64,000 bases of DNA from Gonocerus acuteangulatus (lineage: Eukaryota > Arthropoda > Insecta > Hemiptera > Coreidae), in NCBI GenBank assembly GCA_946811695.1, contig OX328125.1, forward strand, positions 100,286,643 through 100,350,642, read 5' to 3'. Both the position numbers and the translations under genes were made by a program. This document shows, in pieces, positions 1 through 64,000 of the stretch (positions within the stretch are counted from its first letter, which is position 1; each line of letters starts with the position of its first letter). Under the pieces are notes generated by a model. It was not told the origin of the DNA, did no database searches, and saw only the letters and a list, made by a program, of their open reading frames with translations.

Positions 1-1515
1 ATGGGATCGAGACAAAGTGTTGAGAAGGGCGAGATATTAAAAGTAGCCCTTTCTACCACTATCTCCGAGCACTATATCATCCAGATCGTAAAGTTACCCC
101 CAGCAACTTTTCTTTCCTGGCTCTTATCTACTTTGTTCATTTTAGTAAATTCTATTTCCCCTTCTTATCATAAAGTAGTCCCTAGGTTTTATTCAATAAT
201 ATTTTAAACGCTTACTTAAATGTGCGAACAAGTTAAAGTGGAAACAATTTTAGGCCACTCCAAAAAAATGAAAGTAGCTTGTTGTATTTTAATTAGGATG
301 TTGAGAAAAGGCTCGCTACTTTTTGCGGGAATGTCTTTGGAAAAACAAAATAACAAAAATAAATCGAAGAATTTCTTCTTTTTATAATGTAACAAAATAA
401 AATAAAGTTACATTCTTTTTTGGTACCTCTTATGCATTTAGTTCAGAAAGTATTCAGGTTAGGGACCGTCTCAAGACATCAACAATTTTCTATAATGTTT
501 CGTTACTTACAAATGGTAAAATATATATGCAGTAAACAATGCTATTTTGTTTAAAAATATGAAAAATAGGGAAAAAATGAACATATTTTATATCATTTTG
601 TATTAAGGGCATCATATTTTAGAAAGAAAATGTTAATTATAGAATAATTCAACCAACCAACATTAGTTTAAATCAGTTTAATAGTGTTTGAATAATATGT
701 TAGCAATGGAGGTATCAGCGGAAAAATTAACAATTTTCTATTTTTTTAATAAACCGAAACGAAACTTATACGTTTTTAAAGACGCGCCCTGAACTATTAT
801 ATGAGAAAATAAATAGTGTGGGTATCCGATTCATTATGTTACCAGAAACTCATAAAAAAGTTATACCGGGGCAATTTTTGTTTTCTTGCAAGAAATCTCG
901 CACAATACAGGGTCTGCCGGCGTGTCAGATTTCAAGGTTTATGATCTACGAGATGAACCTCGGTGGGTTTTGTTCATGAATAATAAACTATCTGTTTATG
1001 ATATTACCGCTCCTATAACCCTCTCTAGTTATAATACAGCGCAAGTAACTTCGGATTAGCCCAAGAACTGGAATGTTTTCTTTTTTATTAAGGTTTTATT
1101 TCGAAATTATAATTGTTTAAAGTCAGCAAGCATCGACATTCTGACTCTTCCTCAATGCGTAACTGTAAAATAATACATTGATCTTAATAGGAGATTTATT
1201 ATAACCAGTTTTAATGAATATGGAAATTTTTTCTTCCCTTTGTTATGGATATTTTTCGCGATTTGCATTGTAACGGAATAAAAATTGAGGCCACCAAAAT
1301 GTTATTAGGAAAGAACATACAGACAAATATTTATGTACATGGATTTGAATTTTAATGAAATTGGTTGTTAATTTTTTTATGGCACGACCCAGTTAAATGA
1401 GCTGATGAAAATATTCTAGTCGGTACTTTTGCTATTAAAATATCATTTTAAATGTGCAGACTGAGTAGGTACATTCCTTCGGAATTCACTAAAAAACAGC
1501 TGGACGGATGTGTAG
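1..1515. other. AT-rich stretch, no recognised gene
   Basis: Short reading frames only (68 codons from base 1). None shows a recognisable domain, and I see no terminal repeats or tandem structure. Confidence 0.5.
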
Positions 1516-1714
1516 CAGTGTTGGGCAAAATAACAATCAAATGTACGTTTTGCGTATGTATACTGTCGTATTCACGGAAACTTCTTGTGATTACGAGTGT
1601 AATTATGATCAACAGTATGATCACTGGAAATTTCTCTTGTAATTAAGATTGTAATCGTAATCAGATCTCCAGGGTCTGTGATTATGATGGTGATTATGAT
1701 TATGCCCAACATTG
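1516..1714. mobile_element. candidate MITE with TGTTGGGCA ends
   Basis: The left end CAGTGTTGGGCAAAAT and the reverse complement of the right end CAATGTTGGGCATAAT match over about 16 bases. The interior is rich in GTAATC/GATTAC-type words, and the total length is about 200 bp. This is the size and shape of a non-autonomous terminal-inverted-repeat element. No clear target duplication is visible, so the superfamily is open. Confidence 0.4.
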
Positions 1715-3626
1715 ATGACTAGTATAGTCCATACAACAGGAATAGGGGAGGACTCAGAATGCCACCTTGCAGAACAGCCGTATTTGTCAGAAATGTGTCC
1801 AGAAAGCGAAACGAAGGTTAATTTCAAATTTGTATTGATCATACCATGATAGGTGAAATGCTTTACATAAATGAATAAAATCACCTTATATAGTCTTGTT
1901 ACTCCATAGTTTCTTTATTTTTTCAGGGTATTGCTTGTAAAACAAAAAAAAAACAAAAAAAAACAACGCTGTTATAAATATGGCATTAAGGATTTATCAG
2001 AATCGTAGAATAGTGTTTATATATAAACACTTAACTGCGTTAGCTTAAGAACCCAAGAAAGTACGAAACTATATGATGACCTTAAGCTCTTTTGGTTAAA
2101 AACCTTTTTCCACCACGGATATTAAGTGATATATTCATATAGACTCTTAACCTACTCTCTTTAATCGTACATTTTACACATACACCATTAAGCAAGGTGG
2201 TTTTCTAGTCAGGGCAAGTTCAGAAGATGTTGTTCGTTGTATTATCCCCAAAGGAAATGAACAATAAATAAATAAATAAGATCTAAGACAGCGAAATTGT
2301 TCCCCAAAAATAGAGACGAAAAACAATAAATATAAACTTTACTGCAAGTAGAAGTCTCGAAAATTGATAAGACCCCGTCATGAGGAGGCAGGTGATAACA
2401 AATGCTGCTAGTTTTGTGATAAATTAGGCGGGAGTGAACTAATTACGAACCTTAATAAGGAAGAGGCAAACATGGGGTTCGTCCTTCCCATCAAGCCCCC
2501 GCAGTAATCGGGGATGTGTTAGGAGCTTCCGGCAATATACTTCATTCTTCAACAAACAGGGAAGTTGTACTTCTTGGCTTTTAGTGTACAACCTGTCATG
2601 CTTTGGGGACATTACCGTGTCACAGGACTTTGGAACAAAGTTTTCATGCGTATGTAGGTAACTTTCACGGGCCGGAGGAGGTAACGCACAGAATATCTGA
2701 TAACCTCTACGGCGGACAACTATTGGCTTGTTCGTAGACGTTTTGAAAAAGTAAATCTTTTTTCCACTTGCAATGAATACAAAAGCGACTCTTTTAAGCT
2801 TACTGTATTCGAAATTTGACACGATGTCTAGTTTCTGTTAACAGAATATAAACGCATGATGCAATTATTTTTAAAAAATGCAAAATGCCACCCAAACAAA
2901 CAGCATTTTAAGGTTATTTTACGTTACTTGACCTCGAGACCCTAAATCGGGCACCATCACAGCCGGTCCTGAAATGACACAGCACAAATCTGGCTCCTGT
3001 TCACGATTTGAGGTGGCACCCAGATCGGGAACAGGCGGTAGGGATCGGGTTGTGAAAGCCCCGCTAGTTTACATGACGCATCCCCACCGACCGTCCCCGC
3101 TCCTGACCCCGATCCCGACGCCCGGCTGATTTCTCAGTTGGTTTCTGTCTGATCCCATTTGCCTGGGTGTTTATAAAGTACAATCGAACCTTATATAATT
3201 AGTTCTGTACTCAATAAATAACATTGAGTAAAGATTTCAGGTTTGTATCTTTCGTGAACCCTAAGATATAACTGCAACTGGTCATGTTCGGATATTTCTC
3301 TCTCAGCTATGTAACAAGCTGATAAAAAAACTTTCATTAGAGTTTATAACAGCTACTTTGGCTCCGAACTGTAAGAAAATAATGAAGAGAAAAGAGTGAG
3401 TAGGTTTTTCTAAGTAATATGTATGCAAAAAAGTTGCTTTCCAGTAGAATCCATGTTTTGAAAGGAATCTTTCATATCCTGGATTCTACTGGATTCAGGA
3501 TACCGAGTTTTAGCTTATTGTACAATTAGAGGTTTAGTTCGAGCACTCAGTTCTTTTTATTTAAGGCTATTTATCCACGCTGGTCATTGTTGCCTATTGA
3601 AATTGGTTAAAAGTAATAACAAGAAA
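1715..3626. other. no gene; one GC-rich island
   Basis: Mostly AT-rich, with no recognisable protein. Bases about 2940-3130 are clearly GC-richer than the surroundings and carry repeated GATCGGG/CCCGATC words on both strands. They may be a remnant of a GC-rich repeat. I could not assign a family. Confidence 0.4.
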
Positions 3627-3835
3627 GGGGCGAGGTTTGCTCAGTGGTAGAGCACTGCACTAATATGCTGGAGGACCTGAATTCAAATCCCGAGCAAGCA
3701 TTAAAGATTTTTATCTTCTAGAGTCTTCTATCATGGGTTGAATTCGGTCTCCCTGACCGCCACTAGGCCAACCCAGCCTTTAATTAATTCATTAATCGGC
3801 ACCTTGGTGTTAATGACTCTAGCAGCCGAAGCATG
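3627..3835 (+). mobile_element. SINE family A, tRNA-derived, partial copy
   Basis: The head has RNA polymerase III promoter boxes: an A box in GCTCAGTGGTAGAGC (about 3639) and a B box at AATTCAAATCC (about 3680). The body, with AGTCTTCTATCATGGGTTGAA and then TAATGACTCTAGCAG, is shared in the opposite orientation with copies at about 53.6-53.9 kb and 55.0-55.27 kb. Those two show the family is about 300-340 bp long; this copy loses similarity after about 3835. Repeated copies with a body beyond the tRNA show this is a SINE and not a tRNA gene. Confidence 0.75.
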
Positions 3836-3989
3836 GCTAGAAATCTCAAACGATACTGAAGGCAACTGTCTTTACCTGGAGCTGTAAAAGTGAATCCCCT
3901 CCTTTTGAATCTAAAGGGAAAAGTAATGGAGTGTCCTTCCAAAGCGGGTAGGATCGCTAGTGTCCTTCCGTAATGACACCCGCAGCGAA

Positions 3990-4118
3990 AGTGTTGACAT
4001 TTTCGATGGGGCGATCTCAGGCGGAAAAATGATTGCTTAAAACTACAAAAGTGTTGATTTCTTTGCTTTGGAAGTAATGAAAATTCGTTAAGATGACACA
4101 GTTGCTGCGAGTCGTAGT
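3990..4118 (+). mobile_element. Helentron-like family 1, 3' end fragment
   Basis: It ends in GTTAAGATGACACAGTTGCTGCGAGTCG followed by T-rich DNA, a diverged form of the family 1 terminus at 16.65, 17.83, 60.19 and 62.15 kb. The preceding GGGGCGATCTCAGGCGGAAA corresponds to the family's subterminal block. The 5' part is missing. Confidence 0.6.
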
Positions 4119-4177
4119 TTAATTTCATTGGCAAATTTAAACATATTCCTTACCGATTTGGTATAAACTAACCACCC

Positions 4178-4220
4178 CGCTAAGGAATGTGCTTAGTTAT
4201 GCAGCTCCTGCGTGACGGGA
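4178..4220 (+). mobile_element. Helentron-like family 2, 3' terminus
   Basis: GGAATGTGCTTAGTTATGCAGCTCCTGCGTGACGG matches the terminus of the complete family 2 copy ending at 39192. It contains the short GCAG-CTC-CTGC hairpin. Only the terminus remains. Confidence 0.55.
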
Positions 4221-4576
4221 TTATATATATGCTAATGTTAAAAATTCTTGCTTTACCTCGCAAGATAAAACAGGCATAAAACTACATGTCTTCAGTATTT
4301 CTGGGTCCCGGAGCAAGAACAAAGAGAATTTTACCTTAATTATTCGTGCAAGTGTCTCCGGGTTTTAACAAGGGTGAATTAAGCGAACCATGGCTTATGT
4401 GCAAAGAAAAGGGTAGATTACCAAGCGAGCTATATCAAAGCATAATGTGTACCTTACAAAACAATTTTAATTAGCCGTGTGTAAATATGAGAAAATTACA
4501 ATCCTTTCTCTTGTAACCTATTATAAATGATTTGACATACTAAAGCCTACTAATGTTTTTGATAAATATAATAATT

Positions 4577-4745
4577 AGTGGAGACCCGGTGGCCGTGAGT
4601 GTTTAGGCGTATGTACTTCGCACCTAAGGTCGTGGGTTCAATTCCCACTAGGTGCCTTTTCTTTTGAAACGAGAAAATGCATCAGACCTGTCCTGGCTTA
4701 GAAAAGGGTGGTAAGCTATAGATAACCCGTCCTAGAATTTGTTGT
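4577..4745 (+). mobile_element. SINE family B, Leu/Ser-type tRNA head
   Basis: The head resembles a long-variable-arm tRNA: A box in GGTGGCCGTGAGTGTTTAGGC and B box GGGTTCAATTCCC. Its tail AAAAGGGTGGTAAGCTATAGATA is shared with the 5S-derived SINE at 44.8-45.05 kb and with SINE B at 10.3-10.5 kb. Near-identical 9-base flanks (AATAATTAG / AATAACTAG) may be the target duplication. Confidence 0.7.
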
Positions 4746-4812
4746 CAATAAATGGACGTTAAACATTAAATAAATAACTAGGGTCATTACAAATAAAAAA
4801 GCATTCAGAATA

Positions 4813-4817
<5 letters not shown>

Positions 4818-4873
<56 letters not shown>
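4818..4873. repeat. (AT)n microsatellite
   Basis: About 28 uninterrupted AT units directly bordering the left end of the pogo-type element. Poly-Ile-Tyr reading frames here are artefacts. Confidence 0.95.
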
Positions 4874-4876
<3 letters not shown>

Positions 4877-6439
4877 GAAGGTGTTGTACCTTTGACCACT
4901 TTGCAAAATTCAATTTTTTTCGGCTTGAATATTAAAGCTAAATTCATTTTTTTTATTTCATTGTCATTAGTATTCTATTGCTTATCATATATAATTTTTT
5001 CAAGGTTCTAGCTTTACATTTAGTATTTTTTTTAAAAATAATCGTTCAGTGGTCAAAGGTACAATATGTAGTTGTACCTTTAACCATGGGGAGTTGTACC
5101 TCTGACCACCTAAAAACAACCCAGCAGTGCAGAAAAAAAATTGTATTCAGTAATATTGTAATTAATTGTAAGTTCAATAAGTACAGGACAAGGATGTAAG
5201 CATAATAAAAAAGCTATTATTGATATTACGTTATGCTTAATATGCTGAAAAATCCAGTCCAATTGATAACCGTTTTAACTGCCAAGCAGATCCACTAGCA
5301 ATAGTAGGGTATGGAAGTTATGCCACAATGTCTTCAACATTAATATCATACAAATTTTCATCTTCTATCGTAAACGTGTCACTTAAAGTTTGTTTTTGTT
5401 TTTTTTCAAATATTGGATCTTAAACATTGTACATTTAATACCACAGATATCTTACTAAATATGTAATAGTCTTTTTACTTTACTTTTCAAAAGGAAAAAA
5501 TTTCCTTTTTCCAAATCATATTTTTCAAATTGTTAGTGGTCATCGACGTAACTCACAACATTTATCAGACGAATCAACGTCACTTCCTCCTGAAGAAATT
5601 TCGGTGTCAGTATCAGAATCTGAACTGTCATTAGAATAATTTTCTTTTTATTTACCACTTTTTTTTTGGAAGGGGTTTATTTGTATGTGGTGTCTTACGT
5701 TTAGGGTGGTGCTTTCGTTTTTGTATTTTTTCACCTTCAATAATTAACTTTTCACGAATATCTGTCAGGATACGAGGCCGATCCCTATTTGACATTTTCC
5801 TTGCCTCCGCTTTTCCATGAAATCTTACAACTACAGGAGGAACGATAAGGGGCGATAAGTTTGATCTGCTACACCGAGGATTGATAAATTCAGTTTGAAA
5901 TTATTAATTTATTATTTTTTAAATTCTTTGGATAATTGAATCAACCAATATTAAGTTTTTTTTAAAATATGTGGCAGAAGAACATAAAAATCGAATTATG
6001 AAAAAATTACTCAGGTGTGTTGTACCTTTGACCTGGTCAAAGGAACAACACCTAGTCATGGTCAGAGGTACAACACCCTGGTAGTGAAAATAAAAAAGCA
6101 TGCTAAACATTTTAGGGTTAAGATAAATCAATTTCGAAAGCTACGCCATGTTTCGTATTGTAATGGCTACTTTATCAAATGATTTCCATCTAAAAAGACA
6201 TAATAAAAAAAATATTATGAGGCAAAACGTCATCAATAAATAACTTACATTTTTATGATAAAACTGGATAAGTATTTCTTGCAAGAATCCTCTTTGACTT
6301 GAACTATCCAAAGTAGGTTACACAAGCCCTCTAGGGAAGGAGCTAAATACTGATTAAAGCTAAATTTATGAAATGATGCTACATGCCGCCACAGCCTCGG
6401 TGGTCAAAGGTACAATATGGTCAGAGGTACAACACCATC

Positions 6440-6442
<3 letters not shown>
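4874..6442. mobile_element. pogo/Tigger-type element, decayed, in (TA)n
   Basis: The inverted ends GGGGAAGGTGTTGTACC and (reverse complement of right) GGGGATGGTGTTGTACC are each bordered by TA, the Tc1/mariner target. The 16-base motif GTTGTACCTYTGACCA occurs about nine times near the two ends, in both orientations (about 4881, 5050, 5071, 5093, 6019, 6034, 6061, 6401, 6418), like transposase-binding subterminal repeats. The interior minus strand keeps a broken transposase C-terminus. The DDE core is not visible, so the element is non-autonomous. The superfamily rests on the TA duplication plus the protein remnant. Confidence 0.7.
5530..5880 (-). pseudogene. pogo/Tigger transposase C-terminal remnant
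   Basis: Minus-strand translation from about 5880 to a stop at 5652 reads LSPLIVPPVVVRFHGKAEAR and then MSNRDRPRILTDIREK, followed by a Lys/Arg-rich stretch. This resembles the tail after the DDE domain of pogo/Tigger transposases (an 'LSPE.I.P' segment and an 'S.ILTDTP.K' motif). After the stop, another open stretch (about 5640-5530) reads as acidic Asp/Ser repeats ending DKCCEL, like the acidic, Cys-containing tail of that family. It is broken by stops, and no catalytic residues lie in the window. Family assignment is by eye from motif memory. Confidence 0.5.

Positions 6443-6500
<58 letters not shown>
6443..6500. repeat. (AT)n microsatellite
   Basis: Pure AT run bordering the right end of the pogo-type element. 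Confidence 0.95.
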
Positions 6501-6503
<3 letters not shown>

Positions 6504-7388
6504 TTGGCTGTGTGTGCGCGTGTGTATGTATTACGTTTGCACCTCTCCCCTGAACTTATTTCGCTTATTTATAACTTCATGAATGATCTGCACTTTTCTT
6601 CCAAAAAATCGAAGTCTAAATAACCTGTATACCTACATTGAGCCTTAAATGACAACATAGTCTGATTGCTGATATATATAATATTTATATAGTATGCTAT
6701 CTATCCGAAGCATTGACTCCAGCTTATAGAATAACGCTTGCCAAGCTATGATACGTAGCCTCATAGCCTGGTATGCTAATGGAAAGGATACCCAAGTGTT
6801 GAACGGGACGATCTGGTTTGAAATCTAAGGCTGCACCTACATTGGACCCGTATTTCTCCCCATCCGATCCAATCCGATTTCGTTTGACCGACAGCGGCCG
6901 ACATGAGTGCCTACATTGGTCTCGACCCGACCGATCCGATTTAGTCACAGCTCGTCAGTAATGACCTCGTAGAGAAGTGAAAGTGAGTGATTCATTTAAG
7001 AAATACTACCTAATAAGCACAGAAACCCTCGATTAGGTTGAACGTTGGAGGTATGAAGGTGGAGTAGAGAGGCCAATCAGTCTTCTGGAAGTATATCAGT
7101 CCAGAAAAGATCTTATTGGAACAGTTAATTTTTAACTGTTACCTACGATAAGGGAAGCATTAGTATTAATATTTTAAAATTATTTATAAGAACGGTAGCT
7201 AGAAGGTTTTAAGCATTGGAAGATTATAAACATTGGAAGGTTTTAGACATTGGATGGTTCTAAACATCTTTCCACGTAATTTAATAAACAAGGGAAAGAA
7301 AAAACAAATTAAAAAAATGCTTTGAAATTGGTTAAGATGTAGAGACCTTTTCGAAACACAATATGTTTGGCAACATTTTGCGTCGTCG

Positions 7389-7417
7389 CACAGTGTAACT
7401 TCCAATGGACAAAAATC
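7389..7417 (+). other. 12-RSS-like left end of Transib element
   Basis: Heptamer CACAGTG (7389-7395), spacer of 13 bp (7396-7408), nonamer-like ACAAAAATC (7409-7417). The heptamer equals the canonical V(D)J heptamer, and the nonamer differs from ACAAAAACC at one base. Confidence 0.65.
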
Positions 7418-8738
7418 TAAATTTTTGTTTCCTTATATTTAATTTTTAATCCTCTAGCAAAGTATAGAAACTATTCAAGGAACTAAAATCGTATAAAACT
7501 AATAAATATTAGTTTTATTTTGATCAACAAACACATTAGCAGTATAATAAACAAGACAAAGTCTTTAAATCCTGTTTCATACCAACAATCAGTTTGAGCC
7601 TCTCTCATTGAAGATAGGACAGTGTTTTTATTGGGTGATCCGAAGGAAATTACGTCAAAACTATTCCTTTCTTATCTGATATAATTGATTATGGATAATT
7701 ACTCCCTTATTATTTACCCTGAATTATTCTTCATTGATTTTTCACATTATTCTTAAGTACAAAATTTTGATAGACCATAGCAAAAAAACTTCATCTGAAC
7801 ACACCTCAAGTTTTTTAGAGCTTAAAGTTTACCTCAAGTATAATGTACTGAGGGCAATTTCGTTTGCCGAAACTTGCCGATTCCAAAGATTTTTATTTTT
7901 AGATCCATCACATAATACAATTTATTTTTTCTTCCAAATTTGAAAAAATGAGGATAAATCCAAGAAAACGGTATTAATCCTTCGGCAAATGATTCAATTT
8001 AATCTGCAGGATGCTCCTAAAGAAATATTAAGCAATATTAAAAAGACTGCAAGTTTAATGTAAAAAAATGTGGGAACGTGTTCACCGCAGAAAAAAAAAC
8101 TCTTATATAAATACTGGTTGAAACAATATATCAACTTAGAAGAAATTGTTATCAATTTTTAACAAGAAAAAAGATATTCACGCCCTGATGGCCCTTCCGG
8201 CTTCCTTAGAGGCAGACATAAAAAAGAGTTTACAGCGTTGTGTGAGAGATGGAAAAAGCGCCGGGTTCTTTGATATCTGGCCCAGAGCTTTCTTTACGGA
8301 GTAAAAATATAAAAAGGCAAAGCAAAATCAGTCGAGACATTAATGAATGTATAATAGAGGATGAAATTAATAATCAAACAGATATTGGTTTCGATATAAG
8401 TTTACATTCTCTAGAATCCAAAAACGATTCAGATTCGGAATTAAGAAATTATTTAATAATTTCATAGAAAATGGTAACATATTATTATTCTATAGCAATT
8501 TTATAATAAGTATAATTTACTACTATACTATTACTACATTATATGTTACAGTTATAATATATTTTATAATATTGTTATTAATAATATTATTACCTGCTAT
8601 ATTATTTCTATTAATATCACAAATATTACAATTAATATTATTATAGCCGTATAGTAAGCATTATTATACTATTGTTACCTTGTTTTGAGTTGATTTCAAT
8701 TAATAAAAATTTTTATTTGAAAATAACTAGTGGTTAAT

Positions 8739-8777
8739 GATTTTTGTCCATAATCCTCACTACTTCGTTACATTGTG
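8739..8777 (-). other. 23-RSS-like right end of Transib element
   Basis: Read on the minus strand: heptamer CACAATG (8777-8771), spacer of exactly 23 bp (8770-8748), nonamer-like ACAAAAATC (8747-8739). The TGG before the nonamer and TAAC after the heptamer are shared with the left end. Confidence 0.65.
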
Positions 8778-9119
8778 CGTCGGTCCGAAATCGGTCTAGA
8801 ATCAAACAAGTTTGAACGGCCGAGAATCGGTGGCAATCGAATCGGATCGGATCGAGTCGGGTCGGAACAAATGTAGGCACCTCCGTTGAGAATATCCCAC
8901 AGTCGGTGGCTACCGGATCGGATCGGGTCTAGATGTTAGTCTACCAAGTTTATTTTACTGAAAATCTAACCTTAATCTGCATTATATAACCTTTTGTCGT
9001 CTAATTGTTCGGATTCTTGAACTCAATTGCTACTTAGTATTTTTAATTTCTGTTAGATTGTTTTGTTGTATTCTTGCCATATTTGTTGTACGGCGTCAAA
9101 ACGTTGCTCATGGCTTGTA

Positions 9120-10133
9120 TAGTCTCTGTACCTAAGCCGGTATTCTGTTTTCTTGTAACGAATTGCGCTTGAACGTAGACAGTCATGCCTTCAGTCTCTG
9201 TACCTAAGCCGGTATTCTGTTTTCTTGTAACGAATTGCGCTTGAACGTAGACAGTCATGTCTTCAGTCTCTGTACCTAAGCCGGTATTCTGTTTTCTTGT
9301 AACGAATTGCGCTTGAACGTAGACAGTCATGTCTTCAGTCTCTGTACCTAAGCCGGTATTCTGTTATATTGTAACGAATTGCGCTTGAACGTAGACAGTC
9401 ATGCCTTCAGTGTCTGTACCTATGCCGATATTCTGTTTTCTTGTAACGAATTGCGCTTGAACGTAGACAGTCATGCCTTCAGTCTCTGTACCTATGCCGA
9501 TATTCTGTTTTCTTGTAATGAATTGCGCTTGAACGTAGACAGTCATGCCTTCAGTCTCTGTACCTAAGCCGGTATTCTGTTTTCTTGTAACGAATTGCGC
9601 TTGAACGTAGACAGTCATGTCTTCAGTCTCTGTACCTAAGCCGGTATTCTGTTTTCTTGTAACGAATTGCGCTTGAACGTAGACAGTCATGCCTTCAGTC
9701 TCTGTACCTAAGCCGGTATTCTGTTTTCTTGTAACGAATTGCGCTTGAACGTAGACAGTCATGCCTTCAGTCTCTGTACCTATGCCGATATTCTGTTTTC
9801 TTGTAACGAATTGCGCTTGAACGTAGACAGTCATGTCTTCAGTCTCTGTACCTAAGCCGGTATTCTGTTTTCTTGTAACGAATTGCGCTTGAACGTAGAC
9901 AGTCATGCCTTCAGTCTCTGTACCTAAGCCGGTATTCTGTTTTCTTGTAACGAATTGCGCTTGAACGTAGACAGTCATGCCTTCAGTCTCTGTACCTATG
10001 CCGATATTCTGTTTTCTTGTAACGAATTGCGCTTGAACGTAGACAGTCATGCCTTCAGTCTCTGTACCTATGCCGATATTCTGTTTTCTTGTAACGAATT
10101 GCGCTTGATCGTAGACAGTCATGCCTTCAGTGT
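9120..10133. repeat. 72-bp minisatellite, about 14 copies
   Basis: A 72-bp unit (24 codons) is repeated about 14 times with few substitutions. The minus strand reads MTVYVQAQFVTRKQN plus TGLGTETEG or IGIGTETEG per unit, with one unit (about 9361-9369) carrying a stop that splits it into runs of 252 and 95 codons. The plus strand is also open through many units. Because the period is a multiple of three, open frames are expected without selection. No signal peptide or known domain is visible. A repeat protein is possible but unproven. Confidence 0.9.
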
Positions 10134-10310
10134 TCTTTGAATGTCCGGGTCATTGTGATACAATTGTTTTATTCCTTCATCTTTTAGTTGATTATAAATT
10201 TCTTTAAAACAAGTCACTAAAAGTCTATTATGCTGGTTCAATAAAGAGAATAAAGAATTCAACTAAAAGGTTGTACTCGTAAACCCATCGCTGTGTTATT
10301 AGATTGAATT

Positions 10311-10530
10311 ATTTTTTTTTTTTTTTTTAATTTTAACGTCCATAATTATTACCTAAGTTAGAACGGATAATCTCTAGCTATATCACCCTTTTCTAGCCAG
10401 GATAGGGCAGATGTATTTTCTTTTTTTCTGAAGAAAAGCCACCACCCCATAGTGGGACTCTAACCCACGGCCCTTGGCACAGAGTGTCAAGTGCTCACGC
10501 CTTAACACACACGGCCACCGGGCCTCCAAC
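10311..10530 (-). mobile_element. SINE family B, Leu/Ser-type head, poly(A) tail
   Basis: Read on the minus strand from 10530: GGTGGCCGTGTGTGTTAAGG (A box region), then GTGGGTTAGAGTCCCAC (T-arm/B box), then the family body including CTAGAAAAGGGTGATATAGC, ending in about 18 A (plus-strand T, 10311-10328). Same family as 4577-4745. Confidence 0.75.
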
Positions 10531-11144
10531 AATGATTTTAACATAATATTATGAGGACTTTGTATTTATTGAAATAACTTAATTATTATTAAATTTATTT
10601 TACTATAACTTTATTTAAATAAATTATGTATATATCTCTTCACACAGCTGTAACTTTAACGTAAGTAATTTAGGAAATGATATTTGTTTTAAATAATGGA
10701 ATGGAAATGAAAACATGAAAGACAGACAAGAAGATTCATTAATTCCATTTACAGAGTAGAGGTGAAGACATTTTATAAATTGTTACATGGAATGCGAAAT
10801 GCAAATTTTGAGATTCACCTACACCACAATTTTAACATATAGATGGGGAATACAGGCCCTCCGGGTTAGTTTTCCCTTAAATCAACAGAGCCTCATAAAT
10901 GCAATTATACTCCGTCAAAGGGCTACAAAAACAAAGTAAAAAAATACAAACCCAACCAATATAGAACGAAGGAAATCAAACGTAAAATTGTCTGTATGAA
11001 TAAATTCATGTGAAATTGTTACAGAGGAGCTGTACGTAAAATAAACGGTGCGTTAATGCAAGCAAATTAAGCTCAGTGGAGAAAATAGTATAAAATATAC
11101 TGGATGAAAAATGTGCGCATCATACAAGTATTCATTAAGTTTAG

Positions 11145-11146
<2 letters not shown>
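10531..11146. other. AT-rich, no gene seen
   Basis: No reading frame with a recognisable domain and no terminal repeats. Confidence 0.45.

Positions 11147-11204
<58 letters not shown>
11147..11204. repeat. (AT)n microsatellite
   Basis: Pure AT run abutting the left end of the long palindrome. Confidence 0.95.
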
Positions 11205-11207
<3 letters not shown>

Positions 11208-12920
11208 GGTGTCCCGTAAATGTCTAGTCATATTGTGAGGGGTGATAGAGGACCCTTAGGGGAACAAAAAATGTTCTATGACGATTTCCCGAATTCTCGC
11301 CCTTAAGGGAGAAAACGTCGTTTTGTCGATTTTTCGCGACAAACGTGGTTTTTAAGAGAATAATCTTTGTAGCTCTGTCCCAGGTGGTACCACTAGAAAG
11401 GGAGCGAAACCAATCGAAAGCTGAGTAAATTTACTATAAGACTAGTTGGAAGTAAACGTAAAAATGAATGAATGTAAGTATGTATATCTTACCAAAAGAA
11501 AGCTATTCTAAATTTCCTGATATTATATTGATATTTCTTTCCATCGTTACTCCTCAATGGGCAGGATCTGAGATTTCCGGGTTTCAGAAAAACTTCTTCA
11601 TTTAACCAGCTTTCCATTCATGTATCACAACCCTGTGTTATTGAAGTATTTGAACGATTTAAGAACAAAACTTTAAAAAAAACATGGATCTGTGAAAAGA
11701 AAATTATATTTTTTTCTTCAGTTTATTCAAAAAGCTGAAGAGAAATATTTATTTGTATAAATGTTTACATAAATATTAAGTAAATATTTACTTAAAACAA
11801 TAAAAAAAATTACTTCCACGAATATAAAAAAAAAATCCTAAAACAGTAAATGAATAAAATACACATTTATTTTGAATTTATTAATTCAGGTAACTAATAC
11901 TGGGTCCAGGAGGCGGCCATTAAGGAACCCCAACCATACATTAACCTCAAAAATTATTATTTTTACCTATATCACGCATTTGAACACATTTTTACAGGAC
12001 TATGTACATCTTATTTATGAGGGATAGAATTTTTAATTACCACAACAAAAACGCATGGGCTCACGAGAATCCCAGTGAGTTTCACAAGCATAGCCATCAG
12101 TATCAATTCAAGGTTAAGCATTTGTTTTCTAAATAAATACCTGTAAAAATATGTTCAAATGCTTGATCTAGGTAAAAATAGTAATTTTTGAGGTTAATGT
12201 ATGGTTGGGGTTCATTAATGGCCACCTCCTGGACCCATTATTAGTTAATGTAATTAACAAATTGTGTATTTTATTTATTTACTGTTTTAGGAATTTTTTT
12301 TAAATTCGTGGAATTAATTTTTTTTTATTGTTTTAAGTAAATATTTACTTAATATTTATGTAAACATTTATACAAATAAATATTTCTCTTCAGCTTTTTG
12401 AATAAACTGAAGAAAAAAATATAATTTTCTTTTCACAGATCCATGTTTTTTTTAAACTTTTGTTCTTAAATCGTTCAAATACTTCAATAACACAGGGTTG
12501 TGATACATGAATGGAAAGCTGGTTAAATGAAGAAGTTTTTCTGAAACCCGGAAATCTCAGATCCTGCCCATTGAGGAGTAACGATGGAAAGAAATATCAA
12601 TAAAATATCAGGAAATTTAGAATAGCTTTATTTTGGTAAGATATACATACATACATTCATTTATTTTTACGTTTACTCTCAACTAGTCTTATAGTAAATT
12701 TACTCAGCTTTCGATTGGTTTCACTCCCTTTCTAGTAGTACCACCTGGGACGGAGCTACAACGATTATTCTCTTAAAAACCACGTTTGTCTCGAAAAAAC
12801 GACAAAACTACGTTTTCTCCCTTATGGGCGAGAATTTGGGAAATCGTCATAGAACATTTTTTGTTCCCCTAAGGGTCCTCTATTACCCCTCACAATATGA
12901 CTAGACATTTACGGGACACC

Positions 12921-12923
<3 letters not shown>
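11205..12923. mobile_element. 1.7-kb foldback element with TA target
   Basis: The ends are CAGGGTGTCCCGTAAATGTC and its complement, each bordered by TA inside (TA)n. The two arms (11205-about 12000 and about 12139-12923) are inverted copies of each other at high identity over roughly 790 bp, separated by about 140 bp of unique spacer. There is no transposase ORF. CAGGGTGTCC-type ends and the TA duplication suggest Tc1/mariner mobilisation. The long arms make it a foldback-like derivative. Confidence 0.8.

Positions 12924-12983
<60 letters not shown>
12924..12983. repeat. (AT)n microsatellite
   Basis: AT run between the foldback element and the next palindrome. Confidence 0.95.
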
Positions 12984-12985
<2 letters not shown>

Positions 12986-13535
12986 AGAGGGTGAATCAAA
13001 ATTCAGTCTTCCCACAAATTTTCTCTTTATTTTGCACTAGGCCTTTCAACACAAATGTGCCATCATCAGGTGCTAACAACAAATAAAAACATGCATTAAT
13101 ATTGTTTGACTCCTTAATAACAATTAATATTGTTTGACTGTTGTTGGACAGTAATTAGTCTAATTAATAGTTAGAATTTATAAAGCTAATTGTGATAGTA
13201 TAAATTGGAACATAATTTTATAGATTACAGTTTTTTAGTAAATAATTTAGCCACCTTAGTTTATGAATTTGTAATTATTTACTAAAAAAACTGTAATCTA
13301 TAACATTATGTTCCTATTTATACTATCACAATTTGCTTTATAAATTCTAACTATTAATTAGACTAATTACTGTCCAACAACAGTCAAACAATATTAATTG
13401 TTATTAAGGAGTCAAACAATATTAATGCATGTTTTTATTTGTTGTTAGCACCTGATGATGGCACATTTGTGTTGAAAGGCCTAGTGCAAAATAAAGAAAA
13501 TTTGTGGGAAGACTGAATTTGGATCCCCCCTCTGG
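12984..13535. mobile_element. palindromic Penelope-type terminal repeat pair
   Basis: Arms 12984-13247 and 13273-13535 are inverted copies with a spacer of about 25 bp. Each arm carries CTGATGA ... GAAAGG (right arm: CTGATGA at 13452-13458, GAAA at 13474-13477) upstream of an AATAAAGAAAA stretch. This is the layout of Penelope-like terminal repeats, which often hold hammerhead-type cores. No coding part remains. The family call rests on this motif layout and on resemblance to the better-supported PLE copies at 13.9 and 31.7 kb. Confidence 0.55.
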
Positions 13536-13874
13536 AATTAAGCAACCCCACTACCGGAAAACATCAATAATATATATATATATATGTTTATAAGTAATCA
13601 GTTTTTCCCTCTAAATATCTAATTATATTATAAAATTGAATCATAATCTCAGTTCTGAGTAAAGAGTTCGAAAATTTACTTATTTTTTTTGTCCCGAGTA
13701 GCGATTTTCGAAAGTTTGTTTTTGACTGGTCTTGCAATTTCAATTCAAAATTCCACTTCTTCAATATTTCCTATTTGCTTTCCTAAATGATGTTATGACT
13801 TTTGTAGCTATGTGTAGAGAATACATTTAATGAACTTAATGTTACTTTATATATATTAGTAACAAATATATATA

Positions 13875-14553
13875 TTCGTATTTTCGTGCTAGGAAGGTCA
13901 AACAATAAAACCTTTCCACAGTTTTTTAGAACATTTTTATAACACGAATAATGCTATCCAATTCGACCAAGATAGCATTCTAGCAAAAATAGAAAATTAC
14001 CAAGAACGGATCATTAGGGAAGCCATAGAAATAGTGAGATGCCCGGAAAATTTCAACAAAGAAGATGGGTACAAGCTCAGCAAATTATGGCACCCGGTGA
14101 TTAAACCTAGAGAAAAAAGGAAATTCAGCCTATCAACGACCCAGATGGAACCCACCAACCAGATTCAAGCAAGACCGGGACCAACCAGTCAGGGTCATGG
14201 AAGAACAGACTACGCCCGCGGATGAATACAAAGATAGGTATTCATACAGGACAACTAGAAGAACATCCTCATTCTCAGACTAAGCCCTGAGGAAGCTGGC
14301 AGTATGACTAGCGAAACGTCGGTAAAGAAGTTTGTGACACGGCCAATACCAGAAGACTATAATATTTGTAATGACTCGGACCGTGGAAGCCTACGAGTTA
14401 ATAAAAGCTTCACCATACAATTTCACTAACTTTGAAAAAAATAAGAGTATTAGAAACAAAGACTGAAAAATAAAGGGACGTAATAAAGTTGGTGAAACTG
14501 TTTGGTGAAGTTTTTAATGTTTGACCTTCCGCCTAGCACGAAAATACGAATAT
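13875..14553 (+). mobile_element. Penelope-like element, 5'-truncated
   Basis: It contains the end of the Penelope-type reading frame (to 14225), then a terminal repeat with CTGAGGA (14287-14293), a short hairpin, and GAAACGTC (14313-14320). The outer ends are inverted: ATTCGTATTTTCGTGCTAGG at 13875 and its complement ending at 14553. Truncation in the coding part plus an inverted terminal-repeat piece at the front is common for this class. Confidence 0.75.
13908..14225 (+). pseudogene. Penelope-type RT/endonuclease C-terminus
   Basis: The open frame reads KPFHSFLEHFYNTNNAIQFD, then SILAKIENYQERIIREAIEI, then NFNKEDGYKLSKLWHPVI and a polar tail to the stop at 14223-14225. The order 'I.FD...ILA....Y..R..REAIEI....NFN..DGY.LS..W.P' is the conserved segment following the GIY-YIG endonuclease core of Penelope-like proteins. 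The reverse transcriptase and the catalytic endonuclease motifs lie outside this truncated copy, so it cannot be active. Confidence 0.8.
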
Positions 14554-15239
14554 TAAGAGAACGGTCAGTTAAATAATTAATATATATATATATATATATT
14601 TTTATTGACATTTATACCAGTACCAGATCTAGTAAATCTAGTGTTGTATAATATTTCTGAACATATTTCATTGTTTGAAAAATACACTTGTGAACATTCC
14701 AAGTACTCTAGCTTTAAAGCAATTTGAACATTGGCATCAAAAAATTAATGGAACATGGATAACATAAGTGTACGAACAGAGATAATTGGGAAGTATGGGG
14801 GGGGGGGGTCCCTGCAAAAAATCACGTGTATTCTAATAACCTTTTTGTAGTTTTTGTGATATAAGGGGTCTGAAACGTAAATATTTCTCTTCGGCAATTC
14901 CGGATCGACTTTAGAAGTTCATTTCCATGGAGGAAGAGAGATAACGAGCAAAATCTAACTCAAAAGAGTTATACAGTATGTATTATGTGTTAATCTTTAT
15001 ATTTATCGCATTGATCGTTTTGCTTGGAATCTGCTAAGTAAATCCTGCTCCTGGAAGTTAATTTTTGGTAGCTTGAGTTCTGACTGCTATCTGACATCCA
15101 CCGAACTACTTTGATTGCTATAATCCATTTTGTGTCAAGTCAAGTTGAAGACATCGGACAAACTTTCTTTTGACAGTTCTTAGGGGACTTGTGCGGAACT
15201 TTGAAGGATTTTCTTGAAGAAACGAAAAAAAAAAAAAAA
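14554..15239. other. no gene; short Helentron-like remnant
   Basis: Mostly unassigned. About 14865-14910 (GGGTCTGAAACG ... CTTCGGCAATTCCGGAT) matches the 5' region of Helentron-like family 1 on the minus strand. A run of about 12 G at 14800 stands out. Confidence 0.45.
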
Positions 15240-15504
15240 TCACTTCTCAACTTCTCTTTCTCTTCCATTCCGAATCGAACGATACATTCTCTTATTTCTG
15301 CAAGCTCTTCTTTTATTGTAAGAATTTACACTCAGTCTTGATTCCCAACTCGGCGACGGGCAAGCAGGGTTTTTGTTGAACACGTATTGAAGTCAGCGTG
15401 TAAATCCAAGCATCTCGATATAATAAAATATGTTAAATATATACAATGCTATAATATTCGCATTTCAGAACCCCTAGAGAACGAAAATAACGGTGGTTCA
15501 AATT

Positions 15505-15561
<57 letters not shown>

Positions 15562-15587
15562 TTATTTATTTATTTATATATATATAT
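15240..15587 (+). mobile_element. Helentron-like family 1, 5' region fragment with (AT)n
   Basis: It shares the segment from CAACTTCTCTTTCTCTTCC through GGGTTTTTGTTGAACACG with the copy at 54721-54972. It then has the family block CAGAACCCCTAGAGAACGAA and a long (AT)n. It is cut off where the next copy begins at 15588. Confidence 0.65.
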
Positions 15588-15700
15588 TAGCGCGGTTACT
15601 CCCTATCTCCATAGGGAGAACCCGCTTATGAGGTTGACCTCATGACGCCCCCTATGACCTCATGACCCTATAGATCACGAAAATATAGGTGGCTAAAATT

Positions 15701-15743
<43 letters not shown>

Positions 15744-16656
15744 GTATATATTTATATATATGCTTGTCTGTTCGCGCTCTAGCAAGCCCAAAAATGGTCC
15801 GATTTTGATGAAATTTGGCACAAAAATCTGTCTTCTAATTTGAAAGGTCAAGTTCGTTAACCAGCAGAATCTGCCCACTAGAAGATAGTGTTTGGGGCGA
15901 AATTAGCGCAAAAAAAATCGTAACGCTTACGTTTTTGAGTTTATATGCTTGCAGGTACTTGTTTTATAGGTTTGTTAACATAAGAAAACGAATGAAACCA
16001 TTTTTAAGGCGATATCTGTAACCGTTTCTGAGAAAAGTGGAATCAATGTTTTTGTAAGTCATTATGTTTTTGTGAGTACTTAGAATCGCGGGATTCAATT
16101 GAAATATTTTCTACATCTTGGAAATTAATCCCAACTAAGATGATTAAATTTTGGTTATATTTGAAGTTAAGGAAGTATGCGAAAAAAAAAATTTTATTAA
16201 TAGACGTGAAAAGTTTTCGGATCTCCATACATTTTTCGTAAATATCTCGATAACGGTTGGGAAATCGTGGTAAGTGGAAAGTGACCACTTGAATCCTTAC
16301 TAAATTCTCTACAAAAAATGTTCTAAAGCAATATTCGATGGGACAATGTCAATGAGAGATATAAGCGCTTAAAACTTAAAAAGTGTTTGTTTTGTTGTTT
16401 TGAAATGGTTTTTCTCTTTCTTCATCTCATTTTTTAATTGGTTGTTTCTATTTTTAAATTGCATTTATCAATAAAATTAGTATTGTAGTAAAATAAGCTA
16501 ACAAACGGTGAAAGGTATTGGTAATAAGTTTGGAGTGGCTGTGGTAATCATGATGGCAGTGGCTGTCAGATTCCTGTGATTTGTGATGCTAATCTATTCC
16601 ATTTCTTCAAGATGAACGTAACCGCGCTAAGATGACGCAGTTCCTGCGAGTCGGAA
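15588..16656 (+). mobile_element. Helentron-like family 1 copy, near complete
   Basis: The 5' end is TAGCGCGGTTACTCCC with a hairpin formed by CTCCCTAT ... ATAGGGAG; (AT)n runs from about 15701. The conserved block GGTCCGATTTTGATGAAATT follows, then a block of about 800 bp, and the 3' end is ACCGCGCTAAGATGACGCAG + TTCCTGCGAGTCGGAA followed by T. The subterminal inverted repeat AGCGCGGTT/AACCGCGCT and the GCAG-TTC-CTGC hairpin near the 3' end match the organisation of non-autonomous Helentrons (DINE-1/HINE). No Rep/helicase is present. Confidence 0.65.
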
Positions 16657-16657
16657 T

Positions 16658-16725
<68 letters not shown>

Positions 16726-17829
16726 CTGCTCGCGGATTTCCGACATCCCTATTGGTCCGATTTTGATGAAATTTGGTACAAAAATCCGTCGTCCAATTTG
16801 AAAGGTCAAGTTCGTTAACCAACAAAATCTACCCACTGGAAGATGGCGTTTGGGGCGAAATTCGCAAAAAAAAATCGTAACGCTTACGTTTTTGAGTTCA
16901 TATGCTTGTAAGTACTCGTTTTATAGGCTTCTGGGGCTAGTAAAACGAATGAAACCATTTTTAAGGCGATAGCTTTAACTGTTCCGAGAAAATCGGAAAA
17001 AAGTTGTTAAATCAAGTTTTTGGTTAGGATACTTAGAATCATGGGATTCAGTTAAAACATTTTTTGCATGTTTGAATTTCATCAAAACTATCATGTTAAA
17101 CTTTTGGTTACGTTTGGAGTTAAGGAAGGGTTAGAATAAAATATTTTATGAACAGACATGAAAAGTTTTGGGAACTTCGTATAATTTCATTAATATCTCG
17201 AACACGGTTGGGAAATCGTGATAAGTGGATAGAAATTATTTGTAAGCTTTAAAAATTCTCTACAAAAAAGATTCTGAAACAATTTTTGATTAGGCGATGT
17301 CAATCGGAGAAATAAGTGCTTAAACTCTGAAGTAATTGATTTCGTTTTTGGTTAAACGGTTCTTTTTGTCTCTTTTTATTCCTTGTTATTTTTTAATTGC
17401 TTGTAGTTGGATAATGTATTTGGCAATAAAACAGATTAGGTACAATAAGAAAAACAATTCATTGTTAGAAATATAACTTGCCAAGAGAAAGAGATTCGGT
17501 GACGACTTTTGAATATTTTCAATTGCCTTCATGTTGTTGCTTTCTTTATTTTATTTTTTAATTGATTTTATTTGTCGAATTATGACTGTAGTAAAAGAAC
17601 ACAGGAATAAGTGAAAAAGTTTGATATATTCCAATTCATTGAAACGTATGAAATGAAGTATCGGTAGAAAAGGGTTCTAGGGTCTGGCGGACCCGACCAG
17701 GTAAAGCCATAAAACTCTTTGAAGAAAGGCCGAGGAAAATATTATCTGTTACTATTCTAAGCTTTTCAAATGACAATAGGCATATGAACAGGAAACGCGC
17801 TAAGATGATGCAGTTCCTGCGAGACGGAC
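16657..17829 (+). mobile_element. Helentron-like family 1 copy lacking 5' end
   Basis: It begins directly at an (AT)n run (about 16663-16721) abutting the previous copy's 3' terminus, so the two lie head to tail. It continues with TTGGTCCGATTTTGATGAAA and ends ACGCGCTAAGATGATGCAGTTCC then GAGACGGAC before TTTTT. Confidence 0.65.
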
Positions 17830-18877
17830 TTTTTCCTTACATTGAGTCAGGCAAAATTACGTATTAAGAATACGTTGAAGAGGGAAACAAATTAAGGTCC
17901 TCAATTTAGTCAAAATATCACAATCAAACCTTTGGAAGAAGATTATCACTTTTTTAATTTGCCGCTGATTTAATTAATTCTAGTGCTTTGTAAATAGAAC
18001 CGCGTTCCATTAAATGAACCTTTTCAAGGGAAACTTTCGGTTGGACGGTTCTGGTCTTTGTGGATGCACTCAGCTTTGTGGCCGTCTGCAGAAAAGTAAT
18101 GACTAAAGCAGAGGCCCTTCTTTGCTGGCTACTTAATTACGATTAATGGATTTTTAATTGAACAAAAACATTATTTCTAACAATAAATGCTCAAAGAATG
18201 ATCGAGTTTATGGTTATAGTAAAAATACAAAGATATTGTTGACATTTGAAACCGCTATTTTATTTGATAGCGTCTGTTCTCTGATTTTCAAACTAGACCA
18301 AGAGTATTTGAACTGACATCACTGAAACACGATTAGAAACTATTTTCCAAAAAAGGTCAGTCGTACATGTTTTAGGTTGTGTATAACTTATTTTGAACGC
18401 TGGGAGATCACAAAAAAATAAATATCTTCTTGTTTCGACGCACGTCCAACGACATTGTCATTCTTGATTTTTGTAATCTGTTGGGACATAGCCGCGCCCT
18501 CTAGGAAACTTTCGAAGCTAACTGAGACTTAAGACTGCTTGACAGGAAGGGCTTTGGTGGATCGGCTCTTTGGGTATACTTCTGCCTAAGGAACCCTCAT
18601 CCACTTCCATTTAAAATATCTACCTTCAGTTTCAACAATAATATGATCAAATAGAACTAGTTTCAACGAGTTTTTGTATACACGTTGGGCGTATACCGAA
18701 AGATGGCCTCGGTCTTTTTATTTTTTAATTAATTTTACGAACTCTGCAACTTCGGCGATTTTCTCTGATTTAAAAACAACACACTTATCAGAAATTTATA
18801 GAGCTAAAAACATTAAAAGTTTGAAGAAAATAATAGATTAATGGAAAAACAAGAATAAAAAAATCAATAATCAGTTG
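17830..18877. other. unassigned sequence
   Basis: Balanced AT-rich sequence without a recognisable domain, long frame or terminal repeat. Confidence 0.4.
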
Positions 18878-20990
18878 AGTATTTTTACTACTGAGCTCTA
18901 TGGCATCCTTATTGGCCTGGAAAACGTTCCTTTACAAGTGAAGCACTAACTGACAGCTACACAGAACATCCACTATTACAACGAATACTATTTCAAGCTA
19001 AAAACATCATCCACTATTACAACGAATACTATTTCAAGCTAAAAAAATCATCCACTATTACAACGAATACTATTTCAAGCTAAAAACATCATCCACTATT
19101 ACAACGAATACTATTTCAAGCTAAAAACATCATCCACTATTACAACGAATACTATTTCAAGCTAAAAACATCATCCACTATTACAACGAATACTATTTCA
19201 AGCTAAACACATCATCCACTATTACAACGAATACTATTTCAAACTAAATACATCATCCACTATTACAACGAATACTATTTCAAGCTAAAAACATCATCCA
19301 CTATTACAACGAATACTATTTCAAGCTAAAAACATCATCCACAATTACAACGAATACTATTTCAAGCTAAACACATCATCCACTATTACAACGAATACTA
19401 TTTCAAGCTAAAAACATCATCCACTATTACAACGAATACTATTTAAAGCTAAAAACATCATCCACTATTACAACGAATACTATTTCAAGCTAAACACATC
19501 ATCCACTATTACAACGAATACTATTTCAAGCTAAAAACATCATCCACTATTACAACGAATACTATTTCAAGCTAAACACATCATCCACTATTACAACGAA
19601 TACTATTTCAAGCTAAAAACATCATCCACTATTACAACGAATACTATTTAAAGCTAAACACATCATCCACTATTACAACGAATACTATTTCAAGCTAAAA
19701 ACATCATCCACTATTACAACGAATACTATTTCAAGCTAAAAACATCATCCACTATTACAACGAATACTATTTCAAGCTAAACACATCATCCACTATTACA
19801 ACGAATACTATTTCAAGCTAAAAACATCATCCACTATTACAACGAATACTATTTAAAGCTAAACACATCATCCACTATTACAACGAATACTATTTCAAGC
19901 TAAAAACATCATCCACTATTACAACGAATACTATTTCAAGCTAAACACATCATCCACTATTACAACGAATACTATTTCAAGCTAAAAACATCATCCACTA
20001 TTAAAACGAATACTATTTAAAGCTAAACACATCATCCACTATTACAACGAATACTATTTCAAGCTAAAAACATCATCCACTATTACAACGAATACTATTT
20101 CAAGCTAAAAACATCATCCACTATTACAACGAATACTATTTCAAGCTAAAAACATCATCCACTATTACAACGAATACTATTTCAAGCTAAAAACATCATC
20201 CACTATTACAACGAATACTATTTCAAGCTAAAAACATCATCCACTATTACAACGAATACTATTTCAAGCTAAAAACATCATCCACTATTACAACGAATAC
20301 TATTTCAAGCTAAAAACATCATCCACTATTACAACGAATACTATTTCAAGCTAAAAACATCATCCACTATTACAACGAATACTATTTCAAGCTAAAAACA
20401 TCATCCACTATTACAACGAATACTATTTCAAGCTAAAAACATCATCCACTATTACAACGAATACTATTCCAAGCTAAAAACATCATCCACTATTACAACG
20501 AATACTATTTCAAGCTAAAAACATCATCCACTATTACAACGAATACTATTTCAAGCTAAAAACATCATCCACTATTACAACGAATACTATTTCAAGCTAA
20601 AAACATCATCCACTATTACAACGAATACTATTTCAAGCTAAAAACATCATCCACTATTACAACGAATACTATTTCAAGCTAAAAACATCATCCACTATTA
20701 CAACGAATACTATTTCAAGCTAAAAACATCATCCACTATTACAACGAATACTATTTCAAGCTAAAAACATCATCCACTATTACAACGAATACTATTTCAA
20801 GCTAAAAACATCATCCACTATTACAACGAATACTATTTCAAGCTCACACAGTAAACAGACAATTACCATTCACTGGCTATTAGGTCACGAAGATTTAGAC
20901 AAAAGTTCATTGATAGACTCATTGCGTAAAGAAGAGAGTTACTCAACAAATAAACGTAGAAATCTCAAGCTTACCTACCTCATTAAAACT
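18878..20990 (+). pseudogene. LINE RNase H remnant split by a minisatellite
   Basis: About 18878-18945 reads SIFTTELYGILIGLENV, resembling the 'SIFTAE..AI..AL' block of the RNase H domain of I-group LINEs. Immediately after, in another frame, LTDSYTEHPLLQRILFQA resembles the 'SL....HPLVQ.I...' segment. Past the array the text continues HTVNRQLPFTG. The 41-bp array thus begins and ends inside what was one coding segment. Frame changes and stops show it is dead. Confidence 0.5.
18967..20844 (+). repeat. 41-bp minisatellite, about 46 copies
   Basis: Unit CATCCACTATTACAACGAAT + ACTATTTCAAGCTAAAAACAT, 41 bp, filling 1878 bp. Variants are mainly the unit end (AAAACAT vs AACACAT) and TTTAAAGC vs TTTCAAGC. 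Units from about 19.50 to 20.03 kb alternate in a repeating order, while the last 20 or so are almost identical. No spacers differ between units, so this is not a CRISPR. Confidence 0.97.
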
Positions 20991-21312
20991 AGACACAAGG
21001 AACAAGGTGCATTATAACAATAATCTGGCAAAATTCATGTATCAAATTCACAGAAAATAAACTAAAGTTTTCAAACATACAATTAAAGAATGACCATCCA
21101 GTTCCCGCGGAAAACGAAGGGATGAAGTGTGTTACTTCTGTTTTGACAAGCTTAAGGATTAGTCATATGCGACTTCCACCTTGTAACTTTTTTTTTTTGC
21201 AATTTTTTTATGAGCTAAAATTCTTCTTTGACCAATCAAAAATAAAATCCAAGAATGTTTATGTGAAAAAAAAAATGTTTAAATGGGCAAATCGCAGAAA
21301 TCGCAAGTAAAA

Positions 21313-21774
21313 TACTAAGGCCTGATACTAGACAAACGCTTAACTTGGAAGCCACACATAACTCAGAAAAGACAGGAACTAAACAGACGTTTTAGACTTT
21401 TATCACGCTTATTGGACAAACGCTCAAAACTATCATTGACTAACAAACGACTTATATACAATACCATACTCCGACCAATATGGACTTATGGACTAGAACT
21501 ATGGGGTTCCACTAAACCTTCCAATTCCTACAGAATACAATCCAAAATCCTTCGAAAAATATCCAATGCTCCTTACTATGTCTCGAACCTAACCCTCCAT
21601 AATGACTTCAATATCCCCTTTATCCAATCCCTGGCCAAATCAGTCTATCAGAAGTTCCATTCCAATCTCCCAGGCCATCCAAATCCTTTGATAAATTCTC
21701 TATCCTCGTTCCAAAATCCACAAAATCCCCATAGAAGGCTGAAGCGGAGGTGGCCTAGAGACAATTTGCTTTAA
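21313..21774 (+). pseudogene. jockey-type reverse transcriptase C-terminus
   Basis: Translation gives Y*GLILDKRLTWKPHI, RRFRLLSRLL, LIYNTILRPIWTYGLELWGS, IQSKILRKISNAPYYVSN, and a basic end RRLKRRWPRDNLL before the stop at 21772-21774. The 'YLGL.LD..LTW..HI', 'ILRPIWTYG.QLWG' and 'QSK.LR.I..APWYV' blocks are typical of the thumb/C-terminal part of jockey-clade ORF2. A stop replaces the Leu of YLG (21316), and the catalytic YADD region is missing. Confidence 0.8.
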
Positions 21775-22008
21775 CATCTGCAGTGCACAAAGTGTGTTAT
21801 ATTTGCATTTAAAATTCTTTACAGTTGTTTCATTATTATTTTATATTATCTTCTTATTTATTTATTTATTTTTTCTTTAATGCATTTCTATTGTGGGTTT
21901 TGTAATTGTTCATATTCCCACATCAAGCCTCACAATGTCATTATAACGTAACCAGCAATATTACTAGAAATATGTTCACTCATATTGTTGTAATAATCAA
22001 TAATAATA

Positions 22009-22041
<33 letters not shown>
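21313..22041 (+). mobile_element. jockey-type LINE, 5'-truncated copy
   Basis: The end of the reverse-transcriptase frame is followed by a 3' untranslated region of about 230 bp and an A-rich terminus (AATAATAATA then about 30 A, 22010-22041). No clear target duplication was found. Confidence 0.7.
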
Positions 22042-22044
<3 letters not shown>

Positions 22045-22661
22045 TATTTTCAAGCGAAGTCTCTATCCCAGAGAACGCGATGCTGATTTGAAAATAATTT
22101 TTTGTTCGAACTTCGATTGGTCGCTTTTTAATTGTTAAGTTTTTGTTTTTTTTTTTTTTGGTCCTCCTTCAACACATTCGAAAAATCCTTCTTTTTTATC
22201 TTACAAGAAAGTATGAAAAAAAAAATTAAATAGGAAAAATATGAACATTTCACAACATTAAACTTTAAAGTCGTTTTCTCGAAAATATTCTTTTCAAATC
22301 GGGCGATACTCTAGCGTCTTCAATTTTAGCCCGATCAAATTCAAATTTTAACTGCAGCTTCCTAATGCTATTTGCCAGAAAAGTACGGAGGCTTTTTTCG
22401 ATGTATTAAACTGTAAAGATTTTATGATATTCGACGGATTTTTTAATAGAAAATGAATAATTGGTCACCCTTTTCGAAAAAACTATTATTTCTTAAAAAT
22501 CCTACGTACTTCTTCTTTCGAAATAATTTTAGTTTTTCGTGCTAGAATAAAAATTACCGTGAAAAAAGAAGGTTTCCGTTCCTCAGACACAGCACCGCCA
22601 TTTTTCTTTTCGAAAAAGTGAAACTTATTTTTGTTTGAGACTTTAACATCTCATATAAAAC
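22042..22661. other. unassigned, AT-rich
   Basis: No gene or terminal repeat seen between the two LINE insertions. Confidence 0.4.
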
Positions 22662-22670
22662 ATTTAGTAT

Positions 22671-24984
22671 TTTTTTTTTTTTTTATTTAATTTTATTGCA
22701 TACAGGGTTTCCCCATTGCAAGGAGTTGACCTTATATAATGTTTTTAGTCCTATGTTAGTAATATATTCATAAACATACCCCAACATAAAACTTTTTACA
22801 TACAGATACTTTGTGAAATAATAAAGTTTAACTTAAAATAAGTGGAAATAAATAAATAATTACATCTTCTATGCATTAAATTTAAGGAGTATTTCTATAC
22901 ATGTACTAAATATAAAATACAATTTCTTAACCAAGAAGTGATTATTAAAAATTATTTTTAGATAGAGAAAACAGTGCAAAAAATGGATTACTTAATATTA
23001 AATATTGGATTTTTTTTTGTGTGTGTTTTTACTATTATTATTATTGTGTCAATCAGAAATTAATGAAGCTCTCAATTTCAAGGAGTTTTTTATATAGTTA
23101 TAAATGTGTATATATTCAAATTTTGAGGCTTTGTTTAAGATTTCGTGTAATCGGGAATTTTCAATAGGTTGGTTGATAAACTGGAGGAATTGCCTTCTAA
23201 TGGGGGAGTAAATAGGACAATGCAAGATAAAATGAAAAATGTCTTCAAATACGTTATTATTACAGAGGGTGCAGATTTCCTGAGGGTTAATAGAATAATG
23301 GATATTTTTTATTGAAAATTTGATATTGTAGTTGCTGGCTGTTCTCAACTGAGCTATGGTTTTTGCAATAACAAAAGGCAGCCCCATGGTGAGAAATTCA
23401 TGAGGTAGGCCTGGGGATACTGAAAGAAATTTGTAAAATGGGCTGTAGTTAGAATTATTCATTTTCTCCAGATCATTACTAAGTAACTTAGCTTTTTGGG
23501 CATCTAAAATTATATTAATCCATCTTTTGATTAAATTAGGGTCCTGAATTAGCCATGTGTCTAGAGAATCCAAAGTGACAAATATATTTTTAACTTGGGA
23601 TACCCATTTAAGCTTTATGTTATTTTGGGGACTCTGATCTAAAAGAAGAAGTCTATTGTAACAAAGCCTTGGAAGTCTATCAGCACTCATAGATAGGATT
23701 TGACAAAGCCAGAGGAGGGTTGATTTTATAACCTGCATTGATACATAATCACTTCCAGTCTCAAGCCTTATCATGTAATTAGGGGTAGTTCTAGTAAGTT
23801 GGAATAGTTTCTTATAGAAATTGGTTTCCGCTTGTTCCAAATAATTTAGATATCTAATGCCCCAGATCTGGGAGCCATAGATCAATGTGGATCTTGCTAT
23901 AGAGTAAAACATTTTCTTTGTGGCCTCCCAACAATGACATTTTGCACCTGCTAAAATACTAAAGACAACAGAGATAGCAGCGTTGAATTTCGAAATTGCA
24001 TATGTTGTCTCTTTGAGATATATCGAGGATGAAGAAAATAAAACTCCAAGATAGACAAATTGTTGGACTTGTTCAATTATTTTTCCTGAGTACAAGTAAT
24101 CTGGATCTTTTCTACATTTACCTTTATGAAACTTGAGAATTTTTGATTTGGAAATATTGACAGTCAATGAATTTGATCGACTATACTCCTCTAAAATAGC
24201 CAACTTGCTTCTTAGATCTACAGGAGAATCGGCTAGTATAATGACATCATCTGCATACAAGAGTACAAGAAGATCATTGTATCCGTCTATACTTAGACCT
24301 TTAGCACCTCTACTTTTGAAAAATAATTCCATATCAGAAAGGAAACATGCGAAAAGAAATGGACTCAATACTTCACCCTGAAACAAACCTTGAGTAGCTC
24401 TTATATTGCGAGTCGATTCCTTCCCAACTTTTACTTGAATTGAAGCATTGCTATAGAGGTTCTGAAGTAGCCGAAGAATTTTAGGACTGACCCCTAAGTC
24501 ATTTAATTTCATCCAAAGGTTTTGGTGGGAAATAGAGTCAAAAGCTCTTTTAAAATCCACAAAGGCTACGTACACCGAGCGTTTAGACAGTCTTAGATGA
24601 ATATGAATGATTGAAGACAAGACAAAAATGTTGTCCATACATCCTCTCCCTTTGCGGAATCCTGATTGGCATTCAGGTAATAACTTCACTTCCTCATCCC
24701 ATATAAGGAACCTATTCAATAAAACCTGAGTGAAGACCTTAAGTAAGCAGTTCACAAGGGCAATACCACGATAGTTTATGGGGTTATGTTTATCTCCCTT
24801 CTTATAAATCATCGGCATGTGAATGAGTGACCAACTTTTGGGAACGTTTTCTTCACAGACAATTTTATTGAACAAATGTTCTAGGTAATTAATCCAATTT
24901 TCTGGAAGAGCTTTTAGAAAGTCATAAGATATTCCGTCGGGCCCGGGTGAAGTTCCGCTTTTGCAAGAATTCAGGCTTTCAAGA
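22671..24984 (-). mobile_element. young 5'-truncated LINE insertion
   Basis: The 3' end (left) is a poly(A) tail (plus-strand T, 22671-22684) preceded on the minus strand by an AATAAA signal (about 22691-22697). The 5' end stops within the RT domain. A 9-bp perfect target duplication ATTTAGTAT flanks the insert (22662-22670 and 24985-24993). The body's reading frame is uninterrupted. These are the marks of recent target-primed reverse transcription with incomplete cDNA. Confidence 0.9.
23049..24984 (-). CDS. LINE reverse transcriptase, N-truncated ORF
   Basis: The frame is open from the insertion boundary to the stop at 23049-23051 (645 codons; the first Met, at 24875, is internal and probably not a real start). 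RT motifs in order: SGTSPGPDGISYDFLKAL (start of RT), INYRGIALVN, ECQSGFRKGRGCMDNIF, VAFVDFKRAFDSI with the catalytic Asp, GLFQGEVLSPFLFACFLSD, LLVLLYADDVIILA with the catalytic Asp pair, then the thumb. A Cys/His cluster CTLCNNN...HFILHC lies near the C-terminus. The apurinic endonuclease domain and any ORF1 are absent. The protein would copy LINE RNA if complete; this copy cannot. Clade (jockey, CR1/L2 or relative) is unresolved. Confidence 0.9.
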
Positions 24985-25167
24985 ATTTAGTATAAAGAAT
25001 TGTAACATTTTGATTTATTTGTTATTTATAATTCAAGAAAGTGACTTAGATTTTGAAGGAACAAGCTAGTATTACCCTGTAATGACGAGACAAGAATAGC
25101 CGCAATGCGCAATACAACTACTAAGGTGAAACATTGTCTCACATAATGCAAGAGACTATGTCATAAC

Positions 25168-26093
25168 TAGGGACCGGATTTTTAGGATAAAATAAGCATC
25201 CAATTAGGTTTTTGCAACAGGCATAATAGGTCTTTTTAGGTTTTTGTTTAAAACTCATTTTAGGTTTTTTTAGGTGAAAAATATGTTTTGAATAGGTTCA
25301 AAAAATAGGTCTTTTTAGGTTTTTATTTAAAAATCCATTTTAGTTTTTTTAGGTGATAAAAATGTTTTGAATAGGTTCAACAAATAGGTCTTTTTAGGTT
25401 TTTATTTAAAGATCTATTTTAGGTTTTTTAGGTGATAAAAATGTTTTAATAGGTTTGAAAAATATGTTTATCCTATAATAATTTATTATCAATAATTTTG
25501 ATTAATTTATAATAGATAAATTAATATCTATATAAATAGTGACATAAAAAAACAAAACAAATAACATTACGTCACAAGACGTCATAGGGGAGTATTTCAT
25601 CGCATCTTTTAGCTCCAGTGTTGAGATTTGGAAGATCTGAGAAATGTGGTCTTCGGAATGCAAGGGCATCACGAATCTCGTTGGTCTGGAGGAACATCGA
25701 AGCCTTAGAAATGGCAGCTGCTTCATTCATATCCAAATTTTCAGTAACTGCTTTTATTTTTTCCCCAGCGGGCTAAAATGGGTTCTGGTGGAAGCGACAC
25801 TCCTAGTGAAATTTCCCTGAACGTCTGGACCCGGGAAGATGCTTTTAAGAATTTGTTTAAACGAGGAAATGAGTTCATTGAATAATGTTTTCTATTTCAA
25901 AGATTAGGTATGCCTAGCTCATTCCATCGTTATTTAGGTGATTTTAGGTTATATCATCCTGAATAGGTTTTTTAGGTTCTTTCAAATTTGCATGAATGAT
26001 ACTACAAGACGCGAATCGTATAAAAAAAAACGATCATTATCATGTTTATAATAAAGGAAAAAAATAGGTGAAAACCTAAGAATCCGGTCCCTA
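25168..26093. mobile_element. hAT element derivative
   Basis: The ends TAGGGACCGGATTTTTAGG and (reverse complement of right) TAGGGACCGGATTCTTAGG are flanked by a perfect 8-bp duplication GTCATAAC (25160-25167, 26094-26101), diagnostic of hAT. A tandem of about three 83-bp units rich in TAGGTTTTTTAGGT lies at about 25200-25460. A broken transposase remnant lies in the middle on the minus strand. Total 926 bp, non-autonomous. Confidence 0.85.
25556..25860 (-). pseudogene. hAT transposase remnant
   Basis: Minus-strand pieces in different frames: LPPEPILARWGKNKSSY (compare the 'LPP.PVLTRWGTWL' motif of hAT transposases) and, further on, NEAAAISKASMFLQ, NEIRDALAFRRPHFSDLPNL, which resembles the segment that follows it in those proteins. 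Frameshifts and stops separate them. The catalytic core is absent. The assignment agrees with the 8-bp duplication. Confidence 0.55.
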
Positions 26094-26101
26094 GTCATAA
26101 C

Positions 26102-26998
26102 ATGACCTGGGATTTATGTGATTTGTTAAGATAGCCAACACATAGACTCAAAACTACATTACCTACACAACAATGGATTATACGACCTATTTAGAATGCC
26201 CCTAAATATTTTATGCTACTATATTTTCCTTTAGAGACATAAATATTCCACGGGTGGCTGAGAACAATTTCTGATAACCCCCTGTAACCCAGATTCACGT
26301 TGATAAATTACAACTATCCTGGATCGGAAGTGAAAAAAGAAATAACATACACATAAGGCAATTATATACACACTCAATTTTTGATTTTCATTAAAATTAA
26401 TTATTATGAGGACTAACTATTCTTAGAATTAATTATTATTAAAATTAATATTAATTTGTGAGAGGCATTCAAATATTTTAATTTTTGCGATACAGTATAC
26501 GGGTCGTGGGTATTTTGTTTAGGAACCACTGGTCCTCAAATCTACGAGAGACGTCCTAGCCCACCATTTCTATGATTGACTGCTACAAGAGAGGTTCTAC
26601 CTTGCCGCTGTGTTCATGTGCTTGGTGCTCCCGGTACAGTATATTCGGTGTTTCTTATACCAGTAGCTTCTCTCACGGTCTATGGCAATCCGCTTCTCTT
26701 GGCGTTATCAAGTTGTTCCTCGGAGCATTTCATGCCCGGTTCCAGCTTTTATTCTGCAGGCTGTCCTCTCGGCGAGCGGTCAGATTTCCCCATAATTCCC
26801 TCAATACTATCCTTAAACCTCTTCCTTTCTTCTCACCCTTCAATACCCTTTAAGGCTGATTATTCTATTTACTAATACATGGGTTGTACGCATGGTCCAT
26901 TTTTTTTTCACCATCCGCTTTTATCTGAGCTCACTAGGGCATCATATATATATATATACTTGGCAATGTTTAGTTTTCTCTCTAAGGATAATTTCGGC

Positions 26999-27000
<2 letters not shown>
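26102..27000. repeat. unassigned; GC-richer dispersed segment
   Basis: 26102-26520 has nothing recognisable. About 26530-26945 is GC-richer and unlike its flanks. Its end (GGTTGTACGCATGG ... GAGCTCACTAGGGCA) matches 37360-37432 (GGTTGTACCCATAT ... GAGCTCACCAGAGCA), so it belongs to a dispersed repeat of unknown class. Overlapping short frames here are not convincing genes. Confidence 0.4.

Positions 27001-27062
<62 letters not shown>
27001..27062 (+). repeat. poly(A) run of about 61
   Basis: Uninterrupted A. It is bordered by CTTGGCAATGT upstream (about 26959) and ACATTGCCAAG downstream (about 27062), an inverted pair. It could be a retroposon tail, but no matching head is clear. Confidence 0.9.
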
Positions 27063-27063
<1 letters not shown>

Positions 27064-27889
27064 ATTGCCAAGTTTAAGAATATACCTGGTTGAGGAAAGT
27101 GATATTTTAGTAACTGGATATAAGTATTTTTATTGTTGTTTTTAAAGGTCAGTTGAAGTGTCTTTACTGTTCTTAGTAAGTAACTATGAGGTCTTTCAAG
27201 TAATGAACTTGGACATTTCTTTCTTGTATCATCCCTTGTATTGGCAAATATTTTTGGTTGAAAATATGTTACACTTAATACACCAACTCATACTACTTTT
27301 TTTGGAGTGTAGGATGGTAAGGCGTTTTTTGGGGGTTTTAGGAAGAGATATTTCTCGCTTTTTGGGGAAGGGAGTGTTTCTTTGTGGGGGGAGGAACTTG
27401 GCCTCTATTTCACATTTATGTTTTTTTTGTTGTATCTCATTACTTTTTTCTAAGTATTAATTAAAATTTAGTTGCCGCATACCTACTGGCTTTTGTACTT
27501 CATAAAAACCAGGGTCTTTGAATTCTGCATAAAGTTCTCCTTACTGCTTGATATTTGATACCAATAATCAACCTACATACATCTAATCACTAGACTAGAA
27601 AAGCTAGAAGCTCTTCCAGATGACAGAACTCTAGAGGTCAAATTGATTGCTCTCTTAACTAAACTATGACACTGTAAAACACAGGAACCCCATCCCGAGA
27701 ATAAAGATCACAATAGGGAAAGTGTAGAAGGCCTTCAAGAAAAAGATAAGAACAAAGACGATACATTTTGGGTTTGTGATCCTAAACTTCGTAATTTAGA
27801 TGACATTGGAAAACTTTGTATCTGCTTTCAATTATATTTTGCAGTTAACCCTTACGACTTTATTTACAACATTTAAGAAAGAAGTCACT
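27063..27889. other. unassigned
   Basis: T-rich frames (for example 100 codons at 27158) have no recognisable domain. Confidence 0.35.
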
Positions 27890-28790
27890 CGCGATGTTGT
27901 TTAGATGCATCGAAATGTTTCTTAAAACAACAAATATAGGTTCTCCTTGCCAAGAAGATTCATTTGATACCCCACATGATGGGTTTCAGAAGGAATGATG
28001 GCTTTCCGATGGAAAAAAAAGTACAAAACGTCATAGGTAATATGACACTCTCGTATCAAGACCTACCTGCGTGCCAAGTTTGGTCAAAATAGGCCAAACT
28101 GTGTGAATTTGTGTAAGGAACGAACATGCAGACAGACAGCTGAAAGACCTTTTTTACCTATCCTAGTGCATTTCCCGGACCAAGACCTTCCTGTGTGCCA
28201 AGTTTGGTAAAAATCGGTCAAACGGTGTGAATTTGTGTAAGGAACAAACATGCAGACAGACAGCTGCTAGACGATTTTGACCTAGCCTATGACACTACCC
28301 GGATAAAGACCTACCTGTGTACCATGTTTGGTCAAACTCGGTCAAATCGTGTGGATTTGTGTAAAGAATAAACAGTTAGGCAAACAGCTGATAGACGATT
28401 TTGACCTAGCCTATGACACTACCCGGATAAAGACCTACCTGTGTACCATGTTTGGTCAAAATCGGTCAAATCGTGTGGATTTGTATGAGGAATAAACAGT
28501 TAGGCAAACAGCTGATAGACGATATTGAACTAGCCTATGATTCTCCCCGTATCAAGACCCACCTGTGTCCCAAGTTTGGTCAAAATCGGTCAAACGGTTC
28601 GGATTTGTATAAGGAACAAACATACAGACAGACGCTGGTAAAAGATTTTGACCGAGCCTATATGCACCTAAATGTTTCTTAAAACATCAAATATAGGTTC
28701 TTCATACCGAGACAATTCATTTGATACCCCACATCATGGGTTTCGGACGGAATGATGGGTTTCCGAAGGAAGTACAAAACCGGCACGCCC
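27890..28790 (+). repeat. 122-bp tandem array bracketed by 100-bp direct repeats
   Basis: About five units of about 122 bp (starting near 28053, 28178, 28292, 28420, 28546), each with CCAAGTTTGGTCAAAATCGG, TCAAACGGTGTG and CAGACAGACAGCTG. Before (27890-28040) and after (28655-28790) the array stands a second direct repeat containing AAATGTTTCTTAAAACA and TTCATTTGATACCCCACAT. Single diverged units occur near (AT)n at 36.1, 36.6, 42.6, 43.85 and 54.35 kb. Confidence 0.85.
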
Positions 28791-29188
28791 TCGCCCCGGA
28801 AGCGGCGTCAAGCACAACTTTTCAAGAAGTTTTCGATTTTTTCCTTTAATAACACCCTCATATCTATCATCCTGCAAAATTACAAGTCTCTAGCTTCATG
28901 GGAAGTGCCTAATAATTTTGATGAGTCAGTGAGTCCTATAAATCCCGATTTTCGATCGCTTATATCTCAGAAACTATTCGATGTAGAATTATGAAAATGT
29001 CCAGTTTTACTCACATCTCCTAGTATAATACCTCTATAAAATATCATAACTTTATCTTAACCTGGTTGAAAGTTATGAAAGGGTAAAAATCGGCTCTAAG
29101 ACCTCCTGTAATATACACACAGTATGCTTAGGCCGGAACTTGGCCTGGCGCACTACCGTGCGCCTAGATACACGCTTTGGTCTCCCCG

Positions 29189-29347
29189 TGGCCTAGTGGC
29201 TAGCACCTTAGATTCTGAAGAGCAGATTGTGGGTTCGATTCCTACCGGCGGCACGAATTTTCTCATCTCACGGCTCTTTGAAAAAAATCCTCGCTGCACC
29301 AGGGATGTCGGAGCTAATGGCCCAGAAGTCGATGCGCCGTAAAAAAA
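29189..29347 (+). mobile_element. SINE family D, tRNA-derived
   Basis: The head GTCTCCCCGTGGCCTAGTGG + CTAGCACC gives the A box, and GTGGGTTCGATTCCTACCGG gives the B box. The tail includes TCTCACGGCTC, GATGTCGGAGCTAATGGCCC and GATGCGCCGTA before A7. The GCTAATGGCC...GATGCGCCGTA tail is shared with the 5S SINE at 44.8 kb. Another copy is at 34224-34379. Confidence 0.8.
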
Positions 29348-29424
29348 GTAATATACACTTAATGGAAATGCATACTCAATTATGTAATATAATGGAATTT
29401 AAAAATATATAGATAATTTACATC

Positions 29425-29503
29425 GCCATGAAGCGGAACACAGAATATTATCTGTGTCTACTCCCAGCTTTCCAAATGAAACTGGGGCTATGATGACGAG
29501 TCG
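29425..29503 (+). mobile_element. Helentron-like family 1, 3' tail with deletion
   Basis: ATATTATCTGTGTCTACTCCC ... CTATGATGACGAGTCGGAC follows the family 1 tail seen at about 17.74-17.83 kb but lacks the internal GCGCTAAGATGATGCAGTTCC segment. Confidence 0.5.
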
Positions 29504-30807
29504 GACCTTTTATTAACATGGAAAACACTTAAAAAATTAATGCCGTTTCAAAATATTACGCCTGTTGTGGCCCTTCGCGAGGAATTTTCTTGAGATACGA
29601 AGCAGACTTGTATTTTTTATTATTATTATTATTATTCCTCCGTCTCGTAAATAAACGTTAAAATCTTAATTTCCACCTTAGACGAAGGGTTGTTAACCCG
29701 ATCCTTGAAATGGTCGTTTCATCTCATTAAGATGCTATAGGCAATCTTCAAGTATCCCATAATTCGGCTCTGCTTGAAAGACTAAATGAAACATCAGCTG
29801 ATTCTGTGGACATTATTAAAGTCAGCTGAGGTTATGACTAGCGGGACTAGTTTATGGTAATGCTTGGTAAATATTGGTACTTCTGTAGTCGAATCAATAG
29901 TTACCTTCTCATTGCCATCTGGGAAATTATTAATTAGCAGAAATTTACATAATGATTTTCAATCAATTCGATTGTTTGCTGAATAACAACGCTTCGAAAA
30001 TTATTTCACAATATGTGCGAATTGCAGCGTGCTTCCTCAAATAGTCACAATTTCCAAGTGTTTCATTTCAAAGAAGCTGAGTGTTTCATTTGAATAAGGT
30101 GTTTCATATCCAGTGAGTGGGTGACTTTTTCATATTGTGGTGGGGACAACACATTTATCTATATATTTTTTAAATCCTGAACCACAACAGAAACGATTAG
30201 CAATTTAGTTGGTCCATATAGAAACACTAGCTCTTAATAAATTTATTCACTTTGATGTTGCCGAGCTTCTTAAATTATAATTAAATTAATAGAGAAGAAG
30301 TAGTCCTTACAAGACTGAGAAATGGACATACAATACTAAATCACTCTTACTTGATGACAAAACAAGACATACCACTATGCAATAAGACATTAACAGAACA
30401 ACACTTACTGACTGCAGGATACAGGAAAACATCAACATACCACGTAATATGTACGAACGTTTGACAGATGGTAGCCCACAAATATCCAATATCTTACAAT
30501 TTTTTAAAAAATGTAAACATGTACGAGCAACTTTAGAAAAAAAAACACTTATTTTAATATGGTTCGCCATTTATTAAATTTTATTTGTACAAAATAGACC
30601 GAAAAGATTGAATTTTTAGTTTACTGAAAATAATTTATTAAATTTACCACCTTTTTGTCTATAATTTTGTAGCTGACGTTTTATGTTTTTTATGTATATA
30701 TATATTCTTTTTGCCTTTCAATTTTTGGATTTTTAGATCTTTTATTTTGTTTGCACCCTACTTGTTTAGAGAGTAAATTGCCCAGTTGCGGGCTCTAAAA
30801 TCAAATA
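29504..30807. other. unassigned, no gene seen
   Basis: Short frames only (for example 87 codons, minus, 30307-30570). No domain, tandem or terminal repeat recognised. Confidence 0.4.
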
Positions 30808-31352
30808 TCAGGCTGTACCGTATGAAATGTCAGTTTTGTTCACTTTGCGATTTAATCCTTTCCCTTTTTTATTTCATTATTTACAAACATCATTGTTATT
30901 CATATAGAATTAAAGCTCTTTTATTCCTATAATTTAATCAGTAACTTGCGTACTGAGTTCTGAGAACGATCCTCTGAGAAAAAAATAAAACTTAAATTAT
31001 TAATTCAACGGAAATCCGTATTATTTTTCGTTATGAATTTAAGCTCGGCCATAGCGCTGCTGAGGCGTGTATGATCATTAACAAGGCGTTCGGGGAGGGA
31101 ACGGTGAATGAACGAACTGTTTACTGGTGGTTTTCCAGGTTTCGAAGTGGAAATTTTGACCTTGACAACGAGGAGCGAGGAAGGCCAGAAACCAAGCATG
31201 ACAAGGACCACCTGAAAGAAAGGGTTGAAGCTTGTCCCTCAATAAGCACTAGGGAATATGCCAATGAACTCGGAGTAGGAGCCACGACAGTTTTAAGACA
31301 TTTGAAGGAAATCGGCAAGTCCAAAACTGACATTTCATACGGTACAGCCTGA
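30808..31352 (+). mobile_element. mariner deletion derivative
   Basis: A perfect 31-bp terminal inverted repeat beginning TCAGGCTGTACCGTATGAAA lies at 30808-30838 and 31322-31352, flanked by TA on both sides (30806-30807, 31353-31354). The interior keeps about 118 codons of the N-terminal part of a mariner transposase and then jumps straight to the right terminal repeat. Length 545 bp. It cannot transpose itself but could be moved by a full-length relative. Perfect ends suggest a fairly recent insertion. Confidence 0.92.
30996..31352 (+). pseudogene. mariner transposase N-terminal DNA-binding part
   Basis: The open frame reads EIRIIFRYEFKLGHSAAEAC, INKAFGEGTVNERTVYWWFS, RFRSGNFDLDNEERGRPE, then CPSISTREYANELGVGATTV and LRHLKEIGKSK. 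This covers the paired helix-turn-helix DNA-binding region of mariner transposases ('YEFKLG..AAEA...I...FGEG.V...T...WF.RFR.GDF.L.....GRP'). The DDD catalytic domain is deleted; the last codons and the stop come from the terminal repeat. If translated it would be a DNA-binding-only protein. Confidence 0.9.
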
Positions 31353-31682
31353 TAAATAAAATAAATTAATAAATTGATAATAATAATAAATATATTATAA
31401 TAGGCTAAGCCGACATTCTGACTAATGCTTAATGTCTTTTATTTGAGCAAATAACTACAAGATTTTTATTGCCCGGGATTTAGCATTTCCATTGGATTGT
31501 GGTTTGCATTATCTATTCTTGTTATGAGATATTTTTGAGGTTAGTATTTTGGCATAAAATATCCGTGAGTTAGTCTTGAGTATCCGAAGCTAGGTTCATT
31601 ACTTGATTCTGATGCAAAGACTTGCAGATTATCTTTAATATATTATCATGAAGATTAGATAGTTAGCCGTCGAGGTGATAAG

Positions 31683-32309
31683 CAATCAGGGAATAGTTGG
31701 GATTCGGCTAAGAAAACCTCAATACGATTTCTGTAAAAAAATATATATTCAGCACGTTTCGGCTACTCTTTGGTAGCCTTCTTCAGCTAAAATGACAAGA
31801 AACAAAGGAAAAACAGAAATTAATTCCCAGAAAAAAGGTTTATCAGTAAGATAAATGACAGGTCTATAAATACAAATCAACTTATTATAAAAGAACAAAT
31901 TGTTGTTAAAATGTTAGAAGAATTATGTTATTAATAAACAGGTAAAGTGAACATTAGTTGTATATCTAGAAATTAGTTCTAGAAAATGTTGTTTCTATTG
32001 ATTTTCCAGAACTAATTTCTAGATATATAACTAATGTTCACTTTACCTGTTTATTAATAACATAATTGTTCTAATATTTTAACAACAATTTGTTCTTTTA
32101 TAATAAGTTGATTTGTATTTATAGATCTGTCTTTTATCTTACTGATAAACCTTTTTTTCTGTATATTAATTTCTGTTTTTTCTTTGTTTCTTGTCATTTT
32201 AGCTGACGAAAGCTACCAAAGAGTAGCCGAAACGTCCTGAATATAGTTTTTTTTTTTTTCAAAAATCGTATTGAGGTTTCTTAGCCGAATCCCAATTATT
32301 CCCTGATTG
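31683..32309. mobile_element. palindromic Penelope-type terminal repeat pair
   Basis: Arms 31683-31987 and 32001-32309 are inverted copies with a spacer of about 13 bp; the outer ends are CAATCAGGGAATAGTTGGGA and its near complement. Each arm carries a hammerhead-like core next to AAACGTCCTGAATAT, the 'GAAACGT' signature of Penelope terminal repeats. There is no coding sequence between them. Penelope-like elements are known to carry terminal repeats in direct or inverted order; this is an inverted pair without a body. Confidence 0.65.
32203..32236 (+). ncRNA. hammerhead-like ribozyme core (candidate)
   Basis: CTGACGA (32203-32209), stem II GCTAC/GTAGC (32212-32216 with 32223-32227, loop of 6), then GAAA (32229-32232) and CGTC. 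This is the CUGANGA-stem II-GAAA arrangement of hammerhead ribozymes reported in Penelope-like elements. The opposite arm has the same core on the minus strand (31757-31786). Stems I and III and the cleavage site were not folded, so activity is untested. Confidence 0.5.
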
Positions 32310-32967
32310 CTTTTAATATATTATGCTCTACTATTTTATTGATTGGCAGAAACCGTTACTTATCGATGAAAGATGATAGCGTAAAGTCCTCCAGGTGGTG
32401 TTTGGCTTTTGCTGCTTCAGCTTCCATTTCATTTCCATGTGTACTGATGTGGTTCTGTATCAAGTCAATGGATCCTCATACTGTAATGCGTATTAAATCG
32501 TTATTAAATAAATATTATAACTATTCCTCTTCCATATTGATACTGGATGGATATCCTAGGCAGTAAACCTTTCACCAAAGCCTGTTTGATGATCCAGAAC
32601 CTCTGTTGAAGGGCCTGGATAAACCTCCCATCCATTTCAGATATGAATTAACCCCTCCTGTCCTCACCAAGCTTCTCTCCACTTCCCGGGTTTAACAAAA
32701 TTACAAATTCTTTTTGACAAAAAGAGGATTTTATTTCCTGAATTATTGTACAATATTTTATAAGTAGTCCTTTTTGGAAATTCATGTAATAATTTATTTA
32801 GTTTTAAAGCTGTCCACTTTTTCTTTTTCCATCACCACCAACCATGTTTTTAGTGTGCTTTTTCAAAAAATAACAATATATATTTTGATATGATTCCTAT
32901 AGCGTTATATTTTCTATACGTTATTGTATAAAGTGTACGCGGTTGCATACTTAAAGTAAGACACTAT

Positions 32968-32968
<1 letters not shown>
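32310..32968. other. unassigned
   Basis: No recognisable gene or repeat. Confidence 0.35.

Positions 32969-33020
<52 letters not shown>
32969..33020. repeat. (AT)n microsatellite
   Basis: Pure AT run. Confidence 0.95.
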
Positions 33021-33022
<2 letters not shown>

Positions 33023-33129
33023 TTACTGTAACATTTAGGGTAGGTGTAACATTTCATGTAGATTGGTAATGTTTTAATGCATTTAGTGGAGCATTCCATA
33101 AATCTTATAGTTAGCTTTATATAATAAAA

Positions 33130-33290
33130 AATTGTTTGTTTGGATGTAAAAAAATAATATTTTGTTGTAGAAGTGCCCCTGAAGAGGGGCGAAAATATGC
33201 AGAAAACATGTCGGGCCTATTAAATAAAGTAGTATGAAGACAGGAGGACTGCTTTAACGACCCCACGCCTTCTAAGATCAAAAATAATTT
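33130..33290 (+). mobile_element. possible solo Penelope terminal repeat
   Basis: CCCCTGAAGAGGGGCGAAAA (33177-33196), then CATGTCGGGCCTATTAAATAA, resemble the CTGAAGA ... GAAA ... GTCGGG layout of Penelope terminal repeats. Stem II is reduced to GGGGC with no hairpin, so this one is weak. Confidence 0.35.
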
Positions 33291-33712
33291 AGATATTTTG
33301 GGGAATAAATAATATATATATATATACTCACATACAAGTATCTCATTCAAACCTCAATATCAATTCAAAAAGTCCCACTCGCAGGAACTCGAAGTTATCG
33401 ACCACCAAGGCCTTGCAAGAGTTGAAAACTATTAAAGTTCTAAAATCGTTATTAAAAATGGGGATTGGTGGTGGACAGAACAGAAAAATTAGGGTTGTAT
33501 GTATTTTTTAATGTCAAATAATAAAAAAGTAAAATATTTTGTCAAAAAAATAAAAAACTTTTTTTGGGGTGAACCACACTCATCACTTAGGGGTATAAAA
33601 AGTAGATAACGTCCTTCTCAGTCCTCCCAAATATACACACAACATTTCAATAAAAACCGTCAAGCCGTTTCGGAGGAGTGTAGAGTGTGGCCACAAACAC
33701 TGAGACACGAGA

Positions 33713-33772
<60 letters not shown>

Positions 33773-33776
33773 TCCA
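33713..33776. repeat. (AT)n microsatellite
   Basis: Pure AT run with a few C interruptions at its right edge. Confidence 0.9.
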
Positions 33777-33929
33777 CATCCTTAAAAGTGGTAGATTTTG
33801 TTCAGAACGTAATATATTACCTTTTTTAATTTATAAACTATTTCTAAGGAAAAAGTTCTATTTTTGCAAATTCAGACGTCAAAAAGCGACGTTTGAATGA
33901 ATTTTAGGACAGCTTGCTCCACTTCCGAT

Positions 33930-34175
33930 GGCCAATAAAATGAAAGATATTGTCATTTAAATCAAACGGACACTGTCGCGGTTAGGAAATTGTGGTAAGT
34001 GGAAGGTAACCATTCGAAATCTTACTAAATCCTCTGCAAAATAGTTCTGATGTATTGTTCGATGGTGCGTATTGATTCCCACCTATTTGTAAAGTGGTAG
34101 TTCTGTGTTGTTTAATGGGTTTTGTCCCTGTTTAAGTGGTTGTTGTTTTGTTTTTAATTGAATTTAACAATAAAA
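33930..34175 (+). mobile_element. Helentron-like family 1 internal fragment
   Basis: GTTAGGAAATTGTGGTAAGTGG and the following block (ATCTTACTAAATCCTCTGCAAAA) match the family 1 interior in plus orientation. It directly abuts the next copy, which is in minus orientation. Confidence 0.55.
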
Positions 34176-34178
34176 AAA

Positions 34179-34221
34179 GTCCGACTCGCAGGGACTGCGT
34201 CATCTTAACGCGGTTCCAGTT

Positions 34222-34258
<37 letters not shown>

Positions 34259-35453
34259 CGCCGACATCCAGCGAGGAATTTTACCAGTGAGCCGTGGGAT
34301 GATAAAACTGCTGCCGGAGGTTGGGAATCGAACCCACTTATGAATCCAAGGCGCTAGCCATTAGACCACGGGAGACCCCGGTTCCTGTTCATATCCCTAT
34401 ACTCATTTGAAAAACATAGAATAGAAACAGATAATATTTTACTCGGCCTTTGTTCAAAGGGTTTTATGGCTATACCTCGGGTCGGGTCCGCAAGACCCTA
34501 GAAACCTCTTCTACCGATACTTCATTTCATACGTTTCAATGAATTGGAAAATATCAAAAATTTTCACATATTCCTGTGTTCTTTTACTATAGTAATAATT
34601 CTACAGATAAAATCAATTAAAAAATAAAATAAAAAAACCAACAGCATAAAGCAATTGAAAATATTCAAAAGACGTCATCGAATCTTTTTCTCTTGGCAAG
34701 CTATATTTCTAACAATGAATTGTTTTTCTTATTTTGCCTAATCTGTTTTATTGTAAAATACATTATCCAACTATAAGCAATTAAAAAATAACAATGGATA
34801 AAAACAGACAAAAAGAACAGTTCGAATAAGCAAAATCAATTACTTTAAAGTTTTAAGCACTTATTTCTCCGATTGACATCGCCTAATCAAAACTTTCATC
34901 AGAACCTTTTTTTGTAGAGCATTTAGTAATCATTCTAATGGTATTCTTTCGTTTACCAATATTCTCAACCTTTTTCGAGATATTAAGGAAAATATACAAA
35001 GTTACCAAAACTTTTTATGTCTGTTAATAAAATATTTTATTCTAACACTTCCTTAACTCCAAACGTAACCAAAATGTCAACATATTAGTTTTAATGAAAG
35101 TAGAACATGCAGAAAATGTTTCAACTGAATCCCATGATTCTAAGTACCCAAACCAAAAACGGTATTCAAAAACTATTTTTCCAATTTTCTCTAAAACGGT
35201 TAAAGCTATCGCCTTGAAAATGGTTTCATTCGTTTTCCTAGCCAAAGAAGCCTATAAATCGAGTACTTACAAGCTTATGAACTCAAAAACGTAAGCGTTA
35301 CGATTTTTTTTGCACGAATTTCGCCCCAAACGCCATTTTCCAGTGGGCGGATTTTGCTGGTTAACGAACTTGACCTTTCAAATCGGGCGACAGATTTTTG
35401 TACCAAATTTCATCAAAATCGGACCATTAGGGAGGCCAGAAATCCGCGAACAG

Positions 35454-35519
<66 letters not shown>

Positions 35520-35677
35520 TATACATATATATATATATACAAATTTTAACCACCGTTATTTTCGGTCTCTAGGGGTTCTGAAACGCGAAATTTTCTAGTC
35601 GGCACTTCCGGATTGTTTCATTGTATCAACCTTATAAGCGGGGTTCCTCCCTATCGGGGAAGGGAGGAACCGCGCTA
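34179..35677 (-). mobile_element. Helentron-like family 1 copy with SINE inside
   Basis: Minus orientation: the 3' end GTCCGACTCGCAGGGACTGC is at 34179 preceded by A7, and the 5' end GGAGGAACCGCGCTA at 35677 is followed by AAAA. It carries the 5' hairpin (about 35640-35677), the block CTAGGGGTTCTGAAACGCG, (AT)n at about 35456-35542, and the conserved TTTCATCAAAATCGGACC. A SINE (34224-34379) interrupts it close to its 3' end. Confidence 0.7.
34224..34379 (-). mobile_element. SINE family D nested in Helentron-like copy
   Basis: On the minus strand: the head TCTCCCGTGGTCTAATGGCT (A box), GTGGGTTCGATTCCCAACC (B box), a tail with CATCCCACGGCTC and GGATGTCGGCGCTA, then 33 A (plus-strand T 34224-34256). 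A 12-bp target duplication with one mismatch brackets it: GGTTCCAGTTCA (34212-34223) and GGTTCCTGTTCA (34380-34391). The duplicated sequence belongs to the host repeat. Confidence 0.88.
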
Positions 35678-35834
35678 AAAATGAGCATGTTATTTATTTA
35701 TTGTCATTCTCGCTACAAGGCGATAAAACAGATAAATCATTATTTTTAAGAATATAATAACAACAAAAAATCAATCAGTACAAATTTAGTGATTGTCTAG
35801 AGTTACTTCTATATGTTGTCATGTGATCATCAGT

Positions 35835-35839
35835 GCGTT

Positions 35840-35907
<68 letters not shown>

Positions 35908-36042
35908 TTTGAACTACCGTTATTTTCGAATTTTCGAGATCTAGGGGTTCTGAAACGGATATTTGTCTAGTTGGCACTTTCGCATTGGTTCATGCCCAAT
36001 AAGCGGGTTTTCTCGCTATGGATGGAGGGAGGAACCGTGCTA
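35835..36042 (-). mobile_element. Helentron-like family 1, 5' part
   Basis: (AT)n at about 35850-35902, then CTAGGGGTTCTGAAACGGAT and the 5' hairpin end GGAGGGAGGAACCGTGCTA followed by AAAA. The 3' portion is missing beyond the microsatellite. Confidence 0.65.
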
Positions 36043-36688
36043 AAAGTTAGAGGTCACCGAATTTTATGTGATATAGCTGTTACCCAGTGTGCCATGCTAC
36101 ACCTACTTTTTGCCTATGACTCTCCAAGTATCCAGATCTACCTGCATACCCCGTTACGTCAAAATTGGTCAAACGGTGTGAATTTGTTTATATCGGTCAA
36201 GTAATTCAGAAAGCAGCCGGCAGAGGCCAGCAGCTCAGCACTTCATCAAACAGCCGACAGAGGGCAGCAGCACAGCCTGCGAGTAGATAGCTCTTATCAA
36301 AAAAAGGCCAGTGCTCCTTAGTTAGTCTGTGACTGTTGATATAAAATTAAAATAAACTGCATTACATGATTATATAATGATGTAAATTCATCAATGAGTT
36401 AGAGTTATTCTAATTATGAAGAACATCAACAAATAAATTTGAGACATTATTCAAAAAGGCTGTCGATTCCAAATGGCCGTCAGAATCTGAATGGTTCAGT
36501 GGAGCCAATTTTTCTCGAACAAAACTTTTGACCTTTTGACCAACTTTTAAAATTTTACTATTTTGACCTAGCCAAGGAGATTTCCCGTATCAAGGCCTAC
36601 CTGTGTGTCAAGTTTGGTCAAAATCGGTCAAACGGTGTAGATTTGTATAAGGAACAATCAGACAAACGGACAAACAGACAGACACGTG

Positions 36689-36745
<57 letters not shown>
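36043..36745 (+). repeat. dispersed 'TTGGTCAAAATCGG' units with (AT)n
   Basis: Diverged single units of the repeat arrayed at 28 kb: about 36105-36195, and about 36560-36690 with GTCAAGTTTGGTCAAAATCG, GTCAAACGG and CAGACAGACACGTGATTT, running straight into (AT)n (36690-36743). Between them about 36200-36540 is unassigned. Confidence 0.65.
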
Positions 36746-37324
36746 TTATGTTTTTCTACGTATTTTTGTGAACATGTCATCAATGGATCATTGCTTACGC
36801 ATATCTATAGACTTTTATGGCTTCCCGCCTCTATACAAACCTGACCTTGGGACTATATTTGACCTTCCACCTCCTTACCGTAGGACTGTGTACATTTCTC
36901 TACTCCACAACTTCCTACCAATTTGTATGACAACTCACGTATACTCTATCTTCAACGTTAGCTCCATTTACCTCCCTAGGAGAGATAGAGTCTGTGCATA
37001 CATTTAAACGTTTACGGTTACTGAACCAAATCCACACTATCAACCCCAGACAATATAGGCTTTAACTTGGCGAACCGAAAATAGGACAGAATGTTATTTT
37101 GCACCTCGGATCCCGCTAAGCCTTCGGGGAAACCGAAAAGCTATTTGGAGCTTAAACAATCTTCGGCTAGAACTATCTAATTAGATCAAAGGATATTACC
37201 GACTGAGTCGGGCTTAAAGTTTGAACAGGCTTCAGAAGCACACCGAGGGAGTATTTCTTGATGTGAACTTAGGAATTAACTAGTTGTGAACACATGCAAA
37301 TTAATTATGTATTTTGTTTAAAAT

Positions 37325-37327
<3 letters not shown>
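36746..37327. other. unassigned
   Basis: A 79-codon frame (36768-37007) shows no recognisable domain. Confidence 0.35.
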
Positions 37328-37360
<33 letters not shown>

Positions 37361-37432
37361 TGTTTGGGTTGTACCCATATTTCATCATATTTTGTCAGTT
37401 GCTTCTATCCGAGCTCACCAGAGCAACCACAT
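37328..37432 (-). mobile_element. retroposed fragment with poly(A) tail
   Basis: On the minus strand, sequence containing GAGCTCGGATAGAAGC and GGGTACAACCCAAACATTGT ends in about 30 A (plus-strand T, 37328-37357). It shares this sequence with about 26878-26945. It is the 3' end of an unidentified retroposon. Confidence 0.5.
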
Positions 37433-37926
37433 TTTTTTTTTCTTCCCTAATAATATCCCACGACTCTAATTGTATAACATGTATATTTATCGAAATCTAA
37501 ACGAGAAACTAACATGGGCATTGATAAACATTCACATTTTACCCTAATAAAACCATTAAAAAAACTCCAATAATGCTTGTATATTTACTAATAAGTACTA
37601 TACTATATATATCTGCCATCAGCCATATTTGTCATCCTAATGTTAGATAAGGTATCAATAATTAGTTAAATAATACATGTTAGTTGTGTTGATTATGTTT
37701 ATACGTTGAGTTAGTGCACTGTTAGTATTAACTCTCGTGTGATTATACTACAGTTATAGTTAGTTGTGGTCCTGTTAATATCATCTACATATCAATCATG
37801 GACACCTGGAGGAACTACTAGGCAAAGTCTTAGGATAAAGTTACATCTTAGATGGTTGCGTTAACAATATGTCTATTTTTTTTTAATTCGTTAAAATTAG
37901 AAGATTATAGTTTATAATTGACTTTT
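37433..37926. other. unassigned
   Basis: No gene or repeat recognised. Confidence 0.35.
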
Positions 37927-38058
37927 TTAGCACTTTCCTCCGAAGGAAAGTAGCTATTGAGGTTGGACTCATGACGGAATTTTTGAAAAATTTCTTCAAA
38001 TCTTTATCGATCCTACCTAGTAGACACCGAAAATGACCCCCGTTAAAATTTATATATA

Positions 38059-38141
<83 letters not shown>

Positions 38142-39192
38142 CTGTTAACACGATAGCGGCCAGAGTTTTTGTTTTTTCGTCACGAAACTTGGTATATAGC
38201 ATTCAATTAGCAAACGATTGAACGAGTTCGTTAACCACCAAAGTCGGTCCACCGGAAGGGGGGGGTTTACCCCAAACCCAAAACACTAATTTGACTATGT
38301 CAGCCGTATTATTTGTTATATTTCAACGAAACTTGGTATTCGTAGTGGTAATATAGAGAGAAAAGTGAGATATAAAAATGAACTAAATCGGTTCATTAGA
38401 AGGGGGGGGGTTTACTCCGGACCCACAATACCAATTCGCCACTACCAGCCGTGATTTTTGCTATATTTCGATGAAACTCGGTATTCGTAGTGGTAATCCA
38501 CAGGTAAATAACTGTTGTAAAAATAAACTAAATCGGTTCATTAGGAGGGGGGTTTACTCCGGACCCACAATACCAATTCGCCACTACCAGCCGTGAGTTT
38601 TGGTATATTTCGACGAAACTCGGTATTCGTAGTGGTAATCTACAGGTAAATATGTGTTGTAAAAATAAACTAAATCGGGTCATTAGAAGGGGGGGGTTTA
38701 CTCTTGACCCAAATTCTTAATATACTCATACCGGTCGTAATTTCTGCTGTATTGTAACGAAACGCGGTATACGTCGTGGGTAACTCATGAGAAAGAAGTG
38801 TTGTAAAAATGAGCTGAATCGGTCAATCGGAAAGCGGGGGTTTAATTTGTAATATATTTCAATAGAAAAGCCCGTCAGACGTAGGTTCACAAAGCCGCCG
38901 CAAGGAGCGCTTTCTACCACTAGAGTGACTGTATCCTGTTCCTGCGTTAGATCAAAATACGATAATATGAGGTTTTTTGTATTTATTACGTAGTGTAATA
39001 GGTACCATGTGTAAACATAACTCTGGAAGCAAATTATTAATTGATCAGTTACTCATTACAAATTTAAAAGAGAACTATTCATGTTTTTATTTTATTTATG
39101 TAGGATATTTTAAGCAAATTGTTCTGGAAAGCAATCTACACTACCCAAATTCGTAGGAAAGTGCTTAGTTATGCAGCTCCTGCGTGACGGAC
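37927..39192 (+). mobile_element. Helentron-like family 2, complete copy
   Basis: The 5' end TAGCACTTTCCTCCGAAGGAAAG forms a terminal hairpin after a T run; a long (AT)n/(TG)n follows (38050-38140). The conserved block CACGAAACTTGGTATA and tandem 144-bp core repeats come next. The 3' end is GGAAAGTGCTTAGTTATGCAG + CTCCTGCGTGACGGAC followed by TTTTT. Subterminal inverted repeats are AGCACTTTCC/GGAAAGTGCT, and a GCAG-CTC-CTGC hairpin sits about 10 nt from the end. The architecture equals family 1 although the sequence differs. No helicase gene. Confidence 0.68.
38230..38850 (+). repeat. 144-bp tandem core repeats with G runs
   Basis: Five diverged units spaced 142-146 bp, each beginning near AATCGGTTCATTAGAAGG followed by 7-9 G and TTTACTC (G runs near 38259, 38401, 38547, 38690, 38835). 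Each contains CGAAACTCGGTATTCGTAG. They lie inside Helentron-like family 2. Confidence 0.88.
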
Positions 39193-39404
39193 TTTTTATA
39201 TATTCCATCTGCCTCTGGGCCATCGTGCCGGGCTATCTATAGTATATTTCCCTTACATAGCCGGAAATGATTTCAGCCTGCCCATATATGAGAAAAAAAT
39301 CAACTGCCACGGACGAAACTCCTACCCGCATCTCGTTCAATAGAAATCGGAAAAGCTATCCACTCTACCATGGGGAGCCCGGTGCAATTTATATTTTCAT
39401 ATTA
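39193..39404 (-). mobile_element. SINE family C, tRNA-derived
   Basis: Minus strand from 39404: GGGCTCCCCATGGTAGAGTGG (A box region), GGGTAGGAGTTTCGTCCG (degenerate B box), then a tail with CTATAGATAGCCCGGC and GATGGCCCAGAGGCAGATGG. That tail is the domain shared with SINEs B and D and the 5S SINE. The copy abuts the 3' end of Helentron-like family 2. Confidence 0.65.
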
Positions 39405-39504
39405 GCCAATGCATCCAAAATAAAAATAAAATAGTTTCAATTCTGGAACCCCTCAATATTTTAGTGGGAACAAAAAATGCCTATTTAGAGAAGGTACTCC
39501 CTAC

Positions 39505-39539
39505 TGAATCATGCCATGATTTAGTAGGGAGTATAGCAG
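39505..39539. repeat. 17-bp hairpin
   Basis: ACTCCCTACTGAATCAT and ATGATTTAGTAGGGAGT are inverted with one mismatch around a 2-3 nt loop. No larger element is visible around it. Confidence 0.6.
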
Positions 39540-40968
39540 GACAATTTTTCATTTTATAGCATGGTCTACATTGGTCTATAAGTCTTTGGTTTAGGTTATA
39601 AGGTATCTATACAAATTATTTTGAACAATTATTCTTCCCCTTGCCATGTTGTTCATTGGCTGTGGTGAGTGTGTAATCTTAAGCATATTATCTACTGTCC
39701 TTTAGATATAATAGATTTCGAATGTCTGTGGTATATGATGAGTTGATTGGTTATTTTTCAAACGTTTTTCAATAAATAATAGATTTTTTAACTATAATTG
39801 ATAAGTTGTATGTTTCACATGTGTACTATTCTTAATCTAGCTAAAACTACTTCCTCCCTCCAAGCGTTTTTGATTTAAGAGTCTTGCTCGTCCATCCTTG
39901 AGGTGTGTGTAGTCCATGTTTCATTTTATTTTAAATGAGATTCTTCACATCCTCCACATCCTTCTGGCTTTATTGATATGCTGTCCAGTTTGCTACAAGG
40001 AAACTAATTTTTATGCAAAGCTATTCCAAGTTACTAAATGCACCTATACCGACATGACACTGAAGTATCACAGCATGTCGTAAAATCAACACTTATACGA
40101 CAGATCTTCACTAATGATAAGTTTTCTTTGAATTTCGAGGCACTTTCATAGACTTTCACTGATAGATATATCTGCCACTTTGGATTCTCTAAATAAACGG
40201 TTCAATCAGTAACCGAATTTGATCAAAGGACGCTATATTAAATTTTAAATCGTTATTCTAGATTAATGAAGTTACGATTTATGGCCAAGCGTTTGTGCAA
40301 TTAATTTTCTCCAACTATGTCGTCCTACCTCAAAAACTCAAGGGACAGGACGTTGCAAGAAGAACCCAGCCAAACATTCGCCCCATCGTTTTATGCATTC
40401 TTTACACGAGCTTTGTACACGAGCTTGTTTCTTACAACCAAGTACTGTGCAAACAAGGTGCTTAGTGATAAGTATTAGTAAGCATGGCAAATGCAGGTTA
40501 AAAAGTAAGTTCGTCCACCACGATTCTACTTTACATTTGTCACTTGTGACCTTTTGAAAACAGCCCAACAAGCGTTTAGTGACAACCTTGTTTGGCTAGT
40601 TATTTCTAAATTCTTTTTCGCAGGTTACTCTCAAATTAGTGCATTTTCGTAGAGTATCTGGGTAACTTTGTCCAGTAAAATGTTGACCTGGACGTTATTC
40701 TTACGAACCTTTTGTACTCCATTTCATCCTCAGTTGTCAGCTCTGTTTACAGTTGGTCTGAATTATCAATAGTTTCTCTTCGTAGCATCCATTCTCAGGC
40801 CAATAACCGCTTTCCTTCCTTCTTTTATTCTTTACCTATCGATAAAATAACGTTACAGTAACGTTTAAAAACTTTGGCGACGATGCTCAATTCCTGAACG
40901 AGTTTCTTGCTAGGAATGAGTTTACGTACACGCCATCGTGTAAATAGGTACTTCAAACTTGCCCCTAA
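39540..40968. other. unassigned
   Basis: No gene, SINE or terminal repeat recognised; frames are short. Confidence 0.4.
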
Positions 40969-41690
40969 GGCTGCACGACCCGTATTTTGCCCGATCCGAT
41001 CCGATCCGATTTCGTTTGATCGACAATGGCCAACATCGGCCGACGTGAGTGCCTACATTGGTCTCGACTCGATCCGATCCAATTTAGTCACAGCTCGCCA
41101 GTAATGACATGGTAGTGAAGTGAAAATGAGTGATTAAGTTAAGAAATACCACCTAATAAGCATAGAAACCTTCGATTAGGTTGAATGTTGGAGGTAAGAG
41201 AAGTATTGGTATTTATATTTTAAAATGATTTATAAGAAATGTAACTAAAAGGTTATAAGCATTAGAATGTTATAAACATTAGAAGGTTATAAATATTGTA
41301 AGGTTGTAGACGTTGGATGGTTATAAACATCTTTCCACGAAATTTAATAAACAAGGAAAACAAAAAACAAAAATGTGAATTTACAATGTTGTTTTAAATG
41401 TTATTTTCTTTGATATAAAAGAATATGCAGTGAAATCTGTTAAGATTTAGAACGTCTAGACCTTTTTCAAACACTAAATGTGGGTTGGCGCCATTTTGCT
41501 TTGTCGGTCCGAAATCGTTCTAGAAACAAACAAGTTTGAATGTCCAAGAGTCGGTGGCCGTTTGATTGGACCGGATTGGATCGGGTCGGGACCAATGTAG
41601 GCACCTCCATTGAGATGCATGTGTTTGTTTTTCTACCGACAGTCGGTGGCTATTGGGTCGGATCGGAACGGGTCCAGTGTAGGTGCACCC
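40969..41690. mobile_element. PIF/Harbinger-like element, copy 2
   Basis: The right end, read on the minus strand, is GGGTGCACCTACACTGGACC; the left end is GGCTGCACGACCCG. TAA flanks both sides (40966-40968, 41691-41693), a 3-bp TWA duplication. GATCCGATCC-rich subterminal regions and the interior match copy 1 without the Transib-like insertion; the corresponding empty site is near 41.50 kb (TTTGTCGGTCC). 722 bp, non-autonomous. Confidence 0.78.
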
Positions 41691-41693
41691 TAA

Positions 41694-42458
41694 GCCAGTT
41701 TCACGTACCTGTGAAGGACACAAAGTCTGAGACACAAATGTCTTCTGGTGTAGCGAGTCAGATCAGTTTTCGCTTTAATAATTTGTGTGTCCACAGTGGT
41801 AACCTTTAGTCAGAGGTCCCTTTAGATATCGGGTTTTCATTGTCTGCAATCCGATATTGGAACTGTCCCGATATTAACCTTCCACCGTTTCCTGGCTACA
41901 ACCCAACCCTGTAGATCAACCGCAGTGTTGTGCCTCAAACATCAACATCCCTTTGAAACAATACCTGATAGAATTCCTTTCTCAGGTGCTTGCCGAACCC
42001 TGTTTCGGCAGGGCGTTATGACCTCTTAATTATGGGCCATGTTACATCTGCAGAGTTTGTGTTATTCGTCCTTACCATGGCCTGTTTCGTATTGCTATTA
42101 CAATTATATCAAGGCACATTTTTCTCGTGAGTAATTTTTCTACCAATAAAGCTTATGACTTTCTCAACGAATCAATATAAATTTACTTGGGCGATTCTAA
42201 AATTTCTGTGGACTCGCATTAAAGGAGAATTATTGGGAATTCGAATTTCTTTAGGGGACGCTTTTCCTTTTTACGGCTGCCTACAAAAAAGCAGCCTATA
42301 AATCATCGATGATGGATTTATATGAAACCCTAAATTGAGGGATAATGTCAAAACGGAGTAAGGCATCACTCCCCTGATAAGGCCGCACAATTTTGAACAT
42401 TGAATGGCTTTCTAATCGGCAATTATTTTACTAACTGTGAATCCCATGCATAAAAGAA

Positions 42459-42461
<3 letters not shown>
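41694..42461. other. unassigned
   Basis: No recognisable gene or repeat. Confidence 0.35.
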
Positions 42462-42511
<50 letters not shown>

Positions 42512-42700
42512 GATGAGGTGTTTGTTTTGTATGATTGTGTGCCTTTCTGTTTGTTCCAAATACCAATCCACACCGTTTGACAGATTTTGACCAAACTTGG
42601 AACACTGGTAGGTCTTGATCCGGGAAGTCTTGTAGGCTAGGTCAAAAACGTCTACCAGCTGTCTGTCTGTATGTTTGTTCCATGTACAAATCCACACCAT
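42462..42700 (-). repeat. (AT)n plus dispersed 'TTGGTCAAAATC' unit
   Basis: AT run (42462-42505), then a minus-strand diverged unit of the 28-kb repeat (CACCGTTTGACAGATTTTGA, CCAAACTTGG, CTGTCTGTCTG). Confidence 0.7.
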
Positions 42701-44433
42701 TTTGGTGTGAAACTGTGAACCCGAACAATTACAGATTTGCGTCATTAGATTTTAATATTACTTATTTGGTTTTTAATTTATTTTTTCTTTTCTAGATGCA
42801 GAAAGTAGGTGTATGTAAGTAGGACACGCCGGGTAACAGCTATTTATAGATAAAAGCCGAATTAACAGATCTGGGACTAGATTGGCCGGGAGTATGAAGT
42901 ATTCTAGATTTTGACCAGAAATGGGTTGGCCGAGGCTGGAAGTGGCATGCAGAATCTGAAGTGGCACTAAAATCTACAGACAGACAGAACGGAATTGCGC
43001 CGACAGTAAAAAGACAGACCAGAAGAGATCGCGAAATATTCCAAGAGCTAGTAGAAGAAAATAAATCCAGTTGCTAGCTAGTATGGAAAAATTAATAGAA
43101 ATAAAGATTACTATGAGAGCATAGAAATTGATTTTCTAATGCATACTACTCCAGTGGAACTCCCCCCATATTGGACTAAAGTACATCTAGGGGGTAACTA
43201 GAGGCATTACATAATAGCGGATGGATATTACATTTTGTATCGGCCGGTCAGTCCCAAAGGGATTACAAAATCAACATTCAAAAAGTTTGAATTTGCCAAA
43301 CTTTGGTCCCAATTCCCTCCCCGGAAATGTCAAATTTCCCCAGCGGTAAATCCCCCTACCATGCTACGCAGTTCCTGAATTATTTTAGGAGTGCGTTAAG
43401 GGAGTTTGGTTTGTAATTTAATGTTATAAATATTTGAAGAGTCAATTGAGCTTCATTTTTCGCCCAAAAAACCTTTGATTATTGATAAGACTTGTTAGCA
43501 AAATAAATGTTGACTATGAAAGGACATTTTTAGTATTGATAAATTCTCCGCAATTCTGGAGAGTGAAATAAACCCCCGAGGGGATGCTTTGAAGGATAAC
43601 GAGCAATCAGCATCCGTGTTCATTAAGGAAGTAGGCACTCAACTCTCTGATCTTTTTCTCTTGACGCACAGCTCTACTGCATGAGGTCACAACAGAGAAA
43701 CATCCTGTGTCAATATGGTCATGCTAATAATTAAAATCTATCTGAAAATCATAGATGTGTCGATAGAGGACGAATTTAGTTAGACTCATTATTTTTCTAT
43801 TCATTTGACAATATATAAAATTCAGCTGTTTGTCTGTCTGTTCCTTATACATATCCATAACCGATTTTGTCACTCATGGAGGTCTTGATCCGGGGAGTGT
43901 CTTAGGCTAAGTTAAAATCGTCTAAGACTCACAGTTCGGGGGTCAGGGGTTCGAACCTTTGAACCTGACCAGTTACAGAAGACTGAATTGTCAGAAATCG
44001 TCACTTTTGAAACATAAGACATTCACCAAGATGGACCGTAGGGGAACATCATCCTATTATCTGAGAAATATTGTCAGTTGTATGACAAGTGAGTTCTAAA
44101 ATATGCTATCCCCTCCACTGCTGCTTTCTCATATCTTGTTATCAGCGAGGTTCCAAGTTCAAGTCGTCCTGTGGGAAGATTATTTTTTTTCCTATTCTTT
44201 AACTTTATTTGCTTTATTCAAATTTAATATTACTCATTGGGTTTCTAATTTATTTTTTAATTTTCTACATGCAGAATGTATTTGTAAGTAAATTTATGCC
44301 CAAAAGGGCCGTTTTTTTAAACCATTTTTATTAGCTAAAGATATAGCTCGGTAAAGGGCAAAAAAGCGACATTTTTGTAGAGAATAAAACAAGATATTTA
44401 CTATGGTTCAAGACATTACCAGAGTTAACACGA
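42701..44433. other. unassigned; one dispersed unit at 43.8 kb
   Basis: About 43810-43930 is a diverged minus-strand unit of the 28-kb repeat. The rest has no recognisable gene. Confidence 0.4.
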
Positions 44434-44441
44434 GCATCAAT

Positions 44442-44693
44442 CATGGGCGTATATAGGAAATAATTTTGGGAGGGGCTGGGAAAATTTCGGGGGAGGGGGG
44501 CTGAGACCATTTTCGGGGTATAGAATAATAACAATTGAGAACTTATAATAGTTTTAGGCAAATAAAACGCTATTACACCTAAAATAAACAATTTTTTTAT
44601 GAACTAAGTGATGTTATTTAATTTATTTTTAACGGTTTTATGACACATTTTTACCATGAAATGAAACCAGCCCCCTCCTTATATACGCCCATG
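44442..44693 (+). mobile_element. hAT MITE, copy 1
   Basis: The ends CATGGGCGTATATA and complement are flanked by a perfect 8-bp duplication GCATCAAT (44434-44441, 44694-44701). 252 bp, no ORF. A G-rich block (TTTCGGGGGAGGGGGGCTGA) lies near the left end. The same element is at 62726-62989 in the other orientation. Confidence 0.88.
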
Positions 44694-44812
44694 GCATCAA
44701 TGAACCACGCAAAAAGAAACATAATCGAGCCAAATTCAATACGATACTGTATTCTACTTAATAATAGCTAAAGTACAAGTCAAATAAATTACAAGCATTA
44801 AATTACCTAAGT

Positions 44813-44814
<2 letters not shown>

Positions 44815-44881
<67 letters not shown>

Positions 44882-45051
44882 GGCGCATCTACATCTTGGC
44901 CATTAGCGCCGGGCTATCTATAGGTTGCCACCCTTTTATAATGCCAACAGCACGTGGTCGGTCACCCATTCAGGTACCGACCACGCCCGACGTTGCTTAA
45001 CTTCGGTGATCTACGGGAACCGGTGTATTCAACGTGGCTATGGCCGTTGGC
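44815..45051 (-). mobile_element. 5S-rRNA-derived SINE, recent insertion
   Basis: Read on the minus strand from 45051: about 110 nt closely matching 5S rRNA (GCCAACGGCCATAGCCACG at the 5' end, the A-box region AAGTTAAGCAACGTCGGGC, the C-box region TGAATGGGTGACCG, and GCTGTTGGC at the 3' end). Then the tail AAAAGGGTGGCAACCTATAG + ATAGCCCGGCGCTAATGGCC and GATGCGCCGTA, then about 65 A. The perfect 11-bp target duplication TTACCTAAGTA is at 44803-44813 and 45052-45062. The 5S head supplies the pol III promoter. It belongs to the 5S-headed (SINE3-type) class and is not a 5S gene. Confidence 0.93.
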
Positions 45052-45062
45052 TTACCTAAGTA

Positions 45063-45551
45063 TTATTTTCAGCGCCCTTGTTAACACGTTTATAAGAAAA
45101 TCGAAGCGGCAAATATAAACAAGATATCTCGTGAAGCGGCTTTAACTTTTTTTTTTGTTTTGTTTTTATTCATAATATAAGGCTGTTAGTTTATTAACAA
45201 AAGTTATAGCGTTTTTCCTCACTTCCCCCACAGAAACGTCGACACAATTAACCAATCTCGAACTGCTGGCGACAAATGACCACGTTCCATAAACCAAAAA
45301 TGAGGAAAACCTAGTCATTCAAATGTCTATAAATTTAATTATTTATTTGCCTGTTAGCACTCTTCTGTCCACAAAAATGGTTTCATTTGGAGAAACATTT
45401 TTGTCATTTATCCAAGATATATAATTTTTTTAAGTTTGAAGTAAAGTGAGCAATTTTCTATTTTTCTTACACTTTTAAATCATAGTTGGTGGATACTGAT
45501 AATTTCCTTAACACTTAAAAGATATGACACAACAAAAATGGAACTAGGCAT
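45063..45551. other. unassigned
   Basis: No recognisable gene or repeat. Confidence 0.35.
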
Positions 45552-46066
45552 GGTTTGGAACTCAACGTACTCACATTATTAAAATTAAAAAGAACACAGA
45601 CAATTGGACAACAGGACAGCGACATTCTCGAAGAGAAGAAACCGTTTTGACAAGACTACGAATAGGACCCACAGCATTGACCCACACCTCCCAACGACCT
45701 CCATCACCCGACATGCAACACATGCGATACAAAACTCACAGTCGAACATATACTTACAAACTTCCGCAAATACGACCACACAAGACAAACACTTTCGGAG
45801 ATGACCAACAAACAATTAAGGACGATTTAGGAGATGACCAACAAACAATTAAGGACGTTTTCGGAGATGACCAACAAACAATTAAGGACGTTTTAGGAGA
45901 TGACCAACAAACAATTAAGGACTTTTTCGGAGATGACCAACAAACAATTAAGGACGTTTTCGGAGATGACCAACAAACAATTAAGGACGTTTTCGGAGAT
46001 GACCAACAAACAATTAAAAACTTACTCAATTTCATCAGACAAACCAACATTTACAAACACGTATAA
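45552..46066 (+). pseudogene. I-group LINE C-terminus with in-frame array
   Basis: The frame reads RTHIIKIKKNTDNWTT, RREETVLTRLRIGPTALTHT, then (after a frame slip) shifted text through the usual zinc-binding region, then seven 11-residue repeats GDDQQTIKDVF, and finally NLLNFIRQTNIYKHV and stop (46064-46066). 'VLTRLRIGHT.LTH' after RNase H and 'LLNFI..TNIY..I' at the very end are features of I-group LINE ORF2. The Cys residues are lost to the slip, and the reverse transcriptase is absent. Confidence 0.7.
45796..46020 (+). repeat. 33-bp tandem array in LINE coding end
   Basis: Seven units of GGAGATGACCAACAAACAAT + TAAGGACGTTTTC, in frame with the LINE C-terminal text on both sides. The last unit reads straight into NLLNFIRQTN. 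Confidence 0.92.
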
Positions 46067-46563
46067 AAGACCGAACTGCCAATGACCATTAGTGCAGAAT
46101 AATTAAAATAAAATAAAAAACAAAATTTCCTACAATATCGTACAATGTAAAATTTATTTTGATATGACTGTACAAAGTTTCGCAAACATTGATAGAATTC
46201 CTTTGAAGATAAAATATTAAGAATTTCCCATCAATAAATAAACGGTAGGATATCGCAGCTTCTAGGACTAAGAAGTCTTTAGTTCATGAAAAGGAATTTC
46301 AAGACGTGAACAATCTCCAGCGGATTTATTAAATGGACTCAACAAGTTAATTGGATTTAATTGTTCCTCTCGGTACAATGAAATATTTGTTCTGAGATTA
46401 ATTAATGGCGAATGGCGGGAGGCTTTAAATTTCATAAGGAAATGTCTTATCTTGGAGTAAAATAAAGACTGAAACAGGAAATATTCATCACTCTGCATAC
46501 AATAGAAGGTTTTGTATTATTCGGCAAACAAAGAAGCAGTAATTGGAATGGAACGATATCCAC
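46067..46563. other. unassigned
   Basis: The first part is probably the LINE 3' untranslated region (A-rich). Nothing else recognised. Confidence 0.35.
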
Positions 46564-46619
46564 GTGTGGCTGGCTGAATGGGAGTAGAATTACAACGTCT
46601 GGGTTCGATTCCCAGCACA
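46564..46619 (+). mobile_element. tRNA-like SINE head (family E)
   Basis: A-box consensus match TGGCTGAATGG (46571-46581) and perfect B box GGTTCGATTCC (46602-46612) inside a complete T arm CTGGGTTCGATTCCCAG. There is no intact acceptor or anticodon stem, so it is a tRNA-derived promoter and not a tRNA gene. Confidence 0.55.
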
Positions 46620-46639
46620 GTCCTGTCCACAAGGAAGAA

Positions 46640-47400
46640 AACTGTACAATTCGGCGGGAGTTGGGTTTCCATATGCTGTAAAATACGGGAAGGTGTACTA
46701 AACGGTTCTATTTGGTTAGGTTTAGGGAGGATTCGGGTTGCAGAAGCCAGTCTGATTAGAATGGTTTTCTCGGGGGTGACGGATCCGTAAGCCGTACTAT
46801 TCGACAGAGAAGATATCAACAATTCGGGGTGGTTTTAGCAAGGATTCGGGTTGCAGAATAAAACTGATCACAATACATTTGGGGGGGGGTACATAAACCA
46901 TTCTATCCGGCAGGGATTCCAGATGAAGAAACCGTACTAGTCGGGGGTGAGTTTGGGGAAGATTCAGATTGTAATAGATAAACTGATCGGAATGGAATTG
47001 ACGGGGGTAAGCGGTCCATAACCCGTACTATTCGGCAGGGATCCCAGTTGTGTTGTAAAATCGTACTATTTGGGGTGGGTTTAGGGAGGATTCGAATTGC
47101 TTAAAACAAACTGGTCACAATTGATTTGACGCGGGTTTTCGATCCATTCGCCATTCTATTCGTCAGTTTTCTGGATGCATAAATCGTACTAGTCGGGGTA
47201 TCGAACTATTTAACAGAGATCCCGAATGTAGAAAAAATTCTTAAGGGGCCTATATACCATACTACTCATTGCGGAAATCTGAATGGATTTGGTGGCATTT
47301 AGTTCTATGTACAAACTAAAAAGAAATCATCGGGTTAGATTTGGATGGATTCGGGATGCACAGACCGTACTAATTGGGACAGTTCTTGTGAAAATTTGGA
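46640..47400 (+). repeat. degenerate tandem repeat, period about 105-130 bp
   Basis: TTTAGGGAGGATTCGGGTTGC and variants recur near 46725, 46832, 46950, 47080 and 47340, each followed by AAACTGATC-like and CCGTACTATTCGG-like words. Strong divergence and indels. Confidence 0.6.
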
Positions 47401-47439
47401 CTTAACAAGCAAGTATTAATCGTTCTGGATTCATTGGAT

Positions 47440-47790
47440 ACCAATTCTGGATGTTTGACACTCATAAAAACTAATAAATGTAACTTTTAGTTAGATTTCG
47501 ACTTAAGGAAGTTTCAGAAAGAAAATATTTTGTTAAAAGACATGATCATTTTTGGGAATTTCTGAAATATCTCAAACACTGTTGGGAAATCGAGGTAAGT
47601 GGGAAGTATCCATTCGAAATCTTACTAAATTTTCTACAAAACCGGTTCTAACGATTTCTTCGATGAGACAATCTCAGGCAAGTAAATAAACCCTTAAAAC
47701 CTCAAAATTGTTCCTTTCTTTGAATTGTACGGTTCTTTACGATTGTTTTCCTTAATAAAATAAATTTGATAGTAAAACAAGATATTTCAA
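47440..47790 (+). mobile_element. Helentron-like family 1, old internal fragment
   Basis: GTTGGGAAATCGAGGTAAGTGG, ATTCGAAATCTTACTAAATT and GATGAGACAATCTCAGGCAAG follow the family interior (compare 17.2 and 59.3 kb) with many substitutions. Confidence 0.5.
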
Positions 47791-48444
47791 AAGTGAACGA
47801 ATTTTCGGTTTATTGTAATAGAGCTTTCCGAGCAGAATTCGAAGAGGCCCACTGAATAATTTTCGTTAATTTAAGTTTTCAGTACATAATGGTGCCTAAA
47901 TCTCACTTGTCTTCAAGATTTCACGAGGCATTGTGTTCCTTAATTTAATAATTGGAAAATTAAACAGAATATCGAAGATTTTCTTACACAGAAATATCGG
48001 CACTCTTTTAAACGTCTTGTTGATTTCCTATGAGATTAATGACGTCACATACTTCAAGATGAAATAAATTCACCAACTAAGCCAGTGAACGCTGAATAAA
48101 AAATGTGCGAGTATCAACGAAGAAACCTCATCTCTTATACAACCTGCAATTTATACAGCTTAAGCAGAGCATTCTTCTCAGTCATGCTTACATGGAATGT
48201 AAATTTTATAGCTTTTTAACGATATGATATATCATTTAATTCAGGTTATGATGTAAATAAATTTCAAGAGCCTACTATTTATAAATACTAGGCATTATAG
48301 ACTAGAGAACATACAAAATAGCGAAGATAATAAAATGATCCCACTTTTCGCCAATATTGACCAAAACATGTTATCTGAGATAACAAGGATAGGGTAACTT
48401 ACTGACGATACTAGTCCCTAAATGCCCCAGCAAACTTCCTAACA
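47791..48444. other. unassigned
   Basis: No recognisable gene or repeat. Confidence 0.35.
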
Positions 48445-49140
48445 AACTATCTATCATTTTAACTGCGGTTAACTCCATATCATGTCGAAAGCCCCCAAGC
48501 CTCCACTGCGGATGACTGTATATCTAATCAAAGCAGCTTAGCCCCTGTTGCGGTTGACGGCATATGAAGTTGAAAGCTCCTGAGCCTCTATTGCGGTTGA
48601 CCGCTTATCAAGTCAAAAGATGCCACACTGCTTCTGCAGTTGACTACATATAAAGTCGAAAGCTGCCAAGCCTCCACTGAGAAAACTGCATATCAACCAG
48701 AAGCTCACAAACCTCTTCTTCGGATGACTCCATATCAAGTCGAATGCTCCCGATCCTCTACTTCGAACGACAGCATATCAAGTCGAAAGATCCCACGCCC
48801 TACTGCGTTTACTGCATATCAAGTGTAAAACTGCCAAGCTATTACTGTTGTTGACAGCATATCAAGTCGAAAGCTCCCGATCCTCTACTTCGAACGACAG
48901 CATATCAAGTCGAAAAATTCCTTGTCCTACTGCGTTTACTGCATATCAAGTGTAAAACTGCCAAGCTACTACTGTTGTTGACAACATGTCAAGTCGAAAG
49001 CTCCCGATCCTCTACTTCGAACGACAGCATATCAAGTCGAAAGATCCCATGCCTTACTGCATATCAAGTGTAAAACTGCCAAGCTACTACTGTTGTTGAC
49101 AACATATCAATTCGAAAGCTGAATGTTTCCGTGTCCTGAC
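48445..49140 (+). repeat. 42-bp repeat with 127-bp higher-order unit
   Basis: Monomers of about 42 bp contain GCATATCAAGTCGAAAGCTCC. From about 48740 they are organised as trimers: CTCCCGATCCTCTACTTCG recurs at 48747, 48874 and 49001, exactly 127 bp apart. Confidence 0.85.
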
Positions 49141-49554
49141 TGCGATTGACTGAAAGACAATTTCGACTTAGGCAATAGTTGTTCGCTTACAAGGGAAACT
49201 AATTGTACGTATAAGTTAAAATACATAGCAGATCAGTCTAGTTTTGCCAAATTTGGCAGTCGTATAGAGAATTTACGACTCCATCTTAGGGGTGAGATGT
49301 TACTCCATGTGCACACCCTAGCTTTAAAAATCCACCTCGTAAAGAAAATGTTGTATAAATAAATAACTCAAATTCAGAAACGTAAATATGCTTTAGCTCC
49401 ACCCGACAAACCTTTTTAATGTTCTGTAAAACATATAGTCTTCTTTTTCGTACATGGCCACCCCGCCAGCGCGAACGCCAGCGGACACTTTTTTGTGGCC
49501 CTTTTTTTCAGTTTAGTTATAGCTAAAGCATATTTTTGTTAAAACGACCTGAAA
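49141..49554. other. unassigned
   Basis: No recognisable gene or repeat. Confidence 0.3.
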
Positions 49555-49650
49555 TGCAGCCTCCACGTAACAGAACAGTCCTCTCTCTACTCCAGGGCCT
49601 TGAAGAAGGCTTGTATATAAAGCCGAAACTTCGGCAAAAATACAACTCAT
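49555..49650 (+). mobile_element. solo Penelope-type terminal repeat fragment
   Basis: TTGAAGA (49600-49606), hairpin GGCTT/AAGCC (49608-49612 with 49620-49624), GAAA (49625-49628), CTTCGGC. The same layout as the hammerhead-like core at 32.2 kb, but the first core base is T in place of C, so any ribozyme is probably inactive. Confidence 0.5.
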
Positions 49651-49653
49651 TTT

Positions 49654-49833
49654 GCCCGGGGCATATTGAAGAAACTGGTGTCATGAAACGTGAAACTCAA
49701 GTTGCGTGCAACCGATGGAGAGGATTACATAGGTTGGTGCACACAGCGTTTCATGAAACATTAGTTTCACAGATTTTAAGGAAGCAAGCAACTTGAGTTT
49801 CACGAAACCAATTTCTTCAGAGTGCCCCGGGCC
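49654..49833. mobile_element. small MITE with GCCCGGGGCA ends
   Basis: The left end GCCCGGGGCATATTGAAGAAA and the reverse complement of the right end GCCCGGGGCACTCTGAAGAAA match, and the inverted similarity extends inward through GAAACTCAAGTTGC. About 180 bp. Target duplication unclear. Confidence 0.65.
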
Positions 49834-50094
49834 TTAATCAATATTAAAAATAAACCATAAAGAAAATCAATTTTCAACTCCGCCGTGACGGTCCAAAGCC
49901 CAGATCAAAAAACGTCAATGGAGAGCGTAAAGTATTCAGCAGTAGATGCTCAAATTGTCGGCTTGCAGCAGTCCGGACACGTAAAAATGTGTTTCAAACA
50001 GAACAAAGAAACCGAATTTAAGAAATTGGTTTCGAGCGTTTGATGGTGGACATCGTTCTTGTAGGAAATCATCTCCTATAAATTTGTGCTATTA

Positions 50095-50724
50095 GGCCTC
50101 TCGTCCACTGGATCCGAAAAGCTGCGAAATGAATTCGTCAGAATTCGCTCGAGAACGCACGAACAATCCAAACACGTGGTTCCATCATGGACCGCATCCA
50201 CTGGGCCCGTATCGTTCGTCCGAACTTGTGCGAAGTGCGAACCGATCCCATTCTGCTGGGATTTAGTTGCGAACGAGTGCGAAAAGTCATGGTTAAAAAT
50301 GGTCTGTGAGAATGGTCGATTGTTAATCGTCTCTCGAAAATTACTGAATTTTTTGATTTTACCATAGAATAAATGTTGTCAAGATTGTATCGAAATGTAT
50401 CCTTTCGCATTCGAAAATAGGAAAAGTCGATTTGAAGATTGTTCCACAAATGAGAAAATTCACCGAAGTCGTTTCTTTTGGCATTAATGTGATTCGCCCA
50501 CATTACCCGTCTTTGTCGATATCGACTAAGTCGCCGATGAATCAATGGTGATGATTCAAAAGCGAAGAAAAACCTTTCCGAAGAGCCATCACGTCTACTG
50601 CGAATTCGGACGAATACTGAAGCAATGGACGAGAGAGGCATTCGTACGATTTCGGACGATTGGCGTTCGCCCGAATTCGTTCCTTCGCAGTTCGCAGCTT
50701 TTCAGTTCCACTGGACGAGAGGCC
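50095..50724. mobile_element. PIF/Harbinger-like MITE with TTA target
   Basis: The ends GGCCTCTCGTCCACTGGA and GGCCTCTCGTCCAGTGGA (reverse complement of right), both followed by GAAAAGCTGCGAA-like sequence, are flanked by TTA (50092-50094, 50725-50727). 630 bp. Overlapping frames of 167 and 110 codons have no recognisable domain and probably reflect low stop density in this GC-richer element. Confidence 0.7.
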
Positions 50725-50958
50725 TTATTCAATACAATGACTTCTGAATGTTTGATTCTTATATGGAGAAACCCAGAGGAGATCTGAGAATAACCAATCA
50801 CGAGATAGAAGGTTTTTTTTTTAACCATTGGAGCCCCGAGTAAATTCATATTTTGATTATGGGTTGAACTTTGGGAATACATTTTTTCGGGGCTATCGCC
50901 AAACGGAAGAATTGATATTTTTTGCATTCTTTTATTTTTATTTGGGGCGTTTATTTAA

Positions 50959-51210
50959 AAATGTTGTTACTACCAGTACCTCCAAACTCAAATGTTGTTA
51001 CTACCAGTACCTCCAAACTCAAATGTTGTTACTACCAGTACCTCCAAACTCAAATGTTGTTACTACCAGTACCTCCAAACTCAAATGTTGTTACTACCAG
51101 TACCTCCAAACTCAAATATTGTTACTACCAGTACCTCCAAACTCAAATGTTGTTACTACCAGTACCTCCAAACTCAAATGTTGTAACTACCAGTACCTCC
51201 AAACTCAAAT
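50959..51210 (+). repeat. 31-bp minisatellite, about 8 copies
   Basis: Unit AAATGTTGTTACTACCAGTA + CCTCCAAACTC, eight nearly identical copies. Period not divisible by three; the overlapping frames are artefacts. Confidence 0.96.
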
Positions 51211-52379
51211 GGTTTGAAAGCAATTACGCCGTAAAGAAAAAATAAATACAATGACCACGATTTGTTTCACGGATCAGTGGATGGACGCAATTTCTGCAAA
51301 TGTTACCGGACTATCTTTTGGTTGTCAACCTTCTTAAATACACATGGCTTCGTATAAACCTCTCTCAATCAGCAGAATTCGAAACATTCTCTCTAAAAAT
51401 CCCGAGTCTGTTCTATTATTATAATGTAATCAACGCATCAACGAAGAATTGTGACTCAATTGTTATAATCCTGAGAAATATGGACGAACACAATTCAATA
51501 AGCATATTAATTTGCAAACTATACACATATTAACATATATCTGTATATGATAAACATAGATAAATGTTGATTTGACCTCGAGTATGATAGGAGGTCAAGA
51601 TGCTCCGCCCTTGGGTAACCACACCCAAATCGAGTCCACGATTTGACTAACCACGCCTTTGCACGTTGTGCAACGGAGAGACAAATTTATGAACACAATA
51701 CATACACATATATCAATATATATCTACATGTATACATATGTGTATTTCGTAATACATTCTTTGATAGTTTATATAAATAATTTGGCACAAGTTCAGAAAA
51801 TTTAAACATTTGTAGACATCAGAATCATTCAATTGAAAATTGGAGCTACATTTGAAAACAAAAATTCCAACTGGCAGGTATGATTTAAATAGCCCATCCA
51901 ATATTATAGACAATAATCCCAATCATACTTAGATTTACAAATTTTTGGATATGAGGAAGTGAAAAATGATTATAATATATTATCACATGTTAGCAGTCGT
52001 TGACATTTCTTATATTTTTTATAAGGCTATCAAATTCTGATAAGTAATCTTTTATTATTAAATATGATATAGAAAACAATATAGAATTGTATTAAATACC
52101 AACAGAGGTTTTGTATTTTGCATATATTTGTAAAATGTCTCGAAAACGGTTGAGAAATCTTTGTATGCGGACGAAAACCCATTTTAAAAAATATTTTTTT
52201 TATTTATAATAGATCTCATTCTGAAGTGACTTGAAATTTTTATCGTGTTTCATCCTTGTGTACATTGGGGGGACCAACTTATGGCATGGACCTCAAAATG
52301 CTATCCAGAGGTGCCGATAAAAAATCACGCCAATGTTTCAGACACAATAGGCATCGTAAAACCGGTCAATAAAATTTTT
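51211..52379. other. unassigned, AT-rich
   Basis: No gene or terminal repeat recognised. Confidence 0.4.
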
Positions 52380-52381
52380 TG

Positions 52382-52422
<41 letters not shown>

Positions 52423-52720
52423 TTCGCGCTCAAGCAGCCTCAAGAATGGTCGATTATGATGACTATCAGTAAGAAAATACTCAAACGAAAGGTCAAGTTC
52501 CTTAATCAAAATTACTCACTTATCGGAACACTATTTCTTGGCTAACCCCGCGTGAAAAAAATATCGTTCGTTTACCTAGGTACAGCTCTAGTAGTATATT
52601 TAGACACGGGGGAATCAATCCATTTCCTGTAACCGTTAAAGTGGAAAAACTAAAAGTTTTATTAGGTTTTGTTCATTTTCTTGAATATTGTGAAACCGGT
52701 TGGGAAAAGCATGCATGATT
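52380..52720 (+). mobile_element. diverged Helentron-like copy with (TG)n
   Basis: (TG)n (52382-52418), then TTTGTTCGCGCTCAAGCAGCC, AATGGTCGATTATGATGA and GAAAGGTCAAGTTCCTTAA, following the order of family 1 after its microsatellite. Here the repeat is TG in place of AT. Confidence 0.55.
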
Positions 52721-53569
52721 GGATTCTGCAAGTTAGAACTCTAGTCTTTGAACCTTCAGATATTGTGGGGTGGGTGTTCTCAGCACCCCATGACTTAATT
52801 AGCTCTATATTTTCAATTTAAAGATTTTCAATTTTTTCATCTCTTCCTAAATAGTAGTTGTATTTACATTGAGGTTGCATTTGCATCAGAAAAAAAAACG
52901 TATTTGATTTCTTTTTTGGGTGTTTTATTGGCTTGGGGTGCTTACAAGACATGACATGAAACAAATTTTTTGTGGAGGTTTTGAACTACTTTACATATTA
53001 AAGTATACTTAGCAAAAATTTATTTTAAATGAAGTACTTTTGTTGTCTTTTCCTATATAATCAATTTTAACCCTATTGAGAACTTTCCATTATTCAACAA
53101 AGTCACATTTTTGATAACTCTATAAAAAAAAATAAAGAAAAATTATTAAAATTTTATTATCCAAAATAAATATCATATTGGAGCATTTTAATTAATTATT
53201 TGGTTATATAGGCAATAGTTTTAAAAAAGTGAAATAATAAAGTAGATGCTAATTTTAGAAGCCCCTTTTTGTGAGGGCGGGGGGCTTTTTTTCATTGGGG
53301 TGTTGTAAGCACCCTACCTCCCTACTTACGTTAGGGTAAACCAACTCCCTACTTAAGGGTTAATCTCCTTCGAGTAGTATCAGGCTCGAAAAAGATGTAT
53401 TGAATCATAGGATACAAAATTATCATTGTTCAATCATTTCCCTTTACTTCATCTATGCGGAAAAATGTTTAGCGTTTCATTTCCCTAAAGTGGTCTTATC
53501 TTCTTTGAAGCTTTCGCTTATTTCTAAAATAGTTCCTTCTTTACTTAAAAAGACCTCACTATATAAAAT
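52721..53569. other. unassigned
   Basis: No recognisable gene or repeat. Confidence 0.35.
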
Positions 53570-53907
53570 CAGTCCCGTAACAGGCCACGAGGGACTTGAG
53601 GGGCAGATACTATAGAGGTATCTGATTCATGACCATACAGCACACTAGGGAGTTAGTGTGGTCAGTACTACGCTCCGGCCGCCTGATTTTCCCCTTGGCC
53701 TCTTCGACTGCTAGAGTCATTAGCACCCAAGGTCCCCATTATTAAATTAATTAAAGGCTGGGTTGGCCTAGGGACGGTCAGGGAGGCCGAATTCAACCGT
53801 TGAACGAAGACACTAGAAGAAAAAATCTTTAGTGCTTGCTCGGGATTTGAACTCAGCCCTCCTGCTTATTAGTCCAGTGCTCTACCACTGAGCTAACCTC
53901 GCCTCAG
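53570..53907 (-). mobile_element. SINE family A, full-length-like copy
   Basis: Minus strand from about 53907: GCGAGGTTAGCTCAGTGGTAG (A box) and a GTTCAAATCC-like B box, then the body with CTTCTAGTGTCTTCG, AACCCAGCCTTTAATTAA, ACTCTAGCAGTCGAAGAGG and ACTAACTCCCTAGTGTGC, ending near GTTACGGGAC. It aligns with the copy at 54973-55266 over nearly its whole length. Confidence 0.78.
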
Positions 53908-53912
53908 GATAT

Positions 53913-53921
53913 ATATATGTA

Positions 53922-53965
<44 letters not shown>

Positions 53966-53967
53966 TC
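53913..53967. repeat. (AT)n microsatellite, interrupted
   Basis: AT runs with GTAT interruptions. Confidence 0.9.
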
Positions 53968-54260
53968 AGTGCGTAAATATATACTATAACCTGTACACCT
54001 CAGCTTCTCCGATGATGCCGTATCGATCTAAAGCGACTCTGTGCTGGCTGCTGGTGGATGTCGGTCCCTTTCAAAGGCAACAAACTTGTTTTGGCCCCCG
54101 CCCAAACACAATTCTAATAGCCCTTCTAGGGCGAGATAATTCATTCGCTGACCCACTAACCCATTTATACCATTTCCTAACATATATATCAAAACACAAA
54201 ATCTATCGTTCGCCTCGTTTCCAACCGCCTCCGCTCCTAATGAATGTCCACTCCTAATGC

Positions 54261-54317
<57 letters not shown>

Positions 54318-54720
54318 GCTGTTCCCCTGTGTGCCATGCTACACAAGTGGGTATTTGTAAAGAAACAAATGTACAGGCAGACAGCTGGTGGAAATAAACA
54401 GACAGACACGTGATTTTTATATATATAGATACTATCTATAACTATTTATGGATATACATATTATATATATATATCCATAAATAGTTGCAGGCAAAGTTAA
54501 TTACACCGGCATCAGAGCAACTACTCTTCTTCCACATTGGTCCCGATCCGATCACCACCGACTGTCCGAAGGAGAACAAACAGATCTCAATGGAGGTGAT
54601 TTGGTAGTCCAATTTCCGGCCAAAAAACAATTCTTGGACGACGCAATGGGGTGCCAAACAACATATTTTGTTTCAAAAACGCCTGCAGCCTCGATATTTT
54701 AACCGATTTCAATGACTTTT
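53968..54720. other. unassigned, with (AT)n and one dispersed unit
   Basis: (AT)n at 54262-54313, followed by a diverged unit of the 28-kb repeat (about 54320-54420, CAGACAGACACGTGATTT), then another AT-rich tract. A small AT palindrome TATTTATGGATAT/ATATCCATAAATA lies near 54440-54485. Frames of up to 110 codons lack recognisable domains. Confidence 0.4.
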
Positions 54721-54912
54721 TAGCGCGGTTACTCCCTATCTCCATAGGGAGCTTATGAGGTTGACCTCATGACACAACTTCTCTTTCTCTTCCATTCCGA
54801 ATCGAACGATACATTCGCTCTTCTTTTATTGTAAGAATTTACATTCAGTCTTGATTCCCAACTCGGCGACGGACAAGCAGGGTTTTTGTTGAACACGTAT
54901 TGAAGTAGATAC

Positions 54913-54972
<60 letters not shown>
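54721..54972 (+). mobile_element. Helentron-like family 1, 5' part with (AT)n
   Basis: The 5' end TAGCGCGGTTACTCCCTATC after a T run, then hairpin partner ATAGGGAG, the block shared with 15.24-15.4 kb, and an (AT)n run at 54910-54972, where it ends. Confidence 0.65.
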
Positions 54973-54976
<4 letters not shown>

Positions 54977-55266
54977 CCCGTAACTGATAAGAACACAGAT
55001 GGTATCTAATTAGGTTTCTGATTTTTTACCATAAGGCACACTAGGGAGATAGTGTGGTTAGTACTATGATCCGGCCGCCTGATTTTCCCTTTGCTAGTAA
55101 TTAATTAATTAAAGGCTGGGTGAGTCTAGGGACGAACTAGGACCCCAAATCCAACCCTTGAACGACGACACTAGAAGATAAAAATCCTTAGTGAGCGATC
55201 GGGTTTTGAACCTGGGTCCTCCAGTCCATCAGTCCAGTGTTTCTACCGCTGAGCTAACCTCGCCCC
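54973..55266 (-). mobile_element. SINE family A copy
   Basis: Minus strand from 55266: GGGCGAGGTTAGCTCAGCGG (A box), the B-box region CCAGGTTCAAAACCCG, and the body as in the copies at 3627 and 53570. Its 3' end abuts an (AT)n run. Confidence 0.75.
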
Positions 55267-57024
55267 CATACATATATACTCGGCAGCAAAATCAATTGTC
55301 CTTCTTGTTAAACTTTAGCACCAATGAAGACTTATTTATCTTAAAAAAAATTTTATGAAATCTTTAAATAACTATTATGAAATCTTCATTCAAGGCTATT
55401 TTCACCTTGTATAAATTATTTATAGATTAAAATCGCCAAATTGTAATATTTCATAGTATATAAATAATAAAGGTTAATGCCTTATTTCTTGTTATATTAG
55501 TTTGATAAGGAGACGACATTCCTGACGGGGACTTTGTATAATGTTAAGTCGTCTTTCCAGACTTCCACGCTAATAACCCACACTTCCAGTTGATTAGGCC
55601 CTTTATAAGCCGGGGAAATGTTAATGTCTAATTTTAATAACGTCTCACGATATAAATAAAATTGCACTTTGTGGAAATTTTAATGTTAAGGAGGATTTTA
55701 TTCTATCCATCTTCTTCTAAAAATGAAATTAAGGTTCATCATGAATCAAAACCCCATTCAACGAATTTTTAGCACCATTTTTTTTTAGTTATTTGATTGT
55801 CCTTAGTCGATACTGATTTTGAACAAATCCATCTAATTCCGTCGGATAACCACTGTCAAAATCCGGACTTTTTTTCAAATCCAGGGCGAATTTTTTTTCC
55901 CCCTCCCTTAAAATTTATAATAATGGAGTGTGCAGGTTTTGATATTAAAAGCCACATATATTAAATCAAACTCTTTTAAAGAACATTCAAACAAAATCTT
56001 TAATAAAATTTTACCTAAACTTTAATTTAGGTTTATGTTTTTTCCACTTTTTTTAAAAAAAAAAGTTAAAGATATTGGAAGTGATTTCTCCTTTCAATTC
56101 AATTCCTCTTTTCTATGCAAGTATAAATAAGGTACTTGGAAGCTTTTTAACGAAAATTTGCTAGTGCTACGGTTTTTTTACTAATGTTGTCGAAAATCAA
56201 TGTGCTCCGTTTGAAGTATTCTGCTTCCTTATACCGAGTAAATTGCTCAAGCAAAATTAACGTACCCCTCAGCAGGGAAAGTCACAAAAAACTCGGAACA
56301 ATATCAAATCAGTAAGAGAGACTTAATTTCTTATTAAATGCAAAAAATGTTTTGTCAATAAAACTAAGATGGTAAAAGGACACTTTAATACACATAAAAG
56401 AAAATAGCTAAACATTATGACAACCTGTTCCTCTCTCCCCTATAGTGTGTAAATGTTTAAATATAGTATCTAAGTAATATTGAAGGAGTGGAAAACATAA
56501 CATTTTCAAAATAGGCAAATGGTTAGAAAGGAAAACAAATAGGTAGTTAAAATTGAAAACTGTATTTCTATATAATTTGTGTTTCGGTATAATCTGTTAT
56601 AATTACATTATTGAGGAATTATATTTAGGAAATTGGATTCGACATTGAATCATTACTAAATTTGTCTGATTTTATTCACCTATGAATAAAACCAAGTTAT
56701 TCTCTTTTTTCTTTTTAATTAAATGAATAGATGAAAGATATATGTCACCCAAGTGAGTAAATGAATTGTGAAAGAGAATCAAGTTTGTCCTGTATCCCGG
56801 GATTCAAATTGAAACCCACAGGGGGAATGTGCGGTTGTGGGAGATTGTGGTTTGTACACGACACGTGATATTGTCCTGTACAGACCTTGCTAGCATTCTA
56901 CTAGGCTATATTAGCTCACTTCTAGGGTTTCCCTGGTCTTATATTTAGATATAGGACGTGTCGCAAAGAATAACCATGTTTATGGTTTTAAATGTGGTTG
57001 GGTGTAGTGTCTTCCTGCATATAT
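55267..57024. other. unassigned, AT-rich
   Basis: The longest stretch without any recognised repeat. No convincing gene; frames short. Confidence 0.4.
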
Positions 57025-57222
57025 AAGGGTGGGTTTACACTTGCTAGTTATTGCAGGATATTTATATCAGGGAGAAATTGCGACTTTGAAAAATGTATGT
57101 CGGCAATAAATTGTACCATGAGCAATTTATTGCCGACATACATTTTACATGGGGTTTCAATAGTCGCAATTTCTCTCTGATATAAATATCCTGCAATAAC
57201 TAGCAAGTGTGAACCCACCCTT
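57025..57222. mobile_element. hairpin MITE
   Basis: Near-perfect palindrome: AAGGGTGGGTTTACACTTGC at the left and its complement at the right, arms of about 85-95 bp, unpaired centre of about 12-25 bp. The interior includes CAGGATATTTATATCAGGGAG and its complement. Flanks do not settle the target duplication (piggyBac TTAA or Harbinger TWA both possible). Confidence 0.8.
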
Positions 57223-57544
57223 AGGCCAGTCAAAACGTTGGGACACATTTTCAGAAAAAAATTAAATATTGTAAACAAAACACAATTTAATCAATGATAG
57301 ATTATTCTTCACTATCAACAAATTCTCGACATAATAATGGTAGCTTTAAAATTCCATTGCTGTAGAATGACTGTTTTGATGCAAACAAAATTTGTAAGAT
57401 TCCTGTTTAGAATTTAACTTTTTCCCTGGTAAAACATTTTAAAAGGCACACAATAAGTAAAAATCTCTTAGGGGATTTTTTATTTTTTATTAATGCAAAA
57501 AGGCTGCAGCTCTTGCAGTTGTGAATCTTGAGGAATTAAAACAT

Positions 57545-57547
<3 letters not shown>

Positions 57548-57605
<58 letters not shown>
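57548..57605. repeat. (AT)n microsatellite
   Basis: Pure AT run abutting the left end of the Tigger-like element. Confidence 0.95.
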
Positions 57606-57608
<3 letters not shown>

Positions 57609-58253
57609 TAGAACTTGGATAATTCGAACCTCTAGGGACCGCTAAAAAAGTTCGAATAATCCAAAATTCGAATTACAAAAGTTTTGGAAAATAAAGGGGT
57701 AAAAAATCGAATTTCATATTTTCACATTTTTTAATCTAAAAAAATACATGTATTTTATTTAAACAAGAACAAATATTTCATAAATTGATGATTACGTACA
57801 TATGTAATAAATAATTTATAAAAAAAGTAAAAATAAAAGTCTATTGTTTTGAAAAAAGTCATTTTCATGGGCAAGAATTTTTTCATTATTTTTCAGGTAA
57901 GTTGATAAAGTGTTAGGAGGAATTCTAAAGTCCGTGGAAATTTCAGATTTTTTCTTTTTTCCATTTTCAACTTCTTTAATTGCAGCTATTTTCTCTGGCA
58001 ACGTTAAAGTTTTATAACTGGTAGGCTTCGACATCTTAAATCAAGAAGTCACTGAACTGCGCTGTTCAGATTAAGATCGAACATCTCCCATTGGAGGTAA
58101 AGACTCGTAAAATATTCGAATTATCCCAAATTTTATTCGAATTAACCACGACGTTTTTAGATTTTTTATGCCCTGAATTCTAGGGACCGAGAGAAATATT
58201 CGAATTAACCACGACTTCGAATTATCGAGGTTCGAATTATCCATGTTCCACTG
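57606..58253 (-). mobile_element. Tigger/pogo deletion derivative
   Basis: The ends CAGTAGAACTTGGATAATTC and, reverse complement of right, CAGTGGAACATGGATAATTC are flanked by TA (57604-57605, 58254-58255). Subterminal TTCGAATTA words repeat near both ends. The minus strand encodes only the N-terminal DNA-binding domain. 648 bp, non-autonomous. Confidence 0.9.
57816..58034 (-). pseudogene. Tigger transposase N-terminal CENP-B-type HTH
   Basis: Start Met at 58034; the frame reads MSKPTSYKTLTLPEKIAAIK, EVENGKKKKSEISTDFRIPP, NTLSTYLKNNEKIL, ending at 57816 after 72 residues. 'LTL.EKI.AIKEVE.GKKKS.I...F.IP.STLST.LKNK.KI' is the first helix-turn-helix of pogo/Tigger and CENP-B proteins. The second HTH and the DDE domain are deleted. 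The start, at the natural N-terminus, is well supported. Confidence 0.88.
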
Positions 58254-58255
58254 TA

Positions 58256-58684
58256 TACTTATTATATATCACTTTTCTTCATTCTTGTGACAATACATTA
58301 GACTCTAGATAAGAAACATTTGTAGAAATATGCCCATAGATTGTTTCTGTTTGTGAGGAAAGATAAGGCCTTTACAGTCGAAGAAGTAGGAAGAGCAAAA
58401 CAACTCTATACATTAGATTGGAGAAATGGACCTTGAAGACTAACTCTAATCTCCTTCTGTAAAGCGTGGAGTTTCTGGAGCAGCTCTTTATAGGCATTCT
58501 ACCCATCTTAGTTATTTTTTTAGTATTTAGTTTTTATAATCTTGAGGGGGTGATAATTGTTGATTGGGATAATAATCTAGGAACGGATGTTATTGTATTT
58601 ACATATTTTTTTCTGATTCTTAAATCGTAATTTTCGATGTAAATCTGCACGTTTTAAGTGATTTTAAATAATTTAATCACGTTT
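58256..58684. other. unassigned
   Basis: No recognisable gene or repeat. Confidence 0.35.
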
Positions 58685-58819
58685 TAGCGCGGTTCCTCCC
58701 TCCCCCATAGGGAGGAACCCCGCTTATAAGGTTGATACAATGAAACAATCCGGACGTGCCGACAAGAAAATTTCGCGTTTCAGAACCCCTAGAGACCGAA
58801 ATGTATATATTTATTTATA

Positions 58820-58858
<39 letters not shown>

Positions 58859-60187
58859 CTGTTCGCTCATTTCTGGCTTCCCTGATGGTCCGATTTTGAT
58901 GAAATTTGGTACAAAAATCCGTCGTCCAATTTGAAAGGTCAAGTTCGTTAACCAGCAAGATCCGCCCACTGGAAGATGGCGGTTGGAGCGAAATTCGCGC
59001 AGAAAAAATCGTAATGCTTACGTTTTTGAGTTCATAAGCTTGTAAGTACTCTTTTTATAGGCTTCTTGGGCTAGGAAAACGAATGAAACCATTTTCAAGG
59101 CGATAGCGTTAACCGTTTTCGAGAAAATTGGAAAAATTGTTTTTGAATACCGTTTTTGGTTTGGGTACTTAGAATCACGGGATTCAGTTGAAACATTATC
59201 TGCATGTTCTACTTTCATTAAAACTAATATGTTGAAAGTTATGTTACGTTTGGAGTTAAGGAAGGGTTAGAATAAAATATTTTATGAACAGACATGAAAA
59301 GTTTTGGGAACTTCGTATACTTTCATTAATATCTCGAACACGGTTGGGAAATCGTGGTAAGTGGGTAGAAACTATTTGGAAGCTTACTAAATTCTCTACA
59401 AAAATGATTCTAAAACTATTTTTGATTAGGTTATGTCAATCGGAGAAATAAGTGCTTAAAACTTCAAATACGTCTGTTTAGTTCTTATGAACGGGTTTTT
59501 GTCGTTCTTTTTGTAATTTTTGTCTCTTTCCCTTGGTTTTTTATTGTTTTTTATTTTTGTAATTTATTATGTTAGGAAAATGTATTTGTTTGTAAAACAG
59601 GATAGGAAAAATGAGACCAATTTTCTGTTGCTAGAAATAATGAAAATTTTGGGAACTTCGTATACTTTCATTAATATCTCGAAAAAGGTTGAAAATCTTG
59701 GGAAGCGAAAGGTTACCATTCGAAAGCTTACTAAATGCTCTACAAAAAATGTTCTGACGAAAGTTTTAATTAGGCGATGTCAATCGGAGAAATAAGTGCT
59801 TAAACCATTAAAGTAATTGATTTCGTTTATTCGAACGGGTTTTTTGTCTGTTTTTATTCCTCGTTATTTCTTAATTGCTTATAGTTGGATAATGTATTTT
59901 ACAATAAAACTAGGTAAGTAAAATAACAAAACAATTTATTGTTAGAAATATAGATTTCCTAGATTCCAAGACCTTGTAACTAGCGGGACCCTTTCAAGTG
60001 TTGACCGACCCTTCCAAGACCTTTCAAGACTGGTGGAACCAAAATAATAACTGCTTCTATTTTAATCTTAAGGCGATTCGCCAAAGTTGCGAAGCCTTAT
60101 CAATAAATAAATATTTTAATCTTTCCAAATTAGACTAGGGATAAGAAAGGAACCGCGCTAAGATGATGCAGTTCCTGCGAGTCGGAC
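58685..60187 (+). mobile_element. Helentron-like family 1, full-length reference copy
   Basis: TTTT then TAGCGCGGTTCCTCCC with hairpin partner GGGAGGAACC; block TTTCAGAACCCCTAGAGACC; (AT)n at about 58802-58855; conserved GGTCCGATTTTGATGAAATT; interior of about 1.2 kb; 3' end GGAACCGCGCTAAGATGATG + CAGTTCCTGCGAGTCGGAC followed by T6. The subterminal inverted repeat GCGCGGTTCC/GGAACCGCGC, a 3' hairpin GCAG-TTC-CTGC and insertion between T runs match non-autonomous Helentron structure. The interior repeats part of itself (CTTCGTATACTTTCATTAAT at 59310 and 59655). Confidence 0.7.
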
Positions 60188-61120
60188 TTTTTTATTTATT
60201 TGTCAAAAATCCGTATTTTTACATATTCTGCCATAAATACATATTTTTGCTACATATTTTGATATTCTTTTTATTTTGTAATTGAAAAAATAAAGGGGAA
60301 ACCGAAAAATGAAATAATGCTTTACCCATGGTGTGTAGATCACAGCATCTTTTCTAATTGCAAGAAGCAAAGGAGGCTAGCAGCTATGCTACCCCAGTGC
60401 TAATGTTCTAGGGGCAGATGCGTTTTAAAAAAATATATATAACAAATTATTGCTTAACAATTGTATTATTCCTTTAATCCACTCTCTAAAACAAATGAAT
60501 AAGTGAAATAATCATGTCGATATCATTTTCCAAACTCTATATATTTAAAATAATGAATTTCCAACCCATTTTACTTTATTTCTTAGCTCCTAAGGCGCAT
60601 TGGACGAAACGCTTGGACACGTGTCGACTATTTTTCGATGCAAAATCACCAGAAAAAAATGGCATACTCCACTTATGAGATCAGACCGGCGTAATTTAAC
60701 GTTTGACAATTTAAAAATGCATGTTCTTGCAAACAAGTTTGCAAAATGCTGTTCATCTGTAGAAATTGTCAATTTTTTTCTCCCTTTTAAGATGACTTCC
60801 TAATTTTTATTTATGCTTTATTTTTGAATATGTTATAGCGTTTAGTCATTTTAAATTTTGTTCTTTCCATTTATAATAAAATACTTCTTACTAATTATGT
60901 ATGCTTTTCTTTTCAATATTTTATAGTGTTTTTGGTATTTTTTTTAATACATATTTTTAATTTTTTATTACATATTTCATTATAAATAGTTTGATGTTAG
61001 AGAACTGAACGAGTAAGTATAGCATCGCGTAATCACGAGTATGAATACTCGGGGGACGAGTAACTCGATTACTATATGTGTACTCGTACTCACTACGAAC
61101 ATCAGTACTCGCATCGTTTC
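60188..61120. other. unassigned
   Basis: No recognisable gene. 60990-61110 is rich in GAGTA/TACTC words and leads into the next array. Confidence 0.4.
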
Positions 61121-61123
61121 GCA

Positions 61124-61350
61124 TCGGCATCGCAGAGTAAAATAATATTTGGCATCGGCATCGCCGAGTATAGTAAGGTTTGGCATCGGCATCGTCGAGT
61201 ATTGAAGTTTTCGCATCGGCATCGCAGAGTAAAATAATATTTGGCATCGGCATCGCCGAGTATAGCAAGGTTTGGCATCGGCATCGCCTAGTATTGAAGG
61301 TTAAGCATCGGCATCGCCTAGAATAACAATGTTTGGTATCGTTTCGCATC
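61124..61350 (+). repeat. 31-bp tandem repeat in 92-bp trimers
   Basis: Monomer GGCATCGGCATCGCCGAGTA + TAGTAAGGTTT, about seven copies. CGCAGAGTAAAATAATATT recurs at 61131 and 61223, giving a three-monomer period of 92 bp. Minus-strand frames through it (170, 80 and 60 codons) are repeat artefacts. Confidence 0.85.
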
Positions 61351-61467
61351 GCCAGGTATATTGAAGGGCATATTATTCTGATTTTGAACATTGATAATTG
61401 GCGATGGAATTGCGAAACGACAAATTTCCTTATTCTGAAGAGATTAGACAAATTCAAAACAAGTTCC

Positions 61468-62156
61468 ACTTAAAGAGATATCTGTAACTGTTTTCGAGAA
61501 ACATTGAAAGACCTACTTTTCCAAACTAATTTTCAGTTTGGGTATTCAGACACGATTAATTCAGTTGAAACTTGTTCCAGACGTTTGACATTCATATAAT
61601 CTCTGGTAGGTAAATTTTGGTTCCGTTTGGAGTTAAGGAAGTACTAGAAATAAAAAATTTCATTAACAGGCATGAAAAGTTTTTGGATTTTCGTATATTT
61701 TCATAAATATCTCGAAAACGGTAGGAAAATCGTGGTTAGTGAAAGGGAATCATTCGAAAGCTTACTACATTCTCTACAAAAAAAGTTCTATTGTAATTTT
61801 TGATGGGAGGATGTGAATCGGAGAAATAAGGACTACAAAATTCGCAATTCTTAGCTTTGCACTTTTGATGAACGGGTTTTTGTACCTGCTTACCTAACGT
61901 TTTAACTGGTTGTTGCTCATTTTAATTGCATTTATCAGTAAAACGAATATTTGACTAAAACAAGGTAAGGGGGGGGGAGTCGCCATGATACCGTCAGTTT
62001 CCTGTTGTGGCGTATTAAATCTATTTTCTTTTCGAGAATTTATTTTATATTTCTTCACGAGTGATCAAACCCCACCACTGCTACTATTCCTTTACTAATA
62101 GCACTAGAGTTTTGAACGGATAGGCGCTAAGATGAAGCAGTTCCTGCTAGTCGGAA
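61468..62156 (+). mobile_element. Helentron-like family 1, 5'-truncated
   Basis: It begins inside the family (GATATCTGTAACTGTTTTCG), follows the interior, and ends GGCGCTAAGATGAAGCAGTTCC then GCTAGTCGGAA before TTTT. Confidence 0.6.
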
Positions 62157-62433
62157 TTTTGTTGCTAATCTTGTCTCCTGTGTTGGACTTACCGAGAAGT
62201 CGACGATACTTTACGATGCAGTTCTGAGTATTACTCGTAATCGTAATGTAAAGTAATCGGCGATGCCATGTCGAAACGATGCCGAGTATGTACTCGCATT
62301 GTACATTTTATACTCGGCGATTATTTATCCGATTACTTTTTACGTATCCGTGCAGTTCTATATTAGATATATATGTACATATTTTGAAATTTATTTTACA
62401 TGAACATCTGTTCTCTAGTTATAATCCTTAAAA
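62157..62433. other. unassigned spacer
   Basis: Words such as GTACTCGCAT and CGATGCCGAG resemble the region around the 61.1-kb array. Confidence 0.3.
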
Positions 62434-63415
62434 GTCCGACTCGCAGGAACTGCAGCATCTTAGCGCGGTTCCGTTCATGTCCCTAGTGCCATTTGATAAG
62501 CTTAGAAAAGAAATAAACTTATTTTTTTTTTTATATATCTCGTGAAAATTGTCAAAATCCTCTCGAATATCTCGAATAAAAGTGATATTAAGGCGTCAGG
62601 GACACCGACAGTAACTAACTTTTACACAGATGCGGAAATTACACAATCCGGCTCTCATTCTAAAGCAAAGCTCTATAAATCAATACAAAATATGCCTAAT
62701 AAAGCCTTTCTAGAGGGTACAGAAGCATGGGCATATATGAGGGGGGGGGGCTGAGGGGGCTGCCGCCCCGTCCCGAAATTTTGAATTAATGATGAAAACT
62801 TCTCGTAAAACCCTTAAAAATAAATTAAATAAGATCACTTAGTTCATAAAACATATTTTATTTTACGTGTAATAGCGTTTTAGTTGCCTAAAACTAAATA
62901 TTTAGCTCTCCAAGCTCTAAATATTTAGTATTCCATACCCTGGAAATGGTCTCAGCCCCCCCCCGAAATTGTTTTTATATACGTCCATGTACAGAACCTT
63001 TTTTGTAGAGCATTTAGTAAGCCTTCGAATGGTAATCTTCCGCTTCACAAGATTGTCAACGGTTTTCGAGATACTAACGAAAGTATACAAAGTTACCAAA
63101 ACTTTTTTTGTCTGTTAATAAAATATTTTATTCTAACTCTTCCTTTACCCTAAACGTAACAAAAATTTCAACATATTAGTGTTGATGAAATTCGAACAAG
63201 CAGAAAATGTTTCAACTGTATCCCATAATTCTAAGTACCAAAATCAAAGACAAACAACCCTCCCTAGGAAGGACGCTAGGCAGTTGAAAAGCTAAATCTT
63301 GGAAATCCATATCTCTAACATTAAATTGATTTCTTATTTTTCTTAACCTGTTTTATTTTCAAATACATTATCCAACTCTAAGCAATTAAAAAATAACAAG
63401 GAATAAAAATATAAA
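62434..63415 (-). mobile_element. Helentron-like family 1, rearranged copy
   Basis: Minus orientation: the 3' end GTCCGACTCGCAGGAACTGC is at 62434 followed by AGCGCGGTTCC. Interior blocks lie at 62560-62720 and 62990-63290, but the block at 63290-63415 (GCAATTAAAAAATAACAAGG) should come earlier in this orientation, so the copy is rearranged. A hAT MITE interrupts it at 62726. Confidence 0.55.
62726..62989 (-). mobile_element. hAT MITE, copy 2
   Basis: The ends CATGGGCATATATG and (reverse complement of right) CATGGACGTATATA are flanked by TACAGAAG (62718-62725) and TACAGAAC (62990-62997), an 8-bp duplication with one mismatch. Internal GGGGGGGGCTGAGACCATTT matches copy 1 at 44442 in the other orientation. 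Inserted in Helentron-like sequence. Confidence 0.82.
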
Positions 63416-64000
63416 ATTTTAGGCACTTTCAACACTTGTTCACACTGAGTAAAACAATATAAACAGATCTAAGGTGTTACACGGTAGCTGGTGAAAGAAT
63501 GAATGAGGTCTCGTACTGCAATTCTCTGTATGCAGGGTCTACTTCCAGGTAGTCATATACTTTTACTGCCCTTTACCGTTACTCAGAAAGCTCTTTGTGT
63601 TTACAAACAAAGGACTCGGTATAGACCACCCGTATTAACCCAAAAGTGATTATGTCAAGCTTGATAAACTTCCTGAATTAAATTAAGGAATTTAAGAGTG
63701 CTTAAAATAGGTTCTTGATCTAGTCAAAAAATTCAAGGAGAATTACACCACGAATAGAAAATTTCGGCCAAACAGAAGGAAAATAACAAGAACAAGGATA
63801 GTTAAACTTCGTTTTCAAAGATTGTTAGTTGTAACACAAAAACGGTCACTCATGATTCTAATAAATTAACTGTGAAGGGTGATTACACAAATATTCCTGT
63901 TGAGGCTTTAAAGCTTCAATTCAAAAAACATATTAACCCACAGGTAATATCTAGATATTCGTACGGCATCTTCGAATTCTAACAAACAAAATATTGCTTC
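63416..64000. other. unassigned
   Basis: No recognisable gene or repeat up to the window end. Confidence 0.35.

Follow-up and report, generated by a model that had tools for sequence, protein, structure and literature searches.

The window, the 64,000-nucleotide stretch of the Gonocerus acuteangulatus genome that was analysed, carries at positions 7389..8777 (+) an element of 1389 bp that reads as a non-autonomous element of the Transib type. The left terminus begins with the heptamer CACAGTG (7389..7395, +), followed by a spacer of 13 bp (7396..7408, +) and the nonamer-like ACAAAAATC (7409..7417, +). The right terminus presents on the opposite strand the heptamer CACAATG (8771..8777, -), a spacer of 23 bp (8748..8770, -) and again the nonamer-like ACAAAAATC (8739..8747, -). 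Both ends are bordered by CGTCG (7384..7388 and 8778..8782), a target-site duplication (TSD) of 5 bp. All of these parts were read directly from the letters. A broken coding remnant with approximate borders is located at 8058..8467 (+). A tandem repeat of MTVYVQAQFVTRKQNTGLGTETE-type units in an open frame is present at 9043-10149 (-). The inner 13-mer ATGGACAAAAATC, common to both ends, has just these two matches in the window, even with one mismatch allowed. As many near-matches occurred in 6 of 100 shuffled sequences, and the single pair in the window is therefore suggestive, not decisive. A chance origin of the end pair was ruled out by the copies of the family, i.e. the set of 40 copies and the left ends found genome-wide.

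Two copies of a tRNA-like SINE are present elsewhere in the window, an empty one at 29185..29300 (+), which does not hold the window element, and a more diverged one of the same SINE at 34269..34372 (-). An open frame of 645 aa (23049-24986, -) presumably belongs to a non-LTR reverse transcriptase, and a frame of 118 aa (30996-31352, +) resembles a mariner transposase in what we take to be its helix-turn-helix part. The sole 5S rRNA match in the window (44942-45051, -; 65.6 bits, over the Rfam cut-off) is possibly a pseudogene or a 5S-derived repeat.

A search of the same genome (1.106 Gb in 135 contigs) gave 46 matches representing 40 copies, the best 40 of 1591 candidates. The sample comprises the window copy and 39 others, each extended past the match by 150 bp or more in both directions; picked by similarity to the window copy, it is not a random draw. 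Of the 39 left ends scored, 37 had a spacer of 13 bp, and the two exceptions look like 1-bp deletions within the heptamer. L023, lacking its first 27 bp, was left unscored. All 33 scored right ends had a spacer of 23 bp; the right ends of L027, L029, L038, L041, L044, L046 and L047 were lost or changed and were not scored. Four of these copies (L041, L044, L046 and L047) were considered as fragments of a longer autonomous element and rejected, their tails having nothing in common beyond the element. The inner motif shared by both ends is ACAAAAAYC, at 13 and 23 bp. The heptamer CACAGTG was read in 30 of the 39 left ends scored and in 26 of the 33 scored on the right. The right heptamer CACAATG of the preliminary description is hence correct for the window and not for the family, in which it is a minority form (2 of 33 right ends, the window copy and L037). 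A consensus from 32 copies is 1399 bp long, with a mean divergence of the copies from it of 3.5%. Because the copies are so closely related, the conserved spacing reflects shared descent and does not amount to many independent tests.

A pattern search allowing up to two mismatches detected 863 left ends genome-wide, while the reversed control pattern gave none. Among the 100 left ends listed, all of them exact, 81 end in ACAAAAACC and 19 in ACAAAAATC. The pattern fixes the spacer at 13 bp, so this search is no test of spacer length. CACAGTG is the canonical heptamer of the recombination signal sequence (RSS), and ACAAAAACC the canonical vertebrate nonamer (PMC8289069). A second sample consisted of 14 hand-picked left ends of this list on contigs C1 and C5, for which about 2.5 kb downstream were fetched. 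A right end was recognisable in four, giving element lengths of 608, 1024, 1051 and 1891 bp; all four had the 23-bp right spacer, and their TSDs were exact at 5 bp in three cases and had a single mismatch in the fourth. No right end was found in the other ten within the approximately 2.5 kb scanned; in most of them, insertions or the end of the fetched stretch are probably responsible. Three copies (L062, L068 and L073) carry an additional 1.4-1.9 kb around consensus position 284, part of which they have in common; the 1.4-kb form is thus one among several size classes. The parts of these longer forms that were scanned held no frame above 161 aa.

The duplications were compared in 32 flank pairs. 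All 5 bp agree in 17 pairs and one base differs in 10 more (27 within one mismatch); in none of the 32 does an exact match extend past 5 bp. Among copies outside the SINE, 6 of 8 true pairs were exact, and of the 56 mismatched pairs used for comparison, 4 were. The preliminary description had proposed Transib-type ends, an asymmetric pair of spacers and a 5-bp CGTCG duplication, and had named a lack of conservation of any of the three among further copies as the sign of an error. The flush heptamers with their 863 left ends, the 13- and 23-bp spacers and the length of the duplication all proved to be conserved.

Most insertion sites, inside and outside the SINE, have a GC-rich core of the CGNCG type. 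An A is present at position +6 in 14 of 19 non-SINE half-sites from 10 copies (binomial 3e-4, with an assumed A frequency of 0.33); four of the 19 derive from one shared repeat and hence are not independent. In this second repeat, TTTTGCGT-CGTCG-GTCCGAAA (window 7375-7395 and 8771-8790), the window copy and L030 occupy an identical insertion point and face opposite ways. The extended motif TTN5CGNCGN5AA occurred once in a small background sample of 114.6 kb (13 stretches of 4 kb together with the window, its element removed). Target motif and SINE are hard to tell apart, because this sole occurrence lies inside a SINE. The earlier suggestion of CGWCG-type targets thus holds in so far as the core is of the CGNCG type here. 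As a hallmark of Transib it was not confirmed: the Drosophila Transibs hopper and transib2 are reported to form their 5-bp TSDs at the palindromic CCANTGG, GC-rich for hopper (PMC3276498). CGCCG, the 5-mer used in structural work on the RAG strand-transfer complex (PMC11844651), is also among the target 5-mers of the family.

The tRNA-like SINE holds 30 of the 40 copies, 29 of them at one 5-bp site, CGGCG. These 29 are inserted in both orientations (19 one way, 10 the other); the SINE was recognised on both sides in 23, and six were judged from one side. In L027, one of the six, the other flank is an unrelated piece of the SINE. L009 is the sole SINE-borne copy off the hotspot and lies further along the SINE, with the flanks GGTCG/GGTCA. 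The remaining ten copies, the window element among them, are outside the SINE. In the second sample, chosen by the left end alone, the SINE adjoins an element end in 8 of 14 copies. The background contained 102 CGNCG sites, of which five fall within SINE matches, and seven SINE copies that span the target (about 61 per Mb). The binomial tail for 30 of 40 copies in the SINE is approximately 3e-31; with the background fraction at its upper bound it rises to 6e-21. These counts rule out the CGNCG 5-mer alone as the cause of the hotspot. A comparison of the outermost 55 bp across 80 flanks revealed two similar pairs only, one of them the window copy and L030, which indicates independent insertions. 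That the element and the SINE had been amplified together as a single unit was ruled out by the two orientations and the unrelated outer flanks.

Intact copies of the SINE are also present in L049, L051, L059 and L060. The SINE contains an A-box-like TGGTCTAGTGG and a B-box-like GGTTCGATCCC, and the target CGGCG follows directly behind the latter. Both boxes were named by eye against the general consensus and are presumed to be such. The label tRNA-like rests on these eye-read motifs, since tRNA models gave no match to the SINE: the Rfam tRNA model did not match the intact copies in L049, L051, L059 and L060, and ARAGORN reported no tRNA in L036, in which the SINE is split by the element insertion. 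The tmRNA model gave a match to a T-arm piece of the SINE in L049, below the Rfam cut-off. Apart from the SINE, L051 has a tRNA match over the Rfam cut-off (775-844, +; 31.9 bits).

An autonomous partner with a RAG1-core-like transposase, as expected in the preliminary description, was sought in searches that were not exhaustive, and no RAG1-like transposase was found in the copies read. The RAG1 Pfam model had no match in the genome; it was equally silent in 14 of 14 control genomes, and the result is for that reason uninformative on absence. Frames were at most 174 aa long in 11 of the 14 second-sample copies scanned. The coding remnant is repeated in the genome (150 matches scored of 1466 first-look candidates). 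Two queries with the remnant gave nothing over the Pfam cut-off; matches below it, to ERCC4 (E 0.013) and CpXC, were obtained in one of them. Solved structures in the PDB gave no match over the threshold (best E 0.79 and 0.53). Longer open frames at L083 (194 aa) and L095-L097 (197-209 aa) were discarded as the remnant running on into A/T-rich sequence. As a guess, the remnant may be part of a lost Transib transposase. For autonomous Transibs, copy numbers of one or a few are typical (PMC4411706), and not meeting an autonomous copy here fits this reported low number.

The family is very probably a non-autonomous member of the Transib superfamily. It has the 5-bp TSD, the CACWRTG-type heptamer and the GC-rich palindromic target of Transib elements, and it shares with the 12/23-asymmetric Transibs a nonamer-like motif that stands off from the heptamer by about 12 bp at one end and about 23 bp at the other. 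Points against this identity are that no transposase was found and that the CGNCG core differs from the CCANTGG of the two Drosophila Transibs. Membership in a different superfamily, or descent from a RAG1L-RAG2L (RAGL) transposon, is very unlikely. No transposase was seen, nor a RAG1L-RAG2L gene pair in the copies read, none of which was found to be autonomous, and RAGL elements are reported to have CAC ends and 5-bp TSDs as well (PMC7204232). The protostome RAGL end consensus CACTWMCAAACKTYKBB, however, misfits the family ends CACAGTGTAAC (PMC7204232). Transib is the better fit for the heptamer and the A-rich motif inside it, as well as for the 5-bp TSD and the GC-rich target. More weight must be given to the possibility that the element is this same Transib and the 13/23 spacing incidental, the inner motif being an ordinary subterminal transposase-binding site, placed one helical turn (10 bp) deeper at one end and subject to no pairing rule. 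Its probability is set slightly short of even. Most Transib families are described as symmetric, and the ends of Hztransib have little or no nonamer similarity (PMC8289069); invertebrate RAG-like enzymes are expected to be rather insensitive to asymmetry (PMC7204232). The copies moreover share descent. The difference of 10 bp is close to one helical turn and would let the two inner motifs face the same side of the double helix, an arrangement that a plain subterminal binding site would lead one to expect just as much. An incidental origin has to account, on the other hand, for two spacers within 1 bp of 12 and 23, for a canonical heptamer combined with a canonical nonamer at 81 of the 100 left ends listed, and for the same asymmetry in other Transibs (PMC8355894).

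The hotspot permits a further reading, in which factors of RNA polymerase III tether the transposition complex at the B box and DNA sequence preference plays no part. The position of the target directly behind the B-box-like GGTTCGATCCC would agree with it, as would the Dada transposons, which target tRNA and snRNA genes (PMC3706591). Tethering would be expected to scatter insertions around the target, yet 29 of the 30 SINE insertions occupy one 5-bp site. The GC core and the A-rich shoulder recur at insertions outside the SINE, and the second repeat that the window copy and L030 share in opposite orientation shows no B box by eye in the flanks read. Tethering is therefore considered improbable, and a preference for the DNA sequence of the target is favoured.

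Transibs with 12/23 asymmetry are already in print: Transib5 of Drosophila melanogaster and Transib2, N1, N2 and N3 of Anopheles gambiae, listed in PMC8355894 after Kapitonov and Jurka 2005. They resemble the present family in the heptamer, the nonamer-like motif and spacers of 12 or 23 (+/-1) bp (PMC8355894). Compared by description, the present family differs in its CACAGTG consensus at both ends, the canonical nonamer at most of the left ends listed and the SINE hotspot. It is an unusually RSS-like new member of these known 12/23-type Transibs. Hztransib from Helicoverpa zea (3518 bp) is likewise a Transib with a GC-rich 5-bp TSD, GCTCG (PMC1852546); in contrast, it encodes a transposase and its ends are symmetric (PMC8289069). 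The vertebrate V(D)J signals share CACAGTG and ACAAAAACC; their spacers measure 12 and 23 bp (PMC8289069), those of the present family 13 and 23 bp. Unlike the vertebrate pair, the present family is a dispersed mobile element in a 1.1-Gb genome, and neither RAG1 nor RAG2 was found here, the search with the RAG1 model having had no positive control. Dada elements likewise are DNA transposons with a fixed insertion site, in their case within small-RNA genes of many copies, but their TSDs measure 6-7 bp and their targets are true tRNA and snRNA genes (PMC3706591), whereas the present family targets a tRNA-like SINE and has a quarter of its studied copies (10 of 40) elsewhere. No Transib with a SINE hotspot was encountered among the titles and abstract openings listed in the literature searches. 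The hotspot is a fresher point than the 13/23 ends, with weak support from the literature for its novelty.

By analogy with the known biochemistry of Transib and RAG, a Transib transposase supplied by another element would bind the heptamer and the inner motif at each end, and the bound ends would be excised via a nick-hairpin route. Insertion would follow at a GC-rich target that is symmetric and has shoulders rich in A/T. The tRNA-like SINE may offer such a target in the CGGCG right behind its B box, and could thereby have become the main landing place of the studied copies. The enzyme might also prefer to pair a short-spaced with a long-spaced end. This is the least certain step, and such a preference appears about as probable as its absence; the copies share recent ancestry, and their conserved spacers therefore do not prove a 12/23 rule. 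The full proposal, a target-selective, RAG1-related Transib lineage with a near-exact canonical RSS pair and a 5-bp site of a SINE as its main home, is put forward tentatively and is rather doubtful as a whole.

The hotspot suggests how selective a transposase of the Transib type may be towards its target, and that DNA transposons can use a retroposon as a landing site. The origin of the 12/23 rule has been placed either with vertebrate RAG2 or already in the transposon ends, and PMC8355894 and PMC7204232 lean differently on this question. For a test of that origin, ready-made natural ends are provided by a large family whose motifs nearly equal those of the RSS and whose spacers measure 13 and 23 bp. 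If the proposal is true, the lineage could reveal whether a 12/23 preference existed in transposons without RAG2.
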